DNA of 64,000 bases from a candidate division KSB1 bacterium (GTDB lineage: Bacteria; Electryoneota; RPQS01), in NCBI GenBank assembly GCA_016214895.1, contig JACRMR010000002.1:374001-438000 (forward strand), given 5' to 3'. Shown piece after piece: positions 1-64,000 of this stretch; the stretch's first letter is position 1, and every line of letters begins with the position of its first letter. The position numbers and the translations under genes were made by a program. The notes beneath the pieces are model-generated. The model searched no databases, was not told the origin of the DNA, and saw only the letters and a program-made list of their open reading frames with translations.

Positions 1-363
1 CTGATTCAGCTTCTGGCCAAGCTCCACGCTGTCCACGGTGTCAACGGCCTGGAATAGTTTTGCAGCCCGGCGCACCTTATTGCTCTGTAAGTGGCCAATT
101 AGATGCAGAACCGGGCAGAAGTCGCCGCCAAAGGACTTGCTATCCTCATATTTTTCAACGGCTTCCTGAACCCGGTTCTCGCCGAAATGACGGATGCCAA
201 GGGCATAGGCTTTGCGCGCTACGTCCCCGGGGAAGTTCTTGGTCGCCGCGACCAGGGTTACGGAATCGGTCTGACGCCCGGCCGAACGACAGGCGCTGCG
301 GATCTTGTCCAGAACCAGTTGATAATTCCGTGAGAGGTCAGCTTCGGCAAGCTCAGAACACAT
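1..363 (-). CDS. yggS: YggS/PROSC-family pyridoxal-phosphate homeostasis protein (N-terminal part; runs off the window)
   Basis: Only the first 121 codons are in the window; the gene continues beyond base 1 and a full protein is about 230 residues. Reading from the ATG at 363, the product contains VAATKN with Lys42, the position that carries PLP in this family, then FGENRVQE (about 60-67) and HLIGHLQSNK (about 87-96), all family hallmarks. These proteins are single-domain alanine-racemase-like barrels that bind PLP and keep its free pool balanced; they are not known to catalyse a reaction. It is the only clear minus-strand gene in the window and is transcribed away from the lytic transglycosylase gene, with a sigma70-like promoter at 392-420. 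The assignment is firm. Confidence 0.93.
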   Translation of the reverse strand, partial: MCSELAEADLSRNYQLVLDKIRSACRSAGRQTDSVTLVAATKNFPGDVARKAYALGIRHFGENRVQEAVEKYEDSKSFGGDFCPVLHLIGHLQSNKVRRAAKLFQAVDTVDSVELGQKLNQ

Positions 364-753
364 AGTGGGAGGCCAATTGAGGCAAGCACAAAATATAGCC
401 ATTTTGCGTTAGTTCCGCAAGCAATTCGGCCGCGGGGAGAAATCTGGTGATGGTCGGCTATCGATTAAATTCAACAATGTTTCAACTTGATTGCTGCAAA
501 ATGGGTCACCGCGCCGCAAGCCTGAACACCTATCTTGCACGTTATTAACCCCATCGCCCCCCAAAAGGCGCGACAAGATGATGATTCTGTGAGGAGAAAT
601 CAGTTGTTTCTCCCTAAAAAAATCAGTACATTCCGACCTATACCGTCAAAGGCGGCCTTACGAGGTCGATTCCATTCGTGTAAGCTTTTGAAATACGTGA
701 TGTTAGGGCGCGTTGCGGAGCCCCTGTCAGGCACGACCAATCTGTTGGAGCCC
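364..753. other. Divergent intergenic region between yggS and the lytic transglycosylase gene
   Basis: This 390-base gap holds the yggS promoter at 392-420 and an inverted repeat GGAGAAA/TTTCTCC at 593-613 with a 7-nt loop. No convincing promoter toward the downstream gene was found. The downstream reading frame stays open back to 535. A TTG at 604 with GAGGAG seven bases upstream could in principle start translation, but that would bury the lipoprotein signal of the downstream protein, so the stretch is treated as non-coding leader. Confidence 0.5.
392..420 (-). promoter_or_regulatory. Sigma70-like promoter for yggS
   Basis: On the minus strand TTGCGG (420-415) and TATATT (397-392) are separated by exactly 17 bp. 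The expected start is near 385, giving a leader of about 20 nt before the ATG at 363. The same hexamer style recurs at the other promoters in this window. Confidence 0.65.
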
Positions 754-2673
754 ATGACCAAACAGCTCTTCTCCTTGGCAGTCCTTGCATTAGCGTTTGC
801 GCTATACACCGGTGGTTGCGCATCGCTCAACGCGTCCTCCGGCGGGACGTCTGCCTCGGTAACCCAACGACAGAAATTCAGCCAACTCGATCTTTCGGAC
901 TTGTCCAACCGCGACAAGTGGAGTCTGGCACGGGAAGCCTATCAGCAGGCGCTGCACGAAGAGAAGCGAAAAGACGCCGATGCCGCCGCTGAATTCTATG
1001 AAGCAACATTAGAATTGCTCGGCAGTCTGGATGTCGGCGCGATCGAGGTGCCCGCCCAACGCGTACTTGAGTTCCAGCGCACGGTCCTCGCGAGTTACAA
1101 CAAGTTCATGGCGTCGATCGAGACGCTGCCGCCAACCGCCGGAACAGCCGTGGTGCTGGAGGCGGTCCCGGACGAGGAAGCTGACGATGTCAGCCTCCCC
1201 TCGAAATCCGAGAAGGATCGCGACAGTGTGGCGCCGCAGGCGATCGTCGCTCACCCGAATCCGCTGCCGGAAGTGCCGCTGACTCTGAACGGCCAAGTCT
1301 CGGGTCAGCTTACGTTCTTTATGAACAAGGGCCGGAAGGTGATGGAGCGCTGGATGGAGCGCTCAGCCCTGATGTTCCCGCGGATGCGCCCGATTTTGCG
1401 CGAAGAAGGCATGCCCGACGACTTGATGTTCCTCGCGATGATCGAGTCCGGGCTGAATCCGCGCGCCTACTCCTATGCGCACGCGGCGGGAGTCTGGCAG
1501 TTCATCCCGGGTACCGGCCGCATTTTCGGATTGCAGGTGAATCAGACGTTCGATGAACGACTGCACGTGGAGTCCGCAACGCGCGCCGCCTGTCGCTATC
1601 TGCGGAAGCTCTACGAAGAGTTCGGAGACTGGTATCTCGCATTCGCCGCCTACAATTGCGGTGAACAGCGGGTCCGCCGGGAAATCGCTCGCAGCCATAC
1701 GACGAGTTATTGGCGGCTGAACCGGCTCCCCAAGCAGACGCGAAGTTACGTGCCGGCATATCTGGCAACGAAGGCGATTTGCGAGAATCCACGGCAGTAC
1801 GGCTTCGGCGAAATGCCGGAGGAGATTCCGTTCGAATGTGATCGGATCTTTGTCAAGGACTGCTACCAACTCGATCAGATTGCGTATGCAGCCGGTTGCG
1901 ACGCGCTGGAAGTGCGGGACCTGAATCCGGAGTTCCGCCGGTCGGTGACTCCGGGTGGCCAGACCTCAATGGTGCGGTTGCCCAAATCCCCGCGCGACGA
2001 CTTCGAAGTGCGGTTGGCGTCGGCGCCGAAGTCGGACTACAACCCCACGACGATTCATACGGTCCGGCGCGGCGAGACCTTGAAGTCCATTGCCGCGCGT
2101 TACGGCGTGACCCAGGCGCAGATCAAGGCGCAGCCGGAGAACAAGAAGGCACGGTCGGGGAAGTTGAAATCCGGCATGGTACTGACCATCCCGACCCCCG
2201 CACCGCAGATTGTCGAGGCGCAGCCGCCCGCCGCGCCGCGCACCGGAGAGGCGACTTCGGAGACGTCGCCGGCCAAGGAAAGCAGCGAAATCGTGTACAC
2301 GGTGCACCGCGGCGAAACCCTCGGTCGAATCGCGCAGCAGGTGGGGGTGTCCGTGAGCGAGATTTGTCGGCAGAACGGCATCAAAAATCCAAACAAACTC
2401 GAACCCGGACAGAAGCTGCGGATCCGAGTCGATGGCAGTCAATCCACGGTTGCCGAGGTCTCAAAAACCCCAAAATCCGACTCCGTGAAGGCCGTGGCCG
2501 CGAAGAAGACGCAAGGTGCGGCCGCGGCAACCCGGCATCGTGTTCGGGCCGGCGAGACCGTTTGGTCCATTGCACAGCGCTACGGCGCGGATCCCTCGGA
2601 CATCCTGCGCTGGAACCACTTGAGCAAGCGCGGGCGGATCCTCGTCGGACAGGAATTGGTCGTTAGTCAGTAA
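754..2673 (+). CDS. mltD: MltD-like membrane-bound lytic murein transglycosylase with three LysM repeats
   Basis: The 639-residue product probably cleaves the glycan strands of peptidoglycan to 1,6-anhydro ends in the periplasm. The ATG at 754 is chosen because it gives a short basic start, a hydrophobic stretch and Cys22 in a lipobox-like TGGC, so an outer-membrane lipoprotein is likely. An SLT domain follows: MIESGLNP carries the catalytic Glu (about residue 231), then AAGVWQFIPGTG and AYNCGE. Three LysM peptidoglycan-binding repeats, each with a GET motif, start near residues 434, 514 and 594. The frame is open upstream to 535, so a longer form is possible. E. coli MltD has two LysM repeats; three is common elsewhere. 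Confidence 0.9.
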   Translation: MTKQLFSLAVLALAFALYTGGCASLNASSGGTSASVTQRQKFSQLDLSDLSNRDKWSLAREAYQQALHEEKRKDADAAAEFYEATLELLGSLDVGAIEVPAQRVLEFQRTVLASYNKFMASIETLPPTAGTAVVLEAVPDEEADDVSLPSKSEKDRDSVAPQAIVAHPNPLPEVPLTLNGQVSGQLTFFMNKGRKVMERWMERSALMFPRMRPILREEGMPDDLMFLAMIESGLNPRAYSYAHAAGVWQFIPGTGRIFGLQVNQTFDERLHVESATRAACRYLRKLYEEFGDWYLAFAAYNCGEQRVRREIARSHTTSYWRLNRLPKQTRSYVPAYLATKAICENPRQYGFGEMPEEIPFECDRIFVKDCYQLDQIAYAAGCDALEVRDLNPEFRRSVTPGGQTSMVRLPKSPRDDFEVRLASAPKSDYNPTTIHTVRRGETLKSIAARYGVTQAQIKAQPENKKARSGKLKSGMVLTIPTPAPQIVEAQPPAAPRTGEATSETSPAKESSEIVYTVHRGETLGRIAQQVGVSVSEICRQNGIKNPNKLEPGQKLRIRVDGSQSTVAEVSKTPKSDSVKAVAAKKTQGAAAATRHRVRAGETVWSIAQRYGADPSDILRWNHLSKRGRILVGQELVVSQ

Positions 2674-2958
2674 CAGCAGAAGCCGTCGTGCGCGTCCAGC
2701 CACGTGCCGCCGCGGGCCTTTGCCATCCGGTTCCCGGATGGCGGTCTTCCATCTCGTCAGCATTAGTTCTTTGCTTTGGCGGAGCACAGCCGGGAACGAT
2801 GGAGCGTCGCACTGCATCGCGCGCGGTCGGGTCGTCCTACGACCTGCTGTTCCTGGCCGATGAGTTTAGCAAGTCGAATTCGTCCCGGCTTCCGTTGGTC
2901 GCCCGGGAGTTCGCGCCCGCAAGGGCGCCGATAAGTCGGATTGAGGAGAACTCACCCC
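2674..2958. other. Intergenic region with two hairpins, upstream of the HU gene
   Basis: A perfect 9-bp stem GCCATCCGG/CCGGATGGC with a 3-nt loop lies at 2722-2742, 49 bases after the transglycosylase stop. It lacks a strong T run, so it is at best a weak terminator. A second hairpin, GCGCCC-GCAA-GGGCGC at 2913-2928, has a GNRA-type tetraloop and sits in the presumed HU leader, 16 bases before the ribosome binding site. No promoter hexamers stand out. Confidence 0.45.
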
Positions 2959-3258
2959 ATGACCAAGCAAGACATTGTGGAACAACTGGCGTCCGGTATC
3001 GGAATCTCGCGGCCGGAAGTTGCCGCGGTGGTGGACGGATTCCTGGCGTTGGTGATGGATGCTGTCGCGCAGGGCGATAAGGTCGAGCTGCGCCGGTTTG
3101 GAACTTGGAAGCCCACGGTTCGCAAGGCTCGTCACTTGCGAATTCCCGATGGCTCGCGAATCATTGACCTGCCGACGCGATCCACCGTGGTGTTCTCGCC
3201 GGCCGGCGAGTTTAAGTCCCGGCTCGCGGAACTCAAGGTTCCCGACGGGAGTGCTTAA
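2959..3258 (+). CDS. HU/IHF-family DNA-binding protein
   Basis: A 99-residue protein of typical HU size. It starts MTKQDIVEQLASGIGIS, the usual HU helical opening, and continues with GDKVELRRFGTW, matching the conserved GxFG turn, then a basic beta-arm region around PTVRKARHLRIPDG. HU proteins bend and compact DNA as dimers and assist replication and repair. The ATG at 2959 is preceded by GAGGAG at 2944-2949, nine bases away. The frame is open to 2941 but has no better start. HU and IHF subunits cannot be told apart from this sequence alone. Confidence 0.92.
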   Translation: MTKQDIVEQLASGIGISRPEVAAVVDGFLALVMDAVAQGDKVELRRFGTWKPTVRKARHLRIPDGSRIIDLPTRSTVVFSPAGEFKSRLAELKVPDGSA

Positions 3259-3312
3259 GGGCGGAAGCGTCCGGCAAGCTCGGGATTCGTCCGATCCCGT
3301 TGCGCTGAATTT

Positions 3313-3355
3313 CATTCACTGAAGATACATTCACTCATCGCCCGGGATCCCGGGC
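3313..3355. repeat. Direct repeat and perfect palindrome in the leader of the bS22-like gene
   Basis: CATTCACT occurs at 3313-3320 and again at 3328-3335. It is followed by the 16-bp perfect palindrome GCCCGGGATCCCGGGC at 3340-3355. The palindrome lies 24 bases before the TTG start at 3380 and could be a hairpin in the mRNA leader or a protein-binding site. Confidence 0.5.
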
Positions 3356-3379
3356 TGAACGCGAAAAGGAGACACGCTT

Positions 3380-3475
3380 TTGCCCTGCGGAAGAAAGCGC
3401 AAGCGACACAAGATGGCGACCCACAAGCGCAAGAAGCGCCTGCGCAAGAACCGGCACAAGAAGAAGATTCGTTAA
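3380..3475 (+). CDS. AURKAIP1/COX24 (bS22/mS38-like) 31-residue ribosomal protein
   Basis: A tiny, extremely basic peptide that reads MPCGRKRKRHKMATHKRK, then KRLRKNRHKKKIR. The RKRHKMATHKRKKRLRKNRHKKK pattern is that of bacterial COX24/AURKAIP1-domain proteins, annotated in Bacteroidota and related to actinobacterial bS22 and mitochondrial mS38, which bind the small ribosomal subunit. The start is a TTG with AGGAG (3367-3371) eight bases upstream. The ATG at codon 12 would remove a third of the conserved peptide. It lies between HU and a terminator, so it is probably expressed alone or with HU. It is easily missed by gene callers because of its length and TTG start. Confidence 0.82.
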   Translation: MPCGRKRKRHKMATHKRKKRLRKNRHKKKIR

Positions 3476-3536
3476 ATCTTTGCGGCTGCCGTGGTGCGTG
3501 ACCGCTGGTGTCGCGCACCGTTGTTGGGATTGGAGT

Positions 3537-3568
3537 GGGCCTTGTCTAAATGAGGCCCTTCCGTTTTT
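3537..3568 (+). terminator. Rho-independent terminator after the bS22-like gene
   Basis: Stem GGGCCT (3537-3542) pairs with AGGCCC (3553-3558) around a 10-nt loop and is followed by a T-rich tail ending in TTTTT at 3564-3568. It separates the HU/bS22 unit from xseA. Confidence 0.65.
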
Positions 3569-3618
3569 GTAATCGGGCCGAGCGGCGGGTGGTTTGAGCC
3601 AATTCGGAGTACTCCCTC

Positions 3619-4839
3619 GTGTCAGAAGCCAGCAAGGCCCGCGTGGAACGTGAAGCCGTTTATTCCGTTGGCCAGATCACGCGCGAGATCAAGAAGCTGT
3701 TCGCGAATTCATTCGGTGCGGTCTGGATTGAAGGCGAGGTTTCGGGATTCAAGCGGCACAGCTCGGGCCACGCGTATTTCACGCTGAAGGACGCGACCGC
3801 GCAACTGAGTTGCGCGATGTGGAAGGGCAGTTTGCAGCGCGTCCAGTTCGAGCCACGGGATGGCATGAAGGTTCGGGCGTTCGGCAATCTGGATTTGTAT
3901 GAACCGCGCGGCAGTTACCAACTGATCGTCAGTTTGTTGCAGCAGGCGGGCGAAGGTGAACTCCAGCGCGCGTTTGAACTGCTCAAAGCCAGACTGCAAG
4001 CGGAGGGGTTGTTTGACAGCGCGCGCAAACGCCCGTTGCCGAGGTTTCCTGACCTGGTCGGCATCGTGACGTCACCAACCGGCGCGGTGATTCACGATAT
4101 GCAGACCGTGGCCGCGAGGCGATGGCCGGCCGCGCAACTTGTGCTGCGGCCCGTGCGGGTCCAGGGCGAAGGAGCGGCCGGGCAGATCGCGCAAGCCATC
4201 GCCGAGTTCAATCGAACGACGCGGGTTGACTTGTTGATCGTGGCGCGCGGCGGCGGTTCGCTGGAAGACCTATGGGCGTTTAATGAAGAGGCGGTCGCGC
4301 GGGCAATTTTCGAGTCCATGATCCCCGTGGTTTCGGCGATTGGTCACGAAGTGGACTTCACGATCGCCGACTTTGTGGCAGATCTGCGCGCTCCGACGCC
4401 GTCCGCGGCGATGGAATTGATCTTGCCCGACCGCGAGCAGGTCGCGGGTGATGTCCACGCGCTCGGCCAACGACTCGCGCGGGCACTCGGCGACCAACAG
4501 CGCCATTTGCGCACGCAACTGGAAGCCATGGCCCAGCACTGGGCTCTCCGGCGACCGATGAATCTCGTGATACTGGCCGGACAACGGATCGACGACCTCG
4601 ACCTGCGACTGCAGGCCGCGTACGATCACGGCTTGCGCCTGAAATCGGGCGAGCTGAATCGCTTGACCGAGCTGTTGCAGTCTTATCGACCGCAATCGGT
4701 GCTCGACCGAGGCTACGCGATTGTTCGCGACGAGAGTGGCGCCATCGCGCGCGACGCGCGCTTGCTTCGCCATGGCGATCGGCTGGCCGTGACATTCGCG
4801 CAGGGTGTCGCGAAGGTCAGTGTCGAGTCGGCAGCTTGA
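3619..4839 (+). CDS. xseA: Exodeoxyribonuclease VII large subunit
   Basis: The 406-residue product is the catalytic subunit of the single-strand-specific nuclease ExoVII, which trims DNA in recombination and mismatch repair. An N-terminal OB fold (about residues 10-105; VWIEGEVSGFKRHSSGHAYF) precedes the nuclease domain with VGIVTSPTGAVIHD, ARGGGSLEDLWAFNEE and SAIGHEVDFTIADFVADLRAPTPSAA. The coiled-coil region and RGYAIVRD close the protein. Length is slightly below the E. coli protein (456). It starts with GTG and is followed by xseB, the small subunit, as usual. Confidence 0.97.
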   Translation: MSEASKARVEREAVYSVGQITREIKKLFANSFGAVWIEGEVSGFKRHSSGHAYFTLKDATAQLSCAMWKGSLQRVQFEPRDGMKVRAFGNLDLYEPRGSYQLIVSLLQQAGEGELQRAFELLKARLQAEGLFDSARKRPLPRFPDLVGIVTSPTGAVIHDMQTVAARRWPAAQLVLRPVRVQGEGAAGQIAQAIAEFNRTTRVDLLIVARGGGSLEDLWAFNEEAVARAIFESMIPVVSAIGHEVDFTIADFVADLRAPTPSAAMELILPDREQVAGDVHALGQRLARALGDQQRHLRTQLEAMAQHWALRRPMNLVILAGQRIDDLDLRLQAAYDHGLRLKSGELNRLTELLQSYRPQSVLDRGYAIVRDESGAIARDARLLRHGDRLAVTFAQGVAKVSVESAA

Positions 4840-4892
4840 CCACATCCCGTTCCCGCCATCAATACGACGGCTATCCTCAACTCCTCCCGCGC

Positions 4893-5150
4893 ATGGCTGC
4901 CATACCACCCAACTCCGAATCCACGAGCGCCGACACCCAGTCGTTCGAGGCCGCGTTAGAGCAGCTGCAACAGCTTGTGCGCGAACTGGAGCAGGGGGAT
5001 GTTCCATTGGAGCAGTCGTTGGTCGCGTTTGAACTGGGGCAGCGGCTGATCAAATATTGTCAGGACAAACTTGCGACGGCCGAACAGTCGCTCAAACAAC
5101 TCGCGGCCGACGCGGACGAAGCGCTCGGAAATGACAAACCGAAGAGCTGA
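4893..5150 (+). CDS. xseB: Exodeoxyribonuclease VII small subunit
   Basis: The 85-residue product matches XseB: SFEAALEQLQQLVRELEQGD, then PLEQSLVAFELGQRLIKYCQ and a C-terminal helix. Several copies bind the coiled coils of XseA. The ATG at 4893 gives the usual length of about 80 residues. A TTG at 4836 that overlaps the xseA stop would add 19 residues (TTSRSRHQYDG...) with no family likeness, although the overlap would suit coupled translation. Confidence 0.93.
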   Translation: MAAIPPNSESTSADTQSFEAALEQLQQLVRELEQGDVPLEQSLVAFELGQRLIKYCQDKLATAEQSLKQLAADADEALGNDKPKS

Positions 5151-5165
5151 GATGGAGATCCGCGC

Positions 5166-6035
5166 GTGAGCGCGATCCTCGGACTGATGGGCAATTTCGC
5201 CAAGCCCATGTTCCGAGAGCTGATACCGGGTCTGATCGCGGAGCTGCGCAAACGACGAGCGGAATTCGTGCTTGATCGCGCCGCCGCGGACGGAATCGAC
5301 GTGAGCGAACGCGAAACTCTGGCTGCCGAGCGCATTCCGAATGTTGCGGGTCTGGTCATCAGTTTTGGCGGGGACGGCACCCTGTTGCGCACCGCGCGGG
5401 CGATCGGTCAGCGGCACGTGCCGATTCTCGGCGTGAATCTGGGGCCCGGACTGGGATATCTGACCGACCTCAATGCGCGCGAATTGTTCAATTCGCTCGA
5501 TGCGATTCTGAGCGGCAATCTGACCTTTCAGGAGCGATTGATGCTCGAAGGCTGGGTCGATGGGGAGCGCGATCCTGACCTGCTGGCGCTGAACGATTTT
5601 GTGGTCGCGAATGTCAAGCCATGGCAGACGTTGCAGCTGCAGGTCACGATCGACGACAGTCCGGTGACCACCTATCGCAGCGACGGACTGATCGTGGCGA
5701 CGCCGACGGGATCGACGGCCTATTCGATGTCGGCCGGCGGACCTATCGTCGAACCGACGTTGGACGTGATCCTGGTCACTCCGATTAGTCCGCACACACT
5801 GACGATGCGCCCCGTGATCGTCGCCGCGGATCGCTCCGTTTTCATCACGGTGTGCGGTGATGCCGTGCTCACGGCCGACGGCGAACCGGTCAAACCGCTG
5901 ACCAGCGGGCAGACCGTACGCGTTCGCCGCGCGTCATTCTCGACGACGATCGCCGGAATCCGCGGACGTGATTTCTACCATGTGCTGCGCGCCAAGCTGC
6001 AATGGGGTGCTTCGCCACCGACCCTCGATAACTGA
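5166..6035 (+). CDS. nadK: NAD kinase
   Basis: This enzyme phosphorylates NAD to NADP with ATP or polyphosphate in the cytosol. The 289-residue product has the GGDGT phosphate-binding motif with Asp70, LNDFVV for NAD binding, SDGLIVATPTGSTAYS, and the C-terminal TADGE motif. It starts at GTG 5166, 15 bases after xseB. There is no sign of fusion or truncation. It lies in a same-strand run with xseAB and ftsY, so co-transcription is likely. Confidence 0.96.
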   Translation: MSAILGLMGNFAKPMFRELIPGLIAELRKRRAEFVLDRAAADGIDVSERETLAAERIPNVAGLVISFGGDGTLLRTARAIGQRHVPILGVNLGPGLGYLTDLNARELFNSLDAILSGNLTFQERLMLEGWVDGERDPDLLALNDFVVANVKPWQTLQLQVTIDDSPVTTYRSDGLIVATPTGSTAYSMSAGGPIVEPTLDVILVTPISPHTLTMRPVIVAADRSVFITVCGDAVLTADGEPVKPLTSGQTVRVRRASFSTTIAGIRGRDFYHVLRAKLQWGASPPTLDN

Positions 6036-6080
6036 CACTCCTCCCCCTCCTCCACCGACCACGCTCCTGATCCCGGCCGT

Positions 6081-7013
6081 ATGGGTCTCTTCGACAAAAT
6101 AAAGCAGGCGTTCCAGAAAACCCGCGAGGTCCTCGGTGACAAGATCGCGGCAGTTTTCACGCCCGGACGCAAGGTCGATCAAGAGCTGTTGGATGAACTG
6201 GAAGAGATCCTGCTCTCCTCGGATGTCGGAATTGACACGAGCGAGTACTTGATCGGCGCACTCAAAGAGGCCAATCGACGGGAAGGTGGAAAAGTCGCCG
6301 CCGACGTCCTGATGCGACAAGCAATCGTGGACTTGCTCAAGCATGCCGAAGCTCCCGCGGAAGCCAGCGAGTCCCCGCGAGTGATAATGGTCATCGGCGT
6401 GAACGGCACCGGTAAGACAACCTCGGTTGGAAAACTGGTTCTCTACTACAAGAATCTGGGCAAGCAAGTCATGCTGTGCGCCGCCGATACGTTCCGGGCC
6501 GCGGCGATTGACCAGCTGCAAGTCTGGGGGGAGCGGTCGGGTGCCAAGGTGATCGCCGGCGCGCCCAATGCGGATTCGGCGGCCGTCGCCTATGACGCAC
6601 TGGAGGCGGCGTTGAGCAAACAGGTTGATGTCCTGCTGATTGATACCGCCGGACGCTTGCACAATAAGAGCAACCTGATGAAGGAACTCGAGAAGATTTC
6701 GCGCGTGCTTAAGAAGCGGATGCCGTCCGCGCCGCACGAAGTGCTGCTTGTGCTGGACGCAACTACCGGTCAAAACGGGCTGAATCAGGCGATGGAATTC
6801 GCGAAAGCAGCAGGCATTACGGGGCTTGTTCTAACGAAAATCGATGGAACGGCGAAAGGTGGAGTAATTCTCGCAATTTCGCGGCAGATGAGTATTCCGA
6901 TCCGCTACGTGGGTTTCGGTGAGTCGCTCGAAGATCTCGCCGAATTCAGCGCCGACAAGTTCGCCGAAAGCTTGCTGGGCGATTTCGCTCGGGCACCGAC
7001 GGTGGGGGCTTAG
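6081..7013 (+). CDS. ftsY: Signal recognition particle receptor FtsY
   Basis: FtsY is the GTPase that docks SRP-ribosome complexes at the inner membrane. The 310-residue product carries the N domain (about residues 10-90, with [16 protein letters not shown]) and the G domain: GVNGTGKTT (106-114), [27 protein letters not shown] and [11 protein letters not shown]. The acidic A domain found in E. coli FtsY is absent, as in many bacteria; the N-terminal helix begins directly with [13 protein letters not shown]. The leader from 6036 to 6080 is strikingly pyrimidine-rich and shows no ribosome binding site. Confidence 0.96.
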
Positions 7014-7016
7014 ACC

Positions 7017-7502
7017 GTGCCTGAAACCGGTGGCGACGCGGTGCCGACGGAGGGAGTTATCGCCGTTGTTTGCGCGCGATTCAATGAGACCGTGACCCAC
7101 GCGCTGCTGCGGGGGGCGCTGGAGACGTTGCGGCAGCACGGGATGAGCGACGAGCGAGTGCAAGTCGTGTGGGTGCCGGGATGCTTCGAGCTTCCGCTCG
7201 CGGCGCAAGCATTGGCGAGGCGAGAGGATGTCTTGGCCGTCATTTGTATAGGAGCCGTGATCCGCGGTGAAACACCGCATTTTGAATTCGTGAGTGACGC
7301 GGCGGCAACCGGTATTCTGCGCGTTTCCCTCGACGCGATGAAGCCGGTTACGTTTGGCGTACTCACTACCGATACCACCGAGCAAGCGTTTGCTCGTGCC
7401 GGCGGTAGAGCCGGTAACAAAGGAACTGAAGCCGCCCGGGCGGCCGTCGAGATGGTCGAATTGCTATTCACTTTGCGGGAGAACCAAACTAAACCCTTGT
7501 GA
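7017..7502 (+). CDS. ribH: 6,7-dimethyl-8-ribityllumazine synthase
   Basis: RibH condenses a ribitylamino-pyrimidinedione with dihydroxybutanone phosphate in the penultimate step of riboflavin synthesis. The 161-residue product has ARFNETVT, VPGCFELP, GAVIRGETPHFEFV, TFGVLTTDT and GGRAGNKGTEAA, the complete set of active-site segments. It starts at GTG 7017, three bases after ftsY. No other riboflavin gene is nearby, so this is a stand-alone rib gene inside a mixed operon. Confidence 0.96.
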   Translation: MPETGGDAVPTEGVIAVVCARFNETVTHALLRGALETLRQHGMSDERVQVVWVPGCFELPLAAQALARREDVLAVICIGAVIRGETPHFEFVSDAAATGILRVSLDAMKPVTFGVLTTDTTEQAFARAGGRAGNKGTEAARAAVEMVELLFTLRENQTKPL

Positions 7503-7543
7503 CCGTGTTTGTTCCAACCTTAACATCACAAGGGCGGTGGCTC

Positions 7544-9910
7544 ATGCGAACAGTCGGACTCCTGCTGACGATTATCGGCTGCACGGCCGTCACGGCACAG
7601 CCGTTTCAGTGGACCACGTACACATCCACATCGAGTGTCATCGATCTGCTGGTTGTGGAGGATCATCTCTGGGCGGCGACCACGGGCGGACTTTTCGACT
7701 ATGATCCTGCGAGTGGATCCTTCGACGTTTACAACAACACGCGCGGACTGGCGATGAACCAGTGCAATGCCGTCGGGCGCGACGCACAAGGTTGGATCTG
7801 GGTGGGAGCGCAGGATGGACGGATCACGCGACTGGAACCCGAAAGCGGAGACATTCGTCTGAATTACGACCTGCAAGACGAGGTGTTTGAGATCAACGCC
7901 ATCCTCGGTTCGGGAGAGAACGTATTTGTGGCGGCAAACAACGGCATCTTTCGGTTCTCTTATCGATCGATCTCGGACAACTACAGGGTGCTGGAGTCCA
8001 TCCGCGTGCTCGGCAGCTTTCCCGGTGAAACGCGAGTCTCGGCCCTGGCCGTCCGCGACGGGTACCTCTTTGCGGCAACTGCGCAGGGACTGGCGCGGGC
8101 GAGTCTGGCCACCGAGTCGCTTAGCGCTCCTTCGGCCTGGACAAACTATACCAGCGCGAACGGCGGCCTGCCCCAGAATTCGTTGACGACGGTATTCGCG
8201 GGCGACAGCGCGCTCTGGATCGCATCGACGAACTATGTGTTTAGCTTCGTCGGCGAAACCGTAGGGAATGAAGCGATGCTGGCCGGCATCAAGACGTTTG
8301 CCGAATCGCAGGGAGTCCTGCTGGCCGCGAGCAATAACGCGGCCTTTGCACAGGTTAGCGGACAGCCCGAGCAATGGACTGCACTGGGCCAGGGGCTGCC
8401 CGCCATCAGTCGAATCGCGAGCTTTACTGATGGCGATGTGGAGCGGTTTGTAATCGGTCAACCCGATAATTACTCCGCCCGCGGAGGCCTGCTCTATTTG
8501 ATCGATAACCAATGGGTCGGACCGCTGCGGGCACCGGGCATTGGCGGCAATCTCATTACCGCGGTCGGCGTCTCTCCGAGCGGCGCTGTCTGGGCTGGCG
8601 GCAAGAACTTGATTAGTGCCGATCTCGCGCTGAACGGCGTGTACATGCTCGCCGGGGAATCGTGGGAGGCGCGGACCCGGCTCGAATGGGATCCGGGCCG
8701 GGGGTTGAACGATATTCAAGGTTTCGCGTTCGACCAATCCGGTGGAGTCTGGATCTCCAGTTTCGGATCCGGCGTGGCGTGGCTGCGCGGTGATGAAATT
8801 CACTATTACAACCATGCAGATACAGCGGGCTTCAGCGAGGACGGGCCGCGGTTTGCCGGGATCCCCGCCGATCCGCGATTTGTCGTGACACAAGTTTCGG
8901 TCAGCGCACGCGGCGACCTCTACATTTCCGATCGACTTTCGGCCAATTACTTGCCGGTGATCCGCGTGTCCGCCGAGTGGATCGCGAGCGGCAACCACGC
9001 TGTGCCGTGGAACTACTTCTCGCTCGGCAGCACAAACAACGATCGCGAAGTCGAAACGCTGATTGCCGATCCATTCGACCGGATCTGGGTGAGTCCTTCG
9101 GGCGACGGCACCCTGAGTTTCGTGCTGAATTACGCGGACACGCCGGCTGACAGCACGGACGACGAGCGGTTTGTTTATCATCCGGCGAACTACGAAGACG
9201 CGGCCTACACCTGTTACGATGACATCAACAAACAAGCGGTTGATTACGAGATCGATCACCAAGGCTATCTGTGGGCCGCGACTCCGCAAGGCGCCTACTA
9301 CACCCAAGGCGGAATCCCCGCCGATCTCAGCCAGCTGTTCTTCATTTGTGTGGCGGACTTGCCGGTCGGCACCCGAGTGAATGACATTCACGTTGATGCA
9401 CAGGACAACAAGTGGTTTGCCACGGACGAGGGTGTCGCCGTGCTGGATCGAAGTTTTCGCTGGGTTCACGTGTTTCAGACTTCGGCGGAGGCCGACAATC
9501 CGTCTGATCTCGCCGCCAAAAACGTGACGTCGATCGCCTCGAATCCGGCGAATGGTGACGTCTGGATCGGTACATCAGACGGACTATCCCGGCTGCGGAC
9601 TCCCTACGTCTCACGCGGCGGCGAACTGGATGAAATCTGGCCCTATCCAAATCCGTTCCGCGCCGATGGCTCACAGCGGATGTTCGTCGATCACCAAAAG
9701 CTCGGCGCGCGATTCGATGAGTTCCGCATCTATACCATTTCCGGCCGGCTGGTGCGTAAGCTGAGTTGGGAGCAAATGGTGGACCCGCAAGTTGGCTGGG
9801 ACGGCACCAATAACGACGGCGACCTGGTGGCCGGCGGAGTCTATTTGTTGGTGGCCGCGACCGAGGACGGTTCCGCCGCGACGGGGAAGATCGCGGTGCT
9901 GGGGCGGTGA
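7544..9910 (+). CDS. Secreted beta-propeller protein with C-terminal T9SS/FlgD-like sorting domain
   Basis: A 788-residue exported protein. The ATG at 7544 gives a signal peptide (MRTVGLLLTIIGCTAVTAQP) and has GGCGG just upstream; a GTG at 7499 overlapping ribH would place 15 residues before it. The body repeats blades of the two-component-regulator propeller kind: LWAATTGGLFDYDP, WIWVGAQDGRITRLEP, LWAATPQGAYY, KWFATDEGVAVLD, DVWIGTSDGLSRL. The last 90 residues (YPNPF, FRIYTISGRLVRKL, WDGTNNDGDLVAGGVYLL) form a beta-sandwich like the type A sorting domain of type IX secretion or the FlgD Ig-like domain. It is probably secreted or surface-bound; the ligand is unknown. No kinase domain is present. 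Confidence 0.8.
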   Translation: MRTVGLLLTIIGCTAVTAQPFQWTTYTSTSSVIDLLVVEDHLWAATTGGLFDYDPASGSFDVYNNTRGLAMNQCNAVGRDAQGWIWVGAQDGRITRLEPESGDIRLNYDLQDEVFEINAILGSGENVFVAANNGIFRFSYRSISDNYRVLESIRVLGSFPGETRVSALAVRDGYLFAATAQGLARASLATESLSAPSAWTNYTSANGGLPQNSLTTVFAGDSALWIASTNYVFSFVGETVGNEAMLAGIKTFAESQGVLLAASNNAAFAQVSGQPEQWTALGQGLPAISRIASFTDGDVERFVIGQPDNYSARGGLLYLIDNQWVGPLRAPGIGGNLITAVGVSPSGAVWAGGKNLISADLALNGVYMLAGESWEARTRLEWDPGRGLNDIQGFAFDQSGGVWISSFGSGVAWLRGDEIHYYNHADTAGFSEDGPRFAGIPADPRFVVTQVSVSARGDLYISDRLSANYLPVIRVSAEWIASGNHAVPWNYFSLGSTNNDREVETLIADPFDRIWVSPSGDGTLSFVLNYADTPADSTDDERFVYHPANYEDAAYTCYDDINKQAVDYEIDHQGYLWAATPQGAYYTQGGIPADLSQLFFICVADLPVGTRVNDIHVDAQDNKWFATDEGVAVLDRSFRWVHVFQTSAEADNPSDLAAKNVTSIASNPANGDVWIGTSDGLSRLRTPYVSRGGELDEIWPYPNPFRADGSQRMFVDHQKLGARFDEFRIYTISGRLVRKLSWEQMVDPQVGWDGTNNDGDLVAGGVYLLVAATEDGSAATGKIAVLGR

Positions 9911-9916
9911 CGCATT

Positions 9917-11605
9917 ATGCTGCGCTCGCTGTACATTCGCAATTACCTGCTGGTCAGCGAGCTGCGGCTCGACTTTGAGGCCGGGTTGACCGTGCTCACC
10001 GGTGAGACCGGTGCCGGAAAGAGCATGATTGTCGGCGCCATCGACGCGCTGCTCGGGGAAAAGTTCCCGCGGGACAGTCTGGGCGGTGAACGCGAGCGAG
10101 CCGTGGTCGAGGGCTGGTTTGCGATCTCGCCGCTCACGGAATTGCAAGAATTCGTGGATGACGACGACCCGGCCGATGAGCTGATTGTACGCCGCGAGTT
10201 CTCGCGGCAGGGACGCACGCGGACTTTTCTGAACGACCGGCCGGTGAATTCTGATCTGCTCGCCAAAGTACGCGGCCGGTTGGTGGATTTCCATGGTCAA
10301 CGCGAACAGAACAGTCTGTTCGATCCGCTGTGCCAATTGGATTATGTCGATGCGTTTGCCGGGAGCCGTGAACGCGCAATCCGGGTACGGGAGCTTTTCC
10401 AGCGACGGCAGGCGCTGGCGCGAGAGGTCGGGCGACTGAGGGCTGAAATTGCCGCGCAACAGAAGGAGCGTGCGCTGCTCAGCTATCAACTCGAAGAAAT
10501 TGAGCGCTTAGGATTGCGGCCCGGCGAGGAAGCCGAGATCGAGTCGCGGTTGGCGCGGCTGGAAGGCGGCGAAAAATTGTCCGCCGACTGCCAGCGGCTG
10601 TTATCGCTCTTGAGCGAAGCCGACCCCTCCCTGGTAACGATGGCCGGACAGGCCAAGTTGGTTGCGGGCTCGATCGCGAAAGTCGATCGGGAATTCGATA
10701 ATTTCCTGCAAGAATTCGGCGATATCTCGTCGAGACTCAAGGATGTGGCGAATTCGGTGCGGATCTATGCCGATAGCCTGCAGCTCGACGAGGCCGAACT
10801 GAACCGACTACGGGAGCGGCGCGGCACGCTCTGGGACCTGCGGAGAAAACACGGGGTGAGCGTGGACCAGATTCTCGCGCGCGCCGATGAACTGAAGCTG
10901 CTGTTGCAACACGGCGCGGAGCTGGATCGGGAAGCGGAACAGAAATCCGTGGAATTGACAGCGCTGGACCAGGAGCTGATCGCCGCCGCGCGCGACCTGT
11001 CAGCGAAGCGGAACAAGGCCGCGAAGGCTCTGGCCGCGAAGATCGTGGAGCAGTTGCGGCCGCTGGGCTTTCCCAGCCCGCACTTCGACATCATGCTGTC
11101 GTCGAAATCCGGGTCGCTGTCCGGCGCGGATATCGGCGAACACGGCCTTGACTCCGTTCAGTTCTTGTTTACGGCGAACCCCGGAACGAATCCAGCACCG
11201 ATCGCAGACGTTGCATCGGGCGGTGAAACGTCGCGTGTCACCTTGGCGATCAAGAGCGTGCTGGCCGACGCGATGTCCTATCCGCTCCTGGTTTATGACG
11301 AGATCGACTTGGGGATTTCCGGGAAGACCGCCGACGCCGTGGGCAAGGCGCTGGCCGAGCTGTCCCGCCACCACCAAGTGCTGGTCATTACGCACTTGCC
11401 GCAAATCGCCGCCCGGGCCGACCGCCATTTGTGCGTGTTCAAGCAAACGGACGGCAAGACCAGCGAAACCTCCGCGCGATTCCTCGACCAACGGGAGCGA
11501 GTCGAAGCGATCGCGGCGCTCATCGCCGGTGTGAACATTACCGACCAGGCGCGAGCATCGGCCAGCGAGCTGCTGCGCGCGAATGGTAAACTTCAAGCTG
11601 CCTGA
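9917..11605 (+). CDS. recN: DNA repair protein RecN
   Basis: RecN is an SMC-like ATPase that holds and processes DNA ends in double-strand-break repair. The 562-residue product has Walker A GETGAGKS (29-36), the long central coiled coil (about 150-380), and a C-terminal half-site with ASGGETSR, the ABC-type signature, followed by LLVYDEIDLGISGKTA (Walker B) and VLVITHLPQIAA. It begins at ATG 9917, six bases after the propeller gene, and is followed by murA at a distance of five bases. Confidence 0.97.
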   Translation: MLRSLYIRNYLLVSELRLDFEAGLTVLTGETGAGKSMIVGAIDALLGEKFPRDSLGGERERAVVEGWFAISPLTELQEFVDDDDPADELIVRREFSRQGRTRTFLNDRPVNSDLLAKVRGRLVDFHGQREQNSLFDPLCQLDYVDAFAGSRERAIRVRELFQRRQALAREVGRLRAEIAAQQKERALLSYQLEEIERLGLRPGEEAEIESRLARLEGGEKLSADCQRLLSLLSEADPSLVTMAGQAKLVAGSIAKVDREFDNFLQEFGDISSRLKDVANSVRIYADSLQLDEAELNRLRERRGTLWDLRRKHGVSVDQILARADELKLLLQHGAELDREAEQKSVELTALDQELIAAARDLSAKRNKAAKALAAKIVEQLRPLGFPSPHFDIMLSSKSGSLSGADIGEHGLDSVQFLFTANPGTNPAPIADVASGGETSRVTLAIKSVLADAMSYPLLVYDEIDLGISGKTADAVGKALAELSRHHQVLVITHLPQIAARADRHLCVFKQTDGKTSETSARFLDQRERVEAIAALIAGVNITDQARASASELLRANGKLQAA

Positions 11606-11610
11606 ATACC

Positions 11611-12873
11611 GTGGATAAATTAGTGATCAAAGGCGGACATCGGCTCGAAGGCGAGTTGCCGATTTCCGGTTCAAAAAATGCCACGCTGCCGCTGCTGGCG
11701 GCGGTTCTGCTCGCACCGGGTACCTACCGGTTGTCGAATGTTCCCGCCCTCAAGGATGTCGAGACGATGTCCCACCTGATCCGCATTCTGGGCGCGGAAA
11801 TCGTCCGGACGGATCATGAATTGCACATCGACACGTCGCGCGCGCGCTACACCGAGGCCCCGTATGAACTGGTGAAGACGATGCGGGCAAGCTTCTATGT
11901 GCTGGGGCCGCTCGTCGCCCGCCACAAGTACGCGCGAGTGTCGCTGCCCGGCGGATGTGCGTGGGGACCGCGCCCCGTGGACCTTCACATTAAGTCATTG
12001 GAGGCGCTGGGAGCGAAGGTGTCGCTCGATCAGGGCTATGTCGTCGCCGAAGCCGAACGGCTGCGCGGCGGCACCTATGAGTTCCCGATCTCCAGCGTCG
12101 GCGCCTCCGGCAACGCGCTGATGGCTGCGGTGCTGGCCGACGGGCGCAGCGTGCTCAAGAATGTCGCCATCGAGCCTGAGATCACGAATCTGGCCAAATT
12201 CCTGACGCGGATGGGCGCGGACATTGAAGGAATCGGGACCACGGAGCTGTCGATTCGCGGAGTGCCGGAGTTGCACCCGGTTGATGCCGCCGTGATTCCA
12301 GATCGGATCGAAACGGGAACCTACATTTGCGCGGTCGGGATGGCCGGCGGTCGGGTCAAACTCGTCAATACGGAGCCGCGGCATGCGCAAAGCGCCTTGA
12401 CGGCCGCAAGGTCAATGGGACTGAAGATCGAGACCGACGCGAATTCGATCACTGTCGAGCGCAGCGGCCGCGAATTGACTCCCATCGACGTCACGACCGA
12501 GCCGTACCCGGGATTCCCGACGGACTTGCAGGCGCCGTTTATGGCCATGGCCTGTCTCGCGAACGGTCAGTCTTCGATCACGGACACCATCTACCGGGAT
12601 CGCTTCACGCACGTCGCGGAACTGGCTCGGTTGGGCGCACAGATTGAGCTGAACGACAACACCGCCATTGTGCACGGCATCGGAGCATTTTCCGGCGCCC
12701 CGGTGATGTCCACGGATCTCCGGGCCTCGGTCTGCCTCGTGCTCGCGGGACTCGCGGCGAAAGGCGTGACGGAGGTCAAGCGAGTCTATCATCTCGACCG
12801 TGGATACGAAAAGCTCGAAGTTAAATTGGGAAGCGTCGGAGCACAGATCACCCGCGAAGAAGGCGAGCTGTGA
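11611..12873 (+). CDS. murA: UDP-N-acetylglucosamine 1-carboxyvinyltransferase
   Basis: MurA transfers enolpyruvate from PEP to UDP-GlcNAc, the first committed step of peptidoglycan synthesis. The 420-residue product has the family start GHRLEGELPISGSKNATLPL, Cys116 in PGGCAWGPRPVDLH at the place of the fosfomycin-sensitive cysteine, and DLRASVCLVLAGLAA near the end. The presence of Cys rather than Asp suggests fosfomycin sensitivity (inference). It starts at GTG 11611 and its stop overlaps the GTG of dnaE by four bases. Confidence 0.97.
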   Translation: MDKLVIKGGHRLEGELPISGSKNATLPLLAAVLLAPGTYRLSNVPALKDVETMSHLIRILGAEIVRTDHELHIDTSRARYTEAPYELVKTMRASFYVLGPLVARHKYARVSLPGGCAWGPRPVDLHIKSLEALGAKVSLDQGYVVAEAERLRGGTYEFPISSVGASGNALMAAVLADGRSVLKNVAIEPEITNLAKFLTRMGADIEGIGTTELSIRGVPELHPVDAAVIPDRIETGTYICAVGMAGGRVKLVNTEPRHAQSALTAARSMGLKIETDANSITVERSGRELTPIDVTTEPYPGFPTDLQAPFMAMACLANGQSSITDTIYRDRFTHVAELARLGAQIELNDNTAIVHGIGAFSGAPVMSTDLRASVCLVLAGLAAKGVTEVKRVYHLDRGYEKLEVKLGSVGAQITREEGEL

Positions 12874-15800
12874 GCGAATTCGTTCACCTGCATAACCACT
12901 CGGAATACAGTCTGCTCGACGGGGCATGCAAAGTCCGCGACCTCGTGGACCGGACCAAGGAACTCGGCATGAGCAGCGTGGCGCTGACCGATCACGGCGC
13001 GCTGTTCGGCGCCATCGAGTTTTACAATACGGCCCGCAAGGCCGGTGTCAAACCGATCATCGGTTGTGAAGTCTATATCTGTGCAAACCGCTTTGAAAAG
13101 ACCACGACCGGTGCGGGCCGCGGGGAAACCGCGAATCACCTGCTGTTGCTGGCGAAGAACGAAGCGGGGTACCGGAACCTGGTCAAGCTGTCGTCGCACG
13201 GCTACGTCGAGGGCTTCTACTATCGCCCGCGCATCGATCACGAGCTGCTGGCGGCGCATGCGGAAGGTCTGATCGCGACGACGGGCTGCCTGGCCTCCGA
13301 AGTTCCGGCCGCGCTGAATAACGGCGATCGGGAGAAGGCCTGGCGACGCGCCGCGTGGTACCGCGATGTGTTCGGCCCGGATTACTATGTCGAGCTGATG
13401 CACCACCATCTCCCCGAAGAAGAGGAGATCTATCCGCAGCTGATCGATTTTGCCCGCAAGCTCGGTACGAAGTTGGTGGCCACCAACGATACGCACTACC
13501 TCAAACGCGAGTATGCCGAGGCCCATGACGCATTGTTGTGCATCGGGACCAACGCGAATGTCTCCGACGAGAACCGACTGCGATTCGATACGCAGGAATT
13601 CTACCTGAAATCGCCGCAGGAGATGATCGAGTTGTTCCGCGACTGTCCGGAGGCGATCAAAACCACGCTGGAGATCGCTGAGAAGTGCGACCTGCAACTC
13701 GATCTGTCAAAGCGACATCTGCCGCGCTTTCCGTTGCCCGATGGCGAGGACCACGAGCACGAGTATCTGGCGCGGCTCTCGCGGGCCGGACTCGCCCGGC
13801 GGTACCCCGTGGTGACGTCGCCGCTTGCGGAACGGCTTGACTTCGAACTGCGCGTGATCGAACAAATGGGGTTCTCGGGGTACTTCCTGATCACGCAAGA
13901 CTTTGTCAACTACGCACGATCGATCGGAGTCGCGGTCGGTCCGGGACGCGGCTCGTCGGCGGGGTCTTTGGTCTGTTACGCGCTCGGCATTACGAACATC
14001 GATCCGATCCGGTTCGAGCTGGTCTTTGAGCGATTCCTGAATCCCGAGCGTATTTCGATGCCCGATATCGACATCGATTTCCAGGATGAGGGGCGGGCCC
14101 GGGTGATCGACTATGTAAAGGCGAAGTACGGTTCGGAGGCCGTAACGCAGATTATCACGTTCGGACGACTCAAGGCGCGCGCGGTGGTGCGTGACGTCGG
14201 GCGCGTGCTGGGACTGAGCTATGCCGAGATGGACAAGCTCGCGAAGAAGATCCCGGATCGCATCGCGGAGAAGTCCGATGATTCGACGGCGGGGGTCACA
14301 CTTAAGGACGCGTTGAAGGAGTCGCCGGAGCTCGAAGCGATGCTCGGCGAGCGCGAAGATTATCGCAAGGTGTGGCGGATCGGTGAAGTGCTGGAAGGTC
14401 TCAACCGCCATGCGTCCACGCACGCCGCCGGTGTCGTGATTACGCCGGGACCGCTGACCGATTACGTGCCGCTGTATAAGCAATCCGACGGCAGCGTGAC
14501 GACGCAGTTCGACATGACGATCGTGGATAAGATCGGGCTGCTCAAGATGGATTTCCTAGGGTTGCGGACGTTGAGCGTCATCTCCCGCGCCGTCGAGACC
14601 CTCGCGCAGCAGGGCGTCGAACTCGATCTGGACGCGATCATCGAAGAACACGACCCCAAGACTTATAACCTCCTCTCCCGGGGGGATACAACCGGGGTGT
14701 TTCAGCTTGAATCCCGGGGCATGCGGGAATGGCTGATGCAACTGAAGCCGACGTGTATCGATGACATCGTGGCGATGGTGGCGCTCTATCGGCCGGGACC
14801 GATGGGGTGGATCGGCGATTTCGTCAAGCGCAAGCATGGCGAAGAGAAGATCAGCTACCTGCACCCGAAGCTGGAGCCGATTCTCAAATCGACTTACGGT
14901 GTTATCGTTTATCAAGAGCAGGTGCTGCGAGTCGCGCGCGACCTCGCCGGGTTCTCCCTCGGGCGCGCGGATATTCTGCGCCGCGGTATGGGCAAGAAGG
15001 ACCCGAAAGAGCTGGCCCGCATCAAACAGGATTTCATCGCCGGCTGTGTTTCCTACAGCAAGTTGAACGAAAAGCTGGCGAATCAGGTCTTCGATGTCGT
15101 GCAGAAGTTCGCCGGTTACGGCTTCGTCAAGGCGCATGCTACGTGTTACGCGGTGCTGGCCTATCAGACCGCCTATTTGAAGGCGCACTATCCCGCCGAG
15201 TTCATGGCCGCGGAAATGACCTCGTGGCACGGTGAAACCCGGATGATGCCGCGACTGATCAACGAGTGCCGCAGGTTCGGGATCACCGTACTGCCGCCGG
15301 ATGTAAACTGCTCCGAGCGATACTTCACGGTGGCTGAAGGCAACATTCGCTGCGGCCTGGAAGCGGTGAAGAACGTCGGCGGAATCGCGATTGAATCCAT
15401 CATTCACGCGCGGGCGGAAGGCGGTCCGTTCACATCGTTCTACGACTTGGCGGGCCGGGTCGATACCCGAGTCGTCAATCGGAAGTGCCTCGAAAGTTTG
15501 ATTTGCGCCGGCGCGCTCGACGACTTACCCGGGCATCGCGCGCAGTTCATGGCGGCGGTCGATCAATTCCTGGCTTATTCAACTCAAAGCGAACAACAGC
15601 GCACGCTGGGGCAATCGTCACTCTTCGGCGACGGTACCAGCACGGCAATTCCGGCGCCCGCCCTGCCGATTGTGCCACCGTACGCCAGCGATCAGAAGCT
15701 CTCGTTGGAAAAGGAGATGCTGGGTTTTTTTGTCTCAGGCCATCCGCTCGATGATGTGCGGGACGAAATCGACCAGCTCGCTAACGCCAATCTTGGTGAT

Positions 15801-16319
15801 ACGTCCGAACTTGAGGACGGGAATACCGTGCGGCTGGGCGGCGTCGTCACGGATATCAAGCGCGTGATTACGAAAAAAGGCAAGGCGATGGCCACGGTGA
15901 TCCTCGAAGATTTCGTGGGGAGCGCGGAGCTGCTGGTCTTCGGCGACACGCTGGAGAAGTACACGTCGCTGCTGCGCAAAGAGGCCAAGCTGATCGTGAG
16001 CACGCGCGTGAGTTGTCGCGAGGATCAAGACCCGAAGTTCCTGGCCCAGGACTTCTACACGATCGAGCAGGCCAGGGCGGAGTTCGCCGCGAGTATGTGG
16101 ATCAAATTGCCGATCACGAGTCTGAATGATGACACGATGGAAGCGCTCGAGGATCTGTTCAATCGACACCAGGGCAATGTGCCCGTTTTCTTCAAGTTGT
16201 TGGGTGGCGAGACTGAACGCGTGGTTCGATCGAGACGTTATCGGGTCAAGACATCGCTGGATGTCTTGAAGCAAGTGCGCGACATGATCGGGGACGCCGA
16301 AGTCAAGGTCGGCTGGTGA
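12870..16319 (+). CDS. dnaE: DNA polymerase III subunit alpha
   Basis: The replicative polymerase. The 1149-residue product is close in length to E. coli DnaE (1160). The N-terminal PHP domain starts with HLHNHSEYSLLDG. The palm carries PDIDIDF with catalytic Asp401 and Asp403, and KMDFLG with the third Asp at 561. The helix-hairpin-helix region and a C-terminal OB fold (VRLGGVVTDIKRVITKKGKA) follow. This is the DnaE1 type, without a built-in exonuclease. It overlaps murA by four bases and rimO by four bases, which suggests coupled translation of all three. Confidence 0.97.
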   Translation: MSEFVHLHNHSEYSLLDGACKVRDLVDRTKELGMSSVALTDHGALFGAIEFYNTARKAGVKPIIGCEVYICANRFEKTTTGAGRGETANHLLLLAKNEAGYRNLVKLSSHGYVEGFYYRPRIDHELLAAHAEGLIATTGCLASEVPAALNNGDREKAWRRAAWYRDVFGPDYYVELMHHHLPEEEEIYPQLIDFARKLGTKLVATNDTHYLKREYAEAHDALLCIGTNANVSDENRLRFDTQEFYLKSPQEMIELFRDCPEAIKTTLEIAEKCDLQLDLSKRHLPRFPLPDGEDHEHEYLARLSRAGLARRYPVVTSPLAERLDFELRVIEQMGFSGYFLITQDFVNYARSIGVAVGPGRGSSAGSLVCYALGITNIDPIRFELVFERFLNPERISMPDIDIDFQDEGRARVIDYVKAKYGSEAVTQIITFGRLKARAVVRDVGRVLGLSYAEMDKLAKKIPDRIAEKSDDSTAGVTLKDALKESPELEAMLGEREDYRKVWRIGEVLEGLNRHASTHAAGVVITPGPLTDYVPLYKQSDGSVTTQFDMTIVDKIGLLKMDFLGLRTLSVISRAVETLAQQGVELDLDAIIEEHDPKTYNLLSRGDTTGVFQLESRGMREWLMQLKPTCIDDIVAMVALYRPGPMGWIGDFVKRKHGEEKISYLHPKLEPILKSTYGVIVYQEQVLRVARDLAGFSLGRADILRRGMGKKDPKELARIKQDFIAGCVSYSKLNEKLANQVFDVVQKFAGYGFVKAHATCYAVLAYQTAYLKAHYPAEFMAAEMTSWHGETRMMPRLINECRRFGITVLPPDVNCSERYFTVAEGNIRCGLEAVKNVGGIAIESIIHARAEGGPFTSFYDLAGRVDTRVVNRKCLESLICAGALDDLPGHRAQFMAAVDQFLAYSTQSEQQRTLGQSSLFGDGTSTAIPAPALPIVPPYASDQKLSLEKEMLGFFVSGHPLDDVRDEIDQLANANLGDTSELEDGNTVRLGGVVTDIKRVITKKGKAMATVILEDFVGSAELLVFGDTLEKYTSLLRKEAKLIVSTRVSCREDQDPKFLAQDFYTIEQARAEFAASMWIKLPITSLNDDTMEALEDLFNRHQGNVPVFFKLLGGETERVVRSRRYRVKTSLDVLKQVRDMIGDAEVKVGW

Positions 16320-17695
16320 ACAAACGACACTGCACGAACAGCCTGCGACCCAAGCGCGTGACGATCCACACCCTCGGGTGCGCCAAGAATACGGTTGACA
16401 GCGAAACGTTCGCCGGGCTGTTGCGCGCCGCGGGGTTCGAGTACGTCACGCAGCCGCATCGCGCGGACGTCGTGATCGTGAACACCTGCGGATTTCTGGA
16501 CGACGCAAAGATCGAGTCCATCGAGACTATGCTCGAAGCCGCGCGGTGGAAGCAGGCCAAGCCCGGACGCGAGCTGTTCGCGATGGGTTGCTTGACACAA
16601 CGTGACGGCGACGAGGTGGCGGCGAATATTCCCGAATTAGACGGCGTCTTCGGTATCGGTGACTGGTCCGCCATGCTGTGCAGACTCGGTGTCAGTCCGA
16701 CGGCCATCGACCGGGACTCGCCAACCTTGTTCACGGGGCACGCGGGTCCGGGTTCGGCATACCTTAGAATCGCCGACGGCTGCTCGCACGCCTGCGCGTT
16801 CTGCGCGATTCCGCAGATGCGCGGCCTTTATCACAGCGAACCGATGGAGGCGCTGTTGCGCGAGGCATCGCTGTTGGCGCAGACGGGAATCCGGGAGATC
16901 ATGCTGATCGGTCAGGAGACCACGAGCTATGGCGTGGATCTCCACCGTGAACGGCGCCTCGTAGAGCTGTGCAAGCGGATTTCCGACCTTGACGGAATCG
17001 AGTGGATTCGGATCCTCTATGCTCATCCACCGTCAACCCCGCCGGCATTGTTGGACGAACTGGCGCGGGTGCCGAAGCTGGCCGCGTACTTGGACTTTCC
17101 GATCGAGCACGCCAGCAACCGCATGCTGAAGCTGATGAATCGCCGCACAACGGCGGCGCGGATGCAGGAGGCGATTGATGCGTTCCGCGCGGTGCTGCCG
17201 GATTCCTGCGTTCGCACCACCGTGCTGGTCGGTTTTCCCGGGGAGTCCGCTGAAGATTTCGCCGAACTTTACGAATTTATGGCGAACGTGCGGTTTGAGC
17301 GCGCCGGAGTGTTTACCTATTCACCGCAAGCGGGCACACCTGGCGCGGAATTGCCCCTTCGGGTTGAGGAGGGCATCGCGCTTGACCGACTGGATCGACT
17401 CATGAAACTTCAGAAACAAATCTGTCTGGAGCGACATCGGTCAATGATCGGCAAGCAGATCAAGGTGATTGTCGAGCGCTCCGCCCACGGTAACTCGTGG
17501 GGACGCAGCGAATGGGACGCGCCGGAGATTGACGGTCGAGTACGGATTTCCGGCGTCCGGACGCCGGGGGAGATGATGATGACGACCGTGCGCTCGGCGT
17601 CCGCATATCAATTAGAAGTCGAGGCCGCGGTTACTTCAACGACGCGAGGTGAACGATGTGGAAGCTTTGCATTGCCTGTACTCTCGCAGCCCTGA
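16316..17695 (+). CDS. rimO: Ribosomal protein uS12 methylthiotransferase RimO
   Basis: RimO adds a methylthio group to an aspartate of ribosomal protein S12, using two iron-sulfur clusters and SAM. The 459-residue product shows the N-terminal cluster domain with LGCAKNTVDSE (Cys22), NTCGF and MGCLTQ, then the radical-SAM motif CSHACAFC (Cys156, Cys160, Cys163), and a C-terminal TRAM region. LGCxKNxVDSE separates RimO from MiaB. It starts with GTG, overlapping dnaE. Its last 40 bases overlap the next gene. Confidence 0.94.
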   Translation: MNKRHCTNSLRPKRVTIHTLGCAKNTVDSETFAGLLRAAGFEYVTQPHRADVVIVNTCGFLDDAKIESIETMLEAARWKQAKPGRELFAMGCLTQRDGDEVAANIPELDGVFGIGDWSAMLCRLGVSPTAIDRDSPTLFTGHAGPGSAYLRIADGCSHACAFCAIPQMRGLYHSEPMEALLREASLLAQTGIREIMLIGQETTSYGVDLHRERRLVELCKRISDLDGIEWIRILYAHPPSTPPALLDELARVPKLAAYLDFPIEHASNRMLKLMNRRTTAARMQEAIDAFRAVLPDSCVRTTVLVGFPGESAEDFAELYEFMANVRFERAGVFTYSPQAGTPGAELPLRVEEGIALDRLDRLMKLQKQICLERHRSMIGKQIKVIVERSAHGNSWGRSEWDAPEIDGRVRISGVRTPGEMMMTTVRSASAYQLEVEAAVTSTTRGERCGSFALPVLSQP

Positions 17696-18903
17696 CGGCG
17701 ATTGCGGCGATCGACGAATCGACTCCGCCTCCCGTAATTTCGCAAGGGGCCGGGCCGTTGTTCCGTTGTCAAATCGGGCAGAAGCTGACGACCAGCCTCG
17801 ACTCGCTGCGATTGACCGTGGCGATGTCGGTTCCGTACGACAACCTTGTTTTCTTGCGATCGGATTCCGGTTTTCAGGCGCAGTTTGAACTGGTCACCTC
17901 ACTGTTTCGCGACGGAACCGGACTGGTTTCGGAGAAGATTCGGACCGTCACGGTGGACGCGCAGCAGTATGCCGAAACCAATAGCCGCACGCGGAACGCC
18001 GTGCATGTCGATGAGTTTGACGTCGTCGCCGGTGAATACAAGGTGCGGGTAACCATGACGGCGGACCGCGAATCGCGTCGCCGGTCGAAGTGGGAGGGGT
18101 CGATCGACGTCGGTGCCAGCGATCCACTGCTGCGAATGTCGGATATCAACTGGGTTTCGGAGGATGCGCAGCTGGCCGAGTTAGGCGTGCCCAGGCTGGT
18201 CGAGGGGTTTTCGACAGGCGAAGAGGATCCGCGCGCACGCATCCAGCTGTTCAGCACGGGTCGAGACTCGATCCGGCTGATCTGGCAGGTGCTGGATCAT
18301 GACAACAAGGTCGCCCTGCGTTCGGAGTCCGCGGTCATGCCCGACTCGACGATTCAAGTGCACGAGTATCAATTTGTACTCGACAGCCTGGCGCCGGCCA
18401 AATATACCCTAAAGGTCGAGGCCGACGGGAATGGGCGACGGGAGACTCGATCGCGTCCGTTCGGGTTGCGCATTCCCGGAATTCCCGCTTCGATCACGGA
18501 CCTCGATATCGCGATCCGACAGCTCAAGTACATCGCCTCAACGTCCGAGAACAAGCAGTTGCGGCAGGCCGTATTCCCCGACCGGGAGCGGCTGTTTCGC
18601 GAGTTCTGGTTGCGACGCGATCCAACGTCGGGGACCGATGAAAATGAATTGATGGATGAGTACTATCACCGCGTTGAGGTCGCCAACGAGAAGTTCGCCA
18701 CGCATCGCGAGGGCTGGGATACCGATCGCGGGCGGGTTTACATTCTATACGGAGAACCCACCGATATCGAACGCCACCCATTCGACTCCGGCTCGCGCCC
18801 CTATGAGATCTGGTACTATAGTTCGATTGCTCGCATGTTCGTGTTTGTGGACTACACCGGGTTCGGCGATTACACCTTGACCGGACCGGAGTGGGGATAC
18901 TGA
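17656..18903 (+). CDS. GWxTD domain-containing exported protein
   Basis: A 415-residue protein with an N-terminal signal peptide (MWKLCIACTLAALTAIAA) and, near the C-terminus, the GWDTDRGRVYILYGEPTDIE segment that defines the GWxTD domain, a family of unknown function widespread in FCB-group genomes. The middle resembles beta-sandwich modules. The ATG at 17656 has GAGGTG four bases upstream and lies inside rimO, giving a 40-base overlap in another frame. The product ends in GPEWGY one base before the TTG of the next gene. Its function is not known. Confidence 0.85.
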   Translation: MWKLCIACTLAALTAIAAIDESTPPPVISQGAGPLFRCQIGQKLTTSLDSLRLTVAMSVPYDNLVFLRSDSGFQAQFELVTSLFRDGTGLVSEKIRTVTVDAQQYAETNSRTRNAVHVDEFDVVAGEYKVRVTMTADRESRRRSKWEGSIDVGASDPLLRMSDINWVSEDAQLAELGVPRLVEGFSTGEEDPRARIQLFSTGRDSIRLIWQVLDHDNKVALRSESAVMPDSTIQVHEYQFVLDSLAPAKYTLKVEADGNGRRETRSRPFGLRIPGIPASITDLDIAIRQLKYIASTSENKQLRQAVFPDRERLFREFWLRRDPTSGTDENELMDEYYHRVEVANEKFATHREGWDTDRGRVYILYGEPTDIERHPFDSGSRPYEIWYYSSIARMFVFVDYTGFGDYTLTGPEWGY

Positions 18904-18904
18904 G

Positions 18905-19843
18905 TTGATTCTGCCGCGACCGCTGCAGCGCGGAGGTACCATCGGCATCTGCGCGCCGGCGGGCCCGGTCAAGCCGGAACGACTTGCGCGAGCCGTCCGG
19001 GAGATCGAAGCCAGCGGATTTCGAGTCGTTCTGTCGGAACAAGTGCTCGGCAATATCGGGCTGTTTTCGGCGCCCGACGAGACTCGCGGCGCAGAACTCC
19101 TGCAGATGTTTCAGCGTGCGGATGTGGATGCCGTCTTCTGTGCCCGAGGCGGCGTGGGTTCGAGTCGTTTGCTCGAGTTGCTGGACTGGCAGCGGATTGC
19201 CGAGGTTCGGAAGCCGTTGGTGGGACTTTCCGACACCACGGTGTTGCAATGGGTATTATGGCAGCGCACCGGACTGGTGAGCTTCGCGGGTCCGTTGGCA
19301 GTGGAGTGGGATGGAGCGCTCAGCGCGGCAACTCGAGATCATTGCACGAATTTACTGGCGGGTCGGCAGTGCGACAATCTCCTCTCCGCCTTTCCCGGGC
19401 GCGGACGAGTGTTGCGCCGCGGCAGGCAAGACCGCGTGACCGCGCCACTGCTCCCCGGGAATCTAACCATGATCACGACGCTGCTGGGGACTCCCTATCT
19501 GCCCGACCTGCGCGATGTGGCCTTATTGGTGGAGGATATCCATGAACCGCCGCACCGTGTGGACCGCATGTTCTTCCATCTCCGAAATGCCGGGGTGCTT
19601 AACTCTCTGGCGGCGCTCTTGATCGGCGATTTCGGCGACGGAAGCGTTTCCGTTGATGCAGATTCTATCGAACGATCCGCGCTCGCTGCCGCGGCCGGCA
19701 CCGATTATCCGATTCTAACCGACATTCCGTTCGGCCACGGTCCGGACCGCATGTCGCTACCCATCGGCGGCAATGTCCAGATCAGTTGTCAGGAGTTGCG
19801 AATGCAATGGATCGACACGCTCGACGGGGAGCCGTCAACGTGA
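18905..19843 (+). CDS. ldcA: Muramoyltetrapeptide LD-carboxypeptidase (peptidase family S66)
   Basis: The enzyme removes the terminal D-alanine from murein tetrapeptides during cell-wall recycling. The 312-residue product has GICAPAGP at the start, ARGGVGSSRLLE, GLSDTT with the presumed nucleophile Ser109, LVEDIHEPPHRVDRM (Glu210 or Glu214 in the charge relay), and FGHGPDRMSLPIG with His278. These match the S66 Ser-Glu-His arrangement. It starts at TTG 18905, directly after the GWxTD gene, and overlaps purN by four bases. Confidence 0.9.
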   Translation: MILPRPLQRGGTIGICAPAGPVKPERLARAVREIEASGFRVVLSEQVLGNIGLFSAPDETRGAELLQMFQRADVDAVFCARGGVGSSRLLELLDWQRIAEVRKPLVGLSDTTVLQWVLWQRTGLVSFAGPLAVEWDGALSAATRDHCTNLLAGRQCDNLLSAFPGRGRVLRRGRQDRVTAPLLPGNLTMITTLLGTPYLPDLRDVALLVEDIHEPPHRVDRMFFHLRNAGVLNSLAALLIGDFGDGSVSVDADSIERSALAAAAGTDYPILTDIPFGHGPDRMSLPIGGNVQISCQELRMQWIDTLDGEPST

Positions 19844-20478
19844 AGCCGCTCCGCATCGCATGCTTCGTGTCGGGGAACGGTACGCTGTTTGAGCACATCG
19901 CTCGGAAGTGTCTGCAAAAGGAGATCCCGGCAACGGTTGTCGTCGTGATCTCGTCGTCGAGCACTGCGAAGGCGTTGGAACGGGCCGCGGCGCTGGAAAT
20001 CCCGGCCGAGGTTGTGCGACGGGGCGCGGACGAAAGTGATGATGTGTATGCCACGAGGCTGCTCGACACGCTCCGCAAGTATCAGGTGAACTTCATCTGC
20101 CTCGCGGGTTTCCTGAAATTGTTGCCCGCGCAGTTGATCCGCGAGTATTCCGGCCGGGTCTTGAATATCCATCCCGCCTTGCTGCCCGCTTTCGGCGGCA
20201 AAGGGATGTACGGGCGGCGGGTGCATGAAGCGGTGATCGATTCCGGTGTGCGGGTCTCGGGAGCAACCGTGCATCTCGTCGATGAGGAATTCGATCACGG
20301 TCCCATCGTTGCCCAACGCGCCGTGTTTGTGCATGCTGACGACAATCCGGATACGCTTGCGGAACGGGTGCACGCCGTCGAATTTGACCTTTATGCGCAG
20401 GCGGTCACATGGTTTGCGCAATCCCGCGTCCGGATTGACGGACGCAAAGTTACGATCCTTCCTCTATATTCCAAATGA
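19840..20478 (+). CDS. purN: Phosphoribosylglycinamide formyltransferase
   Basis: PurN formylates GAR from 10-formyl-THF in purine synthesis. The 212-residue product starts KPLRIACFVSGNGTLFEHI and has NIHPALLPAFGGKGMYG with the catalytic Asn-His pair, then VHLVDEEFDHGPIVAQ with the catalytic Asp. The GTG at 19840 overlaps the ldcA stop and gives the usual start; the frame is open to 19786 but the extra residues are unconserved. It overlaps purH by four bases, so the last steps of the pathway are linked. Confidence 0.95.
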   Translation: MKPLRIACFVSGNGTLFEHIARKCLQKEIPATVVVVISSSSTAKALERAAALEIPAEVVRRGADESDDVYATRLLDTLRKYQVNFICLAGFLKLLPAQLIREYSGRVLNIHPALLPAFGGKGMYGRRVHEAVIDSGVRVSGATVHLVDEEFDHGPIVAQRAVFVHADDNPDTLAERVHAVEFDLYAQAVTWFAQSRVRIDGRKVTILPLYSK

Positions 20479-22013
20479 TACGGATTCGTCGCGCTCTGCT
20501 GAGCGTTTCTGATAAGTCAGGGTTGATCGAGTTGGGACAGGAGTTATTGCGGCACGGCGTAGAATTGATCGCGAGCGGAGGAACCGCCGCCGCGCTCGAA
20601 AAGGCCGGATTGGCCGTCACGCCGGTGGAGAAATGGACAGGCTCGCCGGAGGCGATGGAAGGGCGCATCAAGACTCTGCATCCGCGGATTCACGGCGGTT
20701 TGCTGGCGCGCCGCGACCATCCCGGTGATCTCGCCGATATGGGACGCCTCGGACTTGATTTTATCGATCTCGTTGTCATCAATTTCTATCCGTTTGAACA
20801 GACCCTGGCGGCGGGCAAGCCCGAACACGAGATCATCGAGGCGATTGATGTAGGCGGACCCTCCATGATGCGAGCCGCCGTGAAGAACGCGCAGCATGTC
20901 GTTGCCGTGTGCGACCCGTCACAGTACGGCGAGTTGTCGGCGCTGCTTGCGGAATGGCACGGCGAGGTTCCCGAGGAGTTCAGCAAACGCTGCGCGGCGA
21001 GCGCCTTCGCGCGCATGGTGGCCTATGACAGCGCGATTGCGGCGTGGCTCAACGGAGGAGAACTGGAGCCGTTGCCGCTACGGCGCGTGCGGGGACTGCG
21101 CTATGGCGAGAACCCGCATCAGCAGGCGTGGCTGTATGCCCGGGCCGGTGAACCGGCGGCGGGACTCGTTGCCGCGGATCAGCTCGGTGGCAAGGAGCTT
21201 TCGTACAACAATTTCCTCGACGCCGACGGCGCCTTGAAGCTGTTACGCGAGTTTGATGAGCCTGCGGCCGTTATCGTCAAGCATGTTACGCCGTGCGGAG
21301 TTGGTGTCGGAGGCAACCTCTCTGAAGCGGTAACGCTGGCGCTGCAAACCGACCGGACGTCGGCGTTCGGAGGGATTGTCGCATTCAACCGCGAGCTGGA
21401 TGCAGAAGCCGCCGAAGTGTTAGCGGAGATCTTCCTGGAGATCATCCTTGCTCCCGCTTTCAGCGACGCGGCGCGAGCGGTTTTGTCGAAGAAGAAAGCG
21501 CTGCGGCTGCTCGAGTTCGATTGGGATGAACTGAAACGACCGTTTGCTTCACGCGAACTTCGCGCAATCTGGGGTGGCTATTTGCGACAGACACCGGATG
21601 ACGAATTGCCAGAGCTTGACAACCATAAGGTCGTCACCAGGCGTGCGCCAACTCCGACCGAACTCGCGGCCATGAGATTGGGCTGGAAAGTCTGCAAGCA
21701 CGTGCGTTCGAATGCGATCGTTTTCGCCGATGAGCGACACACCCTCGGGATCGGCGCCGGGCAGATGTCGCGCGTGGACTCCGCCGAACTCGCGGTCAAG
21801 AAAGCCAGAATGGCACCCCTCGAGCTCAAGGGCTCGGCTTGCGCATCGGACGCCTTCTTCCCGTTTCGTGACGGCTTGGAAATCGCGGCCAAAGCCGGAG
21901 CGACCGCGATTATCCAGCCGGGCGGCAGCGTGCGCGACGCGGAAGTGATCGCCGCCGCCGACGAACAGAATCTCGCGATGGTCTTCACCGGACGCCGACA
22001 CTTCAGACATTAA
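20475..22013 (+). CDS. purH: Bifunctional AICAR transformylase/IMP cyclohydrolase
   Basis: PurH performs the last two steps of IMP synthesis. The 512-residue product has the N-terminal MGS-like cyclohydrolase domain (SDKSGLIELGQELLRHG, GRIKTLHPRIHGG, about residues 1-190) and the C-terminal transformylase domain with RYGENPHQQ, KHVTPCGVGVG, SAFGGIVAFNRELD and GAGQMSRVDS. The C-terminus GRRHFRH is typical. The length is normal. The ATG at 20475 overlaps the purN stop. Confidence 0.97.
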   Translation: MIRIRRALLSVSDKSGLIELGQELLRHGVELIASGGTAAALEKAGLAVTPVEKWTGSPEAMEGRIKTLHPRIHGGLLARRDHPGDLADMGRLGLDFIDLVVINFYPFEQTLAAGKPEHEIIEAIDVGGPSMMRAAVKNAQHVVAVCDPSQYGELSALLAEWHGEVPEEFSKRCAASAFARMVAYDSAIAAWLNGGELEPLPLRRVRGLRYGENPHQQAWLYARAGEPAAGLVAADQLGGKELSYNNFLDADGALKLLREFDEPAAVIVKHVTPCGVGVGGNLSEAVTLALQTDRTSAFGGIVAFNRELDAEAAEVLAEIFLEIILAPAFSDAARAVLSKKKALRLLEFDWDELKRPFASRELRAIWGGYLRQTPDDELPELDNHKVVTRRAPTPTELAAMRLGWKVCKHVRSNAIVFADERHTLGIGAGQMSRVDSAELAVKKARMAPLELKGSACASDAFFPFRDGLEIAAKAGATAIIQPGGSVRDAEVIAAADEQNLAMVFTGRRHFRH

Positions 22014-22074
22014 TTCGATCATCAGGATGTTGCTGAGTGATAACCTGACGCACAGCCGAAAACCGGACCCCACC

Positions 22075-22410
22075 ATGCAATGGCCTAACAATCTCGACCG
22101 CCCGCTCTACATCCGCCCCTCCTCGCGCGTGCGCTATCTGGGCAAGGACTACATTGTCAAACGCGATATCAAGGGTGCCATTTACCAGCTGATCGGGCGC
22201 ATGACGCGTAAACTGCCGTCCATCAAGGACGCGATGGACGCGACGCGCAATCAGAAACTCGTCTGTCAGTGGGGCGGCTACTACTCGATCTACGTGCGGG
22301 TTGACGACGAACAAAAACCGATGATTCTGAACTACCTCTGGGCGGAGGAGAAAAAGCGCGGAATTCAACCGCCCGATTTGAAGCAGATTATGCTGGCCGA
22401 CGAGGGATGA
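22075..22410 (+). CDS. Conserved-looking small protein of unknown function
   Basis: A 111-residue protein, if translation starts at ATG 22075, which has GGA seven bases upstream. An in-frame ATG at 22027 would add 16 residues. I do not recognise a family. It has no signal peptide or membrane segment, is rich in Arg and Lys with aromatic patches (RPLYIRPSSRVRYLGKDYIV, WGGYYSIYVRVDDE), and looks like a compact mixed alpha/beta cytosolic protein. It sits between purH and mreB on the same strand. Codon use resembles its neighbours, so it is probably a real gene. Confidence 0.65.
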   Translation: MQWPNNLDRPLYIRPSSRVRYLGKDYIVKRDIKGAIYQLIGRMTRKLPSIKDAMDATRNQKLVCQWGGYYSIYVRVDDEQKPMILNYLWAEEKKRGIQPPDLKQIMLADEG

Positions 22411-22460
22411 GGCTCACCTGCGATCCGATGCCGATTCATTCACCCACTTTTTTCTCGTAA

Positions 22461-23504
<1,044 letters not shown>

Positions 23505-23510
23505 TAACCC

Positions 23511-24350
23511 ATGCGGAGTTCGCCGCGGCTATTCGTTCCGCGCCTCGATTGGATTATCCTCCTGATCACGGTCGGCTTCTCGCTGACCCTTCTCTTTTTC
23601 AGTAAGAGTCCGGCGGTGAACGGAGTCAAGCGCGAACTGGGCACGGGGTTGGCCTATCTCGCAAAACCGCTGGTGCAGTTGCGACGGGCCTTCGATGTCT
23701 TTCGCGAAAACGCGGAGCTCCGCGAACTCTCGATCGACCTGAGCCGCGAGAACGGTGAATTGCGGGCGATGACCCTGGAAAATGAGCGGCTGCGAGGCAT
23801 GCTCGCGTTTCGCAATCGGTTTCCGTACGAGATGCTCAGTGCGAGCGTGATTGCTCATCCCGGGATTGAAATCGGCGGCAAATTGATCGTGGATCGCGGG
23901 AAGAAGGACGGGCTGCGAATGAACGCAGCGGTGGTCGCCCCTGCCGGCTTGGTGGGAAAGGTGGTGGAAGTCGCGAATCACACAGCGCTTGTGCAGACGC
24001 TCGTCGGTAACACCTATGGCGTATCCGTCATGGTTGAACGCAGCCGGGCGATGGGAATCCTGCGCTGGCTGGGACCCGGAGAGTGGACCATCGTGGGTCT
24101 GGCGACCGGGGAAGACATCACCGTCGGGGATCTGATCCTTACGACAGGCGCTGGATTCGTGTTCCCCGCGGGCATTCGCGTGGGCGTCGTGTCGGAGATC
24201 CGCGCGCAGGCCGAGCCCGGCAGCGGGTTCAGCCGCGTTCAGCCGTTTGTCCGGTTCAATTCCGTGGAAGAGCTGTTCGTCGTAACCACGAGCCACCCGG
24301 GAACTCCAGCCGTTGAGGACTCGGTCGTGACCACGGGGACAGAGCCATGA
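23511..24350 (+). CDS. mreC: Rod shape-determining protein MreC
   Basis: MreC is the periplasmic scaffold that activates PBP2-RodA. The 279-residue product has a basic N-terminus, one transmembrane helix (about residues 12-31), a coiled coil (FDVFRENAELRELSIDLSRE, about 55-100) and the beta-rich domain with IVDRGKKDGLRMNAAVVAPAGLVGKV and ITTGAGFVFPAGIRVG-like segments. It follows mreB by six bases and overlaps mreD by four bases. Confidence 0.94.
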   Translation: MRSSPRLFVPRLDWIILLITVGFSLTLLFFSKSPAVNGVKRELGTGLAYLAKPLVQLRRAFDVFRENAELRELSIDLSRENGELRAMTLENERLRGMLAFRNRFPYEMLSASVIAHPGIEIGGKLIVDRGKKDGLRMNAAVVAPAGLVGKVVEVANHTALVQTLVGNTYGVSVMVERSRAMGILRWLGPGEWTIVGLATGEDITVGDLILTTGAGFVFPAGIRVGVVSEIRAQAEPGSGFSRVQPFVRFNSVEELFVVTTSHPGTPAVEDSVVTTGTEP

Positions 24351-24823
24351 GCTACATGACCCTGGCATTCGTGGGCGTGTCTCTCTTACTGCTCGATGTA
24401 TCGATCGGAGGATTGCTGACTATTGGTGCGACGCTGGTCCAACCTTCGCTGACGCTGCCATTCGTCGTCTATGTCGGTCTGCAACTTGGTCCGATTGCCG
24501 GAACGCTGACAGGCGCCGGGATCGGTCTGGGATTCGATCTGCTGAGTAGCGGGCCGCTGGGTGGCAGCGTGTTCGCCTACTCTGTCGTCGGGTTTTTCTG
24601 CGGCAAACTCTGGGACGAAGTCTCCTTTCGCCTGCTCTGGCCGTGGGGCGCCTTCTTGCTGGTCAGCGCACTGTTCAGTGAGAGTGTGGCCTACTACCTC
24701 TTTGCGCGCGGCGCGGGGACGAACTTCCTGCCGTTGTTCTGGCAAAGCGGCGCGCCCGCCGCGGCCTACACGACCCTGCTCGGGTTGTTGTGGTTCCTCT
24801 CGCCATTGCACAGGACGCGCTGA
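24347..24823 (+). CDS. mreD: Rod shape-determining protein MreD
   Basis: A 158-residue, almost wholly hydrophobic protein with five or six membrane segments, matching MreD in size and in its place between mreC and mrdA. GFDLLSSGPLGGSVFAYSVVGFF resembles the family's conserved DlLSG.PLG core. MreD is an inner-membrane partner of MreC. It overlaps mreC by four bases and the next start is three bases after its stop. Confidence 0.92.
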   Translation: MSYMTLAFVGVSLLLLDVSIGGLLTIGATLVQPSLTLPFVVYVGLQLGPIAGTLTGAGIGLGFDLLSSGPLGGSVFAYSVVGFFCGKLWDEVSFRLLWPWGAFLLVSALFSESVAYYLFARGAGTNFLPLFWQSGAPAAAYTTLLGLLWFLSPLHRTR

Positions 24824-24825
24824 GG

Positions 24826-26634
24826 ATGGCGAATCAAACGTCCGGCGAGACGATTCGCTATTTCAGCTTTCTCGGTATCGTCGCCGCGCTGTTTTGCGTG
24901 CTCGGGGTCCGGCTGTTTGAGCTGCAGGTATTGCAGGGAAACGAGTATCGCGAGAAGTCGGACAGCAATCGCATCAGGCTTGTGGAAACGACACCACCGC
25001 GCGGCGTCATGCGCGATCGCCACGGCCGCCTGCTGCTGACGAATCGTGCGTCCTATTCGTGTTGGGGAGTTCCCCGCGAACTCTGGAATGACCGAGCGGG
25101 GTTGGAGCTGCTCAGCGGCGCGATGCGGAAAAACACCGAATTCGTCCGGCAAAACATGATCAAGCCGTTCCGCTCGACATTCCAGCCCATGCGCATCGAG
25201 CGTGACCTGAGCTTCGGCCAGTTGTCCGCCTTTGAAGAAATGCGCGACCGGATCCCGGGTGCATTCTTGGAACTGGAGCAGCAGCGATATTACTCGCGTT
25301 CACTGGCGGCCCACGCGCTGGGATACGTCAGCGAGGTTTCCAAGGACGAGCTGGAAAAATTCCCCTATGCCAGAGTGGGCGATCTGGTCGGGAAGCGCGG
25401 ATTGGAGCGCATCTACGACGAAGCGCTGCGCGGCGTGCCGGGACGGCGGTTTTCAATTGTCAATGCACATGGGCAGGAAATCGCCGACGAGGACAAGCTC
25501 GACCGCATCGAACCGATTGCCGGCAAGGAACTTTGGCTGTCGATTGACGCCGACGTACAGGCGCTGGCGGAATCGTTGATGACGGGCAAGATCGGCGCGG
25601 TGGTGGCGATGGACGTGCGAAACGGCGGAGTCGTGTGCATGGCCAGCGCACCGACCTACGACCCGCAGGTGTTCGCCGGGCGGATTGACTCCAAAGAGTG
25701 GAATCGGTTGCTGACGGATCCGCAGAAACCGATGCTGAACCGCGCGTCGCAGACCATGTATCCGCCCGGCTCGACAATCAAGATGGCGATGCTGACCGAG
25801 GCGCTCGAAAGCAAGACCATCACGCCCGCCTTCACCGCCAGCTGTCCCGGCCATTACACCGTCGGAAATCGCACCTTTAAGTGCTGGAACAAGAAGGGAC
25901 ATGGAAGCGTCAACGTCTATCGCGCGATCGAAGAAAGTTGCGACGTATTCTTTTACAAAGTAGGAATGATGCTGGGCGCCGACGGCATCAACCGGGCGCT
26001 CGCCCGTTACCACTTCGGCACGAAAACCGGCGTCGATCAAACGTCTGAGGCGGATGGGCTGATTCCTTCCGAGGCATACTACAACAAGCGCTACGGTCCC
26101 AGCGGCTGGACCAAAGGCTTCATCCCCTCCATCGCGATCGGTCAGGGCGAAGTGCTGGTGACGCCCCTCCAACTTTGCGCCTACGCATGCGCCGTGGGCG
26201 ACGGAAAAGTCTGGAAGAAGCCATTTCTGGTCAGCGGGGTGTACGATCCACAGACCAAGACACTCCAGAAACGTGAGGCGCCGCCCGGAGAGCCGCTGAG
26301 CTGCTCCCCTGAAAACATGGCAATTGTGCGCGAAGGCGCCCGGCGGGTCGTCTGGGGCGGGGGCGGAACCGCCAGGCGGCAGCAGGATGAGGATTGTCCG
26401 ATTGCCGGAAAGACCGGAACCGCGCAGAATGCACATGGCGACGACCACGCCTGGTTCGTGGGATATGCGCCGTACGATGACCCGATTGTCGCATGTTGCG
26501 TGCTGGTTGAGTTCGGCGAACACGGTTCGTCTGCTGCCGCACCGATCGCCAAAGAGGTTATGCGGGCCTTCGTGCTTTCCGAACGCGGGATAGACAACCC
26601 GCCGATCAGCGCTAATCTCGCGACGGCCGAATGA
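24826..26634 (+). CDS. mrdA: Penicillin-binding protein 2 (elongasome transpeptidase)
   Basis: PBP2 cross-links new peptidoglycan during elongation, working with RodA. The 602-residue product has one N-terminal membrane helix (about 10-32), the pedestal domain (TPPRGVMRDRHGRLLLTN), and the transpeptidase domain with STIK (Ser316, Lys319), SCD (371-373, the SxD form common in PBP2) and KTGT (529-532). The ATG at 24826 is three bases after mreD and follows GAGG; the open frame upstream to 24790 lies within mreD. It overlaps rodA by four bases. Confidence 0.96.
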   Translation: MANQTSGETIRYFSFLGIVAALFCVLGVRLFELQVLQGNEYREKSDSNRIRLVETTPPRGVMRDRHGRLLLTNRASYSCWGVPRELWNDRAGLELLSGAMRKNTEFVRQNMIKPFRSTFQPMRIERDLSFGQLSAFEEMRDRIPGAFLELEQQRYYSRSLAAHALGYVSEVSKDELEKFPYARVGDLVGKRGLERIYDEALRGVPGRRFSIVNAHGQEIADEDKLDRIEPIAGKELWLSIDADVQALAESLMTGKIGAVVAMDVRNGGVVCMASAPTYDPQVFAGRIDSKEWNRLLTDPQKPMLNRASQTMYPPGSTIKMAMLTEALESKTITPAFTASCPGHYTVGNRTFKCWNKKGHGSVNVYRAIEESCDVFFYKVGMMLGADGINRALARYHFGTKTGVDQTSEADGLIPSEAYYNKRYGPSGWTKGFIPSIAIGQGEVLVTPLQLCAYACAVGDGKVWKKPFLVSGVYDPQTKTLQKREAPPGEPLSCSPENMAIVREGARRVVWGGGGTARRQQDEDCPIAGKTGTAQNAHGDDHAWFVGYAPYDDPIVACCVLVEFGEHGSSAAAPIAKEVMRAFVLSERGIDNPPISANLATAE

Positions 26635-27848
26635 GTGGACGGTATCAGTTCCCCGATCCCTGGATCCTGATCTCAGTGCTCGGCCTCGTCGGAATCGGTT
26701 TGCTGGCCAATTACTCCACGAGCTTTGCCGAAGGCGAATTGGAATTCACCCATTTCTATCGGCAGTTGTTGTGGGCCACGATCGGCGGCGGCTTGATGAT
26801 CATGACCGTGGCAATTCCGCTTCGCGTGTTCCAGTCGTTCGCCTACGTCATCTATATCATCGGCGTGCTGTCGCTAATCGGTGTAATGTTCTTCGGCCAC
26901 GTTGAAATGGGGGCGAGACGCTGGATCGACTTGGGAGCCTTTCGACTCCAACCTTCGGAGTTTGCCAAGGTCACGACCCTGCTGGGAGTCGCGAGGTTTC
27001 TGACCGACTTTCCACGCGACATCGGCAAGGCCTGGGTGACCATCGTCGCCGTCGCGACGTGCGTGGTGCCGATGGGGTTGATTCTCGTAGAACCCGATCT
27101 CGGGACATCGCTCGTGTTCCCGATGGTCATGTTTTGCCTGCTGGCGTGGGCGGGAATCCCGTTCTGGCACCTGGTCTTGCTACTGACTCCCGTGTTGGCG
27201 GTGCTGACATTCTGGCACCAAACACTCCACATCGCTACGCTCGCTGCAATCGTGGCAGCCATCTTTTTCAGCCGGCGGAGACTGGTGCCCCTCGCACTCG
27301 CGGTCATTGTCTTTCTGTCCGTCGGCTCGGCGACGCCGCACCTCTGGGGCAAACTGCACCCCTATCAACAGAAGCGACTCCTGACATTTATCAACCCGGA
27401 AGCCGATCCGCTGGGATCCGCGTATCAGTTGATCCAATCCAAGATCGCGATTGGTTCCGGCGGGATCACCGGCAAGGGCTTCTTGCACGGCACGCAAACG
27501 CAGTTGAAGTTCCTGCCGGAAGGTCATACCGATTTCATCTTCAGCGCGTGGGGCGAAGAATTCGGTTTCGCCGGCACGCTGGTCGTGGCCGTGCTGTTCT
27601 TCATCCTGTTTGTCCGGGCGATGCGGTTAGCTCAGCGCTGCCACAATCCATTCTATTCATCAGTGGCCGCCGGCGGCGCTTGCCTGATCACGGCACAGGT
27701 ACTGACTAATCTGCTGATGACCGTAGGATTCCTGCCCGTAACCGGAGTGCCCTTGCCGTTCGTGAGCTATGGTGGGAGTTCTTTGTTGAACATGTTGACC
27801 TTGTCCGGATTGATGTTGTCAGTAAGCGTGCGGTGGCGAGAGTACTGA
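26631..27848 (+). CDS. rodA: Peptidoglycan glycosyltransferase RodA (SEDS family)
   Basis: RodA polymerises lipid II in the elongasome. The 405-residue product has about ten membrane segments and the SEDS landmarks GARRWIDLGAFRLQPSEFAK, LVEPDLGTSL, GSGGITGKGFLHGTQTQLKF with LPEGHTDFIF, and GVPLPFVSYGGSS. These place it with RodA rather than FtsW, as does its position after PBP2. Its end overlaps the start of the M23 peptidase gene by 16 bases. Confidence 0.96.
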   Translation: MSGRYQFPDPWILISVLGLVGIGLLANYSTSFAEGELEFTHFYRQLLWATIGGGLMIMTVAIPLRVFQSFAYVIYIIGVLSLIGVMFFGHVEMGARRWIDLGAFRLQPSEFAKVTTLLGVARFLTDFPRDIGKAWVTIVAVATCVVPMGLILVEPDLGTSLVFPMVMFCLLAWAGIPFWHLVLLLTPVLAVLTFWHQTLHIATLAAIVAAIFFSRRRLVPLALAVIVFLSVGSATPHLWGKLHPYQQKRLLTFINPEADPLGSAYQLIQSKIAIGSGGITGKGFLHGTQTQLKFLPEGHTDFIFSAWGEEFGFAGTLVVAVLFFILFVRAMRLAQRCHNPFYSSVAAGGACLITAQVLTNLLMTVGFLPVTGVPLPFVSYGGSSLLNMLTLSGLMLSVSVRWREY

Positions 27849-29416
27849 TCTTCCTCGCGCTCGCCTTGTCGGCAGACGCAACTGCGCCGGAGCGGCTCTG
27901 GCCGTTGCCGTTTGGTCGGACGCTGACCGGAGGATTCGCCGACAGCCGACCCGAACATTTCCACGGCGGCGTGGACCTGCGAACCGGTCCCGAACATCGG
28001 CCGGTCGTCGCGCCGACCGATGGCTTCATTGAGCGGATCGCGGTTGCTCCGAGTGGGTATGGTCGCGCGCTCTATTTTCGCATGGCGGACGCGCGCACGG
28101 CGGTCTTCGGGCACTTGAACGAATTTGTCGCGCCACTCGAAACGCTGATGCGCGACTCGCAATTGGTCCGCGAGAACTATCGGGTGGATTTCGCGACGGA
28201 CTCGATCTCCGCGGCCGTGCAATTTCGGCGCGGCGATGTCATCGCGTACACCGGTGACAGTGGCGCCGGGCCTGCACACTTGCATTTCGAGATTCGCGAA
28301 GGAGCCGTGCAGATTGATCCGCTGCAATTCTATGAGCCGCGCGACTCGCAACCGCCGGTGATCACCGGGTTGTCGTGGATCGGGCTTGGTGATTATGACC
28401 CGCTGGCGGCAGGTCTCAAGCTGACGCTGACTAAGGTGCGAAGCGGACGATGGCGCGCGCCGGCTATCACGGCTGCCGAGCCTGTTGCGCTGTTCGTCCG
28501 GTGCTATGATCCCGGTCCCTGGGGTCGCAATGCCGTGCCGTCGGAGATTCGACTGCGCGTGAACGGCGAGCAAGTGTACTCCGTAGCCTGCGGTAGCATC
28601 GACCTGCTCGGCGCAAAGGACATCTACGACCGACTCGTTTACGCCGAACGGCTGCATCGTGATACGGATGTGCGTCGGCTGTTTTGCAGTCCGCCGCCGG
28701 CCCAATGGAACTCGGACGGTTCGTGCGAGGGCTGGCTGCATGACTTGCGAGATGCTCAAGTTGAGGTAGAAGTCGTGGACCGCGCCGGCAATACGACCAC
28801 CGTCTCGTTGAGACTGACCTCGGGTCTTGCCGCGGCCATCGACGCCACGACGTTACCCGACCGCTTCAGTGCCGGACCGTTCTCGTTGCTGACCGCGCAG
28901 GACGCATGCGCCGCGTGGGCGAAACTGACGCTGTCGGGAGCCGATCAGGTACGAATATCACCTACCGAGCTCGCGTTCGGCGATCGACTCGAATTGCACT
29001 ACGATCTTGCGCCGGGGGAGACCGTTCAAGGCAGGTACTTCTACGAGCAGAAGGGCGATGGGTCCAAACGCCCGCTGTGGAGGATCCCGGGTCGCACGGC
29101 TGGGATGTCCTGTTACGTCATGAAAGCCGGGACTTACGGAATCGGTCTGGATGGGACGCCGCCCGTTGCCCGCTGTACCGCTCATCGCGGGTCAATTTAT
29201 GTCGGATTGACGGATGAGGCGTCGGGGATCGATGATGGCACCGTGCGTTGCCGCGTGGATGGCGAACCGGCCATCGTGGAGTTCGATTTCGAAGCGCGCG
29301 GTGGACCGATTTGGACTCCGCACATCCTGCGCAACGGACCGCATCGCATCGAGCTTTCCGCGGGGGATCGCGCCGGCAATGAGCAGAGTTGGGTATTCGA
29401 TGTGGCGATTCCTTAG
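27833..29416 (+). CDS. Exported M23-family metallopeptidase with long C-terminal extension
   Basis: A likely peptidoglycan endopeptidase of 527 residues. The GTG at 27833 gives a short signal peptide (ARVLIFLALALSADA). The LytM-type domain carries the zinc ligands His44 and Asp48 in HGGVD and the HLH motif with His149 and His151, so the active site looks intact. After residue 160 come about 360 residues of beta-rich sequence, including Ig-like segments such as DGTPPVARCTAH and SGIDDGTVRCRVDGEPA. The gene is coupled to rodA by overlap, which suggests a role in elongation. The substrate and the role of the C-terminal part are unknown. Confidence 0.85.
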   Translation: MARVLIFLALALSADATAPERLWPLPFGRTLTGGFADSRPEHFHGGVDLRTGPEHRPVVAPTDGFIERIAVAPSGYGRALYFRMADARTAVFGHLNEFVAPLETLMRDSQLVRENYRVDFATDSISAAVQFRRGDVIAYTGDSGAGPAHLHFEIREGAVQIDPLQFYEPRDSQPPVITGLSWIGLGDYDPLAAGLKLTLTKVRSGRWRAPAITAAEPVALFVRCYDPGPWGRNAVPSEIRLRVNGEQVYSVACGSIDLLGAKDIYDRLVYAERLHRDTDVRRLFCSPPPAQWNSDGSCEGWLHDLRDAQVEVEVVDRAGNTTTVSLRLTSGLAAAIDATTLPDRFSAGPFSLLTAQDACAAWAKLTLSGADQVRISPTELAFGDRLELHYDLAPGETVQGRYFYEQKGDGSKRPLWRIPGRTAGMSCYVMKAGTYGIGLDGTPPVARCTAHRGSIYVGLTDEASGIDDGTVRCRVDGEPAIVEFDFEARGGPIWTPHILRNGPHRIELSAGDRAGNEQSWVFDVAIP

Positions 29417-29431
29417 CGCACGCCGTCCGTT

Positions 29432-30115
29432 GTGATTCCGATTCGTGACGAGAATCCGACGCGTCGCTTGCCGGTGATCACGATCGGCTTAATTGCCGCG
29501 AACGTGATCGCGGGGATCTGGTCGTTCACATTGCCGTCGTCGATGTATGAGGCGTTGGTCTATCAGTTCGGCACCGTGCCGCTCTTGATGACGCGGGCGT
29601 TCAATCTGCTTCCGCAATTCCCCGAGCGCTGGCTCAGCCTGGTGTCGAGCATGTTCCTGCATGGCGGGCTGATGCATCTCGGCGGAAACATGCTCTACCT
29701 GTGGATCTTCGGCAACAATGTCGAAGATCATCTCGGCCATCTCAAGTTCCTGCTGTTCTATCTGGCCGCTGGAGTGATTGCCGCGCTCGCGCACTATGCG
29801 GGCGACATCACTTCGACGGTGCCGATGATCGGAGCGTCCGGCGCCATCAGTGGCGTGCTGGGCGCCTACCTGATCCTCTATCCGCAGGCGCGCGTGGTGA
29901 CGATGGTCTGGTTCTTCTTCTTCCTACGATTTGTCCCGATTCCGGCCTACATTGTGCTCGGCGTCTGGTTCCTGATGCAGCTAACCAATCTGCTCGGCGG
30001 CGGCGGCGGTGGGGTCGCCTGGTGGGCGCACATCGGCGGGTTCATCGCCGGAATGCTGCTGATTTGGTCATTTGCGGAAACGAGGAACCGCCGCCGTCGC
30101 CTGATTACCTTCTAA
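29432..30115 (+). CDS. Rhomboid-family intramembrane serine protease
   Basis: A 227-residue polytopic membrane protein with six or so helices. The catalytic Ser lies in GASGAISGVLGAY and the catalytic His in AHIGGFIAG; HGGLMHLGGNMLYLWIFG supplies the conserved His and Asn of the oxyanion region. It therefore looks active. Rhomboids cut membrane proteins within the lipid bilayer; the substrate cannot be inferred here. A run of Gly codons at about 29996-30012 forms the loop LLGGGGGGVAWW. It starts with GTG at 29432. Confidence 0.93.
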   Translation: MIPIRDENPTRRLPVITIGLIAANVIAGIWSFTLPSSMYEALVYQFGTVPLLMTRAFNLLPQFPERWLSLVSSMFLHGGLMHLGGNMLYLWIFGNNVEDHLGHLKFLLFYLAAGVIAALAHYAGDITSTVPMIGASGAISGVLGAYLILYPQARVVTMVWFFFFLRFVPIPAYIVLGVWFLMQLTNLLGGGGGGVAWWAHIGGFIAGMLLIWSFAETRNRRRRLITF

Positions 30116-30131
30116 ACCTGCCTCAGATTTC

Positions 30132-32825
30132 ATGCCGAAGCTGCAGCTCGAGAAAGCATACTCACCGCAACAGGTCGAACAACGTCTCTACCGGGAATGG
30201 GAATCCCGCGGCTATTTCACCGCGCCGGTACGTGAGGGCCGCTCACCGTATGTGATCATGATGCCGCCACCGAATGTGACCGGACGGCTCACCATCGGTC
30301 ATGTGCTCAACAACACCATACAGGACGTCCTGATTCGCTGGCATCGGATGCTCGGCGAGGACACACTCTGGCTGCCCGGCATGGACCATGCGGGACTGGC
30401 GACGCAAGTAAAGGTTGAGGCGGAACTCGCGAAAGAGGGGCTGACTCGACACGACCTGGGCCGCGAGCAGATGATCCAGCGGATCAACGACTGGAAAGAA
30501 CACCATGGCGGCATCATCCTCCGGCAGCTGCGACGCATAGGCGTATCTTGCGACTGGTCACGGGAGCGATTCACGCTGGATCCCAGTCTGTCGCGCGCGG
30601 TGCTGACCATCTTCGTTCGCTTGTACGAGAAGGGCCTGGTCTATCGCGGGAAACGCATCGTGAATTGGGATCCGGTCGGACACACCGCACTCTCCGACGA
30701 ACAGGTGGAGATGCGACCGGTTTCGTCGTCGCTCTGGCATTTCAAGTACCCGCTAAGCGACGGTTCCGGTCACCTCGTCGTAGCGACCACACGTCCGGAG
30801 ACGATGCTCGGCGATACGGCCGTGGCGATTCATCCGGAAGACGATCGCTATCGTCAGCTGCGCGGCAAGACCGTGCGGTTACCGATTGTGGGACGTGAGA
30901 TCCCGATTGTGTTTGATGACTATGTCGATCGCGAGTTCGGGACCGGCTGCGTGAAGGTCACGCCGGCGCACGACCCGAACGACTTCGAGATCGCGATGCG
31001 GCACCATCTCGAATTCGTCATCGTGATCGGTCCGGATGGCAAGCTGACCAATGCCGCGCCCGCCGAATTCCAGGGCATGACGCGCGAAGCCGCGCGAAAA
31101 CTCGTCGTCGAGCGGTTGCAGGAATTGGATGCGCTGGAGAAGATTGAGCCGTACACCCATGCGGTGGGTCACAACGAGCGGACGGGCACGATTATCGAGC
31201 CGCTCTTGTCCGAACAGTGGTTTGTGAAGATGCAGTCGCTGGCGGAACCGGCGATTCGGTCCGTGCGTGAGGGACGGGTTAACTTTCACCCCAAACATTG
31301 GGAGAAGACATTCTTCCATTGGATGGAGAACGTCCGCGACTGGTGTATCTCGCGGCAAGTGTGGTACGGCCATCGCATCCCGATCTGGACGGTGCAGGAA
31401 ACCGGCGAGGTGATCTGCGCCGTCGATGATCCGTCTCGCGATCCGAGATTCGCCGGCCAGACCCTCGTTCAGGATCCCGACGTACTCGATACCTGGTTCT
31501 CCTCTTGGCTGTGGACGTTTTCGACGCTCGGCTGGCCCGAAGCTACCGCGGATTTGCAGAGGTTTCATCCCACGAGCGTACTCGTGACGGCGCCCGAGAT
31601 CATCTTCCTTTGGGTCGCGCGCATGATGATGGCGTCCGAAGAGGTGTTCGGTGTCGAGCCGTTCCGCGATGTCTATTTCACGGGCATCGTGCGCGATCCC
31701 AAAGGCCGCAAGATGTCGAAGTCGCTGGGCAACTCGCCCGATCCGATCGACGTCATCGACGAGTTCGGGGCGGACGCATTGCGCTTCACGATGGTCTCGC
31801 TGACGCCGCATGGCGGTGATATCCGGTTCGGTGCTGAACTCTGCGAGAACGGCCGAAACTTCGCGAACAAGATCTGGAACGCGACTCGGTTCCTGCTCAT
31901 GAATCTGCCGGAGGAGGGGGACGGGTTCGAGTTCGAGCGCATCGACGAACGGGGCAAGCTGCCGGACAGTCTGATTGACCGCTGGATCACGTCGGCGTTC
32001 TTCTCCGCGGTCAACGACGTAACGGCGTCGCTTGCCGACATGCGGTTTTCGGACGCGACAAAACGGCTCTATGCCTTCATCTGGAACGATTTCTGTGATT
32101 GGTACCTCGAACTGGTTAAGACCCGATTGCAGAGCGCAAATGCCGAGGAAAAACGTGCGGTGTTGCAACATGCGCTGGCGATTCTGGAAGGCGCGCTGCG
32201 GCTGTTGCATCCGCTGATGCCGTTTATTACCGAAGAGATATATCAGACGCTGATCCAGTTGTCCCCGAATTCGTTGTCGCAGCCTACCATCTTGTATGCG
32301 CCGTTTCCCCGCGTGCGTAAGGATGCCATCGACTCCGCTGTGGAGGCGGAATTCGTGCTGCTGCAGGAAGTCGTCAGTGCATTGCGCACGATTCGCGGCG
32401 AGCTGGGTGTGCAATCCAACCGCAAGATTACCGTCGGCCTGACGGGCGGCAGTGACCAGCAGCTGGATTTTCTCGCCGGGTATTCGGCGTTTGTCCAGAA
32501 ATTGACCGGCGCTGAGCAACTGGTGATTCGAGCGCCAAAGCCCAAGGGCAGCGCGTCGAGCGTCGTGCAGGGAATCGAAGTGTACGTTCCGCTCGGCGGC
32601 CTCATCGACCCGGTCGTCGAGCGGGCGCGCTTGAGCAAGGAATTTGACCGCCTCGGTAAGCTGATTGCCGGAGCTGACGGTCGGCTGGCGAACCCGCAAT
32701 TCGTCGCGTCCGCAAAACCCGAAATCGTCGATGCGGAACGACAGAAACTGGCTGACTTGCGCGACGCGCGCGAAAAGGTTGCGCGCTTCCTGACTGAAAT
32801 TGAAGCTATGGGAGGGCATTCATGA
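30132..32825 (+). CDS. valS: Valine--tRNA ligase
   Basis: The 897-residue class I synthetase charges tRNA-Val. It has PPPNVTGRLTIGH (HIGH-type signature, about residues 42-54), the editing domain with TTRPETMLGDTAVAIHPED, WCISRQVWYGHRIPIW, KMSKSLGN (KMSKS signature), the anticodon-binding helical domain and a C-terminal coiled coil (VVERARLSKEFDRLGKLIAG) typical of ValRS. Length is normal. Its stop overlaps the next ATG by four bases. Confidence 0.97.
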   Translation: MPKLQLEKAYSPQQVEQRLYREWESRGYFTAPVREGRSPYVIMMPPPNVTGRLTIGHVLNNTIQDVLIRWHRMLGEDTLWLPGMDHAGLATQVKVEAELAKEGLTRHDLGREQMIQRINDWKEHHGGIILRQLRRIGVSCDWSRERFTLDPSLSRAVLTIFVRLYEKGLVYRGKRIVNWDPVGHTALSDEQVEMRPVSSSLWHFKYPLSDGSGHLVVATTRPETMLGDTAVAIHPEDDRYRQLRGKTVRLPIVGREIPIVFDDYVDREFGTGCVKVTPAHDPNDFEIAMRHHLEFVIVIGPDGKLTNAAPAEFQGMTREAARKLVVERLQELDALEKIEPYTHAVGHNERTGTIIEPLLSEQWFVKMQSLAEPAIRSVREGRVNFHPKHWEKTFFHWMENVRDWCISRQVWYGHRIPIWTVQETGEVICAVDDPSRDPRFAGQTLVQDPDVLDTWFSSWLWTFSTLGWPEATADLQRFHPTSVLVTAPEIIFLWVARMMMASEEVFGVEPFRDVYFTGIVRDPKGRKMSKSLGNSPDPIDVIDEFGADALRFTMVSLTPHGGDIRFGAELCENGRNFANKIWNATRFLLMNLPEEGDGFEFERIDERGKLPDSLIDRWITSAFFSAVNDVTASLADMRFSDATKRLYAFIWNDFCDWYLELVKTRLQSANAEEKRAVLQHALAILEGALRLLHPLMPFITEEIYQTLIQLSPNSLSQPTILYAPFPRVRKDAIDSAVEAEFVLLQEVVSALRTIRGELGVQSNRKITVGLTGGSDQQLDFLAGYSAFVQKLTGAEQLVIRAPKPKGSASSVVQGIEVYVPLGGLIDPVVERARLSKEFDRLGKLIAGADGRLANPQFVASAKPEIVDAERQKLADLRDAREKVARFLTEIEAMGGHS

Positions 32826-34177
32826 TCCGCAATCTTCTGAGGGCCGCCGCGGCGCTGGCGCTCGCCACGGCTGCGCTGGCCGCGCCGGGGGTCTCGATTA
32901 CGATCTACAACGACAATCTGTCGCTGGTCCGGGATACGCGCGGCATGGAGTTCAAAGCCGGCCGCGGAGAACTGATGTTCCGCGATGTCTCCGCGCAGAT
33001 CGACGCGACCTCCGTGCACTTTCGCGCCGACGGCGTGGATATGCTCGAGCAGAATTTCGACTACGATCTGGTATCGCCCGACAAATTGCTTCAGAAGTAT
33101 ATCGACAAAGAGATCGAGGTCGTCAACGAAAAGGGCGAGATCGCGCGCGGAACGCTGTTGAGTTTCGGCGGGATGAGGGGCGCCGGACAATTGGTACTCA
33201 AGCAGGGCGACGGTTCGCTGCGCTCGCTGATGCTCGATAAAGCCGCGGATATCCGCTATCCCAGTTTGCCCGAGGGTCTCATCACGCGCCCGACGCTGCG
33301 CTGGCTCGTCGATGCCCGGAGCGGCGGCAACAAGGAAACTGAAGTATCGTACCTGACCTCCGGGCTGTCCTGGAAAGCCAATTACGTGCTCGTCTCGAAT
33401 CAGGAGAACACGCGCGCCGACATGGACGCATGGGTGACGATTACGAATAGCTGCGGCACATCCTACACGGATGCCAAACTGAAGTTGATCGCGGGCGAAC
33501 CCAATCGCGTGCGGGACGTCATGCGGCGCGCCTATGCCGCTGACATGATGGTGGAGTCCGTGGGGGCGAAGGCCGCGCCACAGTTTCAGGAACAGTCCTT
33601 CTTCGAGTACCACCTGTACACGCTCCAGCGCCCCGCGTCGGTGATGGACAATCAGATCAAACAGATCAGCCTGTTTCCGTCCGCAGCGTTTTCGACGAAG
33701 AAGTTGTTCACCTACGACTCGCAGGTTGACAACGACCGTGTGACCGTGTCACTGGAATTTGAGAATCGCGAGGAGAACGGGCTCGGGATCGCGCTGCCGG
33801 CCGGCGTCGTGCGCGTCTATCAACTGGGTCCGGATGGAAGTCAGGAGTTCATCGGCGAAGATCGAATCGAGCACACGCCGCGCCATGAAACGATGCGCGT
33901 GACCGTCGGCAAGGCGTTCGATGTGGTGGTCGAAAAGAACCAGCAGGATTATCGGCAGATTTCGAGTCATTCGAGCGAGACCGATTGGGAAGTGAAGCTC
34001 AGAAATCGCAAGCAGGACAAGATCGAAGTGGTCGTCGTCGATCATTTCTGGGGCGACTGGGAGATTCGCCAATCGAGTCTGCCGTACAAGAAGGTGACCG
34101 CGACCAAAGTCGAGTTCACGGTCCCCTGCGATGCCGACCAAGAAACCATCCTGACCTACACTGTCCGACAGTGGTAA
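32822..34177 (+). CDS. Exported DUF4139 domain protein
   Basis: A 451-residue protein with a signal peptide (MIRNLLRAAAALALATAALAAPG). The segments VSITIYNDNLSLVRDTRGME near the start and TYLTSGLSWKANYVLVSN-like sequence (SYLTSGLSWKANYVLVSNQE, about residues 177-196) in the middle, followed by WVTITNSCGTSYTDAKLKLIAG, match DUF4139 proteins, a family of unknown function with a mucoidy-like beta-sandwich. A periplasmic or outer-membrane place is likely. It overlaps valS by four bases, so it is probably co-translated, but there is no functional link to infer. Confidence 0.85.
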   Translation: MIRNLLRAAAALALATAALAAPGVSITIYNDNLSLVRDTRGMEFKAGRGELMFRDVSAQIDATSVHFRADGVDMLEQNFDYDLVSPDKLLQKYIDKEIEVVNEKGEIARGTLLSFGGMRGAGQLVLKQGDGSLRSLMLDKAADIRYPSLPEGLITRPTLRWLVDARSGGNKETEVSYLTSGLSWKANYVLVSNQENTRADMDAWVTITNSCGTSYTDAKLKLIAGEPNRVRDVMRRAYAADMMVESVGAKAAPQFQEQSFFEYHLYTLQRPASVMDNQIKQISLFPSAAFSTKKLFTYDSQVDNDRVTVSLEFENREENGLGIALPAGVVRVYQLGPDGSQEFIGEDRIEHTPRHETMRVTVGKAFDVVVEKNQQDYRQISSHSSETDWEVKLRNRKQDKIEVVVVDHFWGDWEIRQSSLPYKKVTATKVEFTVPCDADQETILTYTVRQW

Positions 34178-34232
34178 TGAGGCGCTAAGCCGCCCTGCTT
34201 CTTGGCTCGAACGTCCGGTCACGGATATCCGC

Positions 34233-36287
34233 ATGATCGGAGAGCACCGTCGTGAGGCGCTCGCTGAATACGGAATCACGACGGTCGGCGAGCTGCTGGA
34301 GTTCTATCCGCGCAAATATCTGGATCGCTCGCAAGTCATGCGGATCAAAGATCTGCGGCTGACCGAACACGAAATCACGGTGGTCGGCAAGATCTCGTAT
34401 GTGAATTGGATCAAGAGCAAGCGCGGCAAAGAGTGGCTCGTAGTCGGCGTGAACGACGGCTCGGGGCTGCTCGAGTGCATCTGGTTTCAGGGTATCCAAT
34501 ACTGGAGCCGGCAGCTCAAGGAGGACCAAACGGTCGCGGTGTCCGGCATGATCAACGATCTTGCCGAGCGCAAGTTCATTCATCCGGCTGTCGATCAACT
34601 CGGCGACGACGGCGATACGGAGTTCTATAATACCGGGCGCATTGTGCCGCTTTATCCCGGCGGTATGGCACTGCGCAAAGCGGGGTTGGAAAGCCGGACC
34701 TTGCGCAAGATCATGCGGCTGGCGTTGGACTTCGCCGAACGCGATCTGATCGAATTCCTGCCCGAGCAGGACCTGCACGACGCGAATGCGCTTACGCGCG
34801 CGCCGGCCATGCGCCAAATTCATGAACCGGAGTCAAACGAGCAGCTGCATGCCGCGTGGCGCCGAGTCCGATTCGAAGAGTTGTTCATCTATCAGCTGCT
34901 GTTTGCTTATCGACGGCGAATGAACGCCGAATTGCCCGGCGGTATTGCGTTTGACAAAATCGGCCCGTGCACCAAAGCCGTCTTGGCCGCGCTGCCATTC
35001 CGGCTCACTGAAGGTCAGCGCGGGGTATTGACCGAGATCCGTCACGATCTCGAACGAAACTACCCGATGCAGCGGCTGCTGCAAGGCGAAGTCGGCTCGG
35101 GCAAGACCACTGTCGCACTGTTAGCGATGGCGATGGCGGCGGACTGCGGTTATCAGTCCGCCATGATGGCGCCGACGGAACTGCTCGCCGAGCAGCATGC
35201 GCAACGACTGCTCCTACCGGCGGCCGCCGCCGGTTTGACGGTTCGGTTGTTGCGAGGCAAGCAGCGCCTTGCGGAGCGACGCGAGATCCTGGAAGCGATC
35301 GCCGGCGGCCATGCCGAGTTGGTGGTGGGTACGCATGCGCTGATTCAGGATCAAGTTCAGTTCGCCCGGCTGGGACTGGTGATTATCGACGAACAGCATC
35401 GCTTCGGCGTCGAGCAGCGCACGTCGCTTCGTTCAAAAGGCATCCGCCCGCACCTGCTGCTGATGACGGCGACGCCGATCCCGCGTTCACTGCGGATGGC
35501 ACAAATGGGCGATCTGGACGTCTCAACGCTGCGCGAGCTGCCCGGCGGTCCGCGCCAAGTCGTTTCGGCCATCCGGACCGAGCCGGACCGCGCCAAAGTC
35601 TATAGCTTTATCGCGGAGCAGGCGCAGGCTGGCCAGCGCATCTTCATCGTCTGTCCACTGATTGAAGAGTCAGAGAAGCTGGACACCGAGGCGGCCATCG
35701 CTTACCACGAACGCGTGACGCGCGGTCCACTCAAGGGGGTAAAGGTCGGGCTTGTACATGGACGAATGGCGGCGGAGGCCAAGCAGATCGCCCTCAATGC
35801 ATTCCGGTCGGGCACAACTCCGGTCCTCGTCTGTACACCGGTCATTGAGGTCGGGGTGGATGTGCCCGAGGCGTCCCTGATGCTGATCGAGAATGCGGAG
35901 CGCTTCGGCCTCGCCGCATTACACCAGTTGCGCGGGCGAATTGGACGCATGGGCCAACGAGCCTTCTTCATCCTCATGCCCGGACCGCGAATGACGGTCG
36001 AAGCGGAAGATCGAATCAAGACACTGTGCGAAACGGATGACGGCTTTCAGATTGCCGAGCGCGATCTGGAACTGCGCGGCGCGGGTGAATTCTTCGGCAC
36101 GCGTCAAAGCGGTGAGTTTGAATTGCGCTATAGCAACCCCGCCCGGGATGCCGATCTGCTCAGTCTGGCCGCCGAGCGGGCCGCTGCCCTGATCGAACGG
36201 GACCCGGACCTCGAGGGATACCCCGAGTTGAATCGGCGATTCCAGAGTAAACATGCCCACAGGCTGAATTTCCCCGCCAGCGGCTGA
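34233..36287 (+). CDS. recG: ATP-dependent DNA helicase RecG
   Basis: RecG remodels stalled forks and Holliday junctions. The 684-residue product has the wedge OB domain (about 45-150), Walker A GEVGSGKTT, MAPTELLAEQHA, the DEQH box (DEQHRFGVEQR), MTATPIPRSL and the C-terminal QLRGRIGR helicase motif VI. The first ATG is 34233. In-frame codons upstream (LERPVTDIR just before the Met) resemble the conserved RecG opening, so translation may begin earlier, for example at CTG 34161, which would overlap the DUF4139 gene. No ribosome binding site supports either choice. Confidence 0.95.
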   Translation: MIGEHRREALAEYGITTVGELLEFYPRKYLDRSQVMRIKDLRLTEHEITVVGKISYVNWIKSKRGKEWLVVGVNDGSGLLECIWFQGIQYWSRQLKEDQTVAVSGMINDLAERKFIHPAVDQLGDDGDTEFYNTGRIVPLYPGGMALRKAGLESRTLRKIMRLALDFAERDLIEFLPEQDLHDANALTRAPAMRQIHEPESNEQLHAAWRRVRFEELFIYQLLFAYRRRMNAELPGGIAFDKIGPCTKAVLAALPFRLTEGQRGVLTEIRHDLERNYPMQRLLQGEVGSGKTTVALLAMAMAADCGYQSAMMAPTELLAEQHAQRLLLPAAAAGLTVRLLRGKQRLAERREILEAIAGGHAELVVGTHALIQDQVQFARLGLVIIDEQHRFGVEQRTSLRSKGIRPHLLLMTATPIPRSLRMAQMGDLDVSTLRELPGGPRQVVSAIRTEPDRAKVYSFIAEQAQAGQRIFIVCPLIEESEKLDTEAAIAYHERVTRGPLKGVKVGLVHGRMAAEAKQIALNAFRSGTTPVLVCTPVIEVGVDVPEASLMLIENAERFGLAALHQLRGRIGRMGQRAFFILMPGPRMTVEAEDRIKTLCETDDGFQIAERDLELRGAGEFFGTRQSGEFELRYSNPARDADLLSLAAERAAALIERDPDLEGYPELNRRFQSKHAHRLNFPASG

Positions 36288-36303
36288 GAGGGACAATCTG
36301 CCC

Positions 36304-36332
36304 TTGCATATTTTGCCGCCGTGCCCTATATT
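36304..36332 (+). promoter_or_regulatory. Sigma70-like promoter for parA
   Basis: TTGCAT at 36304-36309 and TATATT at 36327-36332 are exactly 17 bp apart. The expected start lies at about 36339-36340, only two or three bases before the ATG at 36342, so the transcript would be nearly leaderless. Confidence 0.7.
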
Positions 36333-36341
36333 AGACATTCT

Positions 36342-37130
36342 ATGAGAAAGATCATCGCGATTGCCAATCAGAAAGGCGGAGTGGGCAAGACCACAACCGC
36401 CATTCATCTTGCCGCCGGGCTTGCCCTCGAGGGGAGGCGAGCCTTGCTGGTCGATACGGATCCGCAGGGTAATGCGACGGCGGGCGTCGGACTCTCCAGC
36501 ACCGGCGAATTCCCCGGTATCTATGATCTGCTCATCAACGGGGCCGCTGCCATTGAGGTGATTCGCCGCACGAACATCGAGGGGCTCGACGTCCTCGGAG
36601 CGGACACCAGGCTGCATGGCGCGGAGATCGAACTCGTGCCACGCATGGCCCGCGAACGAATTCTGGACGAGGCGCTGTCGGCGCTCGAGACGCACTATGA
36701 CTATGTGATTCTGGATTGCCCGCCCTCTCTGGGCCTGCTCACATTGAACGCACTGGCCGCGGCCACGTCGATCATCGTACCGATGCAGTGCGAGTACTTT
36801 GCGCTGGAGGGATTGGCCCATCTCATGAAAACGGTCAAGCTCGTGCAAAAACACCTTAATCCGCAGCTCGAAATCGAGGGAATCGTGCTCACCATGTTCG
36901 ACGGGCGGTTGAACCTGTCGAAGCAGGTCGCCGACGAAATCGGCCAAGTGTTCGGCAGCCGTGTGTACAAGACCATGATCGCCCGCAATGTCCGACTGTC
37001 CGAAGCCCCGAGCTACGGGCAGCCCGTTTACCTCTACGACCCGAGTTCGCGTGGCGCGCAGAACTACCGCGATCTGACCGTCGAATTCCTCGGAGCGCAA
37101 CGATCTATCCGCAGTGAGGTCGTGGCGTGA
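36342..37130 (+). CDS. parA: Chromosome-partitioning ATPase ParA (Soj type)
   Basis: ParA moves ParB-parS complexes by ATP-driven nucleoid binding. The 262-residue product has the deviant Walker A ANQKGGVGKTTTAIHLA with the signature Lys, DTDPQGNATAG, DCPPSLGLLTLNAL and PMQCEYFALEGLAHL. It lacks the N-terminal helix-turn-helix of plasmid ParA, as chromosomal ParA proteins do. The ATG at 36342 gives MRKIIAIANQK; a GTG at 36321 would fall inside the promoter. No ribosome binding site is visible, which fits a near-leaderless mRNA. It overlaps parB by four bases. Confidence 0.96.
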   Translation: MRKIIAIANQKGGVGKTTTAIHLAAGLALEGRRALLVDTDPQGNATAGVGLSSTGEFPGIYDLLINGAAAIEVIRRTNIEGLDVLGADTRLHGAEIELVPRMARERILDEALSALETHYDYVILDCPPSLGLLTLNALAAATSIIVPMQCEYFALEGLAHLMKTVKLVQKHLNPQLEIEGIVLTMFDGRLNLSKQVADEIGQVFGSRVYKTMIARNVRLSEAPSYGQPVYLYDPSSRGAQNYRDLTVEFLGAQRSIRSEVVA

Positions 37131-37999
37131 AGCCGCCCAAGGGATTGGGCAAAGGCCTGCGGGCGCTGATTACGGAATCCGAACTCACCGCGGAAAACGG
37201 CGCGACCATCTCCGAACTCGCGGTCGGGGTGATCGACCCCAATCCGTTTCAACCGCGAACGGTTTTCGATGACGCGGAGATCGAGGAACTCAAGCAGTCG
37301 ATCCTGAAGCAGGGCGTCCTGCAACCCGTGATCGTCCGACCCATGGGGGCAAGGTTCCAGCTGGTGGTCGGCGAGCGCAGGTTGCGCGCGTCGAAGGCCG
37401 CCGGGCGTGAGACCATTCCGGCGATCATCCGCGAAGTGGCCAGCGACGAGGAGATGCTCGAGCTGGCGTTGCTCGAGAATGTCGTCCGCAGTGATCTCAA
37501 TCCGATCGAAATCGCCAAGGCCATCGTCCAGTTGCAAACCCGGTGCAAACTCACGCAGGAGGCGATCGCGGACCGGCTCGGCATGAGCCGCGCCCACGTC
37601 GCGAACACCGTGCGGCTGCTGAAATTACCGGGACACATTCAGGGTGCGTTGCAGGACCGCAAGCTTACGATGGGCCACGCGCGCGCGTTGCTGTCGGTCG
37701 CCGATGATCGCGAGCGGGAGTTGCTGTTCAACCGCTTTGTGAGTGACGGCAAGCTGACGGTTCGCGCCGCTGAAGCGCTCACGCGCGGGGCCAGCGTCAA
37801 AGCGATCAAAGCCCGCTTGAACGGCGAGCTTGAGCTCGGTCCGCGGGCATCGGTCGAATTGCAGCGCATCGAACAGCGACTGCAAAGCGCCCTCGCCACC
37901 CGCGTGAAAATCAAGCCCGGTGTGCGCGGCGGCACCATTGAAATCCAGTACTATTCCAACGATGATCTCGAGCGATTTCTGGAACTGCTTGAACCGTGA
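37127..37999 (+). CDS. parB: Chromosome-partitioning protein ParB
   Basis: ParB is the CTP-dependent clamp that loads at parS. The 290-residue product starts KPPKGLGKGLRALI, the usual ParA-contact peptide. NPFQPRTVFDDAEIEELKQSI and GERRLRASKAAG (the CTP-binding GERRxRA box, about residues 80-90) follow. LTQEAIADRLGMSRAHVANT forms the parS-reading helix-turn-helix. The C-terminal part serves dimerisation. It starts with GTG in overlap with parA and overlaps rlmB by four bases. No consensus parS was found in the window. Confidence 0.96.
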   Translation: MKPPKGLGKGLRALITESELTAENGATISELAVGVIDPNPFQPRTVFDDAEIEELKQSILKQGVLQPVIVRPMGARFQLVVGERRLRASKAAGRETIPAIIREVASDEEMLELALLENVVRSDLNPIEIAKAIVQLQTRCKLTQEAIADRLGMSRAHVANTVRLLKLPGHIQGALQDRKLTMGHARALLSVADDRERELLFNRFVSDGKLTVRAAEALTRGASVKAIKARLNGELELGPRASVELQRIEQRLQSALATRVKIKPGVRGGTIEIQYYSNDDLERFLELLEP

Positions 38000-38802
38000 A
38001 AGCTGACCGTTCCCGACGCACCGCCCACCGCTCACGGCCCGCCGATTTTCGCCCCTCGGAGCCCGGAACTGAATCCGGGCTGATTCGTATTTATGGCCGG
38101 AAACCGGTCATCGAAGCACTGCGCATCGGTGTCGTTCAGCGCATCGAAATCGCGCGCGGCGCCCATGGCCGCATCATCGCTGACCTTGCGGCGATTGCGC
38201 GCACGGAAAAGGTAGAGATGCTCGAAGTCGAAGGCTGGGCGGAGGATGAACCCGGCGTCACACAGGGTATCCGAGCACTCGCCAGGCCCCCCGCTCTGCG
38301 CCACGACTTGCGCCAATTCGCGGAGGCATTCCCTGCGGACGAACAGCCCGTCCTGCTGATGTTGGACGGGGTCACGGATCCCCATAACTTCGGCGCGATC
38401 TTGCGCACGGCAGCCGCCGCCAATGTTGCAGCCGTCGTGATCCGCGATCGTCGCCAGGCGCCCGTCACGGAAGTCGTCGTAAAGGCGTCGGCTGGAGTGG
38501 CCTATCTCGTTCCGATATTCACGGTGACCAATCTCTCCAGCAGTTTAAGAGATTTGGCCGAGCGCGGATTCTGGTCGGTCGCCGCCGCCGGACTCGCCAG
38601 CGCCAGGACATACACGGAGTACGACTGGAAGCGACGCCTGGTTCTGGTTGTGGGCAGCGAAGGGGAAGGAGTGAGTGAGCTTGTCCTACGTTCGGTTGAC
38701 GATATTGTCAGAATTCCACTGCCAGCCCATGTCGATAGCCTCAATGTCTCTGTGGCCACCGGTATCCTCTTATTCGAATGTGCGCGCTGCCGATTTCGCT
38801 GA
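37996..38802 (+). CDS. rlmB: RlmB/TrmH-family 23S rRNA 2'-O-methyltransferase
   Basis: A SPOUT methyltransferase of 268 residues. It opens with about 25 residues rich in Arg, then a substrate-binding domain (IYGRKPVIEALRIG) and the knotted SAM domain: LDGVTDPHNFGAILRTA, VVGSEGEGVSELV-type loop (GSEGEG) and SLNVSVATGILLFE, the three TrmH motifs. The IYGRKPVIEAL start favours RlmB, which methylates G2251 of 23S rRNA, though a related target is possible. It is coupled to parB by a four-base overlap, and a 174-base AT-rich gap follows. Confidence 0.9.
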   Translation: MKADRSRRTAHRSRPADFRPSEPGTESGLIRIYGRKPVIEALRIGVVQRIEIARGAHGRIIADLAAIARTEKVEMLEVEGWAEDEPGVTQGIRALARPPALRHDLRQFAEAFPADEQPVLLMLDGVTDPHNFGAILRTAAAANVAAVVIRDRRQAPVTEVVVKASAGVAYLVPIFTVTNLSSSLRDLAERGFWSVAAAGLASARTYTEYDWKRRLVLVVGSEGEGVSELVLRSVDDIVRIPLPAHVDSLNVSVATGILLFECARCRFR

Positions 38803-38845
38803 GAATCCTGGTGAGGAATGGTAAATAGTATCGTTTTGTAAGCGT

Positions 38846-38866
38846 ATGTAATTCATTATGTTACAT
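38846..38866. repeat. Inverted repeat ATGTAA-N9-TTACAT upstream of the M23/bactofilin promoter
   Basis: ATGTAA (38846-38851) and TTACAT (38861-38866) are perfect inverted copies about one helical turn and a half apart. They lie about 35 bp upstream of the -35 box at 38900, inside the most AT-rich stretch of the region. A regulator-binding site is possible. It has no T run and is not a good terminator. Confidence 0.45.
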
Positions 38867-38899
38867 GCATACCTTGTTGCGCTTTGTTCTTGTTTTCAC

Positions 38900-38928
38900 T
38901 TGACTCAATCGGGCAAAATCGCTATATT
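38900..38928 (+). promoter_or_regulatory. Strong sigma70-like promoter for the M23-bactofilin-ATP synthase region
   Basis: TTGACT (38900-38905) and TATATT (38923-38928) with a 17-bp spacer, in AT-rich surroundings. The predicted start near 38935 leaves a leader of about 41 nt before the ATG at 38977. It is the only clear promoter before the atp genes, which follow on the same strand without an obvious terminator. Confidence 0.75.
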
Positions 38929-38976
38929 AAAAAGTTTAGAATATTTAAATTAAGTAAAGGCAAAGAGTTGGCTGCA

Positions 38977-39807
38977 ATGAAGGGGCGAGGGTGGACGCTC
39001 CTCGTGATTCCGGAGAATGAATCCGGCACTCGCCAGTTCCGGCTGCCTCGCCGGGCCGTTGTGCTCCTTGTCAGCGCCTTGGCCCTCGTTGTTCTTTATG
39101 CTGTCGTAGAGACCGTCCTGTTCTGGGCCGTAGCGCGCCGGGCCGCCGACGCGGATCACCTGCGAATCCGAGTACGCGAACTCGAAAACTCAAGCGATGA
39201 GTTGCTGCGCATGGGAACGGAACTCGCCAAGTTGCAGGCCTTCGAACGACAGGTCAGAAGAGTCCTCGGAGCGGGCGCCCAGACGGAATCCGAATCCACC
39301 CCGTGGATTCCGCCCCCGGTCACGACCTCCTCGCCCTTCGGGAACTTAGGTTCGGGCATCGTCCCGCTGTCGGACGCCGCTCGCGGGAACCAACCCGCGA
39401 CCCAAGGTTACTCCGCTTCTGACGTCCCCGCCGCATCGCCCGTGTCCGGATTCCTTACGCGCGGTTTCATTACTCACGACGACTCACGAGAGCTCGCTCA
39501 CCATGGCATCGATCTGGCAGCCAAAGAGGGCGCTCCCGTGGTCGCGGCTGCCGATGGAATCGTGATTAACGCCGGATGGTCTTATCCTTACGGCAATCTT
39601 GTGGCGCTGGCGCATCGCTCCGGCTACTTTACCTTTTACGGCCACAATCAGCTCTTGTTGGTCCGACCCGGCGACCGTGTTCGCCAGGGTGAGCCGATTG
39701 CCTTGATCGGGAATTCCGGAGTCAGTTCCGCGCCTCACTTGCACTTCGAAGTCTGGTACGACGGCCAGCCCGTCGATCCGACTACTCTCATCCGCAGCAT
39801 CCCCTGA
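38977..39807 (+). CDS. Membrane-anchored M23-family peptidase
   Basis: A 276-residue peptidoglycan hydrolase candidate. A basic start (MKGRGWTLLVIPENE) and one transmembrane helix (about residues 28-50) anchor it in the inner membrane; a short coiled coil (LRIRVRELENSSDELLRMG) and a Pro/Ser-rich linker follow. The LytM domain has HHGIDLAAKEGAPVVAAADG (His and Asp ligands), YGHN and APHLHFEVWYDG, so the active site looks complete. The ATG at 38977 is chosen because the open frame further upstream would overlap the promoter. Bactofilin lies next to it, a pairing known from shape-control systems such as Csd1-CcmA of Helicobacter. Confidence 0.88.
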   Translation: MKGRGWTLLVIPENESGTRQFRLPRRAVVLLVSALALVVLYAVVETVLFWAVARRAADADHLRIRVRELENSSDELLRMGTELAKLQAFERQVRRVLGAGAQTESESTPWIPPPVTTSSPFGNLGSGIVPLSDAARGNQPATQGYSASDVPAASPVSGFLTRGFITHDDSRELAHHGIDLAAKEGAPVVAAADGIVINAGWSYPYGNLVALAHRSGYFTFYGHNQLLLVRPGDRVRQGEPIALIGNSGVSSAPHLHFEVWYDGQPVDPTTLIRSIP

Positions 39808-39889
39808 CGACTGTCTGCGCGGTTGCTCGCGGAATGCACTCGCCGTCCACCGGCGATATCTTCAATTCCGTTCTCTCAGGAGGCTGAAC

Positions 39890-40336
39890 ATGAGTAAGTG
39901 GGGTTCGTCCAACTTGCGGTCGCTCTCCTCTGCCGATATCTCGACCCTCCTCAGCAAGGATGCTGAGATTCGCGGGTCGATCAAGACACAAGGTTCGATT
40001 CGCATCGACGGCGCGGTCGTCGGCGATGTGGTCTCCGCCAAGACAGTGACCGTCGGCGCCGGCGGCAGCGTCGAAGGCAACGTCGTCGCCGAAGAGATTA
40101 TCGTTTCCGGTCGAGTGAAAGGGACTTTGACGGCCAAACAGAAGATTTCTCTCGAAGCCACGGCCCAGTTGGAAGGTGATATCCACGCGACCCGGCTCAC
40201 GATCAGTGAGGGCGCTGTATTCCGTGGGCAGTCCAGCATGGGTGCGCCGCAGACACCGAGAGTCGTGGTCAGTAATGGCCAAAGCAAGATCGGTGAACTC
40301 CCCAAACCCGCAGAGCGAGCCGCCGTCGGAGGGTAA
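39890..40336 (+). CDS. Bactofilin
   Basis: A 148-residue cytoskeletal protein. The right-handed beta-helix repeats are visible: IRGSIKTQGSIRIDGAVVGD, VTVGAGGSVEGNVVAEEI, VSGRVKGTLTAKQKISLE, AQLEGDIHATRLTISEGAVF. Disordered tails flank the core. Bactofilins polymerise without nucleotide and position wall enzymes; the neighbouring M23 peptidase is the obvious partner. An AGGAGG-type site (39879-39884) lies five bases before the ATG. Its last 62 bases overlap atpZ in another frame. Confidence 0.93.
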   Translation: MSKWGSSNLRSLSSADISTLLSKDAEIRGSIKTQGSIRIDGAVVGDVVSAKTVTVGAGGSVEGNVVAEEIIVSGRVKGTLTAKQKISLEATAQLEGDIHATRLTISEGAVFRGQSSMGAPQTPRVVVSNGQSKIGELPKPAERAAVGG

Positions 40337-40589
40337 GCCCGGTCGGCGCAAGTTCACCGAGCCGCCACGAAACTTCCTGCGCGACCCGCTGCAAATCGGA
40401 GTCTCCATCGTCGGGGTCACGGTGGTCTTCGGCGGAGGGGGATGGTGGCTCGACAGCAAGCTGGGCAGCTTCCCGGTCTTCCTGTTTGTCGGATCGGTGC
40501 TCGGTCTGTTCGGTAGTATCTACTCCATTGTGGTCCGATTGCGCGTACAGGATTCCGACGCTTGGAAGAAATCCCATCCCCGCTCCTGA
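40275..40589 (+). CDS. atpZ: AtpZ/AtpI-family F0 assembly protein
   Basis: A 104-residue protein with a hydrophilic start and two membrane helices: RDPLQIGVSIVGVTVVFGGGGWWLDSKLG and PVFLFVGSVLGLFGSIYSIVVRLR. The G-rich first helix followed by WWLD and the second glycine-containing helix match AtpZ, which with AtpI helps assemble the c-ring and may carry cations. The ATG at 40275 lies inside the bactofilin gene; GTG 40293 is an alternative start. Its end overlaps the next gene by 28 bases. Confidence 0.82.
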   Translation: MAKARSVNSPNPQSEPPSEGKPGRRKFTEPPRNFLRDPLQIGVSIVGVTVVFGGGGWWLDSKLGSFPVFLFVGSVLGLFGSIYSIVVRLRVQDSDAWKKSHPRS

Positions 40590-40873
40590 CTTCTGTGCTT
40601 TCCATAGCGGTTGGTGGTCTGATATCGCTGGTTGCCGCACTGCCCTCCGTACTGCTGCTGGTCGCCACCAAACATTCCGATTTGGGATTGCGCATGCGCG
40701 CCTGGGCAATCGGGGTGGCGCTCAGGTTCTTGATCATACTGCTTTCCCTGATCTTCCTCTTTCGTCGTACAGCCCTGAACCGCATCTCCGTCCTCGTCGG
40801 CATCCTGCTCGTATTCTTCCTGATTTTCGGTATCGAAGTCTATTTCGCGTTTCGCAGATCTAAGTCCCAATGA
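40562..40873 (+). CDS. Small membrane protein in the position of ATP synthase subunit I
   Basis: A 103-residue protein with three or four hydrophobic segments (VLSIAVGGLISLVAALPSVLLLV, WAIGVALRFLIILLSLIFLF, VLVGILLVFFLIFGIEVYF). It sits between atpZ and atpB, where many operons have atpI, and the basic loop between helices agrees with that, but sequence likeness is too low to be sure. It starts at TTG 40562 and overlaps atpZ by 28 bases and atpB by four, so coupled translation is likely. Confidence 0.7.
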   Translation: MEEIPSPLLTSVLSIAVGGLISLVAALPSVLLLVATKHSDLGLRMRAWAIGVALRFLIILLSLIFLFRRTALNRISVLVGILLVFFLIFGIEVYFAFRRSKSQ

Positions 40874-41802
40874 AACTGCTCGCAAAGACGATACTTCTGG
40901 TCATATTCTGCAGCCTGATTCCGGTCGCAACCGCGAATGTGCCCGCGACTGACCGCATGCCAGCGGCCGCCGATTCGGCAACGGCCGCAAGTGCGGCCGA
41001 GGGCGGAGCCGCGCACACCGAACATGAAGGTGGGATTGGCACGACCCTCGTGCGGATTCTTGAGCATCACCTCGTCGATGCCGACAAGATCGATCTGTTC
41101 GGATATGAAATTCACCTGCCCGTGTTCGAGATCGGCGGGATGACCTTCGTGACCAAACATCAGGTCTGGTGGTTGATCGCGATGCTGATTGTATTCGCGC
41201 TGGTGTGGCGGGCGGGGAAGCAGACGACGGCCGTGCCCACCGGGATGAGAAACGTGTTCGAAATTCTCGCGACGTTCATCCGCGATGAAATCTTGCGACC
41301 GAACCTGCACGAGAAGGCGGATACGTTCCTGCCCTATTTCCTCACGCTCTTTACCTGCATCCTCTTTTCCAACCTGCTCGGGCTGCTACCGTGGGGCGCT
41401 TCGGCGACGGGAAACATCGGGACCACGGCCGGTCTCGCGCTCTGCACACTCGGTCTCATGACTGGAATGGGCATTAAAGAGAATGGAATCGGCGGTTTTC
41501 TGCACAGCTTTGCTCCTCCGGGAGTGCCCGGCTGGCTGATGCCGCTGATCATTGTGGTAGAGATCGCCAGTTTCTTCATCCGCCCGTTTGCCCTCACGAT
41601 TCGTCTCTTTGCCAACATGCTGGCCGGGCACGCGGTCATTGCGGTATTGCTCGGCCTCATTGTGACACCGCTCTTCGCGATTCCGTCCATCGCCGTGGCG
41701 ACCGGGGTCATGCTGCTCGAAATCGTCGTCGCCTTGATCCAGGCCTACATCTTCATCATGCTCTCCGCGGTGTTCATCGGATTGGCCGTCCATCCGCACT
41801 AA
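40870..41802 (+). CDS. atpB: F0F1 ATP synthase subunit a
   Basis: Subunit a forms the half-channels next to the c-ring. The 310-residue product has an N-terminal signal-peptide-like segment (MKLLAKTILLVIFCSLIPVATA), an Ala-rich linker and His/Glu-rich stretch (AHTEHEGG), then five or so helices. The essential Arg is in IRLFANMLAGHAVI. A signal peptide on subunit a is a trait seen in Bacteroidota and Chlorobiota. The C-terminus (LIQAYIFIMLSAVFIGLAVHPH) is typical. Confidence 0.96.
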   Translation: MKLLAKTILLVIFCSLIPVATANVPATDRMPAAADSATAASAAEGGAAHTEHEGGIGTTLVRILEHHLVDADKIDLFGYEIHLPVFEIGGMTFVTKHQVWWLIAMLIVFALVWRAGKQTTAVPTGMRNVFEILATFIRDEILRPNLHEKADTFLPYFLTLFTCILFSNLLGLLPWGASATGNIGTTAGLALCTLGLMTGMGIKENGIGGFLHSFAPPGVPGWLMPLIIVVEIASFFIRPFALTIRLFANMLAGHAVIAVLLGLIVTPLFAIPSIAVATGVMLLEIVVALIQAYIFIMLSAVFIGLAVHPH

Positions 41803-41857
41803 TCTGGCAACTTCAACACATCACATATTCAATTCAAGTCTCAAGGGAGTTTTCTGA

Positions 41858-42085
<228 letters not shown>

Positions 42086-42091
42086 TGTCAC

Positions 42092-42106
42092 GCGCCTTAG
42101 CGGCGC
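42092..42106 (+). promoter_or_regulatory. Hairpin between atpE and atpF
   Basis: GCGCC-TTAGC-GGCGC, a 5-bp stem starting seven bases after the atpE stop. It has no T run. Such a hairpin could protect the atpE 3' end or hold back atpF translation and so help the high c-subunit demand; this role is inference. Confidence 0.4.
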
Positions 42107-42121
42107 ATCCGGTGCGAACCT

Positions 42122-42652
42122 ATGCTTAACTTCTTACTCCCGATTGCCGCCGAAAGCGGTGGTCTGGCCTCGGTTGTCAGTCCCAAACCCGGCTCTGTCC
42201 TCTGGACAATTATCACCTTTCTGGTAATTGTCTGGCTGGTCTCCAAATTCGGCTGGAAGCCAATCCTGTCCGGCCTCAAGTCGCGCGAGGACTCTATTCG
42301 GAAAGACCTCGAAACCGCCAAGGCGGAACGCGAAAAGGCGTCCGCCTTGCTGGCCGACTATCAGGCGTCCATGGCCAACGCCAAGAAAGAGGCTGCCGAG
42401 GTCATTCAGCGCGCACAGGATGCCGCCAATCAACACCTTGAACTGGAACGAATTCGCGCCAAGGAAACCGCCGACCGCCTGATTGACCGTGCCAATGCCG
42501 AAATCGAGCGAGAACGCGATGCCGCCCGCGCCGATCTCCGACAGTACGTGGCCGACCTTACCGCTCGCGCGACCAGCCGGCTCGTCGGCAAGACCGTAGA
42601 TGCCAAAGATCACGAGCGGTTCATTCTCGACGCGCTCAAGGAGGATCGGTGA
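42122..42652 (+). CDS. atpF: F0F1 ATP synthase subunit b
   Basis: The peripheral stalk subunit, 176 residues: one membrane helix (SVLWTIITFLVIVWLVSKFGW, about residues 22-42) with the conserved basic turn after it, then a long charged coiled coil (LKSREDSIRKDLETAKAERE ... ARADLRQYVADLTARATSRL). Only one b-type gene is present. Its end overlaps atpH by four bases. Confidence 0.95.
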   Translation: MLNFLLPIAAESGGLASVVSPKPGSVLWTIITFLVIVWLVSKFGWKPILSGLKSREDSIRKDLETAKAEREKASALLADYQASMANAKKEAAEVIQRAQDAANQHLELERIRAKETADRLIDRANAEIERERDAARADLRQYVADLTARATSRLVGKTVDAKDHERFILDALKEDR

Positions 42653-43200
42653 AAGCCGCCCCGCGCTCGCTGGTCAACCGCTACGCCCGGTCGCTGTTCA
42701 AGGTCGCCGTGGACCAGAAGGTCGTCGAGCAGGTGCGAAATGACCTGGCGGAAATCGCTGACGTTCTGCACGGAAACAAGGAGCTGACCGCCATGTTGCT
42801 CAATCCCGGCGTGAATACCGCGCGCCTCAAAGCGCTGGTTGATGCGCTTTGCAAGAGACTGCCGGCGCAGGAACTCACCCGGCACTTTCTGCATCTGCTG
42901 ATCGACAAGGACCGGATCGAAGTGCTGCATACGCTCTCACCCGTGTTCGACGATTATTACCGAAAGCACCAAGGCGAGGTGGTGGTCACCGTGACGACTG
43001 CCGTGACCGTCAGTGACGCGCTGCAATCACAGATCAAGAGCCAGCTTGCTGCACACAGCGGCATGACGCCGCTGGTCACCTGGAATACGAATCCTGAGTT
43101 ACTCGGCGGTCTCGTGGTGGAGTGGCCCGATCGCGTCTTCGATGGCTCCCTCGCCCGCAAGATCTCCAACCTCAAATCCGCGCTGGCCGGCACCGCCTGA
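42649..43200 (+). CDS. atpH: F0F1 ATP synthase subunit delta
   Basis: The 183-residue product joins the b stalk to the top of F1. It has RSLVNRYARSLFKVAVDQK at the start, the usual RYA.AL opening, a helical N domain, and a C domain with VVVTVTTAVTVSDALQSQI and LLGGLVVEWPDRVFDGSLARK, the family's G.......D.S...kl motif. It starts at GTG 42649 in overlap with atpF. Confidence 0.94.
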   Translation: MKAAPRSLVNRYARSLFKVAVDQKVVEQVRNDLAEIADVLHGNKELTAMLLNPGVNTARLKALVDALCKRLPAQELTRHFLHLLIDKDRIEVLHTLSPVFDDYYRKHQGEVVVTVTTAVTVSDALQSQIKSQLAAHSGMTPLVTWNTNPELLGGLVVEWPDRVFDGSLARKISNLKSALAGTA

Positions 43201-43247
43201 TCGCCGCGGCACGCTCCAAGAATTCAGACCCTCAATAAGATAGCATC

Positions 43248-44756
43248 ATGAGAGTTCGTCCGGAAGAAATCACTTCCATTCTTAAGGAACAGATTGCCGA
43301 TTATCAGGCACTGTCCTCCGTCGATGAAGTCGGCCGCGTGGTCTATGTCGGCGACGGTATCGCCCGCGTCTATGGCTTGGACAAAGTCATGTACGGAGAG
43401 ATGGTCGAGTTTGCCGGTGGCGCGCTCGGCATGGCGCTCAACCTCGAAGAGGACAACGTCGGTTGCGCGCTCTTCAGCGGCGATGCGCAGATCGCGGAAG
43501 GCAGCGTGGCCAAACGCACCGGACGCGTCGTACAGGTGCCCGTCGGTGACGAACTCGTCGGGCGCGTCGTCAATCCGCTCGGCATGCCGCTCGATGGCAA
43601 GGGGCCGATCAACGCCAAGAAATTCAGCCCGGTTGAACGCCTGGCCACCGGTGTGATCACGCGCCAGCCCGTCAAGGAACCGTTGCAGACCGGGATTAAG
43701 GCGATCGACGCCATGATCCCGATTGGCCGCGGTCAGCGCGAACTTATCATTGGTGACCGCCAGACCGGCAAGACGACGATCGCGCTCGACACGATCATCA
43801 GCCAGAAAGGCACCGGCGTCATTTGTATCTACGTCGCCGTTGGCCAAAAGGGCTCCACGATTGCCAAAGTTGTCAAGACCCTGGACGAACATGGCGCGAT
43901 GGAACACACCATCGTGGTTTCCTCGACCGCGGTCGAGCCCGCGCCGATTCAATTCCTGGCGCCGTATGCCGGCGCCGCCATGGGCGAGTTCTTCCGTGAT
44001 AGCGGTCGGCATGCCGTCTGTATCTATGACGATCTCACCAAGCACGCCTGGGCGTATCGCCAACTTTCGCTTCTGTTGCGCCGCCCGCCGGGCCGCGAAG
44101 CCTATCCCGGCGACGTGTTCTATCTGCACTCACGCCTCCTCGAACGCGCCGCCAAACTTAGCGATGCGCTGGGCGGCGGATCGCTGACTGCCCTGCCGAT
44201 TATCGAAACGCAGGCTGGCGACGTCTCCGCCTATATTCCGACCAACGTGATTTCGATTACCGACGGCCAGATCTTCCTCGAATCAGAACTCTTCTATTCC
44301 GGAATTCGCCCGGCCATCAACGCCGGTATTTCAGTCTCCCGCGTCGGCGGCAATGCGCAGATCAAAGCGATGCGGCAGGTCGGCGGGTCATTGAGACTTG
44401 ATCTTGCCCAGTACCGCGAGCTCGCGGCCTTCGCGCAATTCGGTTCCGATCTCGATAAGGCCACGCTCGCGCAACTCACCCGCGGCGCGCGATTGATGGA
44501 AGTGCTTAAGCAAGGTCAATATGCGCCGTGGCCCGTTGAAGAACAAGTCGCCGTGTTATGGGTGGCGACTCGCGGATACATGGATGATGTTCCGGTCGAT
44601 GCGGTCGGCAAATTCCAGTCCGACCTGCAAAAGTACTTCCGCAGTGCGGGCAAAGCCTTGCTGACCGAGATCACGCAAAAGAAGATCATCGACAAGGAGC
44701 TGGAAGAGAAGTTGACGCAGCTCGCCAAGGACTTCAAGGCGAGCTGGACTAAGTAG
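43248..44756 (+). CDS. atpA: F0F1 ATP synthase subunit alpha
   Basis: The non-catalytic nucleotide-binding subunit, 502 residues. It starts [16 protein letters not shown], carries the Walker [10 protein letters not shown], and has the alpha-specific [39 protein letters not shown] and [14 protein letters not shown] segments. Length is standard. Instead of atpG, the next three genes are GT87-like membrane proteins. Confidence 0.97.
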
Positions 44757-44783
44757 CAGTTTCCGCCACGAGCAAGGGGCGTT

Positions 44784-46067
44784 GTGGAAGTCGTTCGCAG
44801 GCCGCCACCGGACTGGTTGCTGATCGTCGCCCTGCTCACCGGACTGTTCTTGTGGCAGCGCACGGTCTTTCCGCTGTGGATGGTTGATCTTTTCCATATT
44901 CAGTACGCGAGTTACGAATGGAAGCAGGGCGAGCTGCAGTGGATGTACACATCCATCGAAGACACCCGGGACTGGGAAGCACACCGCGCGCCCATCGCCG
45001 CGAAACTTGGAGCCGAAGGTTGGCCTAACGAACCCCTGTACCCGCCGTTCCTGCATGCTCTGCTCTCCCCGTTCGCCGATGCTGATGCCGCTTCATGGAT
45101 GTACACGGTCTTTGCCATGAACTTGCTACTGCTTCCCGCCTTCGCATTAATCGTACTGCGCGCGTGCGAAGTCCGCTGCAGCATGCGCTCCATCCTTTGG
45201 GGACTCGCGCTGGTAATGGTCTGCTATCCGATGGCGCGCGCGACGAAGTTGGGCCAGATCGGGCCCTTGTTGGTGGCGATCACGTGGCTGGCAATCCTCG
45301 CGCTGCGCAGGTCGCGGCAGGTGTTCGGCGGAATCTTGCTCGGCATCGTGGGCGCGCTAAAGATATTTCCGCTGTCGCTCCTGCTGGCGCCGCTGCTATT
45401 GCGCCGTTTCCGGTTTGTGACCGCGGCACTGGTGACCGTGATCGGCATTTACGCCATCAGCCTGTTTGCACTGGGGCTGGAGGTGCACGGCTACTGGTGG
45501 AAGGCGATTACGAAGTTTGGTAATCTCGTTTGGCCGTTCTTTGGTAACCAATCACTGGCGGGTTGGTTCGTGCGGCTGACGTCAGACGTGCGAATGGATG
45601 ATTACCGGCCCGTGCTCGACACAAGAATTGTCTGCTTCCGGCTCGCCGCGTTCGGCGGATGCGTTGTGGCCATCCTGCCGGTGGCAATGCGGATCTGGCG
45701 CAAGAGCAACTCTGCCGCAGCCATCCCGCTGATCGGCCTCGTCATGGGTGCGGTGTTGCTGCTGTTGCCCACCTCGTGGGAGCACTACTGGCTCTGGATG
45801 CTCCCGGTGCTGGGCTGGGCGATTCACCGCGAATGGTGCCGCCAACGCCATTCTGCAACCTCCGCCGTGCTGCTGGGAGTCGCGGCGTTCTTCTTCCTGA
45901 TGAAGCTAACGCGATGCTATGGCGAATCGATGCTCGGCAGGCTTATCTCAGGTTCGCAGACTATCGGCCTAACGCTATTGGTGCTCTGGCTCCTGCTGGA
46001 AATGCGTCGGATGGCGGATCCCTCACCATACGACACCGATGAGACAGTGGTTTCTGCTTCGCGCTGA
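44784..46067 (+). CDS. GT87-like polytopic membrane glycosyltransferase, paralogue 1
   Basis: A 427-residue membrane protein with about ten hydrophobic segments. Landmarks of the GT87/DUF2029 fold appear in order: DLFHIQYASYEW after helix 1 (a possible catalytic Asp), EPLYPPFLHALLSPF, KLGQIGPLLVAI, GALKIFPLSLLLAPLLLRRF, GNQSLAGWFVRL and PTSWEHYWLWMLPVLGW. GT87 enzymes move mannose or another sugar from a polyprenyl phosphate to a lipid or protein outside the membrane; donor and acceptor here are unknown. It starts at GTG 44784, 27 bases after atpA, with GGGG just upstream, and is followed by two related genes. Confidence 0.78.
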   Translation: MEVVRRPPPDWLLIVALLTGLFLWQRTVFPLWMVDLFHIQYASYEWKQGELQWMYTSIEDTRDWEAHRAPIAAKLGAEGWPNEPLYPPFLHALLSPFADADAASWMYTVFAMNLLLLPAFALIVLRACEVRCSMRSILWGLALVMVCYPMARATKLGQIGPLLVAITWLAILALRRSRQVFGGILLGIVGALKIFPLSLLLAPLLLRRFRFVTAALVTVIGIYAISLFALGLEVHGYWWKAITKFGNLVWPFFGNQSLAGWFVRLTSDVRMDDYRPVLDTRIVCFRLAAFGGCVVAILPVAMRIWRKSNSAAAIPLIGLVMGAVLLLLPTSWEHYWLWMLPVLGWAIHREWCRQRHSATSAVLLGVAAFFFLMKLTRCYGESMLGRLISGSQTIGLTLLVLWLLLEMRRMADPSPYDTDETVVSASR

Positions 46068-46116
46068 CGGCTGACCCCGCGACTATTGGCTGATCCCGGC
46101 CTATCTGCTGGTATTC

Positions 46117-47334
46117 TTGCTGTTCGCCCGCGGTGCATTTCCGCTCTCGACTTCCGATCTTTTCCATATCCAATTCGCCGCTTACGAATGGAAGCAGGGA
46201 ACGCTGGAGCGGATCTACACCTCATTCGAGCCCGCGGAATGGGAGGCCTGGCGGGTAGAATGGGAGCGGACGGCGAAGCAATTCGGCGCAGACCTTTACG
46301 ACAATCCGCACTTCTACCCTCCGTTTGTTTCGGCGGCACTGGCTCCGGTTGCGGACGTTCCCGCGGTGTACTGGCGGAATGCTGTGTTTGTCCTGAACTG
46401 CTTGCTACTGATTGCACTCGTGGAAGTGACGCGGCGCCTCTGCCAACTTCCGCCTGGCTGGCGCGGCTTCGTCTGGTTAATGGCGTTCTTCCTCGCCTCC
46501 GTGCCACTGGCAAGTGCGGTCCGCTTCGGCCAATTTGCGTTGCTCGTCACTCTTTGCACATGGTCCGGCCTCCTCGCACTTAGCCGACACCGTGAATCGG
46601 CTGCCGGTCTCCTGATTGGACTCGCCGCGGCAATAAAACTCACCCCCGTCGCGTTTCTCGCGATTCCGACCATTCAGCGAAGATGGCGACCTGTGCTCTT
46701 TGGCGGTTCGCTTGTGGTCACCTTGTTCGCCGCCTCGTGGCTGGTACTCCGCCCTGAAATCCACGCTCAGTGGTGGCGGGCCGCACAGGATGCCAGCCAG
46801 ACGGTTTGGCCGAACGCGCTCGATCAGTCCCTGAGTAGTTGGTTCGCCCGGTTGTTTCTCGGGTGCAGCGTCAACGACCTCTACTTTCCTCAACCGCCGA
46901 CCATTCGACTGCTGCGAATTCTTGGGAATCTCGTTTTCGGATTAGGGACGATGATTGTGCTCTGGGTGCGCCGGCGTAACCTGACCGTTGAGAATTTCCC
47001 CGCCGCGGCGGGCCTGATGGTTTCCGGTGTTGTGCTGGCCCTGCCGTTTGCCTGGAACTACTATTTCCTGCTCTCGATGCCGGTGCTCGCCTGGGCACTG
47101 TTGCGGAGCGAAACGGAACAGGATCGCACGGTCTGGCGCTACGTGCTGTGGACCGTCGCCTTCTTGGTCTTCATGCGGTTCTGGCGATGGTTCGGCGATG
47201 GAGGTGTAGGCAAGATCGCGGCTGGACACATCGCCATCGCCAACCTCCTGCTCTATGCGTGGCTGGTGCAGCGCTTCCTGACTAATCCTGCAATCCGGAA
47301 TCACCGAGCGCTGCAGGTTCCGCCGGCGCCCTGA
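46117..47334 (+). CDS. GT87-like membrane glycosyltransferase, paralogue 2 (start uncertain; in-frame TGA upstream)
   Basis: The open frame from TTG 46117 encodes 405 residues. It shares with paralogue 1 the segments DLFHIQFAAYEWKQG, FYPPFVSAALAP, RFGQFALLVTL, AAAIKLTPVAFLAIP, DQSLSSWFARL and PFAWNYYFLLSMPVLAW. Starting at 46117 would cut off most of the first helix, because in-frame residues upstream (DYWLIPAYLLVF, 46081-46116) align with helix 1 of paralogue 1. The best start, ATG 46039 inside the end of paralogue 1, is separated from this frame by one TGA at 46072-46074. CTG codons at 46090, 46105 and 46108 are other options. The gene may be intact through a rare start, or damaged. Function as for paralogue 1. 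Confidence 0.7.
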   Translation: MLFARGAFPLSTSDLFHIQFAAYEWKQGTLERIYTSFEPAEWEAWRVEWERTAKQFGADLYDNPHFYPPFVSAALAPVADVPAVYWRNAVFVLNCLLLIALVEVTRRLCQLPPGWRGFVWLMAFFLASVPLASAVRFGQFALLVTLCTWSGLLALSRHRESAAGLLIGLAAAIKLTPVAFLAIPTIQRRWRPVLFGGSLVVTLFAASWLVLRPEIHAQWWRAAQDASQTVWPNALDQSLSSWFARLFLGCSVNDLYFPQPPTIRLLRILGNLVFGLGTMIVLWVRRRNLTVENFPAAAGLMVSGVVLALPFAWNYYFLLSMPVLAWALLRSETEQDRTVWRYVLWTVAFLVFMRFWRWFGDGGVGKIAAGHIAIANLLLYAWLVQRFLTNPAIRNHRALQVPPAP

Positions 47335-47352
47335 TTCTCTACGGAGGCTCCC

Positions 47353-48564
47353 GTGGCGTGGTTTCGGTGGCTGCTCGTGAGCATTGCCGCGTTCCAATTC
47401 GTCGCCGTCGGTCTCCCGCCCGGCAACGCGGACCTGCTCTCGATCCAATTGCTGGCCTACGATCTTTCCCACGATGATGTCCGTCTGTTGTATCCGGGCC
47501 GCGACTATGCGTTGAACGAATCGTGGGTCGAGCATCACGAACGCAATCTGCGTGAGTTGCGCGTGGATGGTGAACCCAATTGGTGCTTCTATCCGCCGCT
47601 GGTTCCTTATCTTTGCGTGCCGATAGCTCACGCGGGCATTGAGACCTGGCGAGTCGCCTGGGGAGCGATTCAAATTCTGCTCGCCGTTCTCTACGCGCTG
47701 CTGATAGAGCGGATGCTGACCGCGCTGGCGCTGCCTGCTTCGCGAGTCTTGATCTTTGCACTGGTGTTCGGTTCGTACCCGGTCGCGCGCTCCGTATTCC
47801 TCGGACAGACCAGTTTATTGATCGCCGTCCTGCTCTGGATCGCAATTTACTTGCGCGAGCTTCGCGGGCGATCTTGGTCGGCATTGATCACGGGCGCGGC
47901 TTGTTTCGTAAAGCCGTTCCTGCTGATCGGAGAGCTACCGCGGATCTTTCGGCGACAATACCGGACGACCGCGATTGCGCTGACCATGATGGCAGTATTG
48001 CTGGCGATCTCCCTTGCGATACTGGGCGTGACCGCGCATCGCGAGTACTGGAATCTGCTCAGCACGCTGGGCGCCTCGCAAACCGCGTTCAGCGGAAACC
48101 AGAGTCTGCTCGCGGGACTCATGCGGATCGGGACTCCAGTGTCGGTCTCCGACTATGGCTTTCAGATGGACCCGACGCTGAATGGGGTCGGGAAACTCGT
48201 CGCTCTCGTCGTATTGGCGATCGCCGCCGGGGCGCAGCTGCGTTCGAAGCACGTCCGAATTGTGTATTCCGTGGGGCTTTGGTACTCGGCGATTCTACTC
48301 GCGTTGCCGATCTCGTGGGAACACCACCTGATTATCCTGCTGCCGGTGATCGCATTCCTCTGGGCGGAGCAACCCCGGCCTTTCGTCCCACTGCTCGTGA
48401 CCACCCTGGCGCTCTCCGTCGCGCTGGAGTCGAGCTATGGCGACACTGCCGGCGGCAAACTCGCGTCGATCGTTCCGCTATTCGGCAACTGTTGTCTGTT
48501 CGTCCTGCTCACCCGTTTGCATCTGAAGAGCCGCCGCACCCCGGCGCTGCCCGCCACCTCCTGA
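47353..48564 (+). CDS. GT87-like polytopic membrane glycosyltransferase, paralogue 3
   Basis: A 403-residue polytopic protein, the most divergent of the three. It retains DLLSIQLLAYDLSHD after helix 1, CFYPPLVPYLCVPI, FLGQTSLLIAV, AACFVKPFLLIGELPRIFRR, GNQSLLAGLMRIG and PISWEHHLIILLPVIAF, the last being the classic GT87 form. GGAGG at 47343-47347 lies five bases before the GTG start. The gap to atpG is only ten bases, so this gene and atpG are surely on one transcript. Substrates are unknown. Confidence 0.78.
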   Translation: MAWFRWLLVSIAAFQFVAVGLPPGNADLLSIQLLAYDLSHDDVRLLYPGRDYALNESWVEHHERNLRELRVDGEPNWCFYPPLVPYLCVPIAHAGIETWRVAWGAIQILLAVLYALLIERMLTALALPASRVLIFALVFGSYPVARSVFLGQTSLLIAVLLWIAIYLRELRGRSWSALITGAACFVKPFLLIGELPRIFRRQYRTTAIALTMMAVLLAISLAILGVTAHREYWNLLSTLGASQTAFSGNQSLLAGLMRIGTPVSVSDYGFQMDPTLNGVGKLVALVVLAIAAGAQLRSKHVRIVYSVGLWYSAILLALPISWEHHLIILLPVIAFLWAEQPRPFVPLLVTTLALSVALESSYGDTAGGKLASIVPLFGNCCLFVLLTRLHLKSRRTPALPATS

Positions 48565-48574
48565 ATCCGATCCT

Positions 48575-49432
48575 ATGTCCGGTCTGAAGCTAATCAAGCG
48601 TCGCATTCGCAGCGTGCAATCCACGCAGCAGATCACCCGCGTGATGAAGATGGTGGCTGCCGCAAAACTGCGACGCGCCCAGGAGAACATCGTTCGCGCC
48701 CGCCCGTATTCGCTCCGGCTGCGGCGGGTCATCCGCGAGGTCTCCGCGCGCATCGACCGCTCGGCGCATCCGCTGCTTGCCTTGAAACCGCAAAAAGAGC
48801 TGGGCATTGTGGTCGTGACCGGCGACCGCGGACTGTGCGGCTCGTTCAATACGAATATCCTGCGCCGCGCGCAACGCCTGATCGAGGAGAACCGACACCA
48901 AAGAGTGTTCCTGTTCACGGTCGGCAAGCGCGGCACCGAGTTTTTTACCCGTCGCGGCGCGGCGATCACACACTCGTTGATCGGGCTCTTCAATCACCTG
49001 CACTTCCATCATGCGCAGGAACTCGCGGACGAGATCATCGACCGCTACCACCATCATGACATGGATCATGTGGTCGTCGTGTACAATGAGTTCAAGTCGG
49101 CGATCCAGCAAAACGTCGTCGTCGAGTCGCTGCTCCCGATCGTTCCGGACGAGTCCGATCATGATGGTCCGACCGCCGATATCATTTACGAACCGTCGGA
49201 ACTCGAAATCCTGAATTCAATCCTGCCGCAGTTCGTGGAAGTGCAGCTCTGGCGCATCATGCAGGAATCCTTTGCCGCCGAGATGGGCGCGCGCATGACG
49301 GCCATGGAAAACGCCACGAAGAATGCGCAAGAATTAATTGAATCGCTTACGCTGACCTACAACAAGGTGCGGCAGGCCTCCATCACCAACGAAATTCTCG
49401 AAGTCGTAGCCGGCGCGGAAAGCCTGCGCTGA
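48575..49432 (+). CDS. atpG: F0F1 ATP synthase subunit gamma
   Basis: The central rotor shaft, 285 residues. It begins MSGLKLIKRRIRSVQSTQQI with the long N-terminal helix (TRVMKMVAAAKLRRAQ), has VVTGDRGLCGSFN in the middle and ends with the C-terminal helix EMGARMTAMENATKNAQELI. Length and motifs are normal. It is separated from atpA by three unrelated genes and from atpD by two, which is unusual. Confidence 0.96.
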   Translation: MSGLKLIKRRIRSVQSTQQITRVMKMVAAAKLRRAQENIVRARPYSLRLRRVIREVSARIDRSAHPLLALKPQKELGIVVVTGDRGLCGSFNTNILRRAQRLIEENRHQRVFLFTVGKRGTEFFTRRGAAITHSLIGLFNHLHFHHAQELADEIIDRYHHHDMDHVVVVYNEFKSAIQQNVVVESLLPIVPDESDHDGPTADIIYEPSELEILNSILPQFVEVQLWRIMQESFAAEMGARMTAMENATKNAQELIESLTLTYNKVRQASITNEILEVVAGAESLR

Positions 49433-49490
49433 CCACGCCCGACCGCTCCGCGCCTGCCGAGGCGCCGCCGCCGCGCAGGAAACGCGGCCG

Positions 49491-49667
49491 TTGAAAGTGC
49501 TTTATGCCGGCGATGTGACGGAATTCCGGTCCACCGCCAAATGTCTGATCTTATCGAGTCGGCTTTCGAGCTGGATTGAAAAGATCGCCGCGCGCGCCGA
49601 TGCGGGTGACGCGCGCTGCAACTTGGGTCTCGAAACCGTGCCGATGCGGAGACATCGGAAAATGTAG
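49491..49667 (+). CDS. Possible 58-residue small ORF between atpG and the NYN gene
   Basis: A TTG at 49491 opens a frame reading MKVLYAGDVTEFRSTAKCLI, then LSSRLSSWIEKIAARADAGD and a basic tail ending MRRHRKM. The base choice at third positions is GC-rich, as in neighbouring genes. AGGA lies at 49477-49480. A short upstream frame from CTG 49430 ends with TGA 49490-ish overlapping this TTG. No family is recognised, and the product could also be a remnant of a lost gene. It is the only content of the 262-base atpG-NYN gap besides a GC-rich hairpin at 49452-49463. Confidence 0.35.
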   Translation: MKVLYAGDVTEFRSTAKCLILSSRLSSWIEKIAARADAGDARCNLGLETVPMRRHRKM

Positions 49668-49694
49668 TTGACTTATGTAAGGAATTGACACGAG

Positions 49695-50288
49695 ATGGGC
49701 TTCACTGGTGGCCGTAAACGCGTCTCAATTTTTGTTGACGGCGCAAACATGTTTTACACGCAGAAGAAAGGACTTGGCTGGTTCTTCGATCCGGCCAAAC
49801 TGCTGAAGGTCCTGCGTTCTGACGACGACCTTACTGACGCTTACTGGTATATGGGACTCAAACAGCCGCCGGACCCGCGTGATGAGAACTTCGTCCGATT
49901 CTTGGCTTATGCCGGCTACGTCGTGCGTACAAAAGGTCTCAAGACCATCTATGATCAGGAAACCGGCGAGACCACGCAAAAGGCGAATCTCGACGTTGAA
50001 ATCGTCATGGATATGTTCAACACCGTCGAGAACTACGACAAAGCGATTCTGCTGTCGGGTGACGGCGACTTCGAACGCGCACTTGAGCTGCTGCGCTCGC
50101 GAGGCAAGGAGATCTGCGTCGTCTCCACGCAGAACTGGATCGCCGCGGAATTGAGAATGGCGGTCGGATCGCACTTCGTGGATCTGCAGGACCTGCGGCA
50201 ACAGATCGAACGCACGGACCGCGTCGCCCCGAGCGAAGCGCAGGCCGCCCGCGCCGCGGAAGCCGCCGCCAGCAGCTCCGATTCCTGA
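49695..50288 (+). CDS. NYN-domain (LabA/DUF88) putative ribonuclease
   Basis: A 197-residue cytosolic protein. The PIN-like NYN fold is shown by its acidic residues: VSIFVDGANMFY (about 11-22), DVEIVMDMF near the centre, and LLSGDGDFERALELLRSRGK, ending in FVDLQDL. These supply the metal-binding aspartates of this nuclease family. The last 30 residues are Ala/Glu-rich and likely disordered. AAGGA lies 11 bases before the ATG. RNA targets cannot be inferred. It sits in the atp operon, two bases before the HEAT-like gene, so the two may act together. Confidence 0.82.
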   Translation: MGFTGGRKRVSIFVDGANMFYTQKKGLGWFFDPAKLLKVLRSDDDLTDAYWYMGLKQPPDPRDENFVRFLAYAGYVVRTKGLKTIYDQETGETTQKANLDVEIVMDMFNTVENYDKAILLSGDGDFERALELLRSRGKEICVVSTQNWIAAELRMAVGSHFVDLQDLRQQIERTDRVAPSEAQAARAAEAAASSSDS

Positions 50289-50290
50289 CG

Positions 50291-51085
50291 TTGACGTCGT
50301 CGCCGGACCACGCCGCGACCGCTCGCATTGTCGAGCTCTTTGAAGCGTATCTACAAGACCCCGACGACCTGTCGATGCCGGAGCTGGACGCGCTGACCGA
50401 GCTGCTCCCGCTCTTCCCGCCCGAATCGATCCGCTCGGTCGCGCGAACCGTGGCGATCCTCGTCGAGAACAAGCCCAAACAAGCGCTGGAGCTGGCGCTG
50501 AAACTGGCGGCGTCCGAGGAACCCGCGACCCGCGCCGTTGCCGCGGGAATCATCTCCCGGCTCGCACAGTTTCAGCCAGCCCTGTGGCGCGATTTCGGAC
50601 GGATGCTCGTCGCCGATCCGGTCTGGGAAGTGCGGCTGCATGCCGCCAGGATCTTCGATTCCTACGCGGAGGGAGAAGGTGCCGCGGAGTATCACATTGA
50701 CTTCGTCTTCGAGTTGGTGAACGAATGGGTTCGCGACCAACAGTATCTCGTTCGCCACGCGGCTACGCAAGCCCTGCTCGGATGGGCCGGTCTGCACCTC
50801 GAACAGGTACCGCGGTTGTTGGCGGCACTTGAACCGACCTTCAACGATCCCATCGAATACGTGCGCGCCGGAGGTGTGCTCGCCCTGCGTGCCATCGGGC
50901 GTAAACGGCCGCCGCTGGTGCTCTCTTATATAGAACTTAGATTGGACGACCTCGGTGAATTCGAGCGGGAGACCTACTTGTCCGCGCTCGATGACCGGTT
51001 CGCCAATGCTCATACCGAGTGGAAGTCGCGGCTGATGGAAGGTCTGAGTCAGCCGCCGTCGGTTCCTCCCGCGAACATCGAATAG
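50291..51085 (+). CDS. HEAT-repeat-like protein
   Basis: A 264-residue, mainly helical protein. Paired-helix units are visible around ATRAVAAGIISRLAQFQPAL, DPVWEVRLHAARIFDSYAEG, DQQYLVRHAATQALLGWAGL and DPIEYVRAGGVLALRAIGRK, with the D-P...VR..A pattern of HEAT repeats. Such proteins bind other proteins or nucleic acids and are rarely enzymes. It starts at TTG 50291, two bases after the NYN gene, and ends 18 bases before atpD. A partner role to the NYN protein or to F1 assembly is possible but is inference. Confidence 0.7.
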   Translation: MTSSPDHAATARIVELFEAYLQDPDDLSMPELDALTELLPLFPPESIRSVARTVAILVENKPKQALELALKLAASEEPATRAVAAGIISRLAQFQPALWRDFGRMLVADPVWEVRLHAARIFDSYAEGEGAAEYHIDFVFELVNEWVRDQQYLVRHAATQALLGWAGLHLEQVPRLLAALEPTFNDPIEYVRAGGVLALRAIGRKRPPLVLSYIELRLDDLGEFERETYLSALDDRFANAHTEWKSRLMEGLSQPPSVPPANIE

Positions 51086-52564
<1,479 letters not shown>

Positions 52565-52569
52565 GCGGC

Positions 52570-52974
52570 ATGGCCAAGAACTTCCATCTCGATGTCATCA
52601 CCCCCACGGAGAAAGTCTTCTCCGGCGACGTCTGGCACCTCCGCGCGCCCGGTGCCGGCGGTGACTTCGGTGTGCTTGCCGACCATGCGCCGATGATGGC
52701 GGGACTCAAGCCCGGACGACTCCGCATTGATCTGCCGGACATGAGCTTCGACCTGTTCGCTATCGGCCGCGGTTATTTTGAAGTGCACGGAAACAATGCC
52801 GTCGTGCTGGCCGGAGGCTGCTTGCGCAAAGACGATATCGATCTCGATCGCGCGCAGGCTGCGCAGGAACGCGCCTTGCAGCATCTCGCCAAGAGCACGG
52901 ATCCGCGCGAAGTCGAGGAGGCGCGGGCCGCACTCGAGTTTGCTCTGGCGCAAATCAAGGTCGCCGAAGGCTGA
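52570..52974 (+). CDS. atpC: F0F1 ATP synthase subunit epsilon
   Basis: A 134-residue rotor subunit with the N-terminal beta-sandwich (FHLDVITPTEKVFSGDVWHL, GDFGVLADHAPMMAGLKPG) and a C-terminal helical hairpin (DLDRAQAAQERALQHLAK ... EVEEARAALEFALAQIKVAE) that can inhibit ATP hydrolysis in many bacteria. It is the last atp gene and is followed by a strong terminator. Confidence 0.95.
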   Translation: MAKNFHLDVITPTEKVFSGDVWHLRAPGAGGDFGVLADHAPMMAGLKPGRLRIDLPDMSFDLFAIGRGYFEVHGNNAVVLAGGCLRKDDIDLDRAQAAQERALQHLAKSTDPREVEEARAALEFALAQIKVAEG

Positions 52975-53000
52975 CATAGACTTCGCCATAGCAATGCGCA

Positions 53001-53037
53001 GCGGGCAATTCCCTCGGGAGTTGCCCGCTTCCTCTTT
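53001..53037 (+). terminator. Rho-independent terminator of the atp operon
   Basis: GCGGGCAA (53001-53008) pairs with TTGCCCGC (53021-53028), and the inner TCCC/GGGA bases extend the stem to about 12 bp. A pyrimidine-rich tail TTCCTCTTT follows. It lies 27 bases after the atpC stop. Confidence 0.8.
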
Positions 53038-53105
53038 CGGGCATGCTGGCATGTAGTTTGCCCAAAGCTGAGCGATACCCGCGTCGTCGAAGTCCAGGAT
53101 TTCCC

Positions 53106-55109
53106 ATGCCAATTCTTCTCGCATCGATATTCTCGCTCGCGCTCGGCTGCACGGCGGTCTTGGCGGAGCCGAATCTGCCGGCAACCCTCGATAGGGCGCG
53201 CGCCATGGTTGCCGACCCGCGCAGCGACAGCGCGGCCTGCCTCGCGACGGCAACCGAGCTCGCTGAAGCCGTGGCGGCCTATCCCGCTTCGTCGCTCGCC
53301 GCCGAGGCCGTGGACATCGCGCTCCATCTGAATCTGCGCTGGGGCGATCGACTCGCGGCGCAGACCTGCGCGGATCTCATCGTGCGCCAGTATCCACTAT
53401 CCGAGTTTGCGGAGCCTGCGTTTGACGTGGTATGGAACTATCTGACCGCCCACGGCGAAAGCCCGGGTACCGGTGCGGAGGTCGCAAAGCAGTTCGCACT
53501 CTCACTGCAAAGCGACGCCCGTTCGCCCCGCTACTTCATGCTCGCGTTTCAGGGCTTCGCGGCGGACGGACGCTGGAAAGATGCCGCCGAAATGGGGGAG
53601 CAATTCCTCGGCAGTGCCGCCGGAGCCGCCGCCGATCCGATGGTCTATCTGTCCATGTCCGAAGTCGCGCTCCGGCTCGGAAACACCGCATTAGCACGGC
53701 AATCGCTCGAAGCCTTCACGTCGCGCTTCGGCGAGCTTCCGCAAATGGTGATTGCTCTGACTCAGCTCGGCCATCTGCACACCGCGCTCGGTAATCCCGA
53801 AATCGCTCGAACCCACTACGGCCGTGCCTGGTCGCTCTATCAGAAAAACCAGCAACGCAGCCAATTTGCCGTCGCCGAAATTTCACATGCTGCCGCGGAA
53901 GCGCTCTGGATACTGCAAGCCGAGCGTCGCACCGCCTTTGACGAGGCAGTCGTCCCCGGACCGGGATTCAAAGAACCGGCCGTGCGCCGAACGGCCAACA
54001 GTCTCATCGATAGCTACACCGAAATCGTCAATACCGATGCCGAGTTCGATTTCCGGGCCTTCTCAGCAATGGCCGATGTCTGTGCCGCGCTGGCCACTGC
54101 CCTCGCTGACGAATCGTTTCGCAAACTCGTGATGTCACCGGGCGAAACCCCGCGATTGGACCCCCTCGCGGCCGCATCCGCCCAGGCCAATCGCGCCGCG
54201 GCGTACTATCAAGCCGCTACCGAACGCGTCATGCTGCACGAACACGATCCGGATCGGCAGCGGGACCTGCACGCCGCCGCTCGATACGTTGGAGAGCGGC
54301 GCTTTGAAATCGCGAATGCGCAAGCTCAATGGACTTACCGCTACGCCAATCTGCTCGCGGACAATGCTCCGACGGAGAAGCTCGGCAATCCGCATGACTT
54401 GTCCAGACTCAATTACTTCATCGACGTCGTGCTGCCGGTCGCGACGCGTGGTCTCGAGCAAAAGCAAGTCGCACTGTCCATTGTGGGCCCGGCGGACCAC
54501 AATTCGCTAACGGCGGCCACCGCCGCCACGGCGGACGAGCCGCTGCGCGAGCTTGTGACCAAGCTGTCGTCGCTCTGCATGACACAGTGGAAGCAAACCG
54601 CCACGGCCGCCACGCAGCTCTCGTCGTCGGTTCGCTTCGGATTGCGAACGTCATCCTCCTCGGGGCTGGTCGATGGATTGGACGCGAACTGGAACCGCTC
54701 TGAGCAGTATGCCGCGCGCGCCGTTAAGGCGGTTCGTGAGACTTACGACGTGGCGCGCAAGTCGAATCTGTCCCCTGAGTCGCTGCCGCACTGGAACTCG
54801 CTGATGATCTCGCTGCTCGGAGAGTATGTCGCGCTCAGCGCGGCCGCACAGTCCGCCCTGCAGGAGGCAGTGGCGGCGCTGCCGCCGGACCCGGACAATC
54901 CGCTGGCTCCGCTTCGGGCGCAGCTCGGTCGGCTGGCTGCCGACTGCGGAAGCGCGGAGTATAGCACGCTTGTGGCCTGGAATGATCTGGTAACCTATCA
55001 GAACATTGATGATCCGCGTAACCGCGAGATGGCCCTCAGGCTCGCCACCCTCGATCCGCAACGCTACGGGGCCGGAGCCGACCCCTCCGCCAGCCGCAAG
55101 CATCCCTGA
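53106..55109 (+). CDS. Exported alpha-helical (TPR-like) repeat protein of unknown function
   Basis: The ATG at 53106 gives a signal peptide (MPILLASIFSLALGCTAVLAEP) and 667 residues; the frame is open upstream to 53043 but inside the region after the terminator. Residues 30-330 show tetratricopeptide-like helical pairs (YLSMSEVALRLGNTALARQSLEAF, MVIALTQLGHLHTALGNPEIARTHYGRAW). The rest is helical and Ala-rich without recognisable domains. A periplasmic or outer-membrane scaffold role is possible. No enzyme motif is seen. The gene stands alone between two terminators (53001 and 55217). Confidence 0.7.
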   Translation: MPILLASIFSLALGCTAVLAEPNLPATLDRARAMVADPRSDSAACLATATELAEAVAAYPASSLAAEAVDIALHLNLRWGDRLAAQTCADLIVRQYPLSEFAEPAFDVVWNYLTAHGESPGTGAEVAKQFALSLQSDARSPRYFMLAFQGFAADGRWKDAAEMGEQFLGSAAGAAADPMVYLSMSEVALRLGNTALARQSLEAFTSRFGELPQMVIALTQLGHLHTALGNPEIARTHYGRAWSLYQKNQQRSQFAVAEISHAAAEALWILQAERRTAFDEAVVPGPGFKEPAVRRTANSLIDSYTEIVNTDAEFDFRAFSAMADVCAALATALADESFRKLVMSPGETPRLDPLAAASAQANRAAAYYQAATERVMLHEHDPDRQRDLHAAARYVGERRFEIANAQAQWTYRYANLLADNAPTEKLGNPHDLSRLNYFIDVVLPVATRGLEQKQVALSIVGPADHNSLTAATAATADEPLRELVTKLSSLCMTQWKQTATAATQLSSSVRFGLRTSSSSGLVDGLDANWNRSEQYAARAVKAVRETYDVARKSNLSPESLPHWNSLMISLLGEYVALSAAAQSALQEAVAALPPDPDNPLAPLRAQLGRLAADCGSAEYSTLVAWNDLVTYQNIDDPRNREMALRLATLDPQRYGAGADPSASRKHP

Positions 55110-55216
55110 CTCGCGGGTCGCGGACCGCCGTCATGGGGACTCGAACGGATCCGGGACTTGATTTTCTGACGAAAAATCCGCAATTTACCCTCTGCCGATG
55201 TAGGGCAGAACTGGAG

Positions 55217-55239
55217 CACCGCCCCCGGGCGGTGTTTTT
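55217..55239 (+). terminator. Rho-independent terminator between the TPR-like gene and aspS
   Basis: A perfect 8-bp stem, CACCGCCC (55217-55224) and GGGCGGTG (55227-55234), is followed at once by TTTTT. A smaller hairpin TCTGCC/GGCAGA precedes it at about 55192-55210. Confidence 0.85.
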
Positions 55240-55300
55240 GTTCCCGCCGGTCGTAGCTCCCGGGCCTGCGCGGCAGGTTCTAACTGGTACAATCCTTAAC

Positions 55301-57079
55301 ATGCAAAGACGTACTCATACTTGTGGCCAACTGCGGAAAGCCGACGCCAATCAATCCGTCATCCTGCAAGGCTGGGTCGCGCGCAGTCGCGATCTCGGCG
55401 GGCTGATCTTCATCGACCTGCGCGATCGCTATGGTAAGACACAATGTGTCGTTCATCCGCAGGACAATCCCGACCTGGCCAATCTTGCCCCGACCCTGCA
55501 TGCCGAATGGGTGGTCGAAATCCACGGGGTTGTGATCGCCCGCCCCGCCGGCATGATCAACAACGAGATGGTCACGGGCGAAATCGAGGTGAAAGTCCTG
55601 GCGCTCGAAGTGCTGAATCAGAGTCCTGTACTGCCGTTCCAACTTGACGACGCGGCGAAGGCGAGCGAAGAGCTCCGGCTCAAGTATCGCTACCTCGATT
55701 TGCGCCGCCCGGAAATGCAGGAGATCCTGTTGCTCCGGCATCGGATGTCGAATGTCATCCGCGAACATTTCACCGGCGAGGAGTTCATCGAGGTTGAGAC
55801 GCCGTGCCTGGTCAAGAGCACCCCCGAAGGTGCCCGTGACTATCTCGTCCCGAGCCGCGTCTTTCCGACACAGTTCTATGCCCTGCCGCAATCGCCGCAG
55901 ATCTATAAACAGATCCTGATGGTCGCCGGGTTCGACCGCTATTTCCAGATCGTGCGTTGCTTCCGCGATGAAGATCTGCGCAGCGATCGGCAGCCGGAGT
56001 TCACGCAGGTTGATGTCGAAGTCAGTTTTCCGGATCTTGACCTGATCTTCGGCATCGCCGAACGGCTGTTCGTCAAGATCATGCGCGCGGGATGGAACAT
56101 CGAGATCAAGACCCCGTTCCCGCGCCTATCCTATCGCGAAGTCATGGAAATGTACGGCAGCGATAAGCCCGATCTGCGGTATGACCTCGCGTTCCGCAAC
56201 GTCACCGATCACTTGCGCGGAACCGATTTTCGCGTGGTGGCCGGGGCGCTGGAGCAGGGCGGCGAGGCGATCGGACTGAAGCTGGAGGGCAAGGCGGAAC
56301 TGTCGCGAAAAGAGATCGGCGCGGTCGAGGAGCTCGCCAAAAGCTCCGGACTCGCGGGCATCCTTCCACTCAAAGTGACCGCTGAAGGTTTTTCCGGTGT
56401 GCTCGCGGGCAAGGTGAGCGAGGGATCATTGCGGGCGATCGCGACCGCATTCGCGGCGATCCCGGGTGATCTGCTGTTGATCGCCGTGGGCAAGAAGAGC
56501 GACGTGTTGAAAGCGCTCGGCGTGTTCCGCCGCCGCCTCGCCGAAGAGTTCAAACTCTATGACCCGGAGGACCATTCCAATCCGTCGTTGTTCTGGGTCG
56601 TAAATTTCCCGCTGTTCGAACGCGACGACGAAACCGGCGAAGTGTTTCCATCGCATCATCCGTTCACAGGATATCTGCCGGAAGACGAGCAGCTCGTCGA
56701 AACGGAACCCTGGAACGTTCGTTCCACTGCTTTCGACGTCGTCATGAACGGAAGTGAACTGATCTCGGGATCCATTCGTATTCATGATCCGAAGCAACAG
56801 GCGCGCATCTTCCGGCTGCTTGGCATCAGCGACGAGGAGGCCGAAATGCGATTCGGTTTCCTCGTGGATGCGCTGCGCTACGGTGCGCCGCCGATGGGCG
56901 GATTCGCCCTCGGCCTCGACCGCTTGATCATGAACCTGACCAACAGGTCCATCCGCGACGTCATTGCCTTTCCCAAGACCAACTTGGCTCAGAGCCTCAT
57001 GGACGGCTGCCCTTCTCCGGTGGACCCGCGGCTCCTGAAGGACCTTGCCCTGATCCTCGATCCCGCGAGCGCAAAATGA
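55301..57079 (+). CDS. aspS: Aspartate--tRNA ligase
   Basis: A class IIb synthetase of 592 residues, the bacterial length. It has the anticodon OB fold (VILQGWVARSRDLGGLIFIDLRDR), motif 1 region ending EVETPCLVKSTPEGARDYLVP, QSPQIYKQILM, motif 2 FRDEDLRSDRQPEFTQVDVE, the bacterial insert (GAD-type, about 290-400), and motif 3 APPMGGFALGLDRL. The ATG at 55301 matches the conserved start RTHTCGQL; the frame runs further upstream across the terminator and cannot be coding there. A TACAAT seven bases before the ATG suggests a very short leader. Confidence 0.96.
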   Translation: MQRRTHTCGQLRKADANQSVILQGWVARSRDLGGLIFIDLRDRYGKTQCVVHPQDNPDLANLAPTLHAEWVVEIHGVVIARPAGMINNEMVTGEIEVKVLALEVLNQSPVLPFQLDDAAKASEELRLKYRYLDLRRPEMQEILLLRHRMSNVIREHFTGEEFIEVETPCLVKSTPEGARDYLVPSRVFPTQFYALPQSPQIYKQILMVAGFDRYFQIVRCFRDEDLRSDRQPEFTQVDVEVSFPDLDLIFGIAERLFVKIMRAGWNIEIKTPFPRLSYREVMEMYGSDKPDLRYDLAFRNVTDHLRGTDFRVVAGALEQGGEAIGLKLEGKAELSRKEIGAVEELAKSSGLAGILPLKVTAEGFSGVLAGKVSEGSLRAIATAFAAIPGDLLLIAVGKKSDVLKALGVFRRRLAEEFKLYDPEDHSNPSLFWVVNFPLFERDDETGEVFPSHHPFTGYLPEDEQLVETEPWNVRSTAFDVVMNGSELISGSIRIHDPKQQARIFRLLGISDEEAEMRFGFLVDALRYGAPPMGGFALGLDRLIMNLTNRSIRDVIAFPKTNLAQSLMDGCPSPVDPRLLKDLALILDPASAK

Positions 57080-57132
57080 GCGGCGTACGCGTGCCCTGAC
57101 CGTCGGGGAATCCGGTTCGCTGCTGGCGAGGC

Positions 57133-57161
57133 TTGACTTGCCCTCGCCGATTTCGTATCTT
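57133..57161 (+). promoter_or_regulatory. Sigma70-like promoter of the phoH leader RNA/operon
   Basis: TTGACT (57133-57138), 17-bp spacer, TATCTT (57156-57161). The predicted start is near 57168, about 180 nt upstream of the phoH coding region, so the transcript has a long structured leader. Confidence 0.75.
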
Positions 57162-57167
57162 TGTACT

Positions 57168-57305
57168 CTATTGTTTGTCTAAAACGAGGCGTTCCAGCAG
57201 TTCCGAGTGGACGATCCGCTCTCCCAGTTGCCTTTCGCAAGGCCCCAATAAAGCGACTTAGCCTCTGTTTTTTAGAGAGTTCTCTCTAACTGCGGAGGCC
57301 TTTTT
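57168..57305 (+). ncRNA. Structured leader RNA or small RNA upstream of phoH
   Basis: About 138 nt between the promoter and a terminator-like hairpin. Stems seen: GAGTGGA/TCCGCTC (57205-57221, 3-nt loop, one G-U pair) and GCCTT-TCGC-AAGGC (57230-57243). GAGGC (57186-57190) can pair with GCCTC (57261-57265) to enclose both. The same GCCTC can instead pair with GAGGC (57295-57299) to form the terminator, so the two folds exclude each other. It may be an attenuator for phoH or an independent small RNA. No match to a known riboswitch, 6S or SRP RNA was recognised by eye. Confidence 0.5.
57261..57305 (+). terminator. Terminator-like hairpin in the phoH leader
   Basis: Outer stem GCCTC/GAGGC (57261-57265, 57295-57299), inner perfect stem TTAGAGA-GTTC-TCTCTAA (57272-57289), then CTTTTT (57300-57305). 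It lies 42 bases before the proposed phoH start, so readthrough would be needed for phoH expression from the 57133 promoter. Confidence 0.65.
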
Positions 57306-57346
57306 CATTCTCATACACTGATTCACTTTCACTGAGGAATACTCAA

Positions 57347-58420
57347 CTGCCGTCGAAAAGTCAGGAAGCTCTCCAAAACAGCGACGAATACACCGAGATA
57401 GTCGAACTCCCGGTCGAAGAGGGTGTCTTACGGCCGCTCCTCGGACCCGGTGATTCCAATTTGCACTATCTGCAACGGTTCCTCGGTAGCCGGATCACGG
57501 CCCGCCGCGAGAAGATCCTGCTGCGGGGCGCTCCTGCTGAAAACCTCCGTGCAGTTGAAATCGTTACGGAATTAGTCAACCTGACCCGGCGACGCGGAAT
57601 GCTCGCTCCATCGGATATCGATCAAGTGGTCCGCCTGTCTGGCGAGCCGCAGCGAACCGCAGTCGAAGCCACCGAGAGTTCTCAGGTGATCGTCCGCTCC
57701 GGCGAGCGAGCCTACGGGCCTCGAACCGCCGGTCAAGCCGCCTACTACAAGGCGATTCTGAGCAACCACATCACGTTCGGCATCGGACCGGCAGGTACCG
57801 GCAAGACATTCATCGCGGTGGCGGTGGCGGTATCTCAATTTCTCGCGGGCAAGTACGACCGGATTATTCTCTGTCGCCCGGTGGTGGAAGCCGGTGAAAG
57901 TCTCGGGTTCTTGCCCGGAGATGTTCAAGAAAAGGTCGATCCCTATTTTCGGCCGTTGTATGATGCCCTCATGAAAATGATCCCGGCGGATCGCCTCCGC
58001 AAGTTCTTCGATCGCTCGGCCATCGAGATTGCTCCGCTGGCCTACATGCGCGGCCGCACGCTCGATCATGCGTTTGTGATCCTCGACGAAGCGCAGAACA
58101 CGAACGCTCTGCAAATGAAGATGTTTCTGACCCGACTCGGGGAATACTCCCGGGCCGTCATCACCGGCGATGTCACGCAGATCGATTTGCCGCACAAGTC
58201 GGAAAGCGGCCTGCTGTCGATTCACGATATCTTAAACGGCATTGACGGCATCGATTTCTGTTACTTCGATCAGAACGACGTCGTCCGCCATCCGCTGGTA
58301 GCCAAGATCATCCTCGCTTACGAACAGCACTCCAAGTCCCAGAACGAAGCGGAGTCCGGCTCGTTTAGCCGTTCCGCCGGTGACCCCCCGGACTCCACTG
58401 ACGACTCTGCTCATGTCTGA
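57347..58420 (+). CDS. phoH: PhoH-family ATPase (start proposed at CTG)
   Basis: PhoH-like proteins are cytosolic ATPases linked to RNA metabolism and ribosome maturation with YbeY. The protein has a KH-like N-terminal domain and the P-loop domain with GPAGTGKTFIAVAVAVSQF, FLPGDVQEKVDPYFRPLYD, ILDEAQNTNALQMKMFLTRL and VITGDVTQIDLP. The first ordinary start, TTG 57461, would delete conserved residues (VELPVEEGVLRPLLGPGDSN). The in-frame CTG 57347 restores them (357 residues) and has GAGGA (57334-57338) eight bases upstream; no ATG, GTG or TTG lies between with comparable support. It overlaps ybeY by eight bases. Confidence 0.9.
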   Translation: MPSKSQEALQNSDEYTEIVELPVEEGVLRPLLGPGDSNLHYLQRFLGSRITARREKILLRGAPAENLRAVEIVTELVNLTRRRGMLAPSDIDQVVRLSGEPQRTAVEATESSQVIVRSGERAYGPRTAGQAAYYKAILSNHITFGIGPAGTGKTFIAVAVAVSQFLAGKYDRIILCRPVVEAGESLGFLPGDVQEKVDPYFRPLYDALMKMIPADRLRKFFDRSAIEIAPLAYMRGRTLDHAFVILDEAQNTNALQMKMFLTRLGEYSRAVITGDVTQIDLPHKSESGLLSIHDILNGIDGIDFCYFDQNDVVRHPLVAKIILAYEQHSKSQNEAESGSFSRSAGDPPDSTDDSAHV

Positions 58421-58871
58421 CCCCCTTCCCGGTCGCCGCCGCGCGGGCGGAAGCTACGAAGTGCACTCGACAATCCCGCGCGCGCGTTTCCGAAAGTCAC
58501 TCCTGCTCGATACCGTCCTCGCCGGTGCTCGTCGCACCCGCGCGGCCTTCGGACGAGTTAACCTGGTCATTGTCGATGATCGCGAAATGGCCCGATTGCA
58601 TCGCCAATTCTCCGGAATTCCCGGTACGACCGACGTCTTGACTTTCGACCTGACCGACAATGACCGGCTGGAAGGCGACATCTATATCTGCCTCGATCAG
58701 GCCCGCCGACAGGCGCTGGAGTACCGGGTCACGCTCAGCGAAGAACTCGCGCGACTGGCCGTGCACGGCGTCTTGCACCTAGCCGGGTATTCCGATCGCA
58801 CGACGAGTGAACGCGACGAAATGCGGCGACTCGAAAACGCGGCCCTCGCTGCCGCGCGGAGCGACCGATGA
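58413..58871 (+). CDS. ybeY: Endoribonuclease YbeY (rRNA maturation factor)
   Basis: YbeY is a single-strand RNase for 16S rRNA maturation. The 152-residue product has FSGIPGTTDVLTFDL and the metal site HGVLHLAGYSDRT. The family motif is usually HGxLHLxGYDH; here Asp stands in place of the third His, as also occurs in Bacteroidota. The ATG at 58413 overlaps the phoH stop region; a GTG at 58380 is possible but adds unconserved residues. The phoH-ybeY-corC order is widely conserved. Confidence 0.93.
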   Translation: MSDPLPGRRRAGGSYEVHSTIPRARFRKSLLLDTVLAGARRTRAAFGRVNLVIVDDREMARLHRQFSGIPGTTDVLTFDLTDNDRLEGDIYICLDQARRQALEYRVTLSEELARLAVHGVLHLAGYSDRTTSERDEMRRLENAALAAARSDR

Positions 58872-60163
58872 CCTTCGAGTCGTTCCCCTACTGGAGTATC
58901 GTCGCCTTTTTCGCGATGCTCGGCTGCTCGGCCTTCTTCTCGTCCTCCGAAACGGCGCTGTTCTCGCTCACCCGCGCGCAAATCGACGAGTTGAGCAAGC
59001 GCCGCGATCCCGCGGCCATGCGCCTGACACGGTTGCTCGATGATCCCCGGCGGCTGCTGATCGTCTTGCTCACCGGTAACACGATCATCAACATTCTCGC
59101 CGCGACCCTCGCCGCGCTGGTCACCTCAAGCCTGTTGGGTGAATCCGTCGTCGCCGCCTGGGTCGTGTTCGCCGTGCAGGTGATCGCGGTCACGCTCGTG
59201 ATTGTGATCACCGGCGACATTCTACCGAAGCTTGCCGCGATTCGCAATCCCTTGGCCTGGTCGCTGAGCATCGCTACGCCGCTGGCCTTCGTCACCAAGC
59301 TGTTTACGCCGCTGGTCGCGCTGCTCTTGCCGTTCTCGGATTTCGTGGCGCGCACGCTGGGCGTCGAGAAACGCAAGCTGTGGATCTCGGAGGACGAGAT
59401 CAAGACGCTGGTCGAAGTCGGCGAAGAGCGAGGCGCGCTCGAGACCACCGAAAAAGAGCTGATCCACTCGATCTTCGAATTCAGCGATACGACCGTGCGC
59501 GAGATCATGGTGCCGCGGACGGACATGCGATGCCTCGACATCAACACCTCGATCGACATGGTGCTCGAGTTCATCCGCGAGTCCGAGCATACGCGCATCC
59601 CGATCTACAGCGGTTCGATCGACAATATCATCGGCGTTCTACACACCAAGGATCTGCTCCTCAAGTATCCGTTCGACACGCCATTCGACCTGCGGACGAT
59701 TCTACGCGAAGCGTCGTATGTTCCCGAGGCCAAGCTGATCTCCGAGCTGCTGAAGCAGTTTCAGGACCGCCGCCTGCATATGGCGATCGCCGTGGACGAA
59801 TACGGCGGAACCGCCGGGTTGGTCACGCTCGAAGATGTGATCGAAGAAATTGTCGGCGAGATCCAGGACGAACACGACACCGAGCGGCCGCTCTGGACGA
59901 AGCTCGATGATAACACGATCATCGCCGACGCCATGCTCGACGTCGAAACCGTTAATCAGGTGCTTGATGACGATGTCATCCCCACCGATCAGGACTTCGA
60001 GACGCTCGGCGGGTTCATCCTGAATGAACTCGGCGAGTTCCCCGAAGCAAAGACCGCGCTCGACTTTCATAACTACGAGTTCGTGGTCGAAGAGGTGTCG
60101 GGACACCGGCTCGGTCGGGTCCGGATCATCAAGCGCGAATCGATCACCGAAGGCTCCAAATGA
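58868..60163 (+). CDS. CNNM/CorC (HlyC)-family membrane protein with CBS domains
   Basis: A 431-residue inner-membrane protein. The DUF21/CNNM domain has four helices at the start (FFAMLGCSAFFSSSETALFSLTRAQI with the conserved SSxETA). Two CBS domains follow (IMVPRTDMRCLD, EFIRESEHTRIPIYSG, IIGVLHTKDLL; LHMAIAVDEYGGTAGLVTLEDVIEEIVGEI), and a CorC/HlyC domain (TLGGFILNELGEFPEAKTAL) closes the chain. Members take part in magnesium or cobalt efflux or act as regulators of transport. It overlaps ybeY by four bases and the next gene by four. Confidence 0.92.
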   Translation: MTFESFPYWSIVAFFAMLGCSAFFSSSETALFSLTRAQIDELSKRRDPAAMRLTRLLDDPRRLLIVLLTGNTIINILAATLAALVTSSLLGESVVAAWVVFAVQVIAVTLVIVITGDILPKLAAIRNPLAWSLSIATPLAFVTKLFTPLVALLLPFSDFVARTLGVEKRKLWISEDEIKTLVEVGEERGALETTEKELIHSIFEFSDTTVREIMVPRTDMRCLDINTSIDMVLEFIRESEHTRIPIYSGSIDNIIGVLHTKDLLLKYPFDTPFDLRTILREASYVPEAKLISELLKQFQDRRLHMAIAVDEYGGTAGLVTLEDVIEEIVGEIQDEHDTERPLWTKLDDNTIIADAMLDVETVNQVLDDDVIPTDQDFETLGGFILNELGEFPEAKTALDFHNYEFVVEEVSGHRLGRVRIIKRESITEGSK

Positions 60164-60693
60164 CGCTGCGCGAAAAACTGCTCCGGCGCGCATGCTGGTT
60201 CTGGTGGAAGCTGCGGGAAGGCCGGATCGAGGCCGCCTTCAAAGTGACGTCCGCGGGCGTGCGTCCGCAGCATCTGATGGTCGTCCTGCCCGCCGAGTTT
60301 CACGATTTCGATGTGGCGCGCAATGTGATCGAACCCCTGTTGCAACGCACGCAGCCACGCTTCGCGACGATCTGCCTGCGAGAGAATTTTCGCACCTGGC
60401 TGTCACCTGATCTGCGGGCGAAGATCGTCACGTTCAACCCCGCCAGAAAGAACTGGCTCGGTCTGCCCACCAACGGAATCTGCGAACAAGCGCGCGATGT
60501 CGGGGCCGATGTGGTCATCGACCTCACTCCCAGTTTCTCGCCGTACACCGCCGCGATCACCGCGGCGTCCCGGGCCCCGCTGCGCATCACCGTGGAGCGG
60601 GAGCTGGGTTCCGAGTTCTACAACTGCTATGTGCTGCCGGACGGAGATCGCGACCTCGCCGGACGATATGAAATGTTGCTGCGTTATGTGTGA
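60160..60693 (+). CDS. Protein of unknown function, coupled to the CNNM-family gene
   Basis: A 177-residue cytosolic protein. It starts with a basic, Trp-rich helix (REKLLRRACWFWWKLREGRI) that could touch the membrane. The rest reads like a Rossmann-type half-domain (QHLMVVLPAEFHDFDVARNVI, ARDVGADVVIDLTPSFSPYT, ITAASRAPLRITVERELGSE). This vaguely recalls the N-terminal half of GT9 glycosyltransferases and the Bacteroidota DUF6913 proteins, but I cannot assign it. The ATG overlaps the previous stop by four bases, so it is co-translated. Confidence 0.65.
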   Translation: MTLREKLLRRACWFWWKLREGRIEAAFKVTSAGVRPQHLMVVLPAEFHDFDVARNVIEPLLQRTQPRFATICLRENFRTWLSPDLRAKIVTFNPARKNWLGLPTNGICEQARDVGADVVIDLTPSFSPYTAAITAASRAPLRITVERELGSEFYNCYVLPDGDRDLAGRYEMLLRYV

Positions 60694-60729
60694 GTCGTGC
60701 GTCGGCCACCTCTCGTTTTCCTAACCGCG

Positions 60730-60749
60730 GGCGGGTTGTACAACCCGCC
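60730..60749. repeat. Perfect 20-bp palindrome before mazG
   Basis: GGCGGGTTGT/ACAACCCGCC, centred at 60739.5. As RNA it forms a stem of up to eight pairs. The tail CGCTTTCATC has few T residues, so it may be a weak terminator or a dimeric protein-binding site. It lies 27 bases before the mazG ATG. Confidence 0.6.
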
Positions 60750-60776
60750 GCTTTCATCATCAAGCTCCCCGATCCA

Positions 60777-61580
60777 ATGATCCCAAGTATCCAGACCGTG
60801 GCGCAAAACCCCGGCGACGAATTCCTGCGCTTGATCGAGATCATGCGGCGCTTGCGCGCGCCCGACGGCTGCCCGTGGGATCGCGAGCAGACTCACGAAT
60901 CGCTGCGCCCCTACCTGATCGAGGAAACCTATGAAGTCCTCGACAGCATCGACCGCCGCCATTACGAAGAACTGAAAAAAGAACTGGGCGATCTGCTCTT
61001 GCACATCGTCTTTCACGCGCAACTTGCCGCGGAGGAGCAGCTGTTCGACGTCAAGGACGTGCTGCACGAGATTAACGACAAATTGGTCCGGCGGCATCCG
61101 CACGTGTTCGCCGACGGCAAAGTGAATTCCGCCGACGATGTGCTGAAGCAATGGGAACAACTCAAACTGAAGGAGAAGGCGAAGCCGCGGCTGCTGGACG
61201 GCGTGCCGAAAGCCCAGCCCGCACTCAATCGGGCGTATCGCGTGCAGGAGAAGGCCGCCGGCGTGGGATTTGATTGGCCGGACGTGAAACCGGTGTGGCA
61301 GAAACTGCGCGAGGAGATCGACGAACTTGAGTTAGAAGTGAACGCCGGTGATCGCGGACGGATGGAGCACGAGTTCGGAGACCTGCTGTTCTCCATGGTG
61401 AATCTCGGTCGAAAACTGCGACTCAGTCCCGAAGCCGCACTTCGTACGTCCATCGAGTCGTTCACAAGGCGATTCGGCTACATTGAAGATCGCCTGGCGG
61501 AGCGGGGGAGCGGCTTGCATGATTCCAGCCTCGAAGAAATGGACTCACTCTGGAATGAGGCCAAACGTGACGGAGTGTAA
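60777..61580 (+). CDS. mazG: Nucleoside triphosphate pyrophosphohydrolase MazG
   Basis: MazG hydrolyses NTPs to NMPs and pyrophosphate, cleansing nucleotide pools. The 267-residue product has two helical MazG domains. The first carries LRAPDGCPWDREQTHESLRP, EETYEVLDSI (EExxE metal site) and ELGDLLLHIVFHAQL; the second has KLREEIDELELEV and HEFGDLLFSMVNLGRKL, with both EExxE/ExxxD sets visible. The ATG at 60777 gives normal length; GTG 60690 overlapping the previous stop would translate through the palindrome. Confidence 0.94.
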   Translation: MIPSIQTVAQNPGDEFLRLIEIMRRLRAPDGCPWDREQTHESLRPYLIEETYEVLDSIDRRHYEELKKELGDLLLHIVFHAQLAAEEQLFDVKDVLHEINDKLVRRHPHVFADGKVNSADDVLKQWEQLKLKEKAKPRLLDGVPKAQPALNRAYRVQEKAAGVGFDWPDVKPVWQKLREEIDELELEVNAGDRGRMEHEFGDLLFSMVNLGRKLRLSPEAALRTSIESFTRRFGYIEDRLAERGSGLHDSSLEEMDSLWNEAKRDGV

Positions 61581-62963
61581 GTGAAGCGCCACAAACCAGA
61601 TCCCCGTCCCGGCCCGCCGCGCAACTCCGAGCGCAGCAGCCCGCGCCACGATACGGCGCCGGTCCGCGGCAAGAGCAATCTGATCGAGACGGCCGTTGAA
61701 CCCGAGCGCGCATTGCTAGTCGGGATTCAATGGCCCGTGCTGACCGGTGCGCTAACGATTGAGTACTTGGATGAACTGGACATGCTTGCGCAGACGGCTG
61801 GCGCCTGCGTGGTCGGCCGCGAAATCAGCAAGCGCGCAAAAAAAGACCCCGCACTACTGATCGGCAAGGGGAAGGCCGAGGAACTCGCGGCGATCATCGC
61901 CGAGCTTGAGGCCAACCTCGTCATCTTCGATGAAGACCTGGCGCCCAATCAGGCGCGCAATTTGGAGAAGATCTTCGGACAGCGCGTGCTGGACCGCAGC
62001 GGACTCATCCTTGACATCTTCGCGCGCCGCGCGCGCACTCGTGAATCGCGAACACAGGTCGAGCTTGCGCAGTTGCGCTACCTGCTGCCGCGACTCGCCG
62101 GCGCGTGGACGCACCTTGAGCGACAGCGCGGCGGTATTGGATTGCGCGGACCCGGCGAAACGCAGATCGAGACCGATCGCCGGATTGTGCGCACGCGGAT
62201 CTCCGTGCTTGAGGATGAGCTTGTGCACATCGACAAAGTTCACCAAACGCAGCGCGCCAATCGTGACGAGCTGTTCCGCTTTGCGCTCGCGGGATATACC
62301 AACGTCGGCAAGTCAACGCTGATGAACGCGCTGACCTCCGCCGGTGTGTACGAAGAGAACTTGCTCTTTGCCACGCTTGATTCCACGACGCGCACGCTGC
62401 CCGTGAGTCCACGGCGCAGCGCGCTCTTGTCGGATACCGTGGGATTCATTCGCAAACTGCCGCCGGCGCTGATGGCGAGCTTCCGCAGTACGCTCGCCGA
62501 AATCCGCGAGGCGAATTGCATTCTCCATATCGTGGATCTCGCCTCGCCGTCGTACCGCGAACAGATGGCGGAAATCACGAAGATCCTCGGCGAATTGGAA
62601 GCTGCGACGATTCCATCCGTGCTGGTCTTCAACAAAATCGATGCGCTCGAAGATGAAGCGACGCTGCGCCTGACCAAGTCCGAATTCCCCGACGCGGTCT
62701 TTATCAGCGCGCGCAAGCGCACCGGGATCGACTCACTGCTGGAGCGCATGCGCGAGGAGATGAATCGTGATTTCGTCGAGCTGACGGTGACGCTGCGACC
62801 GGAGGACGGCAAACTACTTTCCGAATTGCATCGGGTGGCGGAAATCCTCGATGAACAGGCCGATGCGTCCACGATCATACTGCGCGTACGGATCAGCAAG
62901 CAGGTGGGTCAGAAGCTGGGGCTATTGGATAAGGATAAGCGGTCGAGGAGGCGGGAGGGGTGA
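61581..62963 (+). CDS. hflX: GTPase HflX
   Basis: HflX splits stalled or heat-damaged 70S ribosomes. The 460-residue product has an N-terminal ATP-binding region (LIGKGKAEEL, FDEDLAPNQARNLEK, RRARTRESRTQVELAQLRYL), the conserved helix GIGLRGPGETQIETDRR, and the G domain: FALAGYTNVGKSTLMNAL (G1), DTVGFIRKLP (G3) and VFNKIDAL (G4). It starts at GTG 61581, directly after the mazG stop. It ends this operon; no clear terminator follows. Confidence 0.96.
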   Translation: MKRHKPDPRPGPPRNSERSSPRHDTAPVRGKSNLIETAVEPERALLVGIQWPVLTGALTIEYLDELDMLAQTAGACVVGREISKRAKKDPALLIGKGKAEELAAIIAELEANLVIFDEDLAPNQARNLEKIFGQRVLDRSGLILDIFARRARTRESRTQVELAQLRYLLPRLAGAWTHLERQRGGIGLRGPGETQIETDRRIVRTRISVLEDELVHIDKVHQTQRANRDELFRFALAGYTNVGKSTLMNALTSAGVYEENLLFATLDSTTRTLPVSPRRSALLSDTVGFIRKLPPALMASFRSTLAEIREANCILHIVDLASPSYREQMAEITKILGELEAATIPSVLVFNKIDALEDEATLRLTKSEFPDAVFISARKRTGIDSLLERMREEMNRDFVELTVTLRPEDGKLLSELHRVAEILDEQADASTIILRVRISKQVGQKLGLLDKDKRSRRREG

Positions 62964-63485
62964 GGGAGGGCAGATTCTTTCACGCAGTGTCGTGGTTGGC
63001 ACATGATCCGCTCGGGAGAGATGTTTCGAGTCGCTTGACCGTTGGCTGCAACCGGTGCTGAATGACGGGGCGGAGGAAGACTTGAAACGTGAAACTTGAA
63101 GCGTGAGAGGCCGACCCCCTTTCATGGAAATGCGAAGGGAAGAGCGCAGGCAGTGCGGCAGTACGCAGGTAGGCAGGTCACGGACTCCGCCTCTACAGGG
63201 GCGAACTTGGTTGACGCTGTGCGCTTGACGCGCCTGCCGAGGCCGGCGCTACAGGCGTTTCCCCCTTGGTCCCCACGGGATGTGGGAGACCCCGAACTCC
63301 GATTCCGGGGAGGCGGGGACCTCCGCCTCAGCGAACGGTAGCACACGGATATCACCAAACCTATGATTTTGTCATTGCAAAGCGCTGCCGAGAGGCGGCG
63401 TTCGTTGTTTTGGCCGGGTCGGCGCGGGTCAGTTTTTGGTTTTCGAGCCGGTTTGATTGCTATAGCCGGATTCCAAATCACCTAT

Positions 63486-63506
63486 AAGTGACCGGCAAGT
63501 TCACTT
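63486..63506. promoter_or_regulatory. Operator-like palindrome AAGTGACC-N5-GTTCACTT
   Basis: The half-sites (63486-63493 and 63499-63506) are inverted copies matching at seven of eight positions. The exact half-site AAGTGAAC recurs at 63607-63614, just after the -10 box, with a weaker partner GTTTCATT at 63620-63627 at the same 5-bp spacing. The arrangement suits autoregulation by the XRE protein encoded next. Confidence 0.5.
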
Positions 63507-63565
63507 AAAGGTGCTAAGATTTTTCATTATAAACCTATAGTTACGCATTTCGCCAAAAATTTTTC

Positions 63566-63594
63566 TTGACAAACCGGAAACTATTTTGTATCTT
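63566..63594 (+). promoter_or_regulatory. Sigma70 promoter of the XRE-cupin regulator
   Basis: TTGACA (63566-63571), 17-bp spacer, TATCTT (63589-63594). The -35 box is a perfect consensus. The predicted start is near 63601, leaving a leader of about 43 nt. Confidence 0.8.
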
Positions 63595-63643
63595 ACGCGT
63601 CCTGTAAAGTGAACAAGACGTTTCATTAACTGAGTGGGCACTT

Positions 63644-64000
63644 GTGAAAGTTGGCGAACGCATCCGCAACCTCCGACTGGCCAGTAATCTGACCCAGGAA
63701 GAGCTTGCTGAACGGGCCGACCTCGCCAAGTCCTTTATTTCTCAGCTGGAACGCGACCAGATGAGTATCTCGGTCGATAATCTCCTCGAGATCCTGCGCG
63801 CGCTGAACGTTCCGGTCACCGACTTCTTTCGCGAGACCAATCCCGAAAAAGTCGTTTACGGCGCCGACGAACGAACCGCACTGGTCGATACTGGCGCCGA
63901 TCACTTCGAACTGCTGATTCCCGGCGGAACCAACCGGGAGATGGAAGCCGCGCTGGTCAGGCTCCTGCCCGGCCAACGCACGGACCCGATCAAGCCGTTC
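63644..64000 (+). CDS. XRE-family transcriptional regulator with cupin domain (N-terminal part; runs off the window)
   Basis: The 119 codons present start at GTG 63644 with KVGERIRNLRLASNLTQEEL. The helix-turn-helix continues AERADLAKSFISQLERDQMS and ISVDNLLEILRALNVPVTDF. From about residue 70 the sequence looks like the opening of a cupin sensor domain (FELLIPGGTNREMEAALVRL, then LPGQRTDPIKPF). This is the PuuR/SutR-like architecture; such regulators often bind small metabolites and control adjacent genes, which here lie outside the window. Nearby inverted repeats suggest autoregulation. Confidence 0.88.
   Translation, partial: MKVGERIRNLRLASNLTQEELAERADLAKSFISQLERDQMSISVDNLLEILRALNVPVTDFFRETNPEKVVYGADERTALVDTGADHFELLIPGGTNREMEAALVRLLPGQRTDPIKPF

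Follow-up and report, generated by a model that had tools for sequence, protein, structure and literature searches.

ATP synthase operons are among the most conserved gene clusters of bacteria, and in their standard order (atpIBEFHAGDC) the gene for the F1 alpha subunit, atpA, is followed by that for the F1 gamma subunit, atpG. The closest described relative of the proteins considered here is PimE, a mycobacterial polyprenyl-phosphate-mannose mannosyltransferase of family GT87 whose substrates are the PIM glycolipids. Residues Y92, Q163, K195, and W319 of PimE sit at the donor phosphate, and mutating each of them abolishes activity; H321 and H322 contribute to activity, and D58 is the catalytic base (PMC12041525).

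The window, by which we mean the entire 64,000-nucleotide stretch of a candidate division KSB1 genome that was analysed, holds an atp operon whose gene order is otherwise the standard one but to which two sets of genes have been added: an array of GT87 genes between atpA and atpG, peculiar to one family, and, throughout the order, genes for an NYN protein and a HEAT protein between atpG and atpD. The array is old and family wide; we consider it likely that its GT87 genes encode transferases of envelope sugars and that it occupies an inherited slot in which it is probably cotranscribed with the atp operon. It is unusual for a whole lineage to carry an array of outward-facing sugar transferases within an atp operon, and the open-access literature that we searched yielded no report of this. 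The reading of this DNA from its letters, without database searches (hereafter, the sequence-only reading), knew of no precedent for a constant link between glycosylation of lipids or proteins and the expression of ATP synthase.

The atpA-atpG interval holds three GT87 genes

All five genes of the interval atpA-a-b-c-atpG are on the + strand (coordinates are positions within the window). The sequence-only reading placed the three GT87-like genes correctly. The atpA open reading frame (F1 alpha; 43248 to 44756, +), whose family orthologues are 79 to 88% identical where found, forms the 5' flank and is followed after 27 bp by gene a (44784 to 46067, +), which has a GTG start and encodes 427 amino acids. 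Gene b is an open frame at 46075 to 47334 (+), and 18 bp beyond it lies gene c (47353 to 48564, +), which encodes 403 amino acids from a GTG that has a clear GGAGG ahead of it. Another 10 bp separates gene c from atpG (F1 gamma; 48575 to 49432, +; 332 bits to TIGR01146), the 3' flank; the open reading frame coordinates thus agree with all three gap lengths that had been read earlier.

Profile searches assign the three proteins to GT87 (PF09594) at 89.4, 98.5, and 60 bits for a, b, and c, respectively, against a curated cutoff of 25, and these are the sole GT87 matches in the 3.2-Mb genome. The enzymes themselves are ordinary members of GT87, the assignment that the sequence-only reading had proposed. 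Pairwise identity is 36% between a and b and 29% between a and c. All six motifs that had been described as common to the three proteins are present and in the order given, but two of the consensus strings need a small correction: the lysine motif is [LIV]K, not [IV]K, because gene a reads LK-IFP, and the string written as [GD]xQSL is [ND]QSL, because gene b reads LDQSL.

The array is carried by an entire family

We compared 39 genomes of the phylum, among them 11 genomes, from 8 genera, of the window's family (the window's own genome is G000). GT87 genes lie directly 5' of atpG in all 11, in one to three copies and never zero, and directly 3' of atpA in the 10 whose contigs extend that far (the contig of G002 starts within gene a, leaving its atpA out of view, and that of G001 stops within atpG). 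Genes a, b, and c occur together in G000; a and c in G001, G002, G005, G007, G008, and G009; a alone in G004, G006, and G010; and c alone in G003. Outside the family, none of the 25 genomes with a readable slot has a GT87 gene between atpA and atpG, and in 22 of them, the two genes are adjacent, 19 to 430 bp apart.

Since every genome of the family carries the array and no other readable slot does, the array marks one family and is neither a recent insertion nor an assembly join, the two explanations that the sequence-only reading had tied to adjacent atpA and atpG genes in close relatives. The family is represented here mostly by multicontig assemblies of varying completeness, a circumstance in which assembly or binning might join a glycosyltransferase locus to an atp cluster; however, ten other genomes, each assembled separately, show the identical order, which refutes such a join, and the array resembles the adjoining atp genes in both GC and GC3. 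We therefore regard the chance of an artefact as negligible.

In both genomes of the sister family, the slot holds an unrelated DUF6081 (PF19559) gene of approximately 230 codons (L053:8890-9570 and L052:10878-11579), and no DUF6081 gene was detected in the window's family. A PMT_2 gene (PF13231) lies between atpA and atpG in G013, a genome of the same phylum. PMT_2 is also a GT-C-type family and is found here in the same slot, but it is a different Pfam family and is present in a single genome; because the other examined genomes of G013's family have adjacent atpA and atpG genes, it is probably an independent insertion.

The donor site of PimE is retained, and its acceptor site is not

PimE is the sole sequence-level match of the array proteins in the PDB, and it is also the best structural match for a and c. 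The AlphaFold (AF2) model of gene a (pLDDT of 88.7) is closest to PimE 9dm5 (E value of 2.6e-8; TM of 0.65/0.72), and that of gene c (pLDDT of 83.6) is closest to PimE 9dm7 and 9dm5 (E value of 1.5e-7). Both models have the multispanning GT-C fold, although identity to PimE in the structural alignments is just 17 to 20%. The next-ranked matches, eukaryotic GPI mannosyltransferase I and ALG3 (GT-C enzymes that use Dol-P-Man), share the GT-C topology but belong to different families, and the likeness is weak (11 to 15% identity).

In HMMER alignments, the four donor-phosphate residues of PimE fall on residues that are invariant in both clades of the array proteins, gene b included (Y86, Q158, K193, and W332 in the a type and Y80, Q152, K187, and W322 in the c type). 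An invariant aspartate (D35 in a and D27 in c) occupies the tip of the first helix after TM1 in the models, in the place of PimE D58, and would be the catalytic base; its match to D58 rests on topology and invariance because the HMMER alignments begin downstream of this residue. At the positions aligned with the PimE acceptor residues D160-Y161, in contrast, the array proteins have other residues, which makes them PimE-like rather than PimE. The positions of H321-H322 are occupied by HY in the a clade, YY in gene b, and HH in the c clade. The retention of the donor residues, the replacement of D160-Y161, and the difference between a and c at H321-H322 together suggest that the kind of donor is the same as that of PimE and that the acceptors are different.

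Homology to PimE thus lends support to the outward-facing, polyprenyl-phosphate-sugar chemistry that had been attributed to these proteins. Each enzyme would probably take a sugar from a polyprenyl-phosphate carrier made by a DPMS-like GT2 enzyme and, on the outer side of the cytoplasmic membrane, transfer it to an acceptor other than that of PimE, with a-type and c-type enzymes probably differing in their acceptors. By homology, mannose is the likeliest sugar, but this is only a guess since matches to the NCBIfam equivalog for PRK13375 mannosyltransferase (NF009915) reach only 28 to 42 bits, far below the cutoff of 413. At another locus, the genome encodes a candidate for the carrier-charging enzyme, a DPMS-like GT2 protein that scores 109 bits against the DPMS structure 5mlz and is 73 to 83% identical within the family; its occurrence in 37 of the 39 phylum genomes shows that its distribution is not tied to the array. 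A GtrA flippase was considered as a further partner and rejected, being absent from G000 and from most family members.

The array is an old duplication with later turnover

The maximum-likelihood tree places the GT87s of the atp operons in a single group, separate from all other GT87s in the sample (support of 99/95), in keeping with the earlier suggestion that the three genes descend from one ancestor. Within this group are a c clade (100/100) and an a clade (100/98), the latter including gene b and a stray copy from G012; gene b sits on a long branch as a diverged a-type duplicate, and its placement as sister to gene a within G000 is neither established nor rejected (AU p = 0.42). The a-type tree conflicts with the tree of ATP synthase and NYN sequences, grouping of the a genes of G004, G006, and G010 being rejected (AU p = 0.0003), a conflict that is consistent either with differential loss after tandem duplication or with replacement at the site. 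As these phylogenies portray it, the array is an old duplication into a-type and c-type genes that has undergone turnover since.

Substitution rates for G001 and G008, which belong to one genus, indicate that the array is under purifying selection: dN/dS is approximately 0.16 for gene a (dN of 0.18 and dS of 1.16) and approximately 0.23 for gene c (0.33 and 1.45), with approximately 0.09 for atpA. Identity within one genus is 44% for GT87 versus 91% for AtpA, with the caveat that the GT87 pair may be paralogues.

Gene b is unusual at its 5' end. No ATG, GTG, or TTG lies upstream of the first transmembrane helix, and no Shine-Dalgarno-like site is evident; the earliest standard start is the TTG at 46117, within that helix, and the nearest alternative is a CTG at 46090. 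Outside this region (46075 to 46117), the frame is intact, and WNYY replaces WEHY, with the loss of the motif histidine. A nonstandard start, an N-terminal frameshift, or early decay are all possible causes of the start anomaly, and given the missing start and the lost histidine, the protein may be weakly made or altered.

This gene, perhaps on its way out of the genome, and the variation among genomes in copy number and in the surviving type could mean that the GT87 genes are passengers in a permissive gap of the operon, in which copies are born and decay with no lasting function. The conflict between the a-type and ATP synthase trees would fit such passengers, and DNA methyltransferase-like and PMT_2 genes fill gaps in the atp operons of other families. 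We nevertheless think this explanation improbable: selection has constrained the array, the donor-site residues are fully kept in every copy, that of gene b included, and each member of the family retains at least one copy. Under the reading that we favor, envelope glycosyltransferases of the GT-C fold would have entered the slot between atpA and atpG by the time of the family's ancestor and stayed there since.

An a-type GT87 gene is also present outside the atp operon in G012, a member of the sister family, beside genes resembling those for indolepyruvate-ferredoxin oxidoreductase (L043:6616-7653 and L074:1-252). We rejected this copy as a relic of the ancestral state because it nests inside the a clade of the window's family (98/94), and it is more likely the result of transfer (or of bin contamination).

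Relation of the array to ATP synthase

No promoter or terminator signals above chance were found across the region. The one strong hairpin, a 13-pair terminator-like structure at 53000 to 53029 (+), follows atpC and likely ends the operon; weaker terminator-like matches within the GT87 stretch are no more numerous than chance would produce over the region. Together with the short gaps, this suggests, as far as the DNA alone can tell, that the array and the atp genes form one transcript.

The sequence-only reading went further and linked glycosylation to ATP synthase expression. The constant association of the genes stands, in 11 of 11 family genomes; a functional link is the weaker proposition. 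If the two were coupled, the enzymes might glycosylate an extracytoplasmic part of ATP synthase or tune the lipids near it, and selection would keep their expression matched; all 8 genera have indeed kept the array in the slot even as copies were duplicated and lost, and AtpB begins with a signal peptide-like sequence and has an N-terminal linker, of low complexity and probably periplasmic, that could serve as a target. The linker, however, does not track the array: most of the phylum has it, and two array-free families (f5 and f7) have longer versions. Moreover, the sister family has the same operon with its DUF6081 gene in the slot, and the pace of evolution or turnover is far higher in the GT87 proteins than in AtpA. 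Synteny of the surrounding SpoU-M23-bactofilin-atp context extends over much of the phylum in any case, so that retention of the array needs no special cause and is explained by inherited position. The atp operons of other families also often carry unrelated inserts (methyltransferase-like genes, a HEPN/MNT-like pair, and lipoprotein-like genes, all read by eye). Functional coupling is therefore, in our judgment, unlikely.

Synteny across much of the phylum, the unrelated inserts, and an AtpB linker that is longest where there is no array all favor envelope glycosyltransferases in an inherited slot. The acceptor would then more likely be a glycolipid or glycan of the envelope than ATP synthase itself, and although the position would give coexpression with the F1 subunits, it is most likely an inherited and tolerated site within an operon prone to interruption in this phylum. 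If the association is functional, it would be a rare case, in a whole bacterial family, of glycosylation genetically tied to energy conversion; a purely historical association still offers a clean example of the tandem birth and death of membrane enzymes within a core operon. The array is also a source of GT87 enzymes for characterization, with a donor site that is conserved and acceptor sites that are new.

Other genes of the atp loci

The atp operons at L054:1645-6332 and L080:4396-6028, from other genomes of the phylum, are interrupted by DNA methyltransferase-like genes, accompanied in L080 by a HEPN/MNT-like pair (both read by eye), and L054 has a PMT_2 gene, identified by a profile test, between atpA and atpG.

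The interval between atpG and atpD (49695 to 51085 of the window) encodes an NYN-domain protein (a putative RNase; PF01936) and a HEAT-repeat protein, and both are found there in all 13 genomes of the order. The NYN protein is 79 to 92% identical, approximately the conservation of AtpD and greater than that of AtpG, and nothing similar turned up in the atp loci examined from other families. Three genomes of the window's family have an extra open reading frame of approximately 212 to 251 codons between atpG and the NYN gene (L038:7002-7646, L042:10422-11057, and L039:12221-12973), and the predicted products have similar C termini (VPMRRHRRLYL).
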